A stretch of DNA of 64,000 nucleotides. It comes from Cloeon dipterum. Its lineage: Eukaryota > Arthropoda > Insecta > Ephemeroptera > Baetidae. The notes beneath the pieces were generated by a model. That model saw only the letters and a program-made list of their open reading frames with translations. It made no database searches and was not told the DNA's origin. A program made the position numbers and the translations under genes. Positions 1-64,000 of the stretch are shown piece by piece; within the stretch, counting starts at the first letter, position 1; every line of letters starts with the position of its first letter. Location of the stretch: positions 12,824,501 to 12,888,500 of the forward strand of contig NC_088787.1 in assembly GCF_949628265.1 (NCBI RefSeq). The letters run 5' to 3'.

Positions 1-306
1 GCTTTTGATATCTTTTCAACGAGATTAATAGATTGTTGCAAGGTAAACGCACATTTGCAGGCCAATGTTTTGAAGAAATTTATTTAATACGGTTGACATG
101 AAACGCAGTTATGCAAAAAGGCACACCAACTAAATCTATAAATTATCTTCAAAATATAAAACACGATTCGGAAATATTTCAGTTTGTGAATCGTGTCCTC
201 GTCCTGTGAATGTTAAAGCATAATTATGAATAAATTATATTTAAAAATGTACATTATTTAAATTAAATTGTAGCTAAAATGACGAATAGTTTCACTTGAA
301 ATTAAG
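1..306. other. AT-rich intergenic sequence
   Basis: No convincing reading frame or repeat is visible. It lies downstream of the minus-strand Cys-rich gene and probably holds its 3' UTR; several AT-rich stretches could carry its polyadenylation signal but none stands out. Confidence 0.5.
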
Positions 307-1161
307 TCATTGCTTGGTCTCTTTTTCCTCGCCTTCTTTGAGTTTTTTCAATGGCCATTTGTGAACCTTGGCCACTTCCTCGTCTGTTCTCAACGTCAGC
401 TGTTGGTTGAAAAGGAAATCAAACCCGTACTCGAAAGCCTGAGTATTTCTGAATCTGAATGTGTCCTCCTCTTTCTTTCTCTCTTCAGTCACATTGATCG
501 CGTGACCGGGTCTTTTTGGCCCATTTTTTGGGCCCAAGTCAACTGACCTTTGATCTGAAGGAGGTAATGTCTTCATGCTGGGATCTGGACCTGTAGGCAT
601 TGTATCCCATAATTCAGAATTGAATAAAAATTCGAAAATAATTTCATTTGTACCTGCGGCCTCATCAGGCATTCCTGGCATGTCTTGACCCTTTGTATTA
701 GATGAAACAATCGGACACTCGTGGTGAGTGAGCATGAATTTTAGCACCACATTATGGCAATCCGGACATATAATTAAATGGTCTACGTCTACCCCAGCAG
801 GGATTGCTGATTCCACACCGTCTATGTCGAAAAAGAAGAAGGGTCTCATTACCATTTCTGAGTGCCCTACATCTGCGTGTTTGTAAATTTCGTCAGGGTT
901 CATCAGCTCGTTGCAAATCAAACAGAATCCTGCTTTACTTTCAGCCAGAATTGAGAGATCCCCTGATTTGTGCGAAAACAGAGGTTAAAATGCTAAATTC
1001 ACAATCATAGTAATCGTATGTGTTATACCTGCGATGAACTTGAGCAATCCAGGCGCATCTTTGGGATTATTGTTTTTATAAAAGACATAAGCTGTTCTGC
1101 AGTAAGTGCAGCACATTTCTTCAAGGGGATTATTGCAATATTTGCATAACACCTGCTCCAT
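307..1161 (-). CDS. Cys-rich (zinc-ribbon-like) protein of unknown function, two exons
   Basis: Exon 1 is 1161-1029 and exon 2 is 962-307, joined across a 66-nt intron (donor GTATAA, acceptor ATCAG). The phase fits (1+2) and gives a 262-residue protein. The start ATG at 1161 is the first in frame. Residues C6-x2-C9 and C18-x2-C21 form a small zinc-ribbon-like knuckle. A second pair, C58-x2-C61 and C110-x2-C113, suggests a further zinc site spanning the exon junction. The C-terminal third is charged, rich in Lys/Glu, with no membrane segment or signal peptide. I do not recognise the family; role in the cell is unknown. The N-terminal Cys pattern resembles that of the tail-anchored protein at 43.8 kb, but this may be convergence. 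The exon structure is well supported; the function is not. Confidence 0.75.
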
Positions 1162-1723
1162 TTTGATATTAAAAGACCGGGATCGTAGTCAAATGAGAAA
1201 CAAATGACCCGATTGAGGCGAAGAATGCCAGAGTACACCAGTGGGAGTGTAAAAGATGTTGTGCGTTTCCGGGATAAATTGTTAGCAGGATTAAAAAATT
1301 GTAAGAATTCTAAGCGCTCGTGTCATTTTAGGAGCAATGCAGAAAATACTCGTTGGAATTCATTTCGGACTGCAGCGACAACTCCCAAATATAAACGAAA
1401 TTAAATTTTTATACTATATACGTTTATGAAATGATTGCGACAGACTCCAATTTGTTTATAACTGACTTAAAAAAATAGAATTAACTTACCAGAGTTGTGA
1501 TTGTAATTTCTACGGCGAGGCTTGTGAAAAATACCACATTAAAAAATGTGCAGCAAGAAAATTGACTTTGAGAGAAGCAAAAAAAATTGTAAAAATTGAT
1601 AAATTGTAGATTTAGTGTTGCACGCACATTGCGTTTAATTAATCATCGATTGATTATTAGATTCAAATTTTGGTTTATTACGGATCAGCAGGGCAACTGT
1701 GCCCCATACATCCACATCCAGAA
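1162..1723. other. Intergenic sequence, likely 5' flank of the Cys-rich gene
   Basis: AT-rich sequence without a supported gene. The part next to 1161 should contain the promoter of the minus-strand Cys-rich gene; no TATA box is obvious. The part near 1723 is the 3' flank of the retrotransposon insertion. Confidence 0.4.
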
Positions 1724-1737
1724 CTTAACAAAAATAT
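1724..1737. repeat. Target-site duplication, 3' copy
   Basis: CTTAACAAAAATAT, identical to 5942-5955; the base before (A versus G) and after (T versus A) differ, so the repeat is exactly 14 bp. Confidence 0.9.
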
Positions 1738-1751
1738 TTCATTCATTTCAT

Positions 1752-1757
1752 TTTATT
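1752..1757 (-). terminator. AATAAA polyadenylation signal of the retrotransposon
   Basis: AATAAA on the minus strand about 37 nt after the ORF2 stop and 14 nt before the 3' end of the element. Confidence 0.6.
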
Positions 1758-1794
1758 GGACACCATCGGTGTACAACTAAAGTCAATTACAAAT

Positions 1795-4653
1795 TTATTT
1801 ATTATAACGGAATGCTTGTGATAAAGTTAAAGGTTTTTTGACACAGTCTAGTAAATGGTACATACTAGAAAGCAAAGAATCACAATAAATACATTTACAA
1901 TTAGCGGTGACTTCGAGATGAAAACATTTATGTGAACAGACGAGGAAATGATAGCCATGAAAAGAATATCTAGTTAACATAGCCCTGTCTTTACAATTTG
2001 TATTAGTCCAATCCACATTACACATAGCAGGGGTTTCAAAAAATTTTGGGTCAATAGATTGTCGTTTAACATTCATGTTATTCAAAAACTTCTCATAGGC
2101 AATTGTAGAGGGAAGAGAGTATTTAGATTTAAGGTCATTAACAAAATAATCAGTCTGAACCAATTCATAGACAAATCTGGATTTCATTCTTTTGTCTACG
2201 CTGAGGGCTTTTTTAAAGAATCTAGATTTAGCACATTCCAACTTGTTAAGATCATTCAGAGATAAATGAGACCAAATTGCTTCTATACCATACGAAGCTA
2301 CAGGAGAAATTGCCAAGTTAAATAACTTTTTTGCAGTGGAAATAGACGATTTTGAAAGGTTTTTAATTTTAGATGTTGCAAAAATTGACGCTTTAACTCT
2401 CTTATCCAGATGATTTGAAAAGCATGTTCCAGACGTTTGGAATGTCACGCCAAGATAGTTGACAGAGGAGGAAAATTGTAGGCAATTTGTTATCTCCCAT
2501 TGTTTCTCGATTTTGCTATATCTGCCAACACCTTTATTTCTAAATTTAATGATTTGACATTTTTCCCAATTTAGAGACAGTGACATAGTAGCTAAATAAA
2601 TCTTGATATTATTAATGAGATCATTGAAAATTGTAAGATTTTCACTTAAAATAACAATATCGTCTGCGTAAAGAATGCATTTAACACCAGGATAATTCAG
2701 TAATAGATTATTGAAATCACAAATAGCATAAATAAATAGAAACGGTGACATGCAACCGCCTTGTTTGACTCCGTTACTCTGCACAATTTTCTTTGAAATA
2801 GAGATGCCATCGTTGATTGTCAGAAAATTTACATCCAAAATATCAGCAAGTAAATTTAGTTCATGAAACGTAAGTTCGTTAGTATCAATAATTTTACGGA
2901 AAACAAATTTGCGGTCTAGAGAATCGAAAGCCTTTTTTAAATCGAGAAAAAGAGCGTAAAGAGGTTTCCTGTTTACATATACTACTGATTCAATAGATTG
3001 AATTAAAGTTTCGACAGCTTTAATTGTAGATCTACCTTTGATGAAGCCATATTGATTATCAGGGATGAATTTAATAAGGCACGAGTACAGTCTCTTATTT
3101 AGCATTCGATCAAGTAAATTATATAATGAAGCTGAAATATTAATTCCACGATAGTTATTAGTATCATCCTGACTGCCTTTATTCTTAAAGAGGAGCTTTA
3201 AATTAGAGATTTTCCACTTTTTGGGAATATAACCTCGCTTAAGACAGTTATTGAAAAAATCTGTGAGCTCTAATAGAAGATGCTCACTGAGAAACTTCAA
3301 AGTCTCATTAGTTAAGAGGTCAGGACCAGGAGCCTTTTTTACTTTAAGCTCTTTAACCGCAAGGCTAACTTCTTCTTTCATGAAGTGTTTAACATCTGGT
3401 GTTCTGACCATGTTGGTTAACATATCTTTCAAATTTAAAGAATCATTGGAGCCGAGGTTCTGAATATTATAAATTTTTTCGAAATGAGTTTCCCAATCTG
3501 ACATGGCGACATTGTTTACCTTTGAAGAGTCACCTTTTTTATTTAATAATTTGTAAGATAGATGCTCAGCTTCAAAAATGATTTTTTCATCACATTTCTC
3601 GATAAATTTGTCCTTTTTCTGTTTAATTATTCTTCTATAAGCCGTCTTGACATTGGCAAAAATTTCTAGCACTTCTAATTTAATATTTTCAGAATTTGGG
3701 AGAATAGATGATGCAGAAAGTTTATCAATAAAATTTTGAAGAAATTTTAGATCTTGTTTGAGTTCAAAGCACTCGGAATCGAACCACGGTTTACTAATAC
3801 GAGACTTGCAGAGCAAATAATATTTAGATTTTTCAACAATTGTGAGAATATTTTCATAAAATATATTATTATCCTCTAAAGCTGATTTAAGTGACTCCTT
3901 TTGACCAGCCAAAACATTTGTCAAGCAATTATAATCAATCTTAAAAGATTTTACACGCTCTGCAGTTTCTAAGGAGGAAACAGGGACTTGAAACTTAAAA
4001 TTTAGTTGTCTGTGTTTTCTGATGAAAGAGTCAGTCAATTTGAAGTCTAACTGTAAAATTTTGCTAGAGCATAGAATTAAATCGACAACGCTCTCTCCAT
4101 TTGAGGCAACGTACGTGCTTTTATAAGGAAGTGTATTAGCTATACTTAATTCATTCAGGAACATAAAATCAGTGATCAAGTCATTCTTCAAATTTTTACG
4201 GTCAATGCGGCAATTGAAGTCACCGCAATAAATCATTACTTCAGGTAAACGAGCGTAACTAACTGCTTCAATAAGTTCATCCCACAAACAATCGGTGTTA
4301 ATGTTAGGCTCAAAGTAACTACCAAGGATTGAAAAATATTCAAAATTTAGAATAATAGTATTCTCAAGAGAAAAGAAGTTGACAAGTTTTCCGCATTTGG
4401 CGTTGTAATAGACTGAAACTCCCCTCATCGGGCGTCCAAAAGAGTGATTTTTTATGCCAAAGATGTGTTTAGAATAGAACCCCATTATTGAAAAATCGTC
4501 TAATAAAAATGTTTCAGTCAGAACTAAGATATCAAACTTACTAAAATAGTTATCTCCCAAAAGTTCATGAACTTTTCTCAAAGATTCTACATTCCACACA
4601 AATAATGAAATTTGAACTGACTGCACTAATTGATCATTGCTGGGGACATTTAA
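1795..4653 (-). CDS. Retrotransposon ORF2: EEP endonuclease and reverse transcriptase
   Basis: The frame is open from just inside the end of ORF1 (4665) to the stop at 1795, about 950 residues, with no early in-frame ATG. N-terminal endonuclease/exonuclease/phosphatase domain: WNVES (metal Asn), LTETFL (Glu), YCGDFNCR (Asp, Asn), STYV (Thr) and VDLIL (Asp) are present, but the usual SDH near the end reads RKHRQ, so the Asp is missing. Reverse transcriptase follows with the finger motif around KAPGPD, DLKKAFDSL, the GVKQGGCMSPFLF motif and catalytic YADDIVILS. The C-terminus has C-x-C-x2-C-x8-H-x4-C, a knuckle common in LINE proteins. It nicks target DNA and copies the RNA in place. Its frame is -1 relative to ORF1. 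Confidence 0.9.
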   Translation of the reverse strand, partial: LNVPSNDQLVQSVQISLFVWNVESLRKVHELLGDNYFSKFDILVLTETFLLDDFSIMGFYSKHIFGIKNHSFGRPMRGVSVYYNAKCGKLVNFFSLENTIILNFEYFSILGSYFEPNINTDCLWDELIEAVSYARLPEVMIYCGDFNCRIDRKNLKNDLITDFMFLNELSIANTLPYKSTYVASNGESVVDLILCSSKILQLDFKLTDSFIRKHRQLNFKFQVPVSSLETAERVKSFKIDYNCLTNVLAGQKESLKSALEDNNIFYENILTIVEKSKYYLLCKSRISKPWFDSECFELKQDLKFLQNFIDKLSASSILPNSENIKLEVLEIFANVKTAYRRIIKQKKDKFIEKCDEKIIFEAEHLSYKLLNKKGDSSKVNNVAMSDWETHFEKIYNIQNLGSNDSLNLKDMLTNMVRTPDVKHFMKEEVSLAVKELKVKKAPGPDLLTNETLKFLSEHLLLELTDFFNNCLKRGYIPKKWKISNLKLLFKNKGSQDDTNNYRGINISASLYNLLDRMLNKRLYSCLIKFIPDNQYGFIKGRSTIKAVETLIQSIESVVYVNRKPLYALFLDLKKAFDSLDRKFVFRKIIDTNELTFHELNLLADILDVNFLTINDGISISKKIVQSNGVKQGGCMSPFLFIYAICDFNNLLLNYPGVKCILYADDIVILSENLTIFNDLINNIKIYLATMSLSLNWEKCQIIKFRNKGVGRYSKIEKQWEITNCLQFSSSVNYLGVTFQTSGTCFSNHLDKRVKASIFATSKIKNLSKSSISTAKKLFNLAISPVASYGIEAIWSHLSLNDLNKLECAKSRFFKKALSVDKRMKSRFVYELVQTDYFVNDLKSKYSLPSTIAYEKFLNNMNVKRQSIDPKFFETPAMCNVDWTNTNCKDRAMLTRYSFHGYHFLVCSHKCFHLEVTANCKCIYCDSLLSSMYHLLDCVKKPLTLSQAFRYNK

Positions 4654-5849
4654 TTTAAACTTGGATCAGACCTTGCACCTGCACCTTGATCAGTCGAGGG
4701 AGCTGGAGCCTCGTTCCTAGGAACTGGAGAAAAAAGCTGACAGCAACCACGCCACCTCTTGGACTGCACTTTATTGTAAAAGTGCACCTTGATGCTGACG
4801 TCTTTCAGTTCGTTGTATAGCTGCTTCAGGATCCAAACACGGTTCATTCTGTCAGAGCCACTGCAAAGGAAAGACATCGCCACCTCTTCTAGCTTTTCTT
4901 TCTTGATTTCTTCGGCGAGCTTCTTGAAGGATTTCCTCACATTCAGAACAAAAGGCTCAGGCTTTTTGTATAACTTATAGGAGGACTTCTCTTTGGTGAC
5001 AAGATGCCAAATTGTACCCCCTACAGCTTCAGATTCTTGGGTGATGATGTCGCCAACACCCGCAACGTTGGGTTCGACGTCTGGACGACCAGCAATTTCA
5101 GCACAGTCCCGAGCGACTCCCACACCCATCACAAAATCCGACCCAACTGCGTGCACCTTGACCTCTTCTTGAGCTTCCCAGAGGTTCCCAGTATGTTCTA
5201 CGAAAGAGCATTTAGCTCCTTCAATGGCCAGAGAGACGCCGTCCTCTAGGGCTTTGTTGAGCACGGCGCACTCATCGATGTAGATGTTCGTATTGGGTGA
5301 GTCATCAGATTTTTCAATCTTCTGGAAGAGTCTTTTATGGGACCACTGTGGGCGAGGAAAATTATTCTGGAATGGAGGCGAAAGCTGCTGTTGAAGCGAA
5401 TGATGCTTCTGGTCCTTGAGACACTCTCGAACGGACCTAAGTTCGTTGCGAAGCTCCTGGAGTTGCCACTCGTAGCGCTCCTCCCGCTGTCTGGAGTCAG
5501 AAATCACACGCTCAAATTCACTTCTCATGAATAGCATATTAGCTTTGAAGGCTTCTGTGAGATTTTCAACGACGGAGGCAAGATCGACTTGCTTAACATC
5601 GCCAGATTGATCATAATGTCGAGGAATAACAGGTGTCTGAAGATACGTCTGTTGGCAAGACTGCTGAGGGGGCGGGTCCGACTGTGGTGTTTTCGCCGGC
5701 CAGGTCTGACTTCCAGAACCCGCGTGATGAGGTCCAAAGTGAAGCGAATTGTTCGTTTGGAAAGGGTTGGCGTGTTGAGCTCCCGGAAATTGCTGCAGGG
5801 GCACCTGGAGCCCTGGCACGGAGCTCTGCCACACCCTGGGTGACGACAT
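4650..5849 (-). CDS. Retrotransposon ORF1 protein: coiled coil plus OARD1/TARG1-like macro domain
   Basis: 399 residues from the ATG at 5849; the frame is open further upstream but without an ATG. Residues 1-90 are Pro/Gln-rich and disordered-looking, about 91-145 a charged coiled coil (often the trimerising part of LINE ORF1 proteins), about 215-360 a globular domain. That domain follows the order of the OARD1/TARG1 macrodomain: a GNLWEA strand, HAVGSDFVMGVGVA (equivalent to the HC-x-x-D-x-x-MGAGIA loop), WHLVTKEKSSYK (equivalent to YLITKKRASHK) and CSGSDRM (equivalent to the GCGLDRL loop), ending in a VHFYNK strand. The two residues known to be catalytic in TARG1, Lys in the TK motif and Asp in the G-x-D motif, appear as K286 and D333. 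Such domains bind ADP-ribose and some remove it from proteins; that activity here is inference. No RRM, zinc knuckle or esterase is seen. Confidence 0.8.
   Translation of the reverse strand: MSSPRVWQSSVPGLQVPLQQFPGAQHANPFQTNNSLHFGPHHAGSGSQTWPAKTPQSDPPPQQSCQQTYLQTPVIPRHYDQSGDVKQVDLASVVENLTEAFKANMLFMRSEFERVISDSRQREERYEWQLQELRNELRSVRECLKDQKHHSLQQQLSPPFQNNFPRPQWSHKRLFQKIEKSDDSPNTNIYIDECAVLNKALEDGVSLAIEGAKCSFVEHTGNLWEAQEEVKVHAVGSDFVMGVGVARDCAEIAGRPDVEPNVAGVGDIITQESEAVGGTIWHLVTKEKSSYKLYKKPEPFVLNVRKSFKKLAEEIKKEKLEEVAMSFLCSGSDRMNRVWILKQLYNELKDVSIKVHFYNKVQSKRWRGCCQLFSPVPRNEAPAPSTDQGAGARSDPSLN
4653..4659 (-). promoter_or_regulatory. Candidate -1 ribosomal frameshift heptamer T TTA AAT at the ORF1 stop
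   Basis: In the ORF1 frame the last codons read AGT TTA AAT TAA. The heptamer T TTA AAT fits the X XXY YYZ slippery pattern and touches the stop codon. Slipping back one base gives TTT AAA TTA and enters ORF2, which has no ATG near its start. The ATG overlapping the stop region (TAAATG) runs in the ORF1 frame and closes after seven sense codons, so simple reinitiation there would not give ORF2. No strong downstream stem was found by eye. Confidence 0.55.
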
Positions 5850-5941
5850 CCTTAAAGAACTCGAGAAAACAGTAAGAAAACTGCGAGCCGATACACGGGG
5901 CTGACCACACTTACCGGCGGCAAGGCTGCCAATCAAGGCTG

Positions 5942-5955
5942 CTTAACAAAAATAT
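5942..5955. repeat. Target-site duplication, 5' copy
   Basis: CTTAACAAAAATAT, identical to 1724-1737. It fixes the 5' end of the retrotransposon at 5941. Confidence 0.9.
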
Positions 5956-6012
5956 AACAAAGCATTTTTTTGTATTTGATAACAGAGGGAATAGTAAAAT
6001 CAGTCTATCATA

Positions 6013-6617
6013 TCAGTATTTGGCAAGAAATGTTTGGCTCAGTTTTTGTTTGAATGCACTTGAGTTCCCATTCATACACAGATTCGGCGACAGGTTGTTC
6101 CACAGGCGATAACAAATGACTTGGAAGCATTGCTCAGGCACTGTTACACTGACAAAGGGGGCCCGAAGTCGCATTCGATGCGCCCGTGACCTACCCAAAA
6201 AATCGACATCATGCATTGTTGTTACAAGATTGCGCAAATATTGGGGACTATTATTATACAAAATTTTGTGAGTCTGGACTAGAACATGCAGTTTACGTCT
6301 ATCAGTGACATTTAATATTTGGCATTTTTTATACAACGGGGAAAGTCGCTGACCACGTTTCACTCCGAAAATATACCTTATGAGATGATTTTGCAATACT
6401 TGCAGCCTATTGATCTGCGCCGCGCTCAAGTTACAAAACACAACATCAGAGTAGTCGAAATGGGGTAGTATCAACGCTTTGACTAGTTTAATTCTGATTT
6501 TTTCTGGAGTCACATTCCTAAACTTCTCTAAAGTTTTTAACGTGCCAAAGACTTTTTGAAAAATTCGCGAGACTTGCCCTTCCCATGACAGGTATCGGCT
6601 ATACTTGCGTTTTCATT
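6013..6617 (-). mobile_element. 5'-truncated LINE fragment (reverse transcriptase C-terminal region)
   Basis: About 200 codons are open, starting after an in-frame TGA near 6617. The motifs are those of the region after the polymerase core in Jockey/CR1-type LINEs: YLSWEGQVSRIFQKV, then LVKALILPHFDYSDVVFCNLS, a leucine-rich LQVLQNHLIRYIFG, and WNNLSPN near the end. The sequence is different from the full-length element next to it. Its 3' flank (6012-5956) leads directly into the target-site duplication, so the younger element landed just behind it. It is a fossil without the polymerase core. Confidence 0.85.
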
Positions 6618-7158
6618 AAATTCTCAGAAAGGCAAAGTAAAAGTCAAATTACTTGAAATATGCAGTTAGTTAAATTGTTAGGAGCATCTTTCTTTAATTC
6701 GTTGTTAATGATTGCACTTTACCTTTAACAATCTTCTGGAAGTATACCGTTGGCATATTTTGACGTCTACCGCATGTCATTGTTTTAAGCACATAGTGCC
6801 TTTGAAATTTGTGACAGCGCATCGAGTCTCTTTGGCTTGCAAATGCGATTTTCGCAGGGAACCCATTAGCTCCGCTCGCTGCACGCGGTGACAACAATAT
6901 TGGAAAACTTTTGTCTGCCTTTTGCAGCCCTGCGGCAATTAATTAGAAAAGTTGGCTGCTCGCAAGGAGCCGAGGTGTGTTTTCCCTTCGCGCTCACCGA
7001 AGCAGTCGGTGAAAAATCGACAACGAGCTGTACACCATGAAAAGTCAAGAATTTAGATGAAAATGCTGGCTAATAACTAATAAGAGATTTCTTTGATGTG
7101 CGAAAATTGTTATTGAAGAAAAGTGGAAAGTAAAATCCTGTTCCGTAATTTTTGGCAG
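6618..7158. other. Flank upstream of the first Liprin-beta coding exon
   Basis: No gene supported. The CAG at 7156-7158, after a T-rich stretch, could be a splice acceptor, so an upstream untranslated exon may lie here or outside recognised sequence. Confidence 0.4.
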
Positions 7159-7166
7159 GTGCTCGG

Positions 7167-7349
7167 ATGGAAAGCGAGTCACCGCCGGGGCCTGTGTCGC
7201 TGCTGGAGGCTGTAAACCAGCTGCAGGCAGCCGTGGGGCAGTCAGGTCGCCCCACACCCGCCCTCCCACCCCCAGACCCCTTCACCACCAACTTTTTGCT
7301 CGCGTGGATCGGCAAACCTGGACCAGCACCGAAAATCGCCAACTGCCAG
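7167..7349 (+). CDS. Liprin-beta alternative first coding exon A
   Basis: ATG at 7167, 61 codons in phase 0, donor GTGAGT. Encodes an acidic start (MESESPPG), a leucine-containing helix and a Pro-rich tail ending NCQ. It can splice to 9439 but not to the region before 9064, where the needed frame closes. Mutually exclusive use with exon B is inferred from equal phase and both ending in a CAG codon. Confidence 0.5.
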
Positions 7350-10300
7350 GTGAGTACCTAATTTCTTTTTTCGATCTAACGGATCTAAAAAATTTTCTCT
7401 GGCATCAAAATAGTTTCAAAGCTGAAAATTAGAATTTCACGTAAAAAATTTTCCGTCTCACCGAGGAAAATAATCTGTCTTCTTGAGCACCGCGTGGTTG
7501 CCTACGTGCTCAACGCCCGCTCCTTTGTACCTCAACGCATTATTATTTTCCCGGCGAACACGCCGTTAGGAAGAAAATTCCTCTTTTCAAAAGCAAATAA
7601 TCGGATCAGGCAGCAAACAAATCTGGATTTCTGCACTTTGAAGTCTGAAAGATTCCACGCTACGTGGCTGCCACAAAGGAAGCAAAATTCGGCAGGCTTC
7701 ACCGTGTCAGCTCTGCAGCTTTGTGCGAATTTCGACCGAGCATTCCGTATTGATCAAAACCAACGTGCCCAATAAACGTGCAAGCCCATTTTTCGCCCCC
7801 AGATCACGCGGGGAGCAAAACAAAGGACGCCATTCACTCACCGTCACCGCGTGCAGATGATTTGGATGTGCGGGTGAGTGTTTGCCGGATCCAGTGGGAA
7901 GTGATAAAGTGGCCTCAAACGCTCATCAAAATATGGAAAATTATCGACCAAATTCATGTATAAGTTAAAAATCTTAAAAATATTAGCAGATTGGACCAAG
8001 AATGGGATTTTGGGTAATAATGAATTAATTAAGTCCGTGAAGTTAATCTGGAACTTTCTGTAGTGGCCAAGTATAAAATATAAATTTAGTTAAATTTTGA
8101 GACACGCGTTTAAATTTGATACTTTGGCAGTAGCGCGGCGATGTTCGTCTTGAGAGGAACAAATCTACCTGCGTCCGCCGTCCGCCAGTGTGGCGACGGC
8201 AAAATCACCGATTGAAACTAAACAACGGGGCGGTATCCATCAAGATTCCGTTCGGACGTCGCGAAATTTTCGAGTCTGCGTGCGAATTAGTCTTGTGCGT
8301 GGCACCGAAAATAGCCGGATTGGCACCTTTGTCGCCAGCGTCGCGTTGTCTGCTCAAAAGCCAAGAAAGAGATCTGTTTAGTTTCTGCTTGCGTCGCGCG
8401 AGTACCTGCCGCTGCTCTTCGTAGCCCTTTTTGAATGAGCCAGGTGATAATCGTGTTGTTAATTACTCCTGCTAGCCTCTGTCTTTGTTCTCGGCGCGCC
8501 CTTTGACAAATTCGAGAGTTGGTTCTTGGCAACAGCGGCCGCCTTTGTCACTGCCGGCCCTATTCATTATTTCACGGCCGAGAAGAGACTGAAATCTCTA
8601 ATCGTCTGTGCTTATTGTTAGACATAATCGGTTTCAAATAATCATTCATTTAATAGCTTCATTATCCGTGGAAAACCCGTCAATTTCTTAGAATAAAATT
8701 TTTACGGGTTTAATTTTTTTTTTAAACAAATCTTAAAGCACTTTCAAACGCTGTTGGCAATTACTTTGATTTTCGTCACGATCTATCCGGCCTTTTAGCT
8801 TTAAAAAGTTTTAAGGATTGAATTTAGAGTAAAGTACATACAAGTGATCCTTCTCCTCGAGCCCACGTGCAAGTGTTTATGCTTTTTTGCCGCGTCGTTC
8901 TCTCCAAGTGGCCGCTGGTTGGTGGTGTGGGAGCCGCAGCACGTCCCGTCCACTGCCCGTCTGTCATGCCCGAAATTTATTATTCCCAGCAGCGCGGAGT
9001 GGGCGGTGACGTCACTTGAAGCGCCGTTACTCGCGGCTCCAGCGCAGTCGAAAAGTCAGCGCCATGGACAGGGACGACGAGGAAGTCACCCTGCTGCTCA
9101 CCCTGCGCTCCTCGCCCTGCAACAAACTCTTCAGTCCGCTCACGGCCTGCGTCAACAACAATAATTACCAACAGAGTGGCGACCGACGCCAGAGACACAC
9201 TCCGTCTAACTGGCAGGTACAACTGGCAACTTTTTAAGAAAGTCGAGCTGGGAAATTACACTCTGATTCTGTCGATTGATGATTTTAAAGCTTAAAATGT
9301 GATTTTCCCTTGAAACTAACTAAGTGTCGTTTAACCCCAGAGTTTTTAGTTAATTCAAATCAAATTAATCTGCCAAATCCATGTCAAGCATTTGAAACCC
9401 GTGCTCACTCATTGTCAGGTCTGCATTTTTACGCTCAGGTAGCGTTCGAGCCCGGCACGCGGGTGTTCAGAACGCCGTCGGCGCCGCAGTCGACGCCGTC
9501 GCCTCCGGAGGGCAGGTGGGCACCACAACCACCCGTTCGACGCAACAAACCACCCCTGCGTCCTCCACGGAGGCCTTCCTTAGACAGGACGCCCTCATGG
9601 GAACTCGGCAGTGCCTGTGAGGTACAGCAAACGCCCCTAACGAACAAAGTTTGAATTCTAACACTCATCTTGCATGACGTGAAATGCGATTGTTAAAATT
9701 CACCTCGACGTATTCAATATCAAGTCAACCCTTTAAACACACCAAGCCCTCAAGTCGAATCAATATATTATACGTTCCCACTTCTGGAGCATGACTGTTT
9801 TAATTACTATTATAAACACATGGGATTGCGACACTTTGGGATTTGGTGTAACGATTTCCAGAGCCGATCCGCGAATTGCTCTAATGTGCGTCTCATATAT
9901 ATTTGTTGTTGCGACGTCTTGACGTCTTCTCGAGTAATTAACTGGAACGAAATTTAATTTCCTCCGAGTGTTTTGTTCCTTAAATGGCTTCGCAGAGAGC
10001 GAGAAGCTGTTTGCTCTGTTCCATTTAGGAGTGTGTCCGCATTTCCCGCTTTATTATTATTGCTCTCAGCATGAGGCTGACAAAGAGCGATTCGCCGCTT
10101 AAAGCCGCACATTTTCCTGACACGCTTTCCATCTTAGCGCGAAATGAAGGAAAATTCCAGGAAAATCCATTCCTCCAGAAATATTATTTTGATTCAAGCT
10201 TGAAAGCACTTGAGGCAGATTTGCAACAATAACACAAATCCAACTAAAACAAAGATTAAAGAGGAATAATACTGCGTAACCCAAGAAAAGTCTTGTTCCC

Positions 10301-13300
10301 TAACATAAAAAAATCGCTTAATGAGTTGAGCTATGGCCAAAACTGACCCAAGTTGCGCGGCAATTTTTGAACAAAATCCGAGAAACACTTTTTCCCTATT
10401 AATTGCCACGTGGTACCAATAAAATAATAAATTAGACCGTGTCAGATAAAAAATCACTTAAAAAATTGAATTTGATGATCACACACACACTTAAAAATTC
10501 AGGCCATAAAAATGCTGCTCGTGGAGCGCGGAGAATAGCGCAGCGGTGCAGTGTTTGAAAAATCTTTCTGTGTTTCGCAACAGTGTCCCTGCCAAAATTC
10601 ATGCACCTTTTTTATATTGCGATAGGATTTGGTATCTACAACATGAAAAATATCAAGCAATACGAAATCTTGAAAGGAAACAAAGCAAAATCTGTATTAT
10701 TAATGTAGCTTGACCGTCTTTTGGTTATTTTATTTTATATTCAAGTCAATCGACCGCCTACTAAATTAAACCAATTCCGATAAATTTCAGTTTTCCTCCA
10801 TCTAATGGATAGTGGGGATTGCCTGCATAAAAAGCCTAAATTTATTTAAGTTAAGCAAGGGATCCACTAAATGAATTCATATATTGCAAAAATCAGTCAA
10901 GCCTTATTTAGTTATGTTTATGTCCCTATTAATACCGATGTATTCGTTTCCTTCTTCTAAAAATCAAAGGGAATGAAGGCAAAAGCAGCTCAGGGGAAAA
11001 AAGACAGCTTTGTTAGCGAAGCGAACTGCCGTCGGGAAAGATTGTTGTTTGCCTGTGGGCGGCATTTAATAGCCAATTAAAGGTCTGCAGGAATGAATTG
11101 ATCGAGCGATTTTCCGCTGTTCGAAACGCCACTTTGATATGTAGTTCGTTGGTTGACCACTCTAGGAAGATAAACAAATGATCACCGCCGTCGCGAGATG
11201 GAGCATCTGGAGCTGCTATAAATATTCCAGAGAGCTTAAGAAGCACCAAAAGAGCACTTTGAATACGTAATATTACTCACAGGGAAATTTTAAAGTGGAT
11301 ATCTTTGTCTCTCCACTTAAAAGAGCCACTCTTTGGTTTCAAAAACTAACTTGACTCAATTGTCCAAACAGGAAACGGCAAAATAATTTACTGCTGGAAT
11401 TTTTAAAGTTGCTTTTGTAAATTCAAAAGCAGTAAAAAATGTTTATCCGAATTAAAGACTTCTTTGTTTGTGGCTCCTGTGGTTTTTGCTGCGTTTATCA
11501 ATTAAGTCCAATTGATCGCTGCTGCCGAAGTGATCGACCGCACTTGGATCCATTTGAAAAAGGCTGCACCGACTGCTACTGACTGAGAGGGAGTCTGCAG
11601 CTTAATTGAGTTTCTCTCGCAACGCACGTTCAGATGCGTCTCGCGCGTGACACAAATGTGACGCGTGAGCATTATTTGACAGGCAGCCTCCCAACTTCGG
11701 AAAATGTGTAATTTTGGATCGCTTCCCAAATTCAATTTACACATAAACGACGTGGAACGATATTCATATCAAAATAGGCAGGAAAAACTCACGGAAAATG
11801 CCAAAACGTATGGAAAATTGCAATCAAGCACTAACACACAAAAATAGTTTGATGGATTGGTGAAATTAAAACACGGACATAAAATAGAAATTAATATTTA
11901 TGAACTTATTTATGAACTTTTACAGCAATAACAGTGGACTAAATTTGAATTGAACTTGAATTAAAGACTACAGCCGAGTGAGAGCACGTGATAATTGAAT
12001 TCCAAGAAACTATAGTCCATTGTTTCTACGTCGCGCGGTGAAGATTCAAGTGTAAATTAGTGAGACGAGGAGGCGACGATGGATCTTGGCTGCCACTTAT
12101 TTGTCTGCTCACTCTCACAATCAGCAGTGAGTTCAATTTCAATTCATCAGGAAGGAGGCGGCTGCTGCGGCTGGGAATGCAGCGCAAGGCACAAAGCACA
12201 TTCCTAAAATACGCTCCAGCGGCGACGACGGCCGAAAAAAGGGTCAGAAGGACCGAGTGCAGGCACGTGGGCTGCCAATTTTTTTCCTGGGATCGTGCGG
12301 ATGAAAAATTGACATCAAAGTAACATAAAGGTAGCGGATTTTTTTTAACTTTCGGTTTAAATCCGATGGATCTTTAAAATTGGTTTCAATAAATAAAACT
12401 AAATTTGAACACGCGATCATTTTTGCCTATTTGGCGCATCAGTGGAATCGATTATTTGCACGCAAAGAGCAGAGGCATGCGGGAGATGCTTTTGCTAGAG
12501 GCAATTTTGCGTCTAACGAGTCCTTTAAGGCCGTTTTTGGCAAGTGACCCTCCCTCCCTGCGCCTCGCGGAAAAGAAACCCGAGAGCGGCTTTTAGGTCT
12601 CAAGAGGCTGTAAAATTGCAGCCTTCCACCAGAATAGCTGCCAATATTCTGAAAGCCTCAATTTCGCAAGCACAGAGTTTGATCGTTTTTTGCTTTTTAC
12701 GGACCCTCCTATTTATCAAGAAATATTTTTCTCTTATTATACGCGTGCAGGCTGTTGTTATTTAAGTGATTTAACCAGTTCTGACTCTCATAATTACCAC
12801 ATCGACTTTTGCTCACATAACGTTGATAAGTAATTGTACACCAATGAGAAAAAATGCTTTTATACAGAATTTCGTATTGTTGACATTGAACGGACATTTT
12901 TAAATACTCCCCTGCAACTAATTTATGGTTCAGTTTTGAATAAATAATAGTCTTCATGTTCAGGGTTTGCAACGGAAATTTATTCCTGATGACTTTTAGA
13001 GAGAATCAAAGTCAGTTTACACGTTGCTCGCAAATGAAAAGTTTGTTCTGGTGGGAATCGCAAGGGTCATCCACGAGTCTTCCCTCGGATCCGATTCCAA
13101 CGCAGGTTTGGTGGCCGTCACCAAAGTTGTCTGGCTGTCCCCTTTCTTTGTCCCAGAGGGTGCTTTCCTTCTGCAGGTCAGTACCGTCGAGCCACTTAAA
13201 CTGTCCAAGTGGCTGATTGGCGTCGGACGCGGACACCCAGTACGTGTCTGGTTAATTCAACGCGTGAATAATTAATTTGATTCATTGTTTAGAAATACTA

Positions 13301-16300
13301 CAGGATTCTCCTTTATCTGAGAGGTGCGAGTTCAGGTTCTCGAGTTCCGCCTCCGACATCAGGGTGGCCAAATGCATGTTGTTCTTCTCACAAAACTTCT
13401 TGGCCTCAGTCCAGTTTCCCTAAAAGACGTATTAGTGGGGATTGTTTATGTCTAACTTTATTGAGCAGAAACTGTCGCGTTGAACTCGAAATAGTAACTC
13501 TTCCCGTTGAGTGTGAGCAGGGCCAGTTTGATTTCCTCCTCGTCATCATTGGTCGCGTTGCACGGCTGATTCCTCAGCTGCTCCAGCTGGCTCACGAGGG
13601 TTCTCGTCTTCTCCGTGGCATTAGCCGCATCCTGGAAGAATATTGGTTTTTAATTTACTCAAATAGATATTAGGAGCACAGCGATAATAAAAAATAACTG
13701 TTTTCACATTCTTGAAAATGGTCACAGTTTTTGCAAACACTTGCTCTTACAAACTAGATAATGAAAACCGCGGGCGTGCGCTTGGGAAGTAAGGCCTGAT
13801 ATCAAATAATGAGAATGCATCCATCCAAAAATGGGCGAGTAACTGCAGGTCAATTTCAGAGAATTAAAGAGGATTAATGCTGCTAAATCCTGGAAAATGC
13901 TTGTTGCCAATGCATGTCTTAAGTAGCAGTGTACATTTTTGAGGGAAGTGGTAGCAAAGTTAGCATGCTTTTCAAATGGTGAGTACTGTCTCCTTATTTG
14001 ATATCCTATTTTATTTCACAACAAAGGAGTTTCCTAAAAGGTTTCATTCGCGGTATGATAGACATCAAAATCTGCCAAGAAAATGTGCTCAAGCGCTGTA
14101 AATTTAGGATAAAATTTGAAAAAAATTGAATTTTTACTGTAGATAGGTCCTTTTTTGCAAATTGTATTGCAAATTGTATATCGATTGGAAACGGAGGAAT
14201 GACTTATTAGACATCTTCAAATTTTGTAGAGTATATTCGAACCGTTAGTGCAACGCTGAGTCTGGCTTGCAAATCTCTTTTCTCCAAGTCACTCTCATTC
14301 TTCACTCGCTGCAGCTCGATTTCCAAGTGTCTGTCTTCGTTGAGTGCTTCAACCAGGGTCTGTGGAATCAAAACCTGACCCGAGATAAGTCAAATATAAC
14401 CAGAGACTGACCCTGACGCTAGTCTCCAGCTGCGAGCTGCTGTCCCGGCGGCACGCGGCGATCGTCCTGTTCAGCTTGTCGATCTCCTTCGTGAGCACCT
14501 CCAACGCATTCAACCTGTGCAGAAGTAGTATTAGAGGGGTTGCTGCTAAAGACACTTCTTGGCTCACCTGAGTGGCTCAAAGTACGAGGCAAACTCTTTC
14601 ACGCAAACAATAGGGCAAATCGGGGAGTCGGCCGCGCTAGGGTCGCCGGCCAAAAGCGCCAAAAGCACGAGCAGCACGCACCACCGCATTATCTGAATCG
14701 AGATTTGCAGCCGCTCCAGTGCTGCACATCCCTCTTTATTTGCCACACTGTGGTTGCCACATTCCGTTTTCCACACGGTTGCCTCTAGTTCGTTTTCAGA
14801 CGAGGACACCGAGCGTTTCACAGATAATTGTTGGCGTTATATAGTCTCCATTGTTGGAAAACGTCAAACCCCGTTGGAAGGGACGGAAAACTGGTGGAGT
14901 TAAGTTGTGTGGGTCTCGTGGCAGCCACAAATCCATTCACTGCAAGAAACACAACACTGATCTATTTTTCAAAGCAATTCAGCTATTTTGATATGGTTGC
15001 AGTCTAAAAATAGATTGATCTCGGCTCGACATGGAATTGCGCACGTCGCATTGTGTTTATTAATAGCCTCTCTATTTAAATAGACGATATTGAAAAGTGC
15101 TACAGTTTCAATGTCGTTTAAGATAATATTAAAATTGTTTCATTCATCGCTTCTCTATATCAAAATGAACTTTGTTCATTACAAAACAGATGAACGGCTG
15201 TAAAAGTTGGTGTCATGGTGAGGTAAGAAACTGAATCTGCAGAATCTGGTGCAGTCTGTGTTCTTGTGCTGCTGGCGATTTGATTGCTCTCTGCTCTTTC
15301 TCGCCTGAAAGCTCCTTACGTGACTTTATTACCTCAGTCAGACGTGCGCGCGCGGTGGCGGCTTTCAAGTCGCTTCGCGAGCGACACAATACGAAAAATT
15401 GTGATGCCTTTCCCTGCTCGCTAAAAGCCGCGCGCACTGCGGTAATTGCTGAATTGTGTCGGCAGGCACAAAATGCCGTTCGCCCTCGGCCCACTCGAAA
15501 CGAACCCCCTTTTCGATGGGAAAATGACAATAAATAACGTCAATTCGATGCGAAATGGCAATAAAAAGATCAATAGAATTCAAGTCCAACTCAACTTACT
15601 CCATTTTTGGCTTTTTGAACTATTTCCGAATTAAGGAATATTTTATGCGGTGGTGATGAAATGTGCTGCTTAATTAGAAAAGTTGCGTTGGAACAAAAAC
15701 GCTGCGAACGCAGTTTTTCAAGCCGCAGTGTCCGATGTAAAAAAGAAAATAAATGAGTCCGTCGTCGGTGTGTAATATGCGTCCAGGGGGAAAAATTGGT
15801 GTAAAAAAGCGTCGCTCCACGTGCAGAAACGTAAACAAAAGGCCTTCTCTCTGGTTCATCCCCTCTCCGGTGCCTGGCTGCTCGCGGCTGGAGCCAAAGG
15901 AGAAGAGAAGAAATTGGACGATGATGAGTACGATGACGCGCGAGGGTCGCCCCCTTTCCTCACTGAAAATATTTTGCACGTCTTCGTTAATATTTTTTAG
16001 CAATAAAAATTAATCAATTTTCAAATTTGAATTTTCTTCTGTCCCGACGGCACCTTGACCTGTGACCTCGTGGAAAAACTAAGTGACTATATTAAGTACT
16101 CAACGAGACGAGTACGTTGTTTAGGTTTTATTGGAGACTATCGATTTGCCTGAAGCAAAAACATGACTTTTTTTAAAACCACCCAAAGTTCCGGGGGGGA
16201 TGGAGGTTGGATCGTGCCTTGGAAAATTTCGGAGCCTCAGGAAAAGGGGCTCAAAATTTCAGGCAAATCTGCTGACCCCTGGTAACAGCAGGTTTCACTT

Positions 16301-19300
16301 CAGATATTATTGCGCAATTGCTTTAAATCAACAACAAGTCTCAGTGAAGTTTTTTTTCAAATTTAGAAGATATATCAAATTTTCTGCATCTTGAAAATCC
16401 ATCCTCAAGCAGGGTTGCATTTTCTTACCACCCGGTTTTTTTCATTACTGATTTTTACCATTCAATTTTCATCATTTTTTTGCATCTAGAAATTAACTTT
16501 TCCATTTTTACCCTATCTAAATATTCTAAATCTAAGATTTGCGGTCGGACTGGTCAAAATTTCCTCTTCTGTTCAGATTTTTCCTTTAAATCGCCATTTT
16601 CTGCCTATACTTCTCTTAACATTTCTTCAGACAATTTTTCAAGTCGAGGTCATGAGCTTAAAATTAGAAATTTTTTGAAAACTGAGATGCAAACATTGCC
16701 TGCAAGTAACTGGTAAAAATTTAAAAAAAACAGGTTGTACTTTTACAATTAAGTATTAAAAAATGCGGTGTCTTTGCAACCCTGTCCTCAAGTGCTGACC
16801 TTTTAACGTAGATTGAATTTCCTGTTCAAAGAGACGAAGCTCGGGAAACCCGTTTTCAAGAGTTTCTGAGATATTAATTCTTGTGTTGACTGCAACTTTG
16901 CTTTTCACTCCTGTTTAACTTGCCAAAAACGTATTAAATACGACTAGATTGGTTTGGTAATAATTGAAAATAAAGCAATCAACCAAGTGGTGAACAATGC
17001 TTGCTTAGAAACTCTAGATAAATAATCTATTTGATAGGCTCTCGAGTTTGAAAATCTGATTAATTGTCAGCTATTGTCACGGAGATGCCCAAAATGCGAA
17101 CAAGTGTATTTGCTTTGATATCAGCCCTCCAAATGAATTTGTGAACTCGTGAATCTTATTCAAGTGCTACAATATAGAAAAAGCTAGATACCAAAAACTA
17201 AATTGAAAATTGAGTATTCGTCAAACATCTGCCTGTATACAGCACAATAAACGTGAATTGTTTCTGGAAGCATTTTAAAAATCCAAGTTGATTGTTTTGC
17301 TCATAGAACAATTAACAAAGTACTGGCACTATTTAAAATGAAAATGAGTTTTTGGGAAAAAATAATATTTGAAACAAAAAAAAGTTTCTCGTCTTTTGGG
17401 GCCGGACAGGGCGGCCCCGGCAGATGGCTTTGGGATGATGCGAGCCAGCGTCTCTCCTCCGCTCTAAAATTAGCCTGGGCGACGCGAGGGGCCAGCGAGC
17501 GAGTGTCTGCAGTCGAGGCCAAGGATGCGGGACAAGCAGCTGCAGCGGGGCCGCGGCGCCGCCGTCAGCCTGCCACCGCCGCCTCCGCTGCCCAACCGCG
17601 AGATGCTGCTGCAGGGGGGCCGCCCGCCCCCGGGACCCCAGCACTCGGCTCGCGGCATCCTTAACTCGTACTTCCGCGACGAACGACGCCAACCGTCCGC
17701 CGCCTCCGCCGCCACCGTTTCGACCGCCTCCGCCTGGCGATACGCCGGTATGACAAATGCACCTGCCGCCTCCGCCGCGTGCAACAGTTTACTCCGACGC
17801 CTCCGTGGAAAGTGTTCGTTCGGTCCCTCGCCGTGACCTAGTTCAGTGCGAATATGTATTTTAAAATTGGTTCAACGACACCAACAGGTTTAAGAAACCT
17901 TCCTAATTTTTGGATAGTATTTATATACATTTTTGCCAGCGCTATTACAAACATTTGAATTAATTTTGGGTCCCTCAAGCCAATCTTTTTTATTGAAAGT
18001 TTTGATTAATAGCAATAGCAAAAAGATATGCAATGAAATTAATAACAACAATAAAGTAAACGATGGCAGTGAAATTTTTCGTATCGAGGTTGGGAAATTA
18101 ATTTTAATACTATTCTTTTGTACACAAAAAGCAGACCTTTTTATTATTTTGGTAGTTTTTTCTCCATCAGGTGCTCCTCATTATTAAAATTTTGCTTCTG
18201 AGGTATTTCAAATATCAGATTATTCAAATTTTTTTAAGATTTTGCACTTTTCAAACCTCGTTGGTATCAGGAATTATGTAATAATTTCAAACTGATCCAA
18301 ATAATTCATGATGCTCTCATAAAATCGTGTTCAAAACCTCTACCCATATCTTTTCTCAATATGAAAAAGCTGTAATATAACTCTAGCGCAAGAGTAAGCT
18401 GCTTAAAAATATTCTGCATTCTCCCCAAGTTTTGGCTTTGCTAATCGTTAACGAGTGCGTGAGAAGAATGCTGGTGATGGAATTTTTAACTATCCACACA
18501 CATGAATTATTTAGTTTTTCATTTATGCTCCTCTCTCAACAGCGTTGCTGGCTTGTTACTCATCTTAATTTGTTTCGCTTCTCGGAATAGACGGTGGCTC
18601 TTAAATTCTTGAATTTATTATCTAATCCTTTTTTTTTTGCTCATTTTATCCCTGTCCGAGGACCGGAGGACCGGGAAGGGCGCGCACTGAACTAGCACGA
18701 ATGCTGAAACCCGAGTCCCAATAACACCGCGAACGGATAACATGGGCGCACCGGGCCGCACAGGGACCCAGCCCACTCAAGGGCCACTTGCCTCCGCACC
18801 GAGGACTGCATTGAAACGCTAGACATTCGTCCCGTGAAGCCAAATCACGCATGCTGGAAAGGTGCAAACCAGCAAGTAGCGAGTCGGCGCCGGTGCGCCT
18901 CCCAGCCCGTTGAGCAATTTGAGCAATTCGAGTCACTACAGTAACCACTTTTTGCCATTTCTGACATTGGGTAGCCAGTATTAGATCTCCCAACTGCTCA
19001 AATACCTCACATTGCTTTGACACTCCTGAGAGTGCCTTAACAATGCGAGCCAACGGGCTGGTCAAGCCAAACTAACAGAAAGCTAAGGTGCCGTGGTTAA
19101 AATTTGATATTTTACAAAATACGGGGTATATTTTAACGTTAGATTTGTGATTCCTGTTTGTTTTGAATTCGAGTTTCATAAACATAAAGAATCTATCGAT
19201 TTTTGTATGATTAATTTTATTTTCTCAAATAATGGACAATTTTCTTGCTGCTTAACACTTAAAATCATAATGCTCTTTGATCAAATGGATTTATTGCAGT

Positions 19301-22300
19301 TTACAAAAACGAAAACAGTTCTATAGGTCGCCTTAAAATTCCACTCAAAGGCAAACGAATTTGCTTAGGGAAGGAATGCACGAAAACGAGCCAATAAAAC
19401 TAATTGGTTCATTAGGTTACACGCTTTTTCTAATTAAACGCCCCCCCCCCCCCTAAAACGCATCGCGTTTTCCGCGAAACGATGCCGAGGCATTCTCCTC
19501 TAAGGTTGAATTACCGCCGTTTCTCGACTACTTTTCCCACGCGCACTTGATCTGCATTGAAACGATATTCTCGAGAGTCGTAAACTCCTATGGGAAAGGA
19601 ACAGAGAGCATAGCGTCTAGCGGCGGCTCCAATTCATTTCTGACGCGCGTCTCGCGGGGCAAATGGTCGTTGGACCCTAATAACAGCGACCCCCACGTGA
19701 CCTGCGAATCGCGCCAGAAAACAAAGTGGTTGGACAACGTCACGAGTGGTCGCAAACTAATTCATTTAATTAGGAAATTTCCGTTCTTTTTGTTAAGACC
19801 AAGCTTACAATTAACAAATAAATAGGAATGTGGTCGGTTAAATCATTTCTATATATCACAGTGAAAGAGGATTGATACTGCAAAATCCTGGAAATCCTTG
19901 TTGCCATCCCTTTGTATTCAGTTGAAGCCTAAATTTACCTAAATATAGCACTGTAAATTTTTGAGAAAAGTGGCTGCAAAGTTAGCACTGTCTCCTTACT
20001 TGAAACCTTATTTTATTTCACAACAAAGAGTCTCCCTAGAAGGTTTCACTCTCTGTCGGACAGATCTCGACGAGAGGAATGAAAATCTGCCAAGAAAATG
20101 TGGTCAAGCGCTGTAAATTTTGGAGAAAATTTAAAAAAATTGAATTTTTACTGTATATAGCAAGGTCCTTTTTTGATCATAGCAAATGTCAGAACAAATT
20201 GTTTATCGATTGCATCTAAACACTCAAATCGTTTTCAATTGTCTCCCTGCATGTATCAATCCACTTTAAACTTACAATTATTTGGACCAGATTTTTTTTT
20301 AAATATTCTGAATATTCTTTTTAAAAAAAAATGCTTAGCTATGTTGTCTTTTGTCGCAATGTATCCAACGGTGTGCGGCGCATGAGATAAATTCTCCTTT
20401 TAGCAAAATGAATCATGATTATTAATAGGAAAGCAGTGCACGCCATTTGAATAGCATACAAACTTTATGCTCGATCTGAATAACGCAGAATCAAGCTACT
20501 TATGAACTAGGAAATATATGCATATCTTTTTTTTCTAATTTTTAATAGATATTTAATACAAGCACTTTATTTATGAAGTGTCAATTTTTGGGTTTAGGAA
20601 TAAATGCTTCTTATTACGATTTTCGCACACGATTGAATTTGGTAAAAAGAAAAACTAAATTACACCTTTTTCGTGTAATTGTATCAATCCAAACGATGCC
20701 AGTATACAGATAAACTGTCGCTTTTTTAATAACAGCTTGAAAAAATTCATCAGTTTGGCAAATTGAAGATAAATCTCCAAAACTAGTGTATATTTAATCA
20801 TTTACTAGCGACACGCAATGAGCTTTTTGGTAAATTTTAAACTTGCCTTCAACCAACTTACATTTGCAAGTTTTTTACACTTATGCTGATTTTGGATTCA
20901 ATAGTTTTTTGAGAGAAGAGAAATTCTCTAGGAATTAGGATATTTTTCGTAAGCCAATCGCTGTTGGAACGATACAATTTTTTTAAAAAGTTACTGGCGT
21001 TTCTAACTTCAAGCATTTATTCTTCACGTCAAACGGAAGATTTGTTGTATCTAGAAAAGAGAGACCTGAATTTAAGGCAAAAACCTAAAACCTAAAAAAC
21101 GATTTATGGCACAACCAGTCAGCGCCTCTGATGTTCAAAATGTACCAAAACCTTTTATCATATTCCAGTTTCTCATTTTGGAAACCATCATTCACCAATG
21201 TCTGTTAGTCAGTCTTGCGGATGTCCAGCTCGGTGGCCATCTGGCAATCCTAGCCGTCCCCCTTCCATTCCATCAGCGCTTGACCCCATGAGTGGCGGTA
21301 AAAATTCCAAATCGACGGCCAGGCCACGGACGCGGACGCGACGCGTACCGTACACAAGGCATAAATAACGTACACTGTGTAAACTGTTCAAACTGTTGCA
21401 CGCGGCGGCGGAGGGAGCGGCGAGCGAGCGCGGGGTGTTTGGTTTTTGTTCACGTTCACCACGAATCGTTGGTTTGGTCGGTGCACGCAGGGGCCGACAA
21501 GTCGTCGACGGCGGTGGGGCCCGAGGGGGAGGGTCAGCAGCTCTCGAGCGGCGGCGAGCCCGACGAGGACGACGAAGAGGAGGAGGAAGCCGAGTCGACG
21601 CTCAAGGAGCGCGCCTGCTCGTCGGGCCGCCCCCAGGGCCGCCCCCGCGGCCGCCTCCAGTCGGACGACGACGACGACACCGACGAGGAGCTGTCCAGCT
21701 CAGCCGAACTGAGCTCGGCGTCGAGTCGCGGCGCCCCACGGCGCCGCCACTTCGTGCCATCGGCGCCGAGACCCGCGCACGCCACCAGGGCCACCGCCAC
21801 CGAAGGTGCCAAATTTATTTCTCTTTTGCTGTCCTTGAAGCATTCGATTATTTTAAGAGGTTGTAAATTTCAACATTTTAACTTTATCAGGTCGATCATG
21901 CACTTTTTTAATTGTAACCTGATAAGTTGACAGTTTTAATGCAATTTACTAAGAGTAACTAAACTGTTCTGAAATTACGCTCCTTAATACAGTGTTGTTT
22001 TCATTATTAAAATTGTAATATCTTTGAAATTTTCCTAACAATGCTATGTAATAAAAGTGTAGTTTCTTAAACTTACCTAAACCATGTTCAATATTCCATT
22101 TTAATTTTGCCAGCCTTAAATAATTTAAATTTAATTTGTCCTGCCAATTTTCCCATCAAAATCAGTTTGGAGACTTGCATTTGAAGTGGTGACAGCATTC
22201 GCGAGCAATTTCAGTCAGTGCGCGCGTCCGTCCGTCCGTCTGTTTTTTCTTGTCGGAAATCAGAAGAGACGGCCGGCTGCTATTCCTGGCCCGAATTTAT

Positions 22301-25300
22301 CGGCCGGCGCGCGCCTTGTTCTAGAGTGCGCTCTCCCTATTTTTATTTTCCTTTTCGGAGAGAGCACAGCACTTGAACCGCGATCTGCCCGAAATAGCGG
22401 TTTGACGGCCGCTTCCGTGACGCCCCCGCCCGTGATAGCGAAAATCAAATTGCTGCGGCCAGCGCCGCTAGAAAAAAAAATTGGGCTCGTGCGCGCTGAG
22501 AAAAAATAGCAGCAAGCTGTCAGCTTTGACGCCTTTGTCGTAAAATTTGAAGCAGCGGGTTCAACGATAAAGATTTTATGGCCTTAGAGGAATGCTTTGT
22601 CGTTTGTCGGATAATAATTTATTTACTGTGGATTGGCATTGCCTGATTGCCTTATTTCCGGCTGGAAATCAGAAAATCTATTATCTCGTGACAATATTCT
22701 TCTGATGAGGGATGTATTTTTTCTTGCTAACTGGTTTTTCATTGCTGATTTCTTGTATTTTAAATGGCTTCATATTTTATGAAATCTTTTTTTTTAGTTA
22801 ACGTGATTTAAGAAGTAAGATTTCTCTCATTTGTATCACTTGCCAAGTGGATTGGAATTTTGGGCTTGTAAGTTTAGTGAGAGAGTTTCTATCGCACGAG
22901 GGGTGCATGGAGACATTCCTATACTTCGTCGCTTGTTCTCGCCTTTAATTGCACTCGTCAACAATTGGATCCTGTATGTGCAATTAAAAATACAATGGTG
23001 GAAATTTACTTTTAAAGGAGTGGGGATTTTTTTATTTAGTACGTCACTTCGATGTTTTAATATTTTCAAAAATTGTTGGAGAATCGTGATCACACATCTC
23101 AACCAGAAATTCTCCCGACGTTTATCATTTATTTTTGGAAGGGTATCTTTAAAAGAACCACGTCTTCCAAGGCCTCGCTTTTGCTGTCACTATTCTTCAG
23201 AATGAATAGAATAGATGGAAAAAGTCATAACAATGCGCATTTGCGGTAGACCTGACTGCGACCGGCTGCGACGAGGAGTGGCTGCAGCAGCGGCACGACC
23301 CCATGCAGGACTCGATGCACAGCTCTGTGAGCATGCAGGAGTCCGTGGGCAGTTCTCAGGGCAGCCGCAAGGGCCACCGTCGCGACTCGGCCGAGCACCT
23401 GCCCGACAATGGCTCCATCAGGTCCAGGAACGACCCTAGCAGACACAGGCACGAAATTTTGCAACCATCCTCGACCCTTAACGCAATTTACCCATGAATT
23501 TTTGAAAATTTACATCGAGGCATGTCCCTTTTTACTCCCACCCTCAACGGCGTTGGCGGGAACTTGTTTATTTCGCCCTGACGTTGTGTGTGGTCGTGGC
23601 TCAGGTCGAAGCGGCACCTAAAGTCGACTCAGGAGAAGATCAACAGTCTGGAGCGCGCCCGGCAGCGGATGAAGAGCGCGCCGCCGGGCGAGTGCTACGA
23701 CTCGGAGCACGCGGTGGCCGCGGCCGCCGGCCTCTGCTGCCCATTCGACGAGCACCTGCACCACCTGTGCAGGGCGGCCATGACCCTGCCGCCGCCCGCG
23801 CACCACCGTTACAGCTACCACGGCCCGTGCGGCTGCGGCTCGCACGTCGCCGCCACCACCGCCCCCGATCCACCCCCACCCTACGACTACTTCCGCTGGA
23901 GATACTTCCTCAAGGTACAAACCGCGACCTGGCCATGCTCATGCTGCTGAGTTTTTAATACATTTATGACTTTTTAAATTAAAAAATTAAAATTGTTGTG
24001 GTAAATTAACAAAATAACACTGCTGAGGTCATTTCAGCCTGATTGGCTGGTCACTCAATCCACCATATTTGATTGATGGCTGAATTGATACCAGCAGCTA
24101 TATTTTTCCGTCCACATGCTTCCACGTACAGATGGTGGGAAATGTGGGAATTTTCTGCAATTTTTATTCGTGTTCATAGCAAACTAAAAATTTTTATGTT
24201 TAAAATTTCAGGGAGTAGATTATTATTTTAATTAGGCTTACGTTTTATCATTTTTTGAGAAAATAATCTTGAAACCTTTCGAAAAAGTTGATCCGATAAC
24301 ATTTGAGAACAAAAATCAAACAGAAGCGATGAAAGTTTTCAGTTCAATTGTTTCAAATCTGGAACACCACGTCACAATTTTTTTCAGTTGAAAAAAAATA
24401 TCTCACATTTAGGAACACAAAAAATATGTTGTAATATATTAAAAAAAGTATTTATCTACCAGGTAGAAAATCGAAGTAAAAAATGTAAGTTCTGTAAACT
24501 AGTTAAAAATGTTCTCCAGCGTATTTCGGCAACTTGGCGTCTGACGTGATCCGAGAGACAGTATTAATGACCTTTTCTCTTTGAAAATTGTTTGGGGGAA
24601 AATTACGGCTGTTTTCTTTGTATTTTCAATCGCAAAATGGTAGAGGAAAATGTTGTTTTTAATCGTACAAAAAACAATGGTTGAATAGGGTGGTTTGTTT
24701 GGGAAATTTCCGGGAAAAGACATTGGGCAGCCATTTTTGCCAAAACCTGGCTTATACAGAACAATTACCTACAGTCTAAAAAGAGGACATTACTGCAATA
24801 AAATTAAGGTTATGCTAATTTTCTCCGAAATTTACTGCGCTTGACAATATTTAATGGCAGATTTCAATTCCTCTCATCGAGATCTATCCAACAGCGTTTG
24901 TCAATTTTTGGGGAATCTCTTTTTTGTTAAATAAAATGAGATTTTAGGGAGAGAGACAGTCCTCACCCTTCGAAAATCTTGCTAACTACTTTGCAGACAT
25001 TTTAACCAGATAAATTTTGGCTTTAACTGATTCCGCAGGGACTGGCAACAAGAATTTAGCAGGGTTTCGCAGTATCAATACTCTTCAAAAATTAATAATC
25101 TGTCATATTAAAATGTTTGGATTCAAGCGTCGAACATTGATTAATTAAAATTCCAACATGGTGAGGGTAAACAAAGCTCTCCCAGTAATTTATTGTTTTC
25201 TCCGCTTTGCTTTTCAATCACGCTCCACAGTAAAAGTGTCATTATTAAAATACTTTTTTTTAAGTTTGATCCAATTACATCTCATCACCCACAGATTTTT

Positions 25301-28300
25301 TCCAATCAAACAATTCAATATTCCGCTATTCGGCTGCGCACGTTTTGATGATGACCTTTGCAACGCACAATGGCACAGACGCGTGCGAGTTTTATATTTA
25401 AAACTTTTTTTATAATTGGAACGGCAGAGGGTCGGCGAACCGCAGAGAGAGCTGGTGGCGGTGGCGAACCAAGCTGGGCCATTGTTCAAACATAATCGGT
25501 GCGCACACATACACACACACACTCGGCTTGGGCTGTTGTCCGTCGGCGCGTATAAAGTTGCCGGCGAGCGGGAGATGCTTGTGATGGAGCATTAAACTCC
25601 GCTCGATTGTGTGTAAGCCGCTTTGCTGGGCGCCGTTTGTCCGACCGACCGACCGACGCGCACCAAAATGATATCAGTCCGGTCGACAGGAAAATCTGAA
25701 ATAAATTTCAGCTTTGAAACTGACGATGCCCCAGAGAGTAAATCAAATGTTTAAACGGCATGCCATGATAATTTTAGTCGCAACTTGAGGATTTTTTATT
25801 TACCTGCAACCCCTCGCATTAAAATACGTTTTTGAATTAATCAGAGTCCCATCGGCGATGTCGAGGAGCGCATGCAGCGGCTGGAAAACGAAAAGGACTC
25901 ATTGCGGCTGCAGGTGTCCGTCCTGTCCGAGCAAGTGGACGCCCAGTCCGAGAAGATGTCAGATCTGGAGAGACAGCTGTGCGAGAAGAAGCGCGAGCTT
26001 AGCAAAGCCCAGGAAATGCTCCAACTGGTCAGTTAATCAACAATTTTTTCAACTAAAAAGTATTTTTTCCATTAATTGATTTTTCTTTCTCGAAATACTC
26101 AATTTTGTCGTCTGAAAAATATTAGTAGCTTAATCCAACAGACGTTTTTTAACAGCGAAAATGCTAAAAATCAGTATTAGAAAGAGGTGTTCATATTTTT
26201 TTAATGTAATAATAAGACAGCTAGCTCCTATCACTATAAATATTTGAACATTATTTTGCCGTAAATTTCCTTTCGTTAAATAAAAGAGGTTCTTATCATA
26301 AATTCGTCCAACATTTTGTTTATGATATTTTTTGAAAGGTATTCCGCAGGATTTTTCAATGGCAAAAATTTTGGCTTGGGTTTGACAGGAGATGCTGGCG
26401 AGGTCATCGCTAGAGACGCAGAAGCTGGAGCTGATGGCCAACGTTGCCGACATGAAGAGGCGGCAGGCGCTGATGGAGCGACAGCACCTCGAATTCCAAG
26501 AACGAGCTCAACGATCCGAGGCTGAACTTTCAAATATGCTCATGCAGGTGACGACTCAAAATCCTTTTTATAATTAACATTTTTCAGACAAACGCGTGTT
26601 GAAATTGAAATTTACGTGTTATGTATGCCGCAAACAATATTCAAAATTTTGTTGGAATATTCTTACAATCTTAAAAATTAACATCCTGTTCATTAAATTA
26701 ATCTCAAGGAAACTAACTTGAGACTTTGTCTACGCATATAATTCCAATCATTTACAGATTAAAATTCTGAACTGAAACTACAGATTGGATGTTACCAGCA
26801 GATTATATAAAAAACAAAAATCTCTGATTTGTTTCTAGGTTTCTGAGGAGAGAAGGAGACTCAGGGAAAAGCCCCCAGTGGCACCAAAACCGAGCGGTCC
26901 CATGTTGGTCAGCTCGACCCCTTACACGTCGGCCACTGATTCCCCTAGCAAAGTAAGCACAACAACTTCTGAGTATTATTTCTTAAAGAAAAAGAGTTCT
27001 TCAGTTTGCAATAAAAAAAAGGAATGCCAACTCCCGAGAGATGGGCGATTGCAAAGTTTGTAAAGTGCAAATGGCGTTGATTGCAGTTCTCGAGAGGGAC
27101 GTCGCCCTCGCCGAGTCTCGGCTCGAGTATCCACAACAGCGTGTCAAGTCCGCTGAGGCGTTCAGCGTCGGCCACCGCGGACACGTCACTCGACGACCAC
27201 CCTCCGCAGCCAAAGGTAAGCACCGAAACTTATCACGCGTTGCCAATAACTCACTTGCACCGGTTTGTCCTTTTTTCAAACGCAATTCAAAGGGAATTTT
27301 GGTGTCAGCTCTGCACAGACAGGTTAGACAAATCAAAAAAGAAGGTTATTCCTTCTTTATTGAAAAAAAAAACTGTCCAGGCTTGACCCCATGGACGCAT
27401 AGACTGATTTTTTTAGTTTTGAGATACTAAAAGCTAGTATGTTAAATTTTGATAGAAACGAGTTTTTTTAAGAAATAACAACCTGTTTACTTAAAGAACA
27501 ATAGACATGTTAAGTTTATTTGATAAAAAATATTTTTTGTTGTTGGAACCTCACTAATAACAGGTGTTTATGTCTCATTCAGGTTCTGAAGATCCTAAAA
27601 TGGCTTCTGACCCATGACCTAATTTTTAACCTGCTAAATTCCCATTTTAAAACTCTTTCCCCTAGAAATTATCCAACTGCGAGGGTCAAATTTTATAGTT
27701 TTGTTTGGTGGACAGTAATTAATTATAAAAAATATGAGCAGCCTTATATTTCCTCATAATTTAACTCTGAACTGCATTCCCAAGTGGCGTGATGTACGCA
27801 TCTCCAGCCGCATACTTTTTATCTACGCGGTATCAAATTTCCAATTGCTCGTCCAGCAGTCTGTGTGTATCGATGCGGTCGGGTGACCAGAACGCGAAAA
27901 ACCGCATTGGACTAACACGCAGCTGCCTGTTCTCGTTTTGCAGACGCCGCCGTCGAGCTCGCGCTACCGGGTGGAGCAGCAGCACTCGCAGCAGCAGCAG
28001 CAGCAGCACTGCGGCACGTTGCCGCGCACGAGGGACGCGGCGGGGCTGAGCTCGCCAGACCTGGACGCGTTCAGGCCGTCGCAGCGCAAGGCGGCCGCGG
28101 CCTCGGTCGCCTTCGGTAAATCATTCATGTCGTTTCACACGGCTGCAAGCACAGTGAACAACAGTCGCAGCTGTTCCGCGCCCAACCTAGGTGAAGGCCT
28201 GTCCAGTCAGTTGGCATGCCGTTTTCACTCACCGCCTAAATAAATAAATAAATACGGCTGCGATGTATGATGCTGCTTCGATTTGAGACACACTCTCTTA

Positions 28301-31300
28301 ACACAATGCGTGCACTCGAGATGAAAAAATGGATTTATTAATCACTATACCTTCTGCTTGTTGCTGTGCTGAATGAAGTTTTGCGCTGGATTAATGCAAA
28401 CGATTTGTGGATGAATAACTTCTAAAACTGACTAGAATTAAAGCAATCGCTTCTCGTGCAATTTGGAGTGATACGAATTTGCTCTGCATAGATGCTTGGG
28501 AAATTTAGTTTATTTTTATCCTCATTAAAAATTAAAAACATTTATTCCCTTTTGACTGATTTTGGCAGGAGTCAAATTATTAAAATTAATTGTTTTCGAT
28601 ATTAAAAATCATTTAATGTCCAAATTTTACTTTTTTATATAACCTAAAATTCCCAAGAACAACATTAAAATTAGATTTTTCACTCTTTGAGCACCTAATT
28701 TCCAAATTGCACCCAAATTAAAACAAACTTAGCACTCAACAGTGGCGGTTGCTACATTATTTCCAACACGCTTTGGACAGAATCTAATAAAAAAAATCGC
28801 ACCTTCGCAGCTGAGACGGAAAAAGAAGCGTACAACTCGAGGGAAGGGGCAGCGTCGCCGCAGCTGAGCATAAATCAACAGAAGCCCAAGGGCATCAAGA
28901 AAATCTTTGGCAGGTACGCATCTCAAAATTACACATCTTCCAACTCGATTTCTCACTTTTTTCATGCACGCAAAGCAGGCTGAAGCGCAGCGGCTCTGGC
29001 AGCTTGGACGAGCTAGCGTCCGGCGACGGCACTGAATTCCAGAGGGGTGGCGTCCGGGCCACTACAGGGGGCCGTCTTGGCTGGTCCAGGGACCTCACCT
29101 CTGAGTGCCCTCAACGCAGCGTCGTGTGAGTTCACTTCAGATCAAAATTTCAAATACGAATCCATCATATTTTCAGTTTCAATGTCAAAAAATAAAAGAA
29201 ATTTTAAATTGAAATGTAGAAAAAAATTGTTCTAGCATGAAAAATAAAACAAAACGTAAAGAGTAAAATTTAAATTCGCACGATTCCAATCGGCGTGATT
29301 TGATAAACCCGCAAAATCAACTTTTAACAGCCACCCTTGAATTTGTTTTTGGTTTTTAAAAATAATGCGGGAACTGTTACAGTCCGGACCTGCCCCTGTG
29401 CGAGTGGGACACAGACACAGTGTGCGGATGGCTGCTGGACATGGGCCTGGAGGCGTACGTGCCAGATGCGCGGCGCTACATTAAGGACGGCAAGCACCTT
29501 GCCACCTGCTCCAACCACGAGCTTGAGAAGGAGCTCAGCATTAAGGTGGGTCCTTGTCTTTCTAAGAGAAAAAACTGGGCTGCCATAATTATGAAACTAA
29601 TTTAAATAAATAATTTAATTTTAATTAACATTGCCTAGCTCTTTTCTTCCATTAAAACATATTTTTTTAATTATTTTCTTTAAAATAAATCAACGTACGA
29701 CTGCTCTGGCGTCTCAATCAAATAATTTTCCCCCTTTTACAGAATGCATTTCACAGGAAGAAGCTGCAGCTGTCGATAGCGGCGATCGGGACGTCAAACC
29801 CGAGCCCGCCTGACATGCAGCTGCTGTCCAAAGCGGCCTCATTGGACGGTGGCTGGGTGCTGCGCTGGCTGGACGACGTCGGTTTGCCGCAGCACAAGGA
29901 CGCCTTCCTCGCGGCCAGGATCGACGGTGCCGTGCTGCACCGGCTAACTACCGAGGACCTCGTCAATCTGCACATCACCAGCTGCCTTCAAGCTGCTAGT
30001 CTTAGGAGGGGCATCCAGGTCAGAAAATAATTATATGCAAGCCCTTTTAAAGACAGATCCAATTTTTTGTCCACTTATTAAAAAAAAACTAAAACGCGGG
30101 AGATTTTAATATTTGTTACAAAAGTCAACTTAATATTCTTTTGGTCAACACCCCTAACAATATATATAATGTGAAAATCAAGACAGAGCCTTTAATTCAT
30201 ATAGATCTTACAAATTTTCCTCCAATTTTTCCTTCTCTATTTCCAGGTTTTGCGAGAAAACGAATTCAATCCAAGCTGCCTAATAAGAAGGTCGAACCCT
30301 GAGGACTCAGGCACTCCCTCCTCCCAGGAGGTGGCTTTGTGGACCAACCACAGAGTGATGGAGTGGCTGCGCGCTGTCGATCTCGCCGAATACGCTCCAA
30401 ACATGCGAGGATCAGGTCCGACAGTTATTTTCCGTATTTAAAAAATACTAAAAAAAAAATTGGATTTTCAGGTGTACATGGTGCTCTGATGGTGCACGAA
30501 CCAAAGTTCACTGCCGAACTGCTCGCCTCGCTGCTGGCTATTCCGCCAAACAAGACGCTGCTGCGGCGCCACCTCAGCACGCACTTCCAGGAACTCGTCG
30601 GCAGGGACAAGATCAGCGAAAAGCGCCAGGCCGAGGCCTCCTCGGGCTTTGTCCCGCTCACTGCCACATCTAAGATCAAGGTTTCTGCCCTCTCCTCGTT
30701 TATATAATGTTAGCTGATTCGATTCATTTTACTTCAATGCAAGCAATGAATCTTTGCTCAAAGGCTAAAAAAATTTAACCTCAAAGGATTAATGCTGTCA
30801 GTACTTTGTCTTATCACTCCCGTTTAATTTTTGCCACCGTTCTATATTGCAACTGTTTGCAGCCTCCGAAAAAGAGCCAGTTCACGCTGAAGAAGAAGAA
30901 GGTGCGGGCCGAGATGGAGCTGGAGGACCTTGTGTGTCCATTGGAGGTGGAGAGCAGACCAGGTGAACGCCACTCTGGCGACGTAAGTCCCACTAACAAG
31001 CTCACACCCTCTCGCAGCCCCCAATAGCACTTTCTATTAATTCCTCTGCTGTTCTGTCTGGCTTTGGCTTGTGTGCTTTTTCGTTTCTAACCATTCGCCG
31101 ACCGCTTCTAAAGTATTCATTCCTTCAGGGTCTGCAAAGAGCGGGCGTGGACGCAGCTGCCTCTCCAGTGGGGAGCATGAGTAATGCTGTAAGTGCAGAC
31201 AAATCCTGTTGGTTTTGAAATTTCCTTGAAGAAGAACTAATTCAAACCATTGAAATTTTTGTGTTTGAAAAATAGAAACTACAGTGAAAAATTTCATGTC

Positions 31301-31719
31301 AATTTTTAATCCCCTCCTGCGTATCAAAACCATGTAACTTGGCTCTGCTTTTATTCAGCAGATTTGATTTTCTCAGTCCTCACAGGGTTGCATTTTTTGC
31401 TTTTACTACCCGGTTTCTTTTCACCACTGGTTTGTACCAATTTCTTGCGCAAGAAATAATTTTTTTCCATTTTACCCTGTGAAAATCTAAAATTTGCGGT
31501 CGGAGCAGTCATAATTTTCTCCACTGTGCAGATTTTCTTTAAAATTGCCTCAATTTCTCCGAAAATTTCTTCTGACAATTTTTCAAGTTGAGGTTGTGAG
31601 CAAATAGTTAGAAAATTTTGAAAACAGGTGCAACGTTGCCTGCAACCCTGAATCCTCAGTTATTTATATAAATTATTGCGTGCTGATTGCAGGGTTCAGA
31701 CAGGATGAGTTACGTGTGA
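7167..31719 (+). CDS. Liprin-beta: Liprin-beta (LAR-interacting-protein-related scaffold), about 20 exons
   Basis: Exons in phase: 7167-7349 or 9064-9216 (alternative starts), 9439-9621, 17513-17747, 21491-21805, 23250-23421, 23605-23914, 25845-26027, 26389-26547, 26839-26952, 27087-27215, 27944-28190, 28811-28913, 28979-29125, 29383-29545, 29743-30018, 30247-30415, 30472-30680, 30863-30982, 31129-31188, 31693-31719. Lengths are 1157 or 1167 residues. The coiled coil (about 457-570, MQRLENEKDSLRLQVSVLSE), the SCSAPNLAETEKEAYNS and LGWSRDL linkers and three SAM domains (about 824-888, 909-970, 995-1060) match vertebrate liprin-beta closely. Liprins are cytoplasmic scaffolds binding liprin-alpha and organising synapses and cell contacts. 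The C-terminus SYV fits a class I PDZ ligand. The N-terminal 456 residues are low-complexity and lineage-specific; the coiled coil is much shorter than in vertebrates. The 3' half is secure, the 5' exon chain less so. Confidence 0.88.
9007..9014. promoter_or_regulatory. CRE palindrome TGACGTCA upstream of exon B
   Basis: Perfect CREB/ATF palindrome 50 bp before the ATG at 9064, in a CpG-containing segment. Its position suits a core-proximal element of the second Liprin-beta promoter. Confidence 0.5.
9064..9216 (+). CDS. Liprin-beta alternative first coding exon B
   Basis: ATG at 9064 (GCCATGG context, a strong Kozak match), 51 codons, phase 0, donor GTACAA. The peptide begins MDRDDEEVTLLLTL and ends NWQ. 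A perfect CRE palindrome lies 50 bp upstream, consistent with an independent promoter. Confidence 0.55.
9439..9621 (+). CDS. Liprin-beta Pro/Arg-rich exon
   Basis: Flanked by CTCAG acceptor and GTACAG donor, phase 0-0, 61 codons. The peptide is rich in Pro, Arg and Ser with PPLRPPRRPS, a possible SH3-ligand type stretch. Joins the first exons to 17513. Confidence 0.55.
9622..13011. other. Liprin-beta intron, part before the nested lectin
   Basis: AT-rich intronic sequence. I see no exon with supported splice sites on either strand; a short CA run lies near 10482. Confidence 0.5.
13012..14689 (-). CDS. Secreted C-type lectin with coiled-coil neck, nested in a Liprin-beta intron
   Basis: Six exons: 14689-14568, 14514-14412, 14359-14243, 13631-13473, 13419-13302, 13247-13012; phases agree throughout and give 284 residues. 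Residues 1-20 are a signal peptide (MRWCVLLVLLALLAG). Residues about 42-135 form a heptad-like neck with N-glycosylation sequons. The carbohydrate-recognition domain occupies about 153-281: NWTEAKKFC, WVSASD, FKWLDG, a QPDN motif, then TCVGI, DDPC and FICEQ cysteines. In this family QPD favours galactose-type sugars in a calcium site; the usual WND is not evident, so binding is uncertain. Probably acts outside the cell, for example in hemolymph recognition. The intron between exons 3 and 4 carries a dispersed repeat. Confidence 0.88.
13862..14160 (+). repeat. Interspersed repeat family A, copy 1
   Basis: Within the lectin intron. Shares AATCCTGGAAA, TTTTATTTCACAACAAAG, AATCTGCCAAGAAAATGTG and AGGTCCTTTTTT with copies at 19.9, 24.9, 61.6 and 63.8 kb. 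Confidence 0.8.
14690..17512. other. Liprin-beta intron, part after the nested lectin
   Basis: Contains the lectin 5' flank and one hAT-type MITE (16410-16784). Otherwise AT-rich with scattered CpG patches and no supported exon. Confidence 0.5.
16410..16784. mobile_element. hAT-type MITE, copy 1
   Basis: 375 bp with terminal inverted repeats CAGGGTTGCA / TGCAACCCTG, flanked by an exact 8-bp duplication TCCTCAAG (16402-16409 and 16785-16792). Eight-bp duplications and CAGGG ends are typical of hAT transposons; no coding capacity. Internal sequence matches the copy at 31383. Confidence 0.88.
17513..17747 (+). CDS. Liprin-beta GC-rich exon (polyproline)
   Basis: 235 nt, phase 0 to 1, between CTGCAG and GTATGA. 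Encodes a PPPPPLPNRE polyproline run and an Ala/Ser-rich tail ending WRYA. It contains an in-frame ATG at 17525 in CpG-rich DNA, so it could alternatively be a first exon of a shorter isoform. Confidence 0.5.
18629..19063 (-). mobile_element. SINE candidate, family B, copy 1
   Basis: About 435 bp nearly identical to 36890-37312. Starts with CCAGCCCGTTGGCTCGC, whose first 11 bases are repeated inverted (CAACGGGCTGG) about 140 bp inside, and ends GGGATAAAATGAGCAAAA. The head TTGGCTCGCATTGTTAAGGC looks like a tRNA A-box region. The open frame across it is incidental. Confidence 0.75.
19441..19453. repeat. Homopolymer of 13 C
   Basis: Thirteen consecutive C residues; assembly length may be uncertain here. 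Confidence 0.9.
19864..20180 (+). repeat. Interspersed repeat family A, copy 2
   Basis: The most complete-looking copy, from GAGGATTGATACTGC to AAGGTCCTTTTTTGAT; includes GGACAGATCTCGACGAGAGG. No inverted terminal repeats or coding capacity seen. Confidence 0.8.
21491..21805 (+). CDS. Liprin-beta acidic low-complexity exon
   Basis: 315 nt, phase 1-1. Encodes alternating acidic runs (DEDDEEEEE, SDDDDDTDEE) and Arg/Pro-rich segments. Joins to 23250 as ATATE-DLTATG with correct phase. GC content is far above the flanking introns. Confidence 0.6.
21806..23249. other. Liprin-beta intron with CpG-rich, promoter-like segment
   Basis: Around 22186-22500 the sequence is CpG-richer and has TCAGTCAGTGCG, an arthropod initiator-like motif, at about 22214. 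It could be an internal promoter; no first exon with a donor was identified. Confidence 0.3.
23250..23914 (+). CDS. Liprin-beta exons 23250-23421 and 23605-23914
   Basis: Two exons joined across a 183-nt intron; phase 2 to 1. The first encodes Ser/Met/Gln-rich HSSVSMQESVGSS, the second a basic helix (STQEKINSLERARQRMKS) then a His/Cys/Pro-rich segment ending RWRYFLK, which joins in phase 0 to the coiled-coil exon at 25845. I do not recognise this part in vertebrate liprin-beta. Confidence 0.65.
24745..25090 (-). repeat. Interspersed repeat family A, copy 3
   Basis: Reverse-oriented copy in the intron before the coiled-coil exon; diverged but keeps GATAGATCTCGATGAGAGG and the TTGTTGCCAG start region when read on the minus strand. 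Confidence 0.7.
25551..25556 (+). promoter_or_regulatory. TATA box candidate upstream of the coiled-coil exon
   Basis: TATAAA in a CpG-rich segment (GGCGCGTATAAAGTTG) 294 bp before exon 25845. It might drive a short Liprin-beta isoform, but the ATG at 25669 does not splice in frame, so a coding start is not evident. Confidence 0.3.
25845..26547 (+). CDS. Liprin-beta coiled-coil exons
   Basis: 25845-26027 and 26389-26547, both phase 0. The junction reads AQEMLQL-EMLARSSLETQKLELM, closely matching the vertebrate liprin-beta coiled coil. Only about 114 residues of coiled coil are present before the sequence turns Pro/Ser-rich at 26839; vertebrate proteins continue for well over 200. Confidence 0.9.
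26839..29125 (+). CDS. Liprin-beta linker exons
   Basis: Exons 26839-26952, 27087-27215, 27944-28190, 28811-28913 and 28979-29125. They encode a Ser/Pro-rich linker with a QQQQQQ run, then SCSAPNLAETEKE and KGIKKIFGRLKRS...GWSRDL, conserved liprin-beta linker motifs just before the SAM tandem. Phases 0-0-1-2-2 agree at every junction. Confidence 0.88.
29383..30680 (+). CDS. Liprin-beta SAM1-SAM2-SAM3 exons
   Basis: Exons 29383-29545, 29743-30018, 30247-30415 and 30472-30680. SAM1 begins CEWDTDTVCGWLLDMGL, SAM2 GGWVLRWLDDVGLPQHK, SAM3 WTNHRVMEWLRAVDLAEYAP followed by the hallmark IPPNKTLLRRHL. This triple-SAM array binds partners including liprin-alpha in characterised orthologues. Confidence 0.95.
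30863..31719 (+). CDS. Liprin-beta C-terminal exons
   Basis: Exons 30863-30982 (KKSQFTLKKKKVRAEME...VCPLE, matching the conserved segment after SAM3), 31129-31188 and 31693-31719. The last nine codons encode GSDRMSYV then TGA at 31717-31719. The final intron holds a hAT-type MITE. Confidence 0.85.
31383..31650. mobile_element. hAT-type MITE, copy 2
   Basis: 268 bp, same ends as copy 1, flanked by AGTCCTCA (31375-31382) and AATCCTCA (31651-31658), one mismatch. It sits in the last Liprin-beta intron. Shared interior includes AATTTGCGGTCGGA-like and GACAATTTTTCAAGT. Confidence 0.85.
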
Positions 31720-32010
31720 GAGTGCGAGTAAGAGGAGCAAATCCAGTTAACTACTGCCGTGAATGAATATTCGCCCCCCACCCATCCATCCGCACGCGAA
31801 GAGGAGATGGACAATATCAGAGCAGCTTAATTATTATACCCCCGTTTCTTCCCGATTGGAGTTTTAGTCGACTATTTATAATAACAATTATTGTACTATT
31901 ACATATGACCACGAAAGAGTATATATGAGAAAATTATAAACGCATGTTAACCTTTGTACCTTTTAACTTAATCGCATTGTTTCAAAGTATCAAGACTTCG
32001 TCGACGATTA

Positions 32011-32016
32011 AATAAA
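32011..32016 (+). terminator. AATAAA polyadenylation signal of Liprin-beta
   Basis: About 290 nt after the Liprin-beta stop codon in AT-rich sequence; the only clear AATAAA in this stretch. Confidence 0.6.
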
Positions 32017-32229
32017 AAGTAGTAATATTTTCTGACACCGAACCTGATTTTTTTCTTTTCGTGAAACTCAAAAATATACAAGCTGAAAGATATCAGCACA
32101 TGCAAAAATCGTTACATTAGAACTGAAAATTTACAAATATCACTTGAGGGCTAAGTTCCATGAATGAGAAAACCAATTTTCGATAAAAAAAAACATTAGT
32201 GTTTTTTATTTCCCGCATTAAATTAAATC

Positions 32230-33049
32230 CTATTGAGCAAACATAAGGGGAGTATGCAACCGGCTCAACGTACCAGTCGTGCTTGTGACATAAATTTCGA
32301 TTCTGCAGGCGGCATCGAGAATATAGAAAAAATAATAAATTAGATTTATTATGAAGAAAAGATTTATTTGGAAACTACATAAGTCCAGCTGATTCCGGAG
32401 AATTAACGGCTGCGGTGATTGTTCTGCTGCACAAAGCGAGTCCAGTAGGGGATCGGTGGACACGGGCCTCTTAATGTTTCTCCACTCAAAACGCAGTCGG
32501 CCACTGGAGAGAGAAAATAAGACGGATTTAACACAGGTCGCTACCCCCTGGTGGCAGGCAAGGGTACTCTAAATGTAAACGTTACAGGAGAGTTTGAGGG
32601 TGGATTTTTTCACAGAAATTTTAACATGAGTGGAAATGCAATCAATTAAATTTATTTTAAATAGTTTTACAGCATTTAATTTCTTGTGCGAAGCTGAAAA
32701 CTATACCAGAATGCTTTCCCGTGTTCTACTTTCATTTTTAAATTATTTGAATATGATAACTTTTTTATTGAACATATTTTTTTGTCTGCAATGTAGTTTA
32801 CTTTTAGCCAACCCTTCCAATCCGTCTATTTTTCGCATAAATGGTATAGTAATGTTCATCTATTTTTAAACGGAATTCCCCCTTTGCTTTTTTACCGTTG
32901 CAATTTTATAAAATTTCCTTAATTAATTTACAAGACTATACCACGTGGGCAGCTGTGTAAAATGTGAGCGTTGCTAAGGAAACCACTTACGCGCTCTTGT
33001 TGTTTGTCAGCAACGCGGGCGTGCTGACTTGCTGAGCAACTCGAGGCAT
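32230..33049 (-). CDS. Possible small gene divergent from DRC2
   Basis: ATG at 33049 on the minus strand, 47 bp from the DRC2 ATG on the other strand. Exon 1 (33049-32991) ends at a consensus donor GTAAGTGG; exon 2 starts at 32503 after TTTTCTCTCTCCAG and keeps phase (2+1), reading GRLRFEWRNIKRPVSTDPLL. The frame runs to a stop at 32230 (110 residues), but its last 50 codons are AT-rich and may be read-through into an intron; a donor at GGACTTAT-GTAGTT would shorten it to about 61 residues. No family recognised. The tight divergent pairing with an axonemal gene suggests a shared promoter. Confidence 0.4.
32541..32554 (-). promoter_or_regulatory. CTCF-like core motif
   Basis: Minus strand reads CCACCAGGGGGTAG, 13 of 14 positions of CCASYAGRKGGCRS, within TGCCACCAGGGGGTAGCGA. 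It lies between the Liprin-beta 3' end and DRC2 and is not part of the MITE family with similar motifs. Confidence 0.4.
32970..32983. promoter_or_regulatory. RFX-type X-box upstream of DRC2
   Basis: GTTGCTAAGGAAAC fits RYYNYY-N2-RRNRAC, the X-box bound by RFX factors in promoters of ciliary genes. It is 114 bp before the DRC2 ATG, within the usual distance for ciliary genes. A looser second half-site pair lies near 32999-33014. Confidence 0.65.
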
Positions 33050-33096
33050 AGAAAGTTTTCAATTTTTGATTTTACGGGCTAAATCAAAGGTGGATA

Positions 33097-36000
33097 ATGG
33101 CTCCAAAAAAGAAAGGCAAACAAAACAAGCTCGCGAAAATGAGCGACGAAGAGAGATTGCGGTACATGCAGCACAAAGCGTCGCAAGAGGAAGAGGCGAG
33201 GAGGCGAAAACAACAGCTAGTTGCAAATTTTGTCAAGGTAATTCGCAGCGATGCTTTTTTCTTTAGTCCGTGCTTTAAATATTAAATAAATAATCAACAT
33301 TTTAACAAAAGCAAAAGAAATTTCTCGCTAAACGGCAACTATTTCGACCTGTCAATTTTGCAATGCGCAAAATGCACCACGGTCTCGCGGTGTTTTCAAT
33401 TTATAATAAAATATAATTCACCAGTTGCATAAACCCTAAGTGTTCGAAGCCGCCAACAGATGGCGCCACCGTAGACTTTCGCTTTTAAGGCACTTCCGCT
33501 GCGATTTCAGACTCAATCTAGCTACTGTTTATTCTTCAATTAATTTGCTATTTTTTGACGTGCTGAAAACCAAAATCGGTTGAGCCAATGGCTGTACAAT
33601 CGCGAAAAACAATTTTTTGAAATAAAAAAATATTTCCCAACGCTTCTCAAAAAAAGCAAATTAATTAAAAAAAAAAACAAAATAGCTAGATTGAGTCTGA
33701 AATCGCAGCGAAAATGCCTTAAAACCGCTTAAAACAAAATTTTTAAGAAAGTCTCTGTGGTTGCGCCATCTATTGGCGGCTTCAATAACTAAGGGTTTAT
33801 GCAACTGGTCAATTACAGGCTGAAATAGCTACTGTTTTTAGCTCTGTCGTTTTCAAATTTTCCAATTTCAGATATTTTACATTGTAAGTAATTAGTTGTT
33901 TTCCAACATTAGATAAAACTGAAAAAAGAAGATGCATTCACAAGAATAAACCAAGCTAAATTGCACGAACACTGGAGACACATTTTAAGGAAATCGAAGT
34001 GCAAGGAAATCAACGAGGAGCTGCAGGTAAGGAATGTTGCTCTTCAATTGAGGCAGGAAATAGGGTTTGTGTTTCTCAATCGAGTCCAAATTGACAAGAT
34101 TTTTCAAGGTTCAAAAAAGCAAGAATTGCGATGAGTCAGGCCTCATCCGCAAAGCAATATGCAATAGAAAACGCGTATTATTTCTCTCCAATTTTCTCTT
34201 AAAAATGTAAGAGCATGTGTAGTGCATTCTCAGATCAGCGGCTTTGCATATTTTTTTATTTCCGAAAAGTTTGGAATTAAATAAAAGTAAAAAGCTACAT
34301 TTAAAAAAATATGTACAAGAATATTTCTAAAAATAAAAAATTGGAGCTGCATTACCTTTGTTAGATCTCAGGATTTTCATCCCCTCAAACGTCGAATCGT
34401 AAGAGTTTTCTTGAAAGAGCTGAATAATTATGTTGGAATTACGAACTACTAGAATAAATGTAAAAAAATATATTTTTAAATTTAATTTGCAGAGGTTGAA
34501 GGAGAATTTCGATTACACGCTGGAGAGAAAGGAAAAGAAAATAAATTCCCTATTAAAAGAGTTAGAAGAGTCGGAGAAGCAGCATTTGATTGTGTTACAG
34601 GCACACGTCGAAGATGTCGACAGGAAAATCAGTAGGACCTCGCTCAGTGGATGTGGGTTTGCATTTTATTAACATAACGTGTATACTTCTCAGCATTTGG
34701 TGCCAAAAGAGTGGCTGAAAAGTTTGAGAGCTACGAGGGGCAGAGAGAAAAGCTGCTGGAAATATCGAAATCGGAGGCCGAGCAGGAAAAACGACGGAGT
34801 GACAAAGCTCTTCAATTTCTAAACGCAGTTCTTTTCGCAACCGAGCGCAACGCAGATTCTATCAAGAAGGGAATCAACGACAGAGCCAATACCAGAAGAA
34901 CCAATACTATTCATTCAGTAAATATTTAAAAGCCGTAGATTAAATTAATAAAATAGTTGATATGTATTACTTCATCCCTGATAATTTTGTTAAAATTAAA
35001 TATTAAATTACAAATTATTTTACACGTACTGGTTTGCCAAAAATAAAGCTTAAATCGGATTTTTCTCCTCCTTGTGTTTATAGACGTTGTTGATTTTGTG
35101 ATCAAAAATCATTCATTAAACTAACAGTAATTAGAAATGACTTTTAAAGCTGTTTTAGCTAACGGATTGATTTTTCCGATGCTGAAATATTGCATTCATG
35201 CTCTGAAATTAATTATTTTTTAATTACAATTGGAATTAATATAAGTTTATTTTTAATTAACCGATTTAATCTATGTAGTCCTGTTGCTTGATGCTCTTGC
35301 TCTGCGTCCTGCCCTAATTTTCGATTGAATTTTCTTCAGTACATGGAGGAGATTCAAACGCTGCAATTGCGACTACAAAGTCACCACGACCAGATGAAGG
35401 AGCAGCTGACGAGCGTCTTTAATGCGTACAACGCGGCCACACTGGACCACAGACGCATGTACGAGGAGATGAAAGACCGTGACGCCGAGAACCTCAAGGT
35501 CATCGAGCACCAGTCCGGCGTCATTGCCAATTTACAGGTTCTTTTTTTTAATTTATAAAAAAGAGGCTAAATAGATCGCCCGCTGCTTACGCAATAACAC
35601 TTTATTCTTCTCCACCCTTTCAATACCCTTCAATTTTGTGTACTAAATTGTAACACGCGACTTTTCTGCGCTGTTCAAAGAAACTGCTTCTTTTATTAGA
35701 CCTTTTTTATTTTTAGAATTTTTAAACTTTCGCCTTTGTTTAATTTCGCAGAAAGTTCTATGTCTGCACCCATAATTATATATAATCCACTACGCAAGGA
35801 CAATAATCGTTTAGCTAATTTAAAAGGTCAATTCAACATATAATTTGGTGAAAGGGTTACAAATATCTCAATGCGTTATGAAAAAAGACGGAATAACCCG
35901 AGCATTTTGAACTGATAGGTGGACATAGAAAAACTGCAGAGAGTGCTTTCCAACACAGACCTGACGCCGCGCACTCAGAAACTGCAAAATCTGGAGAAAG

Positions 36001-36735
36001 AGCTGTCCGTCGACTGCTGGAGACAGCGCAAGAGACAGCAGAACGCAACCAAAATCGACGAGATGACCATGAAAAGCATTACGCTCACGGGTCAAAAGGT
36101 TGTTGAGGTAAATTCTCCACTGTTGAAATTTCCTTAATTTTTATAACAGGAATAATAAATTCGTCTTGAATGGAGTAAAAATTTTGACTCAAAGTTGGCA
36201 TAGGTTAATTTAAATTTACTCGTTTTTGAGAAACAAAATAATTTCCTTGTTGAAATAAAATTGTAAATTGAAACCTGTTGTTCATTCAGCACCTCGAAAA
36301 ACTCGTGCGCAAAGGAGAAAGCATTTTAAAGCTGTCCAATATTTGCTATAAATTGGAAACAGAGGAGGAACGGACCATAGTCGGGGAAAAGCCCAGCGTG
36401 TTCATCGAGGACGAAGAAGAGCTGGTCGACACCGAGCTGGAGGCTGGAGAAAATTTCATGGTTTTCTATTATTTCCATTTTCTGTTATAATTCTTATTGA
36501 AATTTCTTCTCAGGTCGACGATCCATCGCTGGAAGTGTTTTGGAGACGACACTGCAAGGTCTTGTTGAGCAGGGTGGCACTAAGAATGCACCAGGAGTCA
36601 CTCACGGGCGAAAATAACAAAATGCGCAACTCGCTGAAGCATTACTTGACTGGCGCCTCGCTCGCCTCCTCGAGCCAACTAATGCTGTCCAAACAGATCA
36701 GAGGACGCAGAATTCCAGTTGGCACCCAAGATTGA
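33097..36735 (+). CDS. DRC2: DRC2 / CCDC65, nexin-dynein regulatory complex subunit
   Basis: Eight exons: 33097-33237, 33913-34026, 34493-34631, 34694-34917, 35340-35537, 35919-36107, 36290-36460, 36514-36735; all junctions in phase, 465 residues (human about 484). It starts MAPKKKGKQNKL, then a charged helix (SDEERLRYMQHKASQEEEARR), HEHWRHILRKSK, long coiled coils, LVRKGESILKLSNICYKLETEEE and VFWRRHCKVLLSR...LRNSLKHYL-type C-terminus; these match CCDC65 in order and spacing. The protein works with DRC1 and DRC4 in the axonemal link that coordinates dynein arms, so expression in sperm and ciliated sensory neurons is expected. An RFX X-box precedes it. Intron 1 carries a MITE. Identification is from conserved motifs by eye. 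Confidence 0.88.
33418..33812. mobile_element. Long-TIR MITE, family D, copy 1
   Basis: About 390 bp in DRC2 intron 1. The left end (CCAGTTGCATAAACCCTAAG) and right end are inverted over roughly 130 bp, down to TTTCAGACTCAATCTAGCTA. No coding capacity. Each arm carries CCAAYAGATGGCGC, a CTCF-core-like motif, at 33453-33466 and 33763-33776 (minus). A TCA direct repeat may be the target duplication. Confidence 0.8.
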
Positions 36736-36796
36736 CACGTCTCAAGGGCCGCGGATTGAAATCAAATTTTGTTTCCAAAACAGTCTAAGGGTGGAA

Positions 36797-36802
36797 AATA
36801 AA
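36797..36802 (+). terminator. AATAAA polyadenylation signal of DRC2
   Basis: AATAAA 62 nt after the DRC2 stop codon. Confidence 0.7.
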
Positions 36803-36889
36803 GTTAAGAAATTTTATAAAATTTACTATGGTCTGCATTTTTTGAAGAACTAAAGTTGCGCTTATTGATTTTTTTAAACCTTACAACTA

Positions 36890-37312
36890 ACCAGCCCGTT
36901 GGCTCGCATTGTTAAGGCACTCTCAGGAGTGTCAAAGCAATGAGAGGTATTTGAGCAGTTCGGAGATCTAATACTGGCTAACCAATGTCAGAGATGGCAA
37001 AAAGTGGTTAGTTTAGTGACTCGAAATGCTCAAATTGCTCAACGGGCTGGGAGGCAACTCGCTACTTGCTGGTTTGCACCTTTCCAGCATGCGTGATTTG
37101 GCTTCACGGGACGAATGTCTAGCGTTTCAAAAAAAAGTCCTCGGTGCGGAGGCAAGTGGCCCTTGAGTGGGCTGGGTCCCTGTGCGGCCTGGTGCGCCCA
37201 TGTTATCCGTTCGCGGTGTTATTGGGACCCGGGTTTCAGCATTCGTGCTAGTACAGTGCGCGCCCTTCCCGGTCCTCCTGTCCTCGGACAGGGATAAAAA
37301 AAGCAAAAAAAA
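36890..37312 (+). mobile_element. SINE candidate, family B, copy 2
   Basis: About 420 bp, starts CCAGCCCGTTGGCTCGCATT, ends GACAGGGATAAAAAAAGCAAAAAAAA. Lies just past DRC2. Differs from copy 1 mainly by a missing GC-rich insert after GGCTGGGAGGC and point changes. Confidence 0.75.
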
Positions 37313-37452
37313 CTTTGATTAGCATAAATATTTTTTTTAAATCAATCAGTGTATAAAATATGGGTTGATAGCGCTGGCTAAATTAAATTCAAATTACTGC
37401 AGCAATTAAGCCATTTATAATTTTATTCATAATTATAGTTTCAATCTCTCAG

Positions 37453-38170
37453 TTAAAAAATGCTGCCCAACCCTTTGAACACGCCTCCGACGGTCTTTCC
37501 GACGCCTTTGCCGACGTTGCCGACAGTCTTAGCGGCGCCGCCGACCACGGCCCCGACCACGACGACCGGTGCGGAGACGACGCCGGCCACTGGGTGCACT
37601 TCGCCGCTGGAGACGCTCGCCTTGAGCTGGCCGACCGCTTTGACGGGACCGACGACCGTGTCCTTGAGCCCGTCCACGAGGCCGACGCCCGTTTCGCCGA
37701 CGCCAACGGCCACGTTGCTGACCGTCCTGCCGGCGCCGAAAGCCACGTTCTGCGCTGTCTTGCCCACGTACCGTCCAGCGGCGCCGACTGGCGTCACCGA
37801 ACCTGCCGCCAGCCGCTCGTTGACGTCCTTGAAGTCGGACGAAATTCCGTTTGGCGAATCCTATAAAGGCATTGGTTAAAATTACCTGGTGAAAAGGGAG
37901 TAGGAGCATTGAAAAAGGATGTAATGGAGATAAAACGCACGAATTAAAACCTGAAAATTTAGTTCAGCAATTTGTTTTCGTGCTAATACTTTAAAAGCAA
38001 TTTTTTTCTTATTTCCTCAAAGATTTGAGTGGCTTGAATATTTATTACTGTCCGATATAAATGGGGTACCGCATACAGAGTGTCGTAAAAGTGATGAGAA
38101 AACGATCCAGGCAAAGAGGATTTTTTATGATAGTGTTTAGCAAACTTACCAATTTCAAATTAGGAAGCAT
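37453..38170 (-). CDS. Small Gly/Val-rich protein of unknown function
   Basis: Exon 1 38170-38150 (MLPNLKL) and exon 2 37860-37453, donor GTAAGT, acceptor TTATAG, phase 0; 142 residues. After a short acidic start the protein is built of Val/Gly/Lys-rich segments such as VGKTAQNVAFGAG, VGETGVGLVDGL, VGNVGKGVGKTVGGVFKG, with an approximate 11-residue rhythm. No signal peptide or classical membrane helix; the pattern suggests amphipathic or membrane-surface structure, as in perilipin or LEA-type repeats, but that is only an analogy. The exon is strongly CpG-rich against AT-rich flanks. The long antisense frame is a shadow of this composition. Confidence 0.7.
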
Positions 38171-38395
38171 ATTGTCCAATCTTTTCACTGCTCTGTGCTT
38201 TTTAATCTACTAAACTCACAGTCAGAGAAGGCGTACTGATACTGATAAACAAAAGCACTAGAGATTATTAATTGACCGCATCTTATTAATATGCCGATAA
38301 GCGCGGCAGGTGGAAAGGTGGGTCAATTTTCTACTGCTATAATTCTTCTTTTCACGCCTGCGCTTTCCCAGCGCCTCGTCACTTAAGCGCCAATT

Positions 38396-38560
38396 CGCCA
38401 GGTGCGTAACCCATTCGTTAGTGTTCAAAGCCGCCAACAGATGGCGCCACAGTATGCTTTTAATTTTTTAGGTACTTGCGCTGTGATTTCAGACTCACAA
38501 TCAGTCCTTCCACTGTGCATTCTTCACTTTTGATATTGTATGGTATGGTAATGTACATAG
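38396..38560 (+). mobile_element. MITE family D, copy 3 (left arm only)
   Basis: Begins AATTCGCCAGGTGCGTAACC and runs through AAAGCCGCCAACAGATGGCGCCAC and GTGATTTCAGACTCA, then loses similarity. The right arm is not found nearby. Confidence 0.7.
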
Positions 38561-39197
38561 TGGCCATAAATATAATAAGGTTTCTTAATAAGTTGCTGAA
38601 ATTTGGAAATCTCAATGTTTTGTAGCAGAAAACAATCGGTACGCTTTACACATCATTTCATATTAATTAATGCATTTAATATCTTCTGCGTGTCCCTTAA
38701 TTTTACTATTCACAAACGGAAATGAAATAAAATTTTATTTCTTTTAATCAATGTAAATTGGATGGAATTGAAAACCATTAACTTTTGTAACTATCACTTG
38801 ATTTTATTAAAAACTTTTTTCACGTTCGTATTTAAAAATAGAATTTGGTTTATAATGAATGATGAATAATAATATTTTGCAATTTACTATAATTTTGTAG
38901 CTATAATGTTATTGTATATATAATATTAAACCAGATTTTACCAGCGTAAATAGATCTTCTGCGCTGTCAAAATCGAAAAAATCTCATTAAGACCAAAATT
39001 AATAAAAATGAGAGCATATATACAAATAAGAGTTAAACATTTAATATAGAATATATACACAGAAAATAAATTATTGGAAATTTTGAGGATTAAAAATTAA
39101 AAACCTCTCATGCTTCTGGGCTATAGGATCGCTCCATTCATCGTAAATGCTGACCTGATTTTCTATGACGAGAGGTGGAGTCGGAAGGTTTTGATCG

Positions 39198-41845
39198 TTA
39201 TGATACTGATTGTGAGAAATTTAAATCGATCCCAACGACCATTTTCAATCTATCTTCGCTTGTTTTGAGTTGGATGCGCCCCACGCCATCCTTCTTGACC
39301 TCAGCAGCTTTCTTTTCCTTTTGCCTTTTTTTCAGCTGCTCGATCTCGCTCTTCAGGTTGCGTATGTGGCTGTTGAGCTTCTTTATTTCCTCATCCTGCT
39401 CCTCCAATTCGGCAGTGTGTTCCTTGCAGTTTATCCTTTTCTGCTTGATCTTGCTCTTCAGGTCGATTATAAGGTCGTTGAGCTTCTTTATCTCCTCATC
39501 CTGCTCCTCCAATTCGGCAATGTGTTCCTCGCAGTTCACCGTTTTCTTCTTGATCTTGCTCTTCAGGTCGATTATAAGGTCGTTGAGCTTCTTCATCTCC
39601 TCATCCTGCTTCTCCAATTCGGCAGTGTGTTCCTTGCAGTTTATCCTTTTCTGCTTGATCTTGCTCTTCAGGTCGATTATAAGGTCGTTGAGCTTCTTTA
39701 TCTCCTCATCCTTCTCCTCCAATTCGGCAATGTGTTCCTCGCATTTTACCGTTTTCTTCTTAACGATTCTCTCGAGGTTTGAAACCGTTTCCCGGGATGC
39801 GACCAGATCACTGAATTAACATATCAAAATGGAAAAAATTAATACTTCTTCATGGCTCCGTCATATCAAAAGGTTTAAAGCAAATTTCTTTCACACAGAA
39901 AAAGAGAATTGGACATATTAATTTGTAATCTTTGTGGTAAATATTGTAATGACTCGTAATGAATTCTCTCTAAAATAACAGATATATAGGTTTCAGTTTT
40001 GCGTACGCTTTTGATTTTGCTGACGAGGATAATCTCTTAGGTTTTGACGTTTTTTAGTTTCTGGCCAAACCAGCTGCCGGTAAAAAGGGTCGAAAATTGA
40101 AAAGTGCAGAGAGGAAAATTTTTCCGACCTTTCGGGCAGTTAAAAACAAACTTCGCGTTTAAAATATTGTCAGCTGCGCCAGCCGCCGGTGAGAATGGCC
40201 AGGCGCCGCCTTAAATCTTGCGGTTGAGACATCTAAAATAGTTTTACTTAATTTAGCTGAAATATTTCGCTTGCAAACACAATTTAATGAAACGAGACAT
40301 ATCGTTTTGCTAATCATTTTTGAGGTTTCGGAAATTTAAAAAAAATCACTATAGCAGGAATCCTCACCTTCTCAAATTGCGGCACAAGGCAAACATAAAG
40401 TCGATGTGGTGAGGTTGAGCGGTTTTCTTCAGAATCTCAATTCGTTGCGCTTCTGATCCATTCAAAAATTTGGGTACGCTGCAGAAACACATTTTGTCGT
40501 GTTAGAATGATTGCAGAAATAAAATTGGCATTTAAACATAGTCAATTGATTTCCAGTTGGATTTAGATAGTATTTAATTACTTATTTCTCCAGTGTAAGG
40601 TTTCTTGTTCAGCTTTTTCCTTTTCTACCCTGGTAGCATGAAGTTCGTCTTCAAGGTTCTTCACCTGCTCCTCCAGGAGAGAGTTGCGACTGGTCAGTTG
40701 GCTCATCTCATTGCTCATCTTCTCCTTGGCGCACCTGCGGTTGGCGAGGATTTGTTGTTTAAACAATTTACTTTCATGCTTGAGGCAATTTACCCTAATT
40801 TTTCTAAATCAGAGCTCAACTTTTGTTCAGTCTTTTCTTTTTCCCTTCTTGTGGCATCAAGTTCGTCTTTGAGGAGAGTGTTGCGACTGGTCAGTTTGCT
40901 CATCTCATTGCTCATCTTCTCTTTGGCGCACCTGAGATTATTGCAGGCAGATGTGTTGCATAAAATATTTACTTTAATGTTGAAAGAAACTCACTTTAAT
41001 TTTACGAAGTCAGATCTCAATTTGTTGAGCCCTTGTTCAGTCTTTTCTTTTTTTCTTCTTGTAGCATCAAGATCGTCTTGGAGGTTCTTCAGCAGTTCCA
41101 CTTGCTCCTTCAGGAGAGTGTTGCGACTGGTCAGTTTGATCATCTCATCACTCATCTTCTCTTTAATGCACCTGAGATCGCAGGTATATTAGAGAATGGA
41201 CTTTAATGCTTAAATATAAGCAGCTCACTTTAATTCTTTGAAGTCCAAGTTCAACTGGTCGAACTCTTGGTGAGCCTTTTCCTTTGCTCTCACAGTGACC
41301 TGTAGTTCCTTTTCAACATTCTTCAGCAGTTTAACGTGCTGCTTCTCGAGAAGAGAGATGTGGCTAGTCTGCCGACTAATCTCAGCGCTCATCTCCTCGT
41401 TGTTAGACCTTAAAACAGTGGATTTTTATAAATTTGCTTTAATGGGCTTAAGGTGGCTAACTTTAGTTCTTGGATTTGCTTCCTGAGAGCAGCTTGGCTC
41501 TCGTCGTGCGATTTGGTCAGCTTGCGGATATCCGAATTCAGGTCATTGATGGTCTGCACCAGCTGACTTGAATCCTGCTGCGTCCCTTGTTCGCTTAAAT
41601 CCGGAAAGAGTTTTAAACTGTTTTTTGCGGTAGTTGGGTTGCGGCAATATGGATAAGGCTGCGTTCTGAAATTTAATAAATTAACTCTTAATTTTAGAAT
41701 TGAACTGATTTGCGGGAAATTCGGTTACATACTTGCTTAACCACTGCAAGGTGCAGGTCTTGTGATACATGGGGCCACCCGGGAGAAAGAAAGTGTCTGA
41801 GGAGCCGTCGCAGAAAGACAGACAAATGGAACACGAGAACGCCAT
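39198..41845 (-). CDS. TRAIP-like protein: degenerate RING plus repeated coiled coil
   Basis: Eight exons: 41845-41733, 41665-41462, 41408-41229, 41171-40995, 40931-40794, 40734-40582, 40478-40368, 39810-39198; every internal junction is phase 2; 562 residues. N-terminus MAFSCSICLSFCDGSSDTFF...MYHKTCTLQWLSKTQPYPYCR has the layout of the TRAIP/NOPO RING, but three of the eight zinc ligands look lost (GGP for the C-G-H, YPYC for CPQC). The remainder is coiled coil, as in TRAIP, which is a replication-associated ubiquitin ligase. Exons 4-6 begin alike (KEKMSxEMxxLTSRN) and exon 3 is related, indicating exon duplication. The last exon contains four 35-residue repeats. TRAIP kinship is inferred from layout, and ligase activity is doubtful. 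Confidence 0.75.
39385..39800 (-). repeat. Tandem 105-bp coding repeat, four units
   Basis: AATTCGGCA recurs at 39406, 39511, 39616 and 39721, exactly 105 bp apart. Each unit encodes 35 residues, five heptads, around CEEHIAELEEKDEEIKKLND. Units alternate between two types (KTVNCEEHI and KRINCKEHT), so a two-unit block was duplicated. Confidence 0.92.
40066..40205. repeat. Short interspersed repeat family C, copy 1
   Basis: Two CCAGCYGCCGG motifs (40070-40080 and 40179-40189) flanking TTTAAAATATTGTCAG; the same arrangement recurs at 58.6 kb. Lies in the last intron of the TRAIP-like gene. Confidence 0.55.
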
Positions 41846-41905
41846 TGTGATGTGGTGCGTGTTGGCCAACTCTAGAATTGGATTACATGCAGTGTGTAAG
41901 AACAA

Positions 41906-42703
41906 ATTCTTGTAGCATATATTAGTTCATTATTTCATATGAAACCTCTAAATGTGCTGACTCAATTGGCGTCCTATAGTGGCTACCCCAAAATTTTGTC
42001 TATATGGCAATATAACATTCCGTCTTTATTTATTGATTCCTCTAATATAATATTAAACATCTTAAACATAAAAAAGAGAAAAGGCACTTGAAAAAGCGAT
42101 CAGGTCGCTAAAACCTAAAACTTTATGGTTCTTATAATTATATGACCAATCCGGCACTAAAATCTATGCTAATTAAGTATAGGAATTTCACCTGTACCTG
42201 TTGACAGCAAATTTACAGACAGAAACCACCAAATTTCAAACGAAATTGGAGATGATCGGAAAAAAGGAAAAAATAAGGAGCTGCATGACTATCACAACAT
42301 GTGGCGTGTAGCGCAGGTCAGTGTTGGTGAGCGTTTATTCAACTTTCTGTAAGCTACTCAGGAGAGCATACCTCAGGAGTTAAAAAATATAAGTAGTTAC
42401 TCATAATACTTGTAGAGATTGCTGTAAATTCAAAGAGCAATCAATATTGAACTATATATTTACTACCAAATTTTAATTGCTACAAAAGGAGAGAGGAAGT
42501 AGGGCTGGATAAAATTTAACAAATTTGAAAACTCAAGTTAACTCCTTTCTATACACTGCTCAAGCAACTAGGAAATTACACGCCCATTTATCTATTTCTT
42601 CAGCGCAAGTGAAGCGTGTACCAAAAACACGCAACCGCATTTTACCGACACCCCGCACCCGCGGGTTTTTTAAACGGGAAACTTCATATTATAAATTTGG
42701 CAA
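41906..42703. other. Intergenic sequence upstream of the TRAIP-like gene
   Basis: AT-rich, no gene seen. The promoter of the TRAIP-like gene should lie in its first part. Confidence 0.4.
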
Positions 42704-43095
42704 TTCGCCAGTTGCATATTAAGCCCTTAGTGTTCGAAGCCGCCACTAGATGGCGCCACCGTATACTTTCGTAATAAATTTAATTTTAAGGCACTTCCGC
42801 TCCGATTAAAGACTCAATGCTGCCACTTTTAAATATTCACTTAAAATATTTTCTTTTGACGAGCTAAAAACCAAAATCAGTGCAGCCATTCGCCGTAGAA
42901 ACGTCGCAAAATATTTTAAATTTATAAAATAGTTTTTCACGGTTCTACACCGATTAGCTATTAGCGGTTATATTGGTCTTCAGCACGTTAAAAGAAAAAA
43001 TGTTAAGTGAAGAATGCACAGTGGTAGGATTAAGTCTGCAAGTGCCTTAAAATTGAAAATATACGGTGGCGCCATCTGTTGGTGGCTTCACAAAA
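42704..43095. mobile_element. MITE family D, copy 2
   Basis: About 390 bp. The left arm holds CCACTAGATGGCGC (42743-42756), a perfect match to the CTCF core consensus; the right arm holds GCGCCATCTGTTGG (43069-43082). The outer right end is decayed. Confidence 0.75.
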
Positions 43096-43824
43096 TATTT
43101 CGCAGTTTTTAGTGCATATCCCCCGCAACCGCACCGCACCCACCAGAAATGACAAAAAAAAATTAAACCAAACCCACCCCGCGGTGCGGTTAACCGCGGG
43201 TTTAAACCCGCACTCTCGTACACCCGTGCAGGGCTCTAAAGATATATGTCGTCGGTGGTGTCATTTGTGTGACAAAAATTAATAAAAATTCATTGGTATA
43301 AGTATATACATTTTCTTGCTTTTTCCAAGGAACTTTGGTAATATTTAAGTGAATTATTTGAATAATTGAAAGAAAAACTGAAAAAATATTGAAAATGCAT
43401 GAAACTAGCACCAGAAATGAGCCTCCTCAAATCAGTCTAAAAACCGTCTAAATCACCAAAAACAGTATTTTTGAGGGCAAAAAAGCGTCTAAAAATAGTC
43501 GACTATTTTGTACAAAAAAAAAAACAGTCTAAGTTTCCCAACCCTTAACATAATGTTACGAATTTCAAGTTGAAAATATGGAAGCAACTTGGAAAATTTT
43601 GGTTTAGAAATGTTTCAAGTCTGTTTTCATAAAAGTCTAAATAAGGGGATTTGTAAAACAAATATTTATGGACTTCATTGTAAAATATGCTCAATTCAAT
43701 TTATTCGTTTTGATTTATAGCATGAATACAAAGTATTAAATATTATTTAAGAGTACACTAATAAATTTATTAAAGATATACAGTATATATAATTTATTAA
43801 ATATACAGTGTATTTACCATGCAA
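43096..43824. other. Intergenic AT-rich sequence
   Basis: No supported gene. A short GC-rich stretch near 43121-43225 (CCGCACC / GCGGTGCGGTTAACCGCGGG) contains a small palindrome TTAACCGCGGGTTTAA-like core. Confidence 0.35.
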
Positions 43825-44412
43825 TTATTTTCTCATATAAAGAATAGTTGTTACCAAGCCTGCCACTATGGCGCAAAAAACGGCACTATCAATGAATGAC
43901 GAATCTTCCTCGTTTGAATTTTGAGGCCTCTTTTCATTGGGTAAACGAGAACGGACGCGTCGAACTCTCCGCAAATTGTTTTTACTTGAATGACCTGCAT
44001 TCTCCTTGGACGCAACAGTTGCAACAACTGGGCTTGTGGAGGCGGGCATCTCTACGTTGGTTTGTGCAATTCCGTCCGATTGCTTAATTTCTGACGAAGG
44101 GGATATGATTTTACTTGCGGCAGCTGGTTTCTCCAGTTCGGTGTGCTGGAAATGGTTTTCTATGACAGGCAGAGGAGTTTGGTTGTCCTGATGCTGAGAA
44201 CCCTTCGTCTCTTCAGATTTTTCGCTCTCAATGCTGTGGCCGGCTTCTGCTGCGGCACTTTCCCCACTTTCCAGTCCTGCAAAAACGAACACCCAGTCTT
44301 CAAGAGACGGAGAATCCCTGGCGAGATCCTCGGCGGTGGCGCCCTGTCCACAATCTTGGCAGAGCATTCCGCTCTCGGCAACTGGTTCTTCGCAGAAAGT
44401 GCACTTTTCCAT
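43825..44412 (-). CDS. Zinc-ribbon, LIR-like, tail-anchored protein (MEKC family, short)
   Basis: Single exon, 195 residues from the ATG at 44412 (an upstream TTG in frame is not needed). MEKCTFCEEP...MLCQDCG is a C4 zinc ribbon (C4, C7, C18, C21). LEDWVFVF at about 37-44 fits a LC3-interacting motif (acidic, W-x-x-V). The middle is Ser/Glu/Gln-rich and disordered; a basic RRVRRVRSRL precedes the end. Residues about 174-192 (DSAVFCAIVAGLVTTILY) are a C-terminal membrane anchor, followed only by MRK. This layout suggests a cytosolic protein anchored in an organelle membrane, possibly an autophagy receptor, but that is inference. A TATTATAAAGG element lies about 100 bp upstream. It has a paralogue-like neighbour at 46.7-48.2 kb. 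Confidence 0.75.
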   Translation of the reverse strand: MEKCTFCEEPVAESGMLCQDCGQGATAEDLARDSPSLEDWVFVFAGLESGESAAAEAGHSIESEKSEETKGSQHQDNQTPLPVIENHFQHTELEKPAAASKIISPSSEIKQSDGIAQTNVEMPASTSPVVATVASKENAGHSSKNNLRRVRRVRSRLPNEKRPQNSNEEDSSFIDSAVFCAIVAGLVTTILYMRK

Positions 44413-46734
44413 CTTGGTTAGCAAGCAGCGTAAACGTGTACTTCAACTTCAGGGAAGCTGGTGAGAATGAAAAGAATTTTCCCAATGCTCTTCCTTTTTT
44501 CCTTTATAATACAACAGCATATGAGAGTGGTGGGATTTACTTAAATATTTGTTTTATATTGGAATAACTTTTGTTGCATGCGTATAAATATAGTAATTGT
44601 GATGAAAAATATTAATTTGGTATATTTACTTGGGGTATCAGAAACAATCACTTAATTGATGGGCACCAGAACAATAAAATAATTAAATATAATGCGTTTC
44701 TTTTATGCTTAAATGTAATATAATGTTTCTTGGTTTTGAGTATTGCTCTATGTAAATATCTTTGAAGGCAAATGCACATATTAGAAATAAATATTTAGCT
44801 TTGATTGTGACTGGACACACACTTTATGGTTTTGTTCTCTTGTTTGCTAGGGCATTAGTTTTGTCCTAAGAAAATCATCTTTTACTAAATTAATCGATTC
44901 ACCAAAGTAATTTAGGACTAAATTTTAATTCAATTTATAGATGGCTTCTGCCGTATTGGTGAACTACAATGAATTACTTGTTACTCGTTTCTCTTTTCGT
45001 TTACATTTAGAGATATATGCGAACCATAGCGAAAAAAATCTACAAGTCGATTAATTATCATTTGTTCCTGTGTCTACCATCCTTATAGCTTTACAGGAAA
45101 ATTTCACCCAGAAGTCATGTGATGCATCACATGTTATGAGTAGATGAGATGGAAAATCTACAGTTTTGGTGATTGTAAAAGTTTGTTCTGCTGGATATAA
45201 AAAAAGCAAAAGGTTAACATATTAAAATGAATGTTTTAACTACGGTTTTCTTTTGAAGAAATTAATGAAAATTTTGAATTTTAATTTACCTTTATAGCAC
45301 ACATTTATTCAATTAATAATGACACACAATAATATTCTATGATTAATATAGTTTTTTGTTGCTGCTAATAATCATAATATGATTATAGAACTGAATGAAA
45401 TAGCGCTAAGAGTTCCTTGATGACAGAGCATAAATTTTGTTTTCTCTTTCGTATTCCAAAAATAGTATGAATTCAAAGTTTTGATGAACTGCCGCTAGGT
45501 CAGAATGGTTTATTTTATTTCATTTCAATTTGAGGCGATTGTAACTTAATTTGTGTTCGTGGCATTAATGCCACGAACACAATAAATTTGCTGCCTTGAC
45601 AGAAACGTCCTCAGATTACTCAAAATTACCCTAAATTTGACAGTAGGATTGCATCACCATTATATTAGGCACACAAGCCACAAACAAGAAGTGCAAAAAT
45701 GAAAATAAATCACGGAAAGTACGGGAAATCTCGTTTTATTTGTATTTGCACTTTTTTAGTATTTTGGTTAATTATCATAAAATATATATGTTTCTTTTAA
45801 CTGTGGGTATGTCTACTGATAAGCACAAGTTTTCAACTTGAAATATAAGATTTATTCTCAGAATACAACGCACTGTACTGGCAGAAAAAATAAAATTGTC
45901 ACACATTAGAGTCTCGCATTGGCTTTAGCGCCTTGTAGAGAAGGAGAAACTGTGCCGCAGAACATATATCTTCTTGGCTGGTGTAGCATAATCATTCTAT
46001 TATACTCTTTCTCAAGACGGGGAATCCAACGAGACATCACATCCCTCGCACTATTATCTAGTTAAAACAATATTTATTACACAACCATTTATCATTGTTA
46101 ACAATAAATTGTTTCAAAGTTTGATTTTATTGCTGATCTCAGCATGCACGGTAACTTTACCACGTGGATCCATAAGAAATGACAAAAAACATATTTTGGG
46201 AACAGAGGGTAAATCTATTTATTGGTTCAGTATTTTAAGAAGCATAATCGACTGTCTTAGTGCACATTAAAAGGGGCTGGGAGTCGCATTCAGAGCGACC
46301 ACGATCTGCCGATCAAATTTTTAACACTGCAATTTTTAAATTGGGTGAAAGTATTATAGTTGTTCGCGTTTCATACCAATATGAGGATATTTTGAAAACT
46401 TGAAGACTCTTTATCTGCACCTTTTAAAACTAAAATAATTTTTATTGCAAAATTATATTTCGCAAAATTGGTTAAAAATTCTATATATTATGCCAACCCG
46501 AATCCACATGAAATTAAAAAAATAGTACATAACTGAATTTTTAAATTTTTGAAAGCATTGGCGTTTTTGATAGTATTTTTAGATTGTTGGAGAAAAAAAT
46601 CATAGTTTTGAGAGATACACATATTTTATTACAGTAGCGCAGTGGATGCAAAAATGATAAAAGACTCAAAAGCACAACTAAAATAACGTACAAATACATA
46701 GTGAACCCAACTGATGACGAACTTCTCCGTCTAT
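44413..46734. other. Intergenic region between the two MEKC genes
   Basis: AT-rich, no supported exon on either strand. Contains a perfect 32-bp palindrome at 45551-45582. Confidence 0.45.
45551..45582. repeat. Perfect 32-bp palindrome
   Basis: TTGTGTTCGTGGCATT followed directly by its reverse complement AATGCCACGAACACAA, no spacer. Confidence 0.95.
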
Positions 46735-48162
46735 TTAAATTAAACGCCACGTGTATTTGTCGTCCATGCACGAAAGCGGCGATCTTCTTCCCTGGTTTCG
46801 ACGCGCGTCCGCACACCGCCTACAGTCGTCGAAGAACTGACCGCACGTAGGGCAGTTCACGAGTGTTGGGTTTGTTTCATTTATCTGATCTTGAGACGAC
46901 GTAAAGAATCCACAGTCGTTACATTTGCAAACCAATAACCAATTGCATTTAGAGCAGTAGTTTCCCTGTGGTTGTTGCGACTCCAGTGGTTCCTCACGCT
47001 CTTCACACATTGCAGCTTCAGGCAACGGAAAATACCCACTGTCGGGATGATATTGGTAATGCGACGATGAGTGGCACCTAGGGCAGTTGCATAGAACGTT
47101 TCCGATTTCGACTGGGTCATCGCCATACACAAAGTCCATATTGCGTGCCCGGTGACGCATACTTCTTAAATACCCGCAGTCCGGGTCTTGACAATTAGAG
47201 GAAAAACAGTAGTCAGTGCTCGGCGAATTATTATCAGTCGGGGCTTGGTTTGTCGAGGAAATTGGCTCGTTGTTGTTGTCATCATCTGATTGATTTGAGA
47301 ATGACGGATCAGCAGCACTTTGGTGGTTTCTCATGCTAGTTTCTGGCGCCGACAAGTTGTTATACATAGCAAGTGGATGACATCCTGAGGCTCGGTGAAA
47401 TGACGATGGCACTGCTGGCGCAGAGTGGTCGGATGAAATACCTTCCCTTTCCCTCCAATAATCAAATTCATCTGGAATCAAGAACATTTCATTCAGATCT
47501 GGTTGGCGTATGGGTTCAAGCCGCCTCTTTCGGCCATCAATCCAGTTGCTCTCTCCAGCTAACAGCTCATCATCCATTGTACGGAAAAAGGATTGTCTGC
47601 CTTCGTACTGAAAATTGTCAGATTGGCTAGTCGAAGGCATTGGGAAAGGCTCCCTGTCGAATTGCTTGCTGTTCAAAACGTAATCTGCGATAGACCTTAT
47701 CTGCAATAGACTTTCGATCAACAGACGTTCCACGTCGAATTCCTTAAAAGCGTTAGGATCCTGAGAATCTTGTACTCGACAGGTCAAGGGAATAGGCTCC
47801 TGGTCGACTGCAGCCCCAACGTCTTCTTTTTCTTCACTAGATTGCTCAGTCTCAGATGTACTTGGGATTGCCAAATCAGCGTGGACACTTGTGCTGCGAG
47901 CGGGAGTAGAAAGATGATCCAGCGAATCTTCGGCTCTGCTGGACGAGGGAATTGGAATAGGATCCGAGTGAGGAACTGCGGATTGGGTCTCTTCAAAAAT
48001 TTCATTACCCTCTGCTGACGATGAACTGCTGCTGGCTACTGGACTTGGAATATCCTGACCTGGTAGAACGATTTCCCAGTCCGAGGAGTTTGAGGAATTT
48101 CTTCTAATTCCAGGTTCAGCGATGGGAACATCGGGATTCTCGGTGGAGTTGCACTTTTCCAT
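46735..48162 (-). CDS. Cys-rich, LIR-like protein (MEKC family, long)
   Basis: Single exon, 475 residues from the ATG at 48162. It begins MEKCNSTENP and has SSDWEIVLPG at about 27-34, aligning with the start and W-x-x-V motif of the 43.8-kb protein, but the N-terminal zinc ligands are lost. A Ser run (SSSSSS) and a long acidic Ser/Pro-rich middle follow. The last 150 residues are Cys-rich with repeated C-x2-C pairs (NCPRC, YCSKC, CKCNDC, NCPTC, DDCRRC), suggesting two or three zinc sites. No signal peptide or membrane helix is seen. Same strand and similar start context (AAGATGGAAAAGTGCA) as its neighbour, which suggests an old tandem duplication. Function unknown. Confidence 0.75.
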   Translation of the reverse strand: MEKCNSTENPDVPIAEPGIRRNSSNSSDWEIVLPGQDIPSPVASSSSSSAEGNEIFEETQSAVPHSDPIPIPSSSRAEDSLDHLSTPARSTSVHADLAIPSTSETEQSSEEKEDVGAAVDQEPIPLTCRVQDSQDPNAFKEFDVERLLIESLLQIRSIADYVLNSKQFDREPFPMPSTSQSDNFQYEGRQSFFRTMDDELLAGESNWIDGRKRRLEPIRQPDLNEMFLIPDEFDYWREREGISSDHSAPAVPSSFHRASGCHPLAMYNNLSAPETSMRNHQSAADPSFSNQSDDDNNNEPISSTNQAPTDNNSPSTDYCFSSNCQDPDCGYLRSMRHRARNMDFVYGDDPVEIGNVLCNCPRCHSSSHYQYHPDSGYFPLPEAAMCEEREEPLESQQPQGNYCSKCNWLLVCKCNDCGFFTSSQDQINETNPTLVNCPTCGQFFDDCRRCADARRNQGRRSPLSCMDDKYTWRLI

Positions 48163-48394
48163 CTTGAGAAAATATGAGCACAAAAGCAGCCTTGAGCGTT
48201 TGGATGAGCTAGTGAGACTATGATAAATGCCCTAACGGTGCATCTATTTATTCAAAGACGTGCATAGTGTGTTACACTTATATTGCATATAATGAAATAA
48301 CACATCTTCTGTGTGTTGTCAATTTATTTGTAATTAGAAAACCTTAGTCGATATAGCCTTGTCATAGCGCCTCAGCGCGGCACCACGCGCCAGG

Positions 48395-49532
<1,138 letters not shown>

Positions 49533-49779
49533 ATGCGGCGCTATCTCAACGCGCGGATGATTGAGTGTGACACAGAGCGGCAGCTATGCGGGTTGCATAG
49601 AGATAGGGGCTGGTGGCGCGTGCGCGGCGCCGGGGGTGCAGGCGGGCGGGCCAAGGCTCGGTGGTGCAGTCGAGTCAGTCGGTCGGGCAGCTCGCACAGG
49701 GTGTGCCACACGAGCAGGTGCGTGCATACCGTCGGTCAAATCCGCTCCCTTCGACTCCATGCAGTAGCCACCCCGTCGG
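49533..49779 (+). promoter_or_regulatory. CpG-rich promoter and possible untranslated first exon
   Basis: A sharp GC-rich island with TCAGTC (49675-49680), an arthropod initiator match, followed about 100 bp later by a strong donor GTAAGC at 49780. No conserved protein is seen in any frame, so it may be a 5' UTR exon of a plus-strand gene whose coding exons lie beyond the window. Confidence 0.4.
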
Positions 49780-52400
49780 GTAAGCTGCACTTACGCATTT
49801 TTTATTTTATTTAGTTTTCATGCAGCGATTGCTTTGCGCTGGATCCTGTGTCGCGCTTTAGCGGCGTCGCTGTGCCCTTTTGATCTCTCGCCCGCGAAGA
49901 CCGTTTAAGTGGTGGATTTGGTTTTTCATCGTTGTTTATTTCTCGCGCTGCGTTATTGTGAGGATTGCCATTTTTTTGCCCTTCTTACTGTCTGAACCGC
50001 CGCATTTTCTGCCGCTTCGTCTTCTTATTTTTTTACCTTGGCCGAGTTAGGAAGACTTGTCGAAGAATTTTTTTAAAATCACATTGAATTATGCAATTGG
50101 AATGTTAATGGTGGAAACTAAGAAGAAAAGCTTCAATGATTAAAAAGCAATCAAAAAAAAAATATTTAGGCAGGAGTCAATATTTGTGGGCTTTACCAAC
50201 AATTATATTAGACCCTTAATCTGACTGTGAGCACCATTTTTTTAAGTTATAGAATTGAAAGTTCATAATTGACATTTTTGTTAGTAAGCATCTAATTTTC
50301 AAAGCTTCGAAGTGCAATAATTGAAAAACCAAGCAACTCATTAATTAACATTCAGATTTTGCCAATTTTCTGCTAAAATTGTTTTGGCTTTGGAATTTGA
50401 GCTTCAAATTCTAATAAAGTTAAAACATACGATATTTAAAAAAAATGTATTTCTCAGATTATTTGCCAAATTAATTTAAAACATAAAATTGGAAATTATT
50501 AGAGGAAGGAAAAATAATTAATTAACAAATTTTAACGCAGTATACTATAAGTAAAATGCACAAACTGACAAGATCGTCGAGTGAGCTGTGTGAAAATATC
50601 GGGAACCCCTGATTTTGAATGTACAGCAAGGGCTGCTAATGCTTTTCTCCAAACTTCATTTTTAATACATTAGAATGTGCCCCCTGTATCTAGATTTTTG
50701 GCCTGATCACATTAATTGAGTGAACAAACAGACCAACTTGTGAAGCACAGCTATTTTCGCTACGAATGTTCAATTCGCGCATTTTATTTCCTCCGTTGCC
50801 TCGATCCGATCGGAAATTATCATTTTTCATTTATTGCTGAATAGTAATTTTTTTATTGTTTTTTATTTTACTACTTAAAGGCCGTAGACTGCTATCATAG
50901 CTAAATAAATAGTTTTTTTTCTATTTTTCATTTAGTTATTGATCTTGAGCAAGTTAGCGACCTAGAAATTATTTTTTGTAACAATGACAACATTGATGAT
51001 TAAACAGTAAACAAGAATTGCTTAAGATAAATAATAGTAAAATATCCTCACAGTGTTATCAGCATGAAATAAAAGAAAACGAAGACGCAGAAATAGTTGA
51101 GCGCGATAACCATTATCTCTTTACTCGTCATGAATCCGCCTGATGGCGTAGCAACAAAATTATAATCCCCTTATCTTTATAACAGAAACTACGCTGCAAA
51201 TACTTTTTGAGGCGTTGGAAAACCTTGCTAACACAGCAGGCATTTGCGAGTGGCTCGAATTTATAATCCGAGAGCGACTACACCATTAAATAAAACACGG
51301 CGCGTGCGATGAGAAGCTGCGGAGGACGCGAGCGCCAAACTCCAAAAGTGGTATTATACGTGCGTAATTGGAATTCCAGCAGGCCTGCGGAGGAGGGCTC
51401 AGTTATTTGCGTGTCAGAAGTGAAAATGAAACGGCCAATTGTGCGCCGAAAACAAATTAATCCACGGGGTGAAATTGGAATTCCAGCACACTCGACTGCC
51501 TGAAATGCCGGGCCACGTTAGTTTTTCTTCTTTTTCTTTCTGTGCAAATGCAGCAATGAAAGCCGCGCGGCTAAATCCACCCTTTTGCGTGGATAATTCA
51601 GTGAAAATTCACATTAGGCTAAAAGAGTGCGCGTGTTTCCGCAGACAATTACTCTTTATCGCCCCGTGAATGAAACACTCCGATGAATTTCAAATTAAGC
51701 TGTAAAAACTCGTAGAAATTTGGAGAAGTGCCAACGTGGAAGCAATTATAAAAAAGTGGTTCATTCAAAGACAATAATTTGTTGTGTATTATTCAGACAA
51801 TGTTTTATTCGTTAACTGGCACGCCATAGTAAAATTTTGTGTCATCATCTGAAAGGAAATTGCCAAACGTTATGAACAATTTATTAAATCATGAATAATA
51901 TGTTTTGCAGTGCAATATTAATTTAGCTGTTAATTTTAGTGAGTTGTCTTTGGTTTTTCAAATGAAGTGTCTGAAAACAACTATAAATCCGAATCCTATT
52001 TAACAAAATTTTGTGGTCTGTGGTTTGTGAAAATAATTAATCCTTTTTTTATTTATCCAAAAAGATACCATTTTTCAGTTTGGCAGAAAGTGTTTGTTCA
52101 CTATAATGTAAAAATTACACAAAATTCAGACTAGATTTTGCCGAAAACTGACGCGGTGACTTGGACAATTAAATCTTGAATGATAATTAAATTTCCAGGG
52201 CATATTTTAAATATAATTTTTTTAACATTTTTCACAAATCCACTTTATTTTTGGAAATGTGTGAAAATAGAATGCTTTAAAATAATTGCTGATATCACAC
52301 AAATCAAGCCAAGTTTTCGTATCTTGCGCTTCTTTATTGTCAGCAGAATCTAGAGTGAAAATAATTTTTTTGGGAAAAAAATCGAAAGGTTTAAGTTCAA
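49780..52400. other. Non-coding, AT-rich region
   Basis: I see no exon with splice support and no recognisable repeat. It could be a long first intron if the 49.6-kb segment is a real first exon. Confidence 0.4.
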
Positions 52401-55400
52401 GTAGGGATTCCTGTCATGAAAGTTAACAACGCAAACTTTTGGCTGCGAGGCTGCCATAGTTGGTTCATTGGCAGTCAAGTTGCAGATTTTGCCGCATGTG
52501 CGGTGGTGCATCGCAATCGGCGCAAAGGTCGTGGCGGCGGCGTCGGGTCGGTGCCGCGGAGCGACCTCGGCAGGCGCACTGACAAGCGACTCCCTAATGA
52601 ACGCTTTAATCAGCCGCACACATGCCCTGCTAAAATAAACATTCTGCACGGCACATTTTTGTTCGCATTAATTGGGCCGCCGCTGCCGCCGCCACCGCAT
52701 TCGTCGCGTCGGTGTTTTGGTCTGAAAGTCGCTGCCAGCGCCGTTGTCGCCTAATTGTTTTCCTCAAAAGCAGTTTCACGAAAATTCGCTCCCCATATAT
52801 ATTTTTTCGTCAAATGCTGCTGCTGTTTCATTAGCTCCAGTTATGCTTGGTGGCAAAAGCAGGAATTTGCATACAAAACGAAGGCGCTGCTGAATAATGC
52901 AGCAGTTTTGAGGAGACGGGCTCTTTTTTACTACCCTCTTTATTTGAGAAAGCCTTAGCATTTTGGGAGCTTTCAACTTCTGTGCTTTTGCGCAGCGCAG
53001 TTAGGGATCAAAAGCAAACAATTTTTTAAAAACGGAAATGAGGAAATAAATATATATTCGAGAGGGTGTACAGGGTGTTCGCTAAGTAGCATAAAAATTA
53101 ATAATTTATTCCATTTCAAAAGATTTTTTGTGAAAGCTACATTTAATTTGAAAAAGGTTGAATTATTGCCTTTTTATTGTTCCCGTCATTTCAGATAATA
53201 ATATTATTAAATGTTCTGGTTGTACGTACACCATTTTCAAAGGTGACTTATTTATGTTATTTTTTATTATCCTAAATCTTGCTTCCAATCACATTTTTTT
53301 ATGAAAACTAAAAAATTATATAAAATCGAAAAGATGCTTCCCAAATGAAAATGATTGTTGTTGTTGTTGTATCTGTTAGTTTCTACTAAAGTGGCACTCA
53401 AGAGTCCTGACTGTTCTTATTCGTTTTCACATGCACTCTCGTATTTTTGCAAAATAAACCACGTGCTTTAATTCAACGCTGATGGCACTGAGATATGTTT
53501 CTTAAAATTTTTTATTTCTGAGCGATTTAGATGCAGTTCTCTGAATGAATTGTTGATTAGATGATGAATTGTTGCCTCACGCTGATTAAACAAATTCAGT
53601 GAAATTTTTTTATTGCTACTTGATCAGTTGCTGCGTTGCCATCGCACAAAGCCCCACGGCATAAAGTTTGCGCAGTCCGTATAACAAAAAGGAATAAAAA
53701 CTTGAATGATTTTCTTAACGCAATGATTTCCTCAAACTTTTTATATCGCCCTGATTGCTAAATTATTTTACCATGCAATCAGGAGCAAGACGGCGGAGGT
53801 TCATAAAATTGTTGTGATCAAGTTGCAATCCATGAACAAGGAAACAAATTGGAATCACGCCTAATACGCAGAAAGCAACCAAAGACAGCAGCCCAAAGAA
53901 GAACCGTGAAACCCGAGACTTTAGGTCATAAAAAGAATAAATGTATTTAAGAAAAGAAAGAAATACGCACGCAGGTTCCACGCAGTTGATTTTAATTTAA
54001 ATAATAAATAAATGTGTCAACAAATAAAATTCCCCTTGAGGACGCGCCTACAGTCAGGAGTAGATTGCGCACCGAGCTCAGAAGAAATGCTCGAAATAAA
54101 TACTTGATCAATAATTTGTATGATACTGTGGTAGTCCTTGTCACGTAACCGAATTTTAATTAAGGGAAAAGGCTGAAGCGCTCCAGCGATCAGCGAATGA
54201 TTGCCACAAGAACAGCCTGAAAATGTAAATATGTAAAAATAAATATTTTTAAATATGTAAAATATGTAAAGGATATTATTACTTTAAAAAAGAAAAGAAA
54301 GATATTTTATGATCCAATATACAGAAGACGCAATAGCCAGACCTTTCTGTGATCGTGACGCGATGGTGTTCCGTCATTTTTGGAGCAACTTTTTGACGAG
54401 GGTTGCCAGATCAGCAGTGACATCCTGCCGCGTACGTTTTCGTTTCGTTTTTCGCCTGTATCAGCGCGACGGCAGAGAAGCTAGGTTAAATTTCGCTTTT
54501 TACTTGAGCAAGCGGAAAAAGCAACGAGCTCTGTGGGTTTCACTGTGATTCATCATTATTTGCGTAATGTTCCGAGGATCCTGCTGTAGATAAATTTTAA
54601 TAACCGCGCTGCTAATTAAAAGCAAACACGTAATTAATCCTCCGTCTGGAAATACATAGAGATTCACATAATGCCAAGCAATTTCCCCTCGGGTTTCAAA
54701 TTGTCCGCACGCCACCTTGCTCCTTTCAAAGCGACGCAGCCATTTCAATTCCATCCCATTTCCCAGTCGTCTAATTTTCATCGCGACGAAATATGCAAAT
54801 TTCCGCTCGCGAACACTAATCCAATTTTTACGGCACAAAGTGCTCTAATAATTACAAAGAGACTCTTTTTGTATTCAAGCCACGCGCCCTGGCAAGATCA
54901 AAAAGAGGAGAAAAGAGGGTTTCGTGGAAAGGGGACTGACTACGCAAGACTGAAGATTAGCGCGCGTTGTAAAACAATATGTGTTTCGGCTTATTTGAAT
55001 TTTAGTAAAATAGACAAGCTAGAATAATTTATTATTGTTCTGGCCGGAAATGCATCTTTCAATTAATTCAACATCAGCTGGTGGCTTACAATTAATAGAT
55101 CGAGGTTTAAAGATTGTGAAATTCAGAAAAAAACCTTTGGTTGAGTTAGAGCCAGAATTTTCCCAGGCATATTACAGGATTTATTTTTTAGAACAGACAA
55201 AGCAAAGTTCGTGTGTTTCCGAATGAAGGTTTTCGTCTTCATCATCTGTTTAATAATTTTAAATTAATGTCTTGGTGTTTATTTAGCAGTTCATTATTCC
55301 AAATTCCCTAAGAGTTTGCTGCTCAAATAGAAACATGATGAATTACGATTAAAGTTTGTACAAAATTTCCATAAAATAATTAATCAGTACTGCAACCAGC

Positions 55401-56500
55401 AGGAATTTTCTGTTGTAATACGAAAAAAATGAACACAGAGGCAGTGTAAGACATTCACTTCCCCCAACAATATCAACATTCCTATTATTTAAATTTTAAT
55501 AATTTGGTGGTTGACGCCAAATTATAATTATTAAAACATCAAAGGAACCGGATTTCCCCCCGCTATACCAATATGATAAATTGTTCCTGCTCTATCGGTT
55601 TGTAGGAGAGAACATATTTATAGATTCTCGCTGAGCAAATAAGCCAGAGAGATCCGATTTCGAAGCGCAGAGTGCCGCTCTCCTTCTCTCTCGCTGGCAA
55701 ACACGAACGCGCGCGGAGCGAATGTAAGCACGGGCCAATAGGGTTAGCAACAGACCTTGCTACTGTGTGTGCCTCGAGTGTGCACAAGCATGGCTTCGCC
55801 TCTGCTTACTTATTAATATTGGCTTCGAAGCCAATTTTTATTATTGCTGCTCTCCGCCGGCAGCGAGCGAGCGCAGCGCGGAAAACACATCGCACAAACA
55901 GAGCAGAGTGTTTTCCGACTTACCGAAAAAGCTATAATATCGCAGAGGCCGCGGCAATTTATGGTGTGAGCGCGTCTCACCCTGTCATTTCGCTCCCGGC
56001 CGGCGAAATCTGATTACACTCGCTGATTATTAGCGCGCTTAGCCAAAACGGCCGTGAACGCACACACTAAGCATGCATATGAGCAACTGGCCTCTGATTC
56101 ACCGGGTTTTCCGCTGTTTTCTCACCGAGGGGTGGAGTGTGAGCTGGAAAATTGCCGGTTCTCGGTTCTCGCGCTTTTAGGGGATCGCATCAACTTGGCT
56201 AAGGGAGAAAATATGACCAGTCATATATAGCAATCAAATGAAAATGAAACACGCAAATTAGAGGAATAAAAAGGATACGAAACTCTAAGCAGAATAACAT
56301 TTTTGCATTTATAAAAAAGCTATCTGCAAATCGTTTTATTTTATTAAGTTTTTCCGACTTTAAACTCGATTAAACTCTATAAATAATACGACTTGACGAC
56401 GCACAAATTTTGTTTGCTCGCCTGACTGACTGAGTAAACTTTTATCGCAAACTCAATAGCTAAATATTCTACAAACAACGTCATCTCTATCATATTTGTA
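52401..56500. other. Non-coding region with CpG-rich patches
   Basis: CpG-rich patches occur near 52500-52760 and 55670-56060. A palindrome ATTGGCTTCGAAGCCAAT is at 55818-55835. A transposon-end-like CAGGGTGTTCGCTAAGT lies at 53072 without a partner end nearby. No gene supported. Confidence 0.35.
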
Positions 56501-56534
56501 TCATGATTGAGTCGTGGGATTCATAAAAATAAAT

Positions 56535-56800
56535 AAAATGAATGAATGAATTTATTATTAAACGCACATATGCGTGCGACACTAATCCTATACAATCAAT
56601 TCTTACAAGTCTTCGCTGCTGTTCTTAAACTAATTCTTTTTACTACACATTTCAAAATATGGTATTTTTCACACTGTTCTCCACAAAATCTACATTTACA
56701 AATCTCCTGAGGTTCATAATGGTACATCTGAGTTGCACAGAACAAATAGTGATATCCATGGCATGCAGATCGAGTTAATCGAGTAAAATAAATAAAATGT
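56535..56800 (-). mobile_element. 5'-truncated LINE 3' fragment related to the full-length element
   Basis: Minus-strand frame reads LTRSACHGYHYLFCATQ, then CKCRFCGEQ and KYHILKC, then a stop at 56596. The full-length element at 1.7 kb has LTRYSFHGYHFLVCSHK, CKCIYCDS and MYHLLDC in the same order at its C-terminus. Only the last 65 or so codons and the 3' end remain; it ends in ATTCATTCATTC-type repeats. Confidence 0.8.
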
Positions 56801-58590
56801 TGTCTTATAAATTTGTATTAGCAGGGTTGAGAAAATAAGACGTTTATTTTGGGAAATATCCGACCATTTTTAGACTGTTGGTCGGCGCAAAATAGACGGG
56901 TTTAGACGAATTCTAAACATAATTTTAGCCCAAGTAACACGTTTCTTAGCTACAATTTTGCTTTTTGCCGATGTTCTTGCCTAAACGTAATTATAAATAA
57001 TGTCATTTTCTTGACGAGCAAGGATGCTCCAAAATCACGAAAAAAACTCACGATCATTGTTGATGTAAATTACATACTGAGAGGGACTCAGGTCAAAAGT
57101 TAATCCAATTGTTCCCTCAATCAACCCTTCAACCATTCCTATCAATAAAAAGTGAAAAAAATCAAAGTGCAGAAGATTAAAAAAAAGATGAAAAATTTAT
57201 GATGTAGTGAATACTTTAAAATGTATGGAGCATGTATTTTCATTAAATTTAAAAGAGCGTGTAATATAAATAATTTCACTTAACAAATTTTTAATTTGTT
57301 AGCTTTCCATGACAATTTGTTCGCTTCTTGTGGTATCGAAAAATCATTGTAAAAAAAATTCAGCCCACATGGTTTTCCTTCGCTTGGTTTAAATTACTAT
57401 AATTGCAATCTATTTAACAGCACGCAGCCTTTGAGAAATATATGCTCATATAAAGTGATGATTTTCAGAAAAAATTTGCAGAGAGCGAAGGTATGCTTTT
57501 CCGGAATAACGTGCGCAGTATCAATCTACTTAAATTAGCAATTTCCCTTTAGCTCGTTAGACAATGGCAATTTTCAAGCCGCAGGGTGGGATTCATATTG
57601 GCTTCTGAACCTAACCGTGATTATAGGGATTCGAACAATTCAAGCCCGCTCTTTGTAGTCTTTGTTGGCCTGTTCAGAATCAGTGGAAACCGCATCGCAC
57701 CGCACGCGCGCTAATCCGACTCGCATCGAGTTCCACACAATTTCCAGAATCGCCTCTGGGGAGAGATTTCTGCGTCATGTGTTTTTTCCTCGCTACGTCT
57801 CGGTGAGCAAATCGAAAGCAGCGGCAGGCGACGTGTGTTATTACTATTTCGACTTTTTCGTTCGGTCTTGCTGGCTGGTTGGCTGGTCGGCTAGCTGGCT
57901 AGCTGGCTAGCTGGCTGGCACAAATGGCACGTGTAGGCAGCGCGCCGCGCACCAGCGTCGGGCGAGTTGCCTAGACGGCCATAATGAATACCGAGAAGTA
58001 GTGGCATTTGCGCCTAATGGGGTCGAATGTCGAATCCGAGGCTCAGCAGACACAAAAAGCTGCTGCTCCGACATTTCCAGCGGCTTTTGTTTCCGATGCT
58101 AAAAGCAAAAGTGCACTGCGCAGCGGGGGAGACGAAAGGCCAAATAGAAATGCCGCGTGCTTTTTCATATTCGCTGCTGCGGATTGCGACCGAAATTGCA
58201 ATCCGCCGCGTTGTTTAACGAACTAGAAAGCAATTATCTGTGTCCTTCTACTCGAATGGCTTTCAACATTGTTAAACACACTTTGTATGAAATTTTCGCC
58301 TGGCTGAAAGATGATTATTGATTATACGTAATCCACTTCTGGAAAGCAAATTTACTGGAAGCTTGGAGATAATTCTCCTCTGCAGACTCGCGACGAGTCG
58401 CATGACTGCTTTTGAGTGGATCGATCCGGCATTATCGTGTTATAGCAGACAGGCTGAATTTATCATTTCCAATTTGAGTCTGTCTGTGTGCTCCACAATT
58501 GCTTTCAATATTACATTCCCTTCCGTTTCTTAAGATATTAGAAAAACTTTGATCATTTAATTTAAGCTGCATAAGCCATGACTGCGACAA
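56801..58590. other. Non-coding region
   Basis: AT-rich up to about 57600, then CpG-richer with a CTGGCTGG/CTAGCTGG simple repeat near 57868-57918. No supported gene. Confidence 0.35.
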
Positions 58591-58596
58591 AAAGCA

Positions 58597-58745
58597 GCGT
58601 AAAAGCTATGCCAGCCGCCGGTCAAAATGTCGAAAAAAATCCAGAGAAAAAACTGGTCTACGGGCCTTTAGGCTAGCTGTTACTCACAAATATAAAATAT
58701 TGTCAGTCGTTCCAGCCGCCGGCAAAAAAGCTCAGCCACCATAGT
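58597..58745. repeat. Short interspersed repeat family C, copy 2
   Basis: CCAGCCGCCGG at 58611-58621 and 58712-58722, with ATAAAATATTGTCAG between, as in the copy at 40.1 kb. Confidence 0.55.
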
Positions 58746-58845
58746 CCATTAAAAATTACGTGGCTGAAATCTTTTCGTGACACTCTTTGGCTTGCCACTG
58801 ACCTGAGAGGCACCTGGACCGACAAGTCAAGAACCGCTCAATATG

Positions 58846-58990
58846 GCATAAGTGGCCCTTGAGTGGGCTGGGTCCCTGTGCGGCCTGGTGGGTCCATGTT
58901 ATCCGTTCGCGGTGTCATTGGGACCCGGGTTTCAGCATTCGTGCTAGTGCCCTTCCCGGTCTGAGAAGACAGGGATAAAAAGAGCAAAAA
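58846..58990 (+). mobile_element. SINE candidate, family B, copy 3 (5'-truncated)
   Basis: Starts abruptly at AAGTGGCCCTTGAGTGGGC, corresponding to the last third of copies 1 and 2, and ends GACAGGGATAAAAAGAGCAAAAAAA. Loss of the 5' end with an intact A-rich 3' end is typical of retroposition. Confidence 0.8.
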
Positions 58991-59599
58991 AATATATACC
59001 AGGAAAATTTTCTTCCTAGTCGCACCTTGTCCATTGCGAATCCTCTATTTAAATTATGACAATAAGTAACTGTACCCCAGTCTATGGTGCAAGTAAAATT
59101 GTCTAGTTAATCTGATGTGGTTGCATAATCGTACACGTTGCAGCATTGTCATTCAAATGGCACTACTGCATGTCATTGCATAATTTGCTCAAACACGAAT
59201 CATTCGCTCTGAAGCACTGGTGCCACTCCGGTGTCGCTCGTCACTGTAGCAATTTGGTTGTGATTACAGTGAATCGCAAAGCGACAGAAAACAGGACTCG
59301 CTGTGGCTAAATAATTCCTGTTGAGAAATTTACAATCGATATGAACTGGCAGTTGTGCAGTGCCTAACTTGAATTTTGTTTGATCTAAGATTTTAAATTA
59401 TGTTTTAGATAATTCAATCTTCTTCCTGCTATACTAAATATACATATTACAAGGAATTATTATCGTTAATCAAATTTATTTTTAGTAAAACTATCAGTCA
59501 GGGTTTTTAATTTTTAACCGTAAAATTATAAATCAGGCAAAAACAATGACACAATCACAATTTTGAGAACGCGCATGTGGTGTGAGACAATAGATTAAT
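58991..59599. other. Non-coding AT-rich sequence
   Basis: Nothing recognised. Confidence 0.4.
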
Positions 59600-59885
59600 T
59601 TTTTTTAAAGATCCACGGAAACCACATATATTCGTATGTTCCACTCGATTCCTGAGGATAGAAATAGGTGGGTTCAATAATTTTACCGATCGAAAAATTT
59701 GTTGTGACGTGCGAGCAGAGGCGCTAAGCAAAACGCCCGTTGCGCGCGCCAAAAGCAACGTGCGTTTTGCTCGCACGTCACAAAACATTTTTCGGTGGGA
59801 AAAATTATTTTACCCACCTATTTTGAATCTCAGGAATCGATTGGATCATACGGAAATCTGGTTTGAGTGGGTCTTTAAAGAGAAA
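59600..59885. mobile_element. Fold-back (long inverted repeat) element
   Basis: Arms 59605-59743 and 59755-59880 are inverted repeats with scattered mismatches, including GTGACGTGCGAGCA / TGCTCGCACGTCAC and CAAAACGCCCGTTGC / GCAACGTGCGTTTTG, closing on an 11-nt loop. No coding capacity. A hairpin MITE is the simplest reading. Confidence 0.85.
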
Positions 59886-61483
59886 TTCTACAAATGGTCA
59901 ATATAATGTTAATCAATTTAAAAACGTCGAAATGATTTCATTCAAAATGTTTTGATGATATTAACGAAATCACTGCAGCTCTGCTTGCAATACGGATTAA
60001 AATCACTATTTTCCACATCTCTATAACGCTCTATTAGGTAGCGCCGACCCTTACAATAAGATAACGAACACCCGGTGAGGATTATCAAACGTAAAAGACT
60101 GATTTGCTGAACACTTTCAGGTTCTGTACATGCAACGCGATCCGATTGCCCTAGCTTCTCATGAAACTTTCATGTTTCTTTGGAATAATTGAATAATTTT
60201 TGTTGAGAGTAATAAATAATCTCACCCAACACACACACATATACATGGGTCCGAGCTGCTGCTCTCTCGCTCGGCGTATTTTGTGTCTAATCACACTCTT
60301 TGAATCGACGGCGAGCGCCGATAAAAAGCGTCTGCTGTTACCGCGTCCATTGTCTCTCGCCCTGCGCTCTCGATTGGGTGACGTCAGCCCTTTCAACCCG
60401 CTCTCGCCCCTGCCGCTGCACGATAATAATAACGAGCCACATTTGTGAAAAGCGACCAAGAGTCGAGAGAAGAAAAAAGAAAAACACTCAGAACTCGATG
60501 AGGGGAAAGTTCTCCAATCACCGAAATCACAGGTGAAACAAATGAGGGATTAGAAAGGTGCAGAGCAATCAACGAAGCAGGCGTTGGATAATATGTGAAA
60601 CGTGTGCACAAACTAGTGCTATTTATTTAAGCCCTTATTGCTAACGAGACTGATCTCGAGATTTGAACTGTTATTGGCTGAACGGGAGAAATAGCCAATG
60701 ACAGGTTGAAATTCTTCAACTTCTAGTTAAAAAAAAACACCCAAAAAGGTAACATCCTCGTAACCACATTAAAAGTGACGTAAAAGAAGTTAAGAAGCAA
60801 GCTATGCTATCAAATTCGTAATTATTTTCAACTCCCTGGGATACACTGGAGCCGCAGCCTGGCTAATGGAATAAGTTTCGCGTCTCAAACTTATTAAAAC
60901 TCAGCTCGGAGGAGACAGGCAGCGTCGCCGGAATCGAAAAAAGGGTGTACAAGCCCCAAGCGGCGGCAGTGGCTGATGAGTAATTGGAATTTCCATCGGC
61001 ACTTGAGCCTCGGCTGGTCCAAGTTTGCACTCGCACACAGCACAGCCAGCGAGATGAGTTTCTCTCTCTCTCTCTCTGCAATGGACCGATAAATCAATAG
61101 CACGTACATCTGCTCTCATATCTAGTCGCGTAGCGCGCTTGAATTTCCATCCGACGCCCGTTTTAAAACGCATCTCCCCATGCCGCTTTTTCACCAGGCC
61201 GGCGATTTGTCATTTCTGACACGCGGCCTGCTGTCGGGCCGCATCATTCGCGCCGAAAGTGATGGATTGGCCCCCTCGGAATGGAGCCAGGGGAACCGGA
61301 GAGCGCCGCAAACATCCGCCCGCAAATTCCTCAAATTGATTTGCTCCCCGGACCTATGTGCCTGAGCCTGAACTAAAGTAGTTGAGCATAGCGGTTCATC
61401 ACTCCAATCTTTCCTGCTTTCTCCTTGCCTAAAAGTTAATACTAAGCATTTGATAACAAAATTAACTCGTTTTACCTGCTTAA
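59886..61483. other. Non-coding region with promoter-like patch
   Basis: A CpG-rich patch at 60240-60440 contains the CRE at 60379. A CT run lies near 61065-61078. No gene supported. Confidence 0.35.
60379..60386. promoter_or_regulatory. CRE palindrome TGACGTCA
   Basis: Perfect CREB/ATF site in a CpG-rich patch; no transcription unit identified nearby. Confidence 0.35.
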
Positions 61484-61800
61484 AGAGAATTGATTTTGCA
61501 AAATCCTGGAAAATGATTGTTGCCTATGCATGAAATAATTATTTAAAGCAAAAATTGACTGTTAATTTTTTTTAAGAAACGTCACTGCAAAGTTAGCACA
61601 CTTTTCAAATGGTGAGGACTGTCTCCTTATTTAAAATCCTATTTTATTTCACAACAAAGAGTTTCCCTAAAAGGTTCCATACGCTCTTGGACAGATCTGG
61701 GAGAGGAATCGAAATCTGCCAAGAAAATAAGGTCAAGCACTGTAAATTTTTGTAGAAAATTTGAATTTTTTACTGCAGCAAGGTCCTTTTTTGATTACAA
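61484..61800 (+). repeat. Interspersed repeat family A, copy 4
   Basis: Contains AAAATCCTGGAAAATG, TGGTGAGGACTGTCTCCTTA, TTTTATTTCACAACAAAGAG and ends AGCAAGGTCCTTTTTTGAT. Confidence 0.8.
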
Positions 61801-62475
61801 ATTGTTATATCGAGCATCCAACAATTAAAATAATTATCAATCGTTGCCCTGTATCAACACTTTTAAATTGCATACACTAATACGTCTAAGGATTCAGTTA
61901 AAGCCAAAATTGACCTAAATTTCTTGCGAGTTATTTGATTTTTTTTTTAAATGGTATTCTACTGTCATTCCTATGTAGCACTTATCTATATAGATAATCT
62001 TCAATGATGCCTAAGCGTGCACACCGGGCATCGCGAAGCGCTATCGTCGGGAAAGAGGGCAGTGACCTTGACCCAGGTGCTGCTTTTTGTCTCGCCCTCT
62101 GCGCCCCACATAAACTCGGCACGGTTCTCGTTTTCTGGCCGCGTGGAGCAGCAGTTTTTGCTCTCATCAGCGGCTCGCTCGGGTTATCGTCGCGCTTTCT
62201 TGCAAATATTACCCTCCGCGCGCACAGCAAGTCGTGTTTTATGGCGCACGAGGAGTTAATTACCGAACAGGCTGGGGCAAAAGCCGGCGCGCCGAATCCC
62301 ACAACAAGACACGGAGAGAGCAGTGTGTGTGAGTGTGTGTGTTCGTAGCTGTCAAACGCTGGGGTGTCTTCTTGGCGCAAAACGAGAGCAGACAACAAAT
62401 AATGCTCAAGTCGTTTCACCGTCAACGCGGCGTGATCCTCTTTGCAAAAGACTGAAATGATGAGCGATGCGAGAG

Positions 62476-62480
<5 letters not shown>
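61801..62480. other. Non-coding region with CpG-rich patch
   Basis: CpG-rich from about 62000 to 62350, ending in a short TGTGTG run near 62325. Open frames on both strands are compositional; no splice support. Confidence 0.35.

Positions 62481-62531
<51 letters not shown>
62481..62531. repeat. (GA)n microsatellite
   Basis: About 25 uninterrupted GA units. Confidence 0.97.
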
Positions 62532-62534
<3 letters not shown>

Positions 62535-63669
62535 GCACAAATAGTGCTGCAAAAGGGGGAAAATAGAAAGAAACGCTAGGGATGTGAGAAACGGTCTGTT
62601 TACGGTTGAACTTTATTTTATTGGTTGCTTGATGGGACAAACTTTCCTCCCTCTCGCGAAATTCCTTTTGCTGCATTGGTAATAAATTTTGCCTATTTTG
62701 ATTCTCATCCCAGCAAGAAAGGATATGCAAAAGGTATCCGGGATATTCATGGTCTTTTATTTTGTAAAAGAGACGTGACAGACATATTATTGTGTATTTA
62801 TTTTTGTGTGTGTATATTTGTGTAGCGGTACAACAACGCGGTCCTGCTTTTTGTTGGAAGCCAACAATTGTCGGCGGTTTGAATTATTGTAATTTTGCAT
62901 TATTGTTTAACAGCAGAAAGATGATTTTAAAATAAGAATTCAGTTTTCGTCCGTCAGCCACACGGTGCTGACGTGATTCGTTTAATAGTGCAGAACCCGA
63001 TTCAAAGGGGTGAGTCCAACCGTCAGTTAAACTAAAGAATTTGTAACTTATTATTGTAAACCATTTCAGTTCTTGTATTTGATTAAGCATCCGATCGGAT
63101 TTCCAACTGTAACCAATCCACGAACAAAATTCTTAATCTGAATTCATCGGTCTTCATCATTTCAACCCTCTTCATTCTCCCAAATTTGCAATTGGGTGGC
63201 GCGTTTTGATGTTGCTCCGCTATGTCAATTTGTGTACATGCCAAAAGTTCAAATAAATAGTATTATTATACATCTGTACAGTGTACAGCCCGATGTCATA
63301 GGGCGGATATGTTGGATATCCAATATCTTGCTGGGATGAGATAAAAAACACTAAAATATATAAATAACATACATTCATAGTAATTACACGTCAAAACTAG
63401 AAATAAGTCAGGCAAACAACTAGATAAGACGTATCTGCACTCAGGATAGCAAAGCTAAAGCATCGATTCTGTGATATTTATTTTAATTTTCATGACCTGA
63501 CGGCAGTCTAATTACAAGTTTGCTTAACTTTATTAACGCTTTTTGTTGCTTAAAGTGGATTAACAGGGTAAAAGTTGAATGTTATTAGAATGAGAAGTTG
63601 ATCGAATATTTATTTTTAACAATTTGTCCTACTATAGCTGCAGTAATCAGTATGCTACAATTAAACTAA
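62532..63669. other. Non-coding AT-rich sequence
   Basis: Nothing recognised. Confidence 0.4.
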
Positions 63670-63940
63670 AATCTTAGCCAATCTTCTTGGCAGATTTCAT
63701 TCGAGATCTATCCAGCGGTCTGTGAAAATATTTGCGAAAACTCTTAATTTTGACATAGAATAAGATTTCAAGTAGGGAGACAGTCATCACCTGTTAAAAA
63801 GCCACTTTTCTAAAATAAATTACATTGTTACCTAGGTCAGTTTTGGTTTTAACTGAATCCTTGGCGATTATAGTTCGTGCATTACCAACAAGGATTTTTT
63901 ATTCTATGTTTGCAGTCTCAATCCTCATTATGAGAACATT
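63670..63940 (-). repeat. Interspersed repeat family A, copy 5
   Basis: Reverse-oriented, diverged copy; the plus strand shows CTTCTTGGCAGATTTCATTC, GAGATCTATCCAGC and GGGAGACAGTCATCACC, complements of family A landmarks. Confidence 0.65.
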
Positions 63941-64000
63941 TAACCCAAAGTGTTTTCAAATGGTCATTCCACTAGGAGAAACTAGAGATGGTGTTCGTGC

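Follow-up and report, generated by a model that had tools for sequence, protein, structure and literature searches.

A predicted TARG1/OARD1-class macrodomain in the ORF1 protein of LINE retrotransposons of Cloeon dipterum

LINE ORF1 proteins of types I–IV are defined by an RRM, a zinc knuckle, a PHD finger or an esterase, and type V is unclassified (PMC4120745; here and below, published work is cited from the portions consulted). A stretch of 64,000 nucleotides from the Cloeon dipterum genome (hereafter the window) raises the question of whether a LINE ORF1 can carry a macrodomain instead and, if so, how the domain is passed on and what it may do for the element. From the letters of the window, an earlier note had proposed a macrodomain of the TARG1/OARD1 class in the ORF1 of a LINE, with the catalytic Lys and Asp of TARG1 retained. 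The open reading frame in question lies in a 4.2-kb insertion with two open reading frames, ORF1 and ORF2, both open on the minus strand of the window. The features are as follows.

1724..1737, target-site duplication CTTAACAAAAATAT, copy 1, read directly in the flanks
1738..5941, minus strand, macro-LINE insertion, bounded by the target-site duplication
1798..4662, minus strand, ORF2, 955 aa, in the -1 frame relative to ORF1
2440..3174, minus strand, ORF2 reverse transcriptase, residues 497-741 (Pfam RVT_1, 2.6e-34)
4048..4596, minus strand, ORF2 APE-type endonuclease, residues 23-205 (Pfam Exo_endo_phos, 1.4e-5; Exo_endo_phos_2, 1.8e-7)
4650..5849, minus strand, ORF1, 399 aa from the first ATG (coding 4653-5849, TAA stop 4650-4652)
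4653..4659, minus strand, slippery heptamer T_TTA_AAT directly 5' of the ORF1 stop, proposed -1 frameshift site
4770..5222, minus strand, predicted TARG1/OARD1-class macrodomain, ORF1 residues 210-360, from profile searches and conservation
4851..4853, minus strand, D333 codon, equivalent of TARG1 catalytic D125 in alignments
4992..4994, minus strand, K286 codon, equivalent of TARG1 catalytic K84 in alignments
5400..5591, minus strand, ORF1 residues 87-150, Glu/Arg/Leu-rich, possible coiled coil
5942..5955, target-site duplication, copy 2, an exact 14-bp repeat read directly in the flanks

The window element is a genuine, recently active APE-type LINE, that is, a non-LTR retrotransposon, with an endonuclease and a reverse transcriptase (RT) in ORF2, a target-site duplication, repeat copies and a truncation-like pattern among them. 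A second copy (L047), surrounded by AT-rich repeats on contig C8, matches window positions 1747-5935 over 4189 bp with a single mismatch (99.976% identity, blastn). The 3' 1.25 kb of the element finds at least 42 matches in the genome, the window included; such counts are lower bounds because the best 40 of 291 candidates were scored. Among the matches listed, 22 have at least 98% identity, and 27 of the 42 start at the 3' end of the element. Of these 27, 23 break off before reaching the far end, as expected for 5' truncation, a pattern read from match extents rather than from inspected break points. Because of the near-identical second copy, the exact target-site duplication and the matches of at least 98% identity, the macro-LINE family must have moved recently. 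Elsewhere in the window, 3' end fragments of a related LINE family (A6) lie at 1496-1585 on the plus strand and 56599-56778 on the minus strand, with 57% and 97% identity to the A6 ORF2 C terminus, respectively. An open fragment at 6013-6612 on the minus strand resembles by eye the C-terminal part of another LINE ORF2, with no supporting Pfam match.

Single-sequence searches with the window ORF1 stay below significance. There is no PF01661 match up to an E-value of 10, and Pfam Macro is matched at E up to 1 in 4 of 14 macrodomain rows. In the PDB, the four top phmmer matches are all C6orf130/OARD1 chains (E 0.31-0.68), spanning ORF1 residues 210-356 or part thereof. The case for a macrodomain therefore rests on profiles. 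The window ORF1 has 54 matches in the genome, with identity down to about 25%, and the weaker ones mainly cover residues 212-362. A profile of group A (the window and four relatives, five ORF1s) finds OARD1 at E 5.4e-10. Consistently, group B, a separate set whose full-length ORF1s measure about 570-620 aa, finds OARD1 by itself at E 8.8e-14 (six ORF1s). With the pooled 14-domain profile, OARD1 is found at 3.2e-28, the next macro class (5m31) at 1.9e-12 and the PARP14 macrodomain at 2e-4. In profile-profile comparisons with three OARD1-like sequences of the same genome, group A scores 98.4% with E 6.6e-15 (hhalign) and group B gives E 1.1e-13, and groups A and B find each other at E 5.1e-22. 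Two loci outside the 14-row profile, L081 and L082, are matched by it at 1e-39 and 3e-40. As a control, the 5' parts of L087, L088, L089 and L090, other LINEs of this genome, were translated in all six frames, and the profile finds nothing in them up to E 10. Such strong matches make the likeness more than chance. The sequence-profile homology covers the whole domain, and OARD1 is closer than the other macro classes. At the level of sequence homology, the profile searches and the conservation of Lys and Asp confirm the earlier assignment of ORF1 residues about 210-360 to a TARG1/OARD1-class macrodomain; the interval flagged at the time, 4767-5205, corresponds to ORF1 residues 215-361, and its numbering of K286 and D333 is correct. 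Searches of phage, IMG/VR and plasmid sequences give no relative.

In TARG1, K84 acts as the nucleophile, together with D125 (PMC6397177). The equivalent of K286 is kept in all 24 rows compared, comprising 20 LINE or LINE-like and four host-like sequences (18 of 18 aligned rows and, as judged by eye, all 6 further ones), and the equivalent of D333 is Asp in 22 of 24, with Glu in A3/L013 and L085. Among 14 LINE ORF1s, K286 is one of 7 invariant positions out of 158; the D333 position is Asp in 13 and Glu in one, the loop 1 His is kept in 12 and the GxA turn in all 14. Most macro-ORF1 domains are 20-33% identical to that of the window. The OARD1 likeness, described earlier as holding motif by motif, stands for the Lys and the Asp but not throughout: loop 3 of the window ORF1 reads SFLCSGSD against PRIGCGLD in TARG1, so that the Pro and the first Gly are lost, and Gly occupies the position of TARG1 S35. 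The window ORF1 does not match the published pattern TKx(30,35)Px[IL]GxGxD, as given in the consulted part of PMC6397177. This strict pattern is matched by 6 of 24 rows (D1, D2, AD1, AD2 and two host-like sequences), hence by only 4 of the 20 LINE or LINE-like rows. Groups A, B and C have a degenerate loop 3; in these groups and in group E, the catalytic Lys is followed by an insertion of about five residues with a P-E-like motif.

The macrodomain is under purifying selection in groups B and AD (the latter with an A-clade ORF2 and a group D-type ORF1): dN/dS is 0.11, 0.14 and 0.14 in group B pairs and 0.09 in the AD pair, ratios being usable for 4 of 12 pairs, with the other eight, including all three group A pairs, saturated at synonymous sites. 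For group A, to which the window belongs, the indication is indirect. Between families A1 and A2 (pS 0.86, pN 0.19), the macrodomain is 73% identical as compared with 33-44% in the other parts of ORF1, which suggests purifying selection on the domain there as well.

Pfam finds no RRM, CCHC zinc knuckle or other RNA-binding family, and no PHD or esterase, in the seven macro-ORF1s scanned (window, L009, L016, L028, L027, L043 and L082). In residues 87-150 of the window ORF1, the best heptad register places hydrophobic residues at 9 of 18 a/d positions versus 9 of 46 others, which falls short of deciding for a coiled coil. Other LINEs of the same genome are built differently in their 5' parts: Pfam identifies a Baculo_FP_2nd domain, which we take to be akin to LINE ORF1 C-terminal domains, in the ORF1 of L089 and a PHD finger in L088; the 5' part of L090 resembles that of L088 by eye, and that of L087 has no convincing Pfam family. 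Motifs resembling 2A (GDIERNPGP, GDVEIQPGP and GDVNVNPGP) are seen by eye in the first open frame of L087, L088 and L090. A census of RRMs in the genome lists 136 matches.

Families in two RT clades have a macro-ORF1 followed by an ORF2 with endonuclease and RT. Fifteen separate copies of group A have ORF2 immediately behind ORF1, which is partial in some of them. On the same strand, an RT lies 1479-1677 or 2296-2322 bp downstream at 12 or more of 68 macro places, a lower bound given that scoring took in the best 150 of 551 RT candidates. Each of groups B, C and D has its own ORF2 (L048, which is frame-broken, L037 and L043). In an RT tree that leaves out the RTs of A2-A5, the RTs of groups B, C and D, one row each, form one clade (support 98/96), and the A-clade RTs, seven rows, stand apart from it (support 100/100); 26 other LINE-like RTs of the genome fall outside both clades.

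The two clades appear to have exchanged their ORF1s. L081 (C8:73500-79800) and L082 (C2:24024500-24030200) combine an A-clade ORF2, 46-47% identical to that of the window over nearly its whole length, with a group D-type ORF1 (45% identity over residues 38-454 and 44% over 38-520). This likeness to the group D ORF1 runs well past the macrodomain; the ORF2 frame of L081 is open for 866 aa and then broken. In the macrodomain tree, for which the tree program warned of long branches in C1, B7 and two host-like rows, the domains of L081 and L082 join group D and host-like OARD1 (97/95) and are separate from those of groups A, B, C and E. Against this tree, the RT tree groups A with AD and B with C and D, and both groupings are rejected when imposed on the macrodomain tree (A+AD, p 1.7e-5; B+C+D, p 0.003). 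Because the two trees are incongruent, whole ORF1s must have moved between LINE clades, and on the evidence of these phylogenies the exchange can be regarded as demonstrated. CR1 and L2 elements, which have other ORF1 types, likewise show reticulate ORF1 evolution (PMC4120745). An independent capture of the domain by each RT clade is disfavoured, since both macrodomain types occur in both RT clades and the constraints are rejected. A weakly supported branch (74/66) has all 20 LINE and LINE-like rows on the same side, and the tree would be compatible with a single original capture from an OARD1-like gene. The exchange of ORF1 and the -1 junction described next go beyond the earlier note.

ORF2 lies in the -1 frame and overlaps the end of ORF1 at all 16 junctions examined. 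In 11 of 16 rows, the window included, no ATG occurs between the ORF1 stop and the endonuclease motif (WNVES in the window, LNVQG in D1), whose Asn is presumably catalytic, judging from L1 and APE1; L037 has one stop codon before this motif. An in-frame X_XXY_YYZ heptamer is found near the ORF1 end in 12 of 15 ORF1s (window, L009, L016, L020, L025, L028, L034, L081, L082, L027, L043 and L044), whereas A3, A6 and B1 have no canonical heptamer there. Because all 16 junctions are -1 and 12 of 15 ORF1s bear a heptamer, ORF2 is probably made through -1 frameshifting. Of the two other two-ORF LINEs examined in this genome, L087 has a -1 offset with no heptamer near the ORF1 end, and L089 has no frame overlap. 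The part of PMC5009743 consulted mentions frameshifting in HeT-A and gives other routes in TART and mammalian LINEs.

ORF2 could instead be reached by termination-reinitiation or from a non-AUG start, with the heptamers as a by-product of A/T-rich 3' ends. Several features speak for such a route: in A4, A5, A6 and C (5 of 16 rows) an ATG does follow the ORF1 stop before the endonuclease motif is reached, the A5 junction reads as an overlapping TAATG that could serve reinitiation, and the 80 nt downstream of the heptamers form no hairpin beyond those of shuffled sequences (z -0.86 to 1.81, in a model that leaves pseudoknots outside). Register and position argue against a by-product. The last 12 codon positions hold 13 in-register heptamers versus 15 in the preceding 7052 codons, and the other two registers hold none in the last 12 codons, where about 0.1-0.2 rows would be expected. 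When codons are shuffled so as to keep the protein, 7 of 15 rows carry a heptamer in the last 12 codons versus a mean of 1.4 (P 5e-5); only 7 rows are caught because this range excludes sites 10 codons before the stop. After this first result the range was widened from 12 to 15 codons, and 12 of 15 rows then carry one, where 20,000 synonymous-codon shuffles give 2.1 on average and 8 at most; a thinned set gives 10 of 13 rows against a mean of 1.8 and a maximum of 7. The rows are related, so these probabilities overstate independence, which is a point in favour of the alternative. However, A_AAA_AAC stands exactly 10 codons before the stop in C, D1, D2, AD1 and AD2 although the codon before it changes (CGA, CGA, ACA, CCA and GGA, for R, R, T, P and G), the A being kept and the amino acid not. 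Together with the 11 rows lacking an intervening ATG, these observations make reinitiation or a non-AUG start an unlikely explanation. A run of C after the junction in six A families is not used as evidence, since it also encodes a shared Pro.

What the macrodomain does is a matter of proposal. With slightly better than even confidence, we favour a sequence of events in which a TARG1-class macrodomain would have been captured, presumably from an OARD1-like gene, and would make up ORF1 together with the N-terminal, Glu/Arg/Leu-rich and possibly coiled-coil arm, in place of the usual ORF1 modules. Purifying selection would have retained the domain, its catalytic Lys and Asp included, and whole ORF1s have passed between the two LINE clades. 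A fraction of ribosomes would slip by -1 at the end of ORF1 to yield an ORF1-ORF2 fusion, through which the macrodomain would travel with the RT. There it would remove, or at least hold, ADP-ribose placed by host PARPs on the LINE particle, on its RNA or proteins, or on the DNA at the nicked target. Host PARPs are indeed encoded, with 24 exon-wise PF00644 matches, five of them in a row at C3:7.54-7.56 Mb. From the conserved residues, an active ADP-ribosylhydrolase carried in the LINE particle seems rather probable, and a specific counter-PARP role looks doubtful by comparison. At L1 integration sites in human cells, PARP1 and PARP2 are active, and retrotransposition drops when they are lost (PMC8535693), so taking ADP-ribose off at the nick could also serve tuning rather than defence.

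The main alternative is that the macrodomain only binds, either LINE RNA or poly- or mono-ADP-ribose at PARP-marked nicks, and does the job of an RRM in particle assembly or targeting. By itself, conservation of the Lys and the Asp cannot exclude this, as it would be compatible with a binding-only role as well as with catalysis. The degenerate loop 3 of groups A, B and C also fits a binder, as does the want of an RNA-binding Pfam family in the seven macro-ORF1s scanned, next to the Baculo_FP_2nd domain in the ORF1 of L089; moreover, an interaction with RNA is described for TARG1, along with an interactome enriched in RNA metabolism (PMC7237415). However, RNA binding leaves an invariant Lys and a near-invariant Asp unexplained among domains most of which are 20-33% identical to that of the window ORF1, and we consider a binding-only module somewhat unlikely. 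That the domain is a functionless passenger of the LINE has nothing in its favour and is very improbable given the dN/dS of 0.09-0.14 in groups B and AD and the identity profile of the A1-A2 pair. The possibility that the window holds a unique chimera, or an adjacent host OARD1 gene misread as ORF1, would draw on the OARD1-like sequences L005, L083 and L084, which have no LINE RT in the stretch examined. It is refuted to near certainty by the near-identical second copy with both ORFs, the target-site duplication and the recurrence of this gene order in many families: a similar macro-ORF1 goes with this ORF2 in other copies and families, the co-occurrence for which the earlier note had asked.

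The favoured reading, an ORF1 macrodomain that acts on ADP-ribose, has partial counterparts among known systems. TARG1/OARD1 (C6orf130) is the best PDB match over the full domain, with the Lys and Asp positions kept. Unlike TARG1/OARD1, the LINE domain sits in a two-ORF retrotransposon with an N-terminal arm and a tail added, loop 3 is divergent in groups A-C, and about five residues are inserted in A, B, C and E. As in ORF1 types I-V (Khazina and Weichenrieder; Metcalfe and Casane 2014, PMC4120745), the first ORF precedes an APE-RT ORF2; no word starting with 'macro' occurs in the text of PMC4120745. The type IV ORF1 likewise has an enzyme domain and a coiled coil and is described, in the part of PMC3905857 consulted, without a recognised RNA-binding domain, but its enzyme is an SGNH esterase of another fold and chemistry. 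The helicases in insect Jockey ORF1 and TRAS ORF2 are also captured accessory enzymes with a suggested counter-silencing role, but they are viral-type and of viral origin (PMC5563155). Among retroelements with an acquired macro domain, epsilon-like endogenous retroviruses of ray-finned fish carry a macro-domain ORF (Basta 2009, in PMC4977317); unlike the macro-LINE, these are LTR elements, and the domain occupies an additional ORF rather than a LINE ORF1.

No macrodomain LINE appeared among the papers and passages listed by searches of the open-access full-text literature, some of which matched far more papers than they listed; Repbase and subscription papers lie outside this scope. Judged against these listings, macro-ORF1 is rated as a new class of LINE ORF1. 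The short list of LINE ORF1 modules would thereby gain a new enzyme. Viruses use macrodomains against PARP-based immunity, and the macro-LINEs, if the proposal is true, would be the first sign in the open-access literature of LINEs joining the contest between PARPs and macrodomains. Furthermore, the joining of ORF1 and ORF2 in these elements is suggested to resemble that of Gag and Pol in retroviruses. A fuller version, in which the new ORF1 class is an active TARG1-type hydrolase, made both alone and as a Gag-Pol-like fusion, traded between clades and cancelling PARP restriction or damage signalling, with group E perhaps returned to the host, is plausible but falls somewhat short of even confidence. 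Several families, two RT clades and a near-identical pair of copies offer a natural series for probing ADP-ribose removal in target-primed reverse transcription.

Group E consists of short macro ORFs of about 200 aa, of which five copies were read (L026, L038, L039, L040 and L086; C3:35.1-36.0 Mb and C5:23.1-24.0 Mb) and four more were recognised by score. The catalytic Lys and Asp are kept, and dN/dS is 0.12-0.17 between the more diverged copies. Group E was at first read as a LINE ORF1, a reading dropped after no RT match appeared in the stretches examined: five macro-LINE ORF2s give no match at the four group E loci compared with them, and a general RT profile gives none at L026, L038-L040 or L086, the stretches of L026 and L086 being short. 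Group E is possibly a domesticated macro-ORF1 or a host gene cluster. At L085 (C2:15878200-15879400), a lone B-like macro ORF, in which Glu replaces the catalytic Asp, is a possible domesticated or old copy. The telomere pattern (TTAGG)5 was not found in the assembly. By their coordinates only, many macro places of groups B and D lie towards contig ends, at C2:36-37.4 Mb, C3:35-36.5 Mb and C5:0.4-1.6 Mb.
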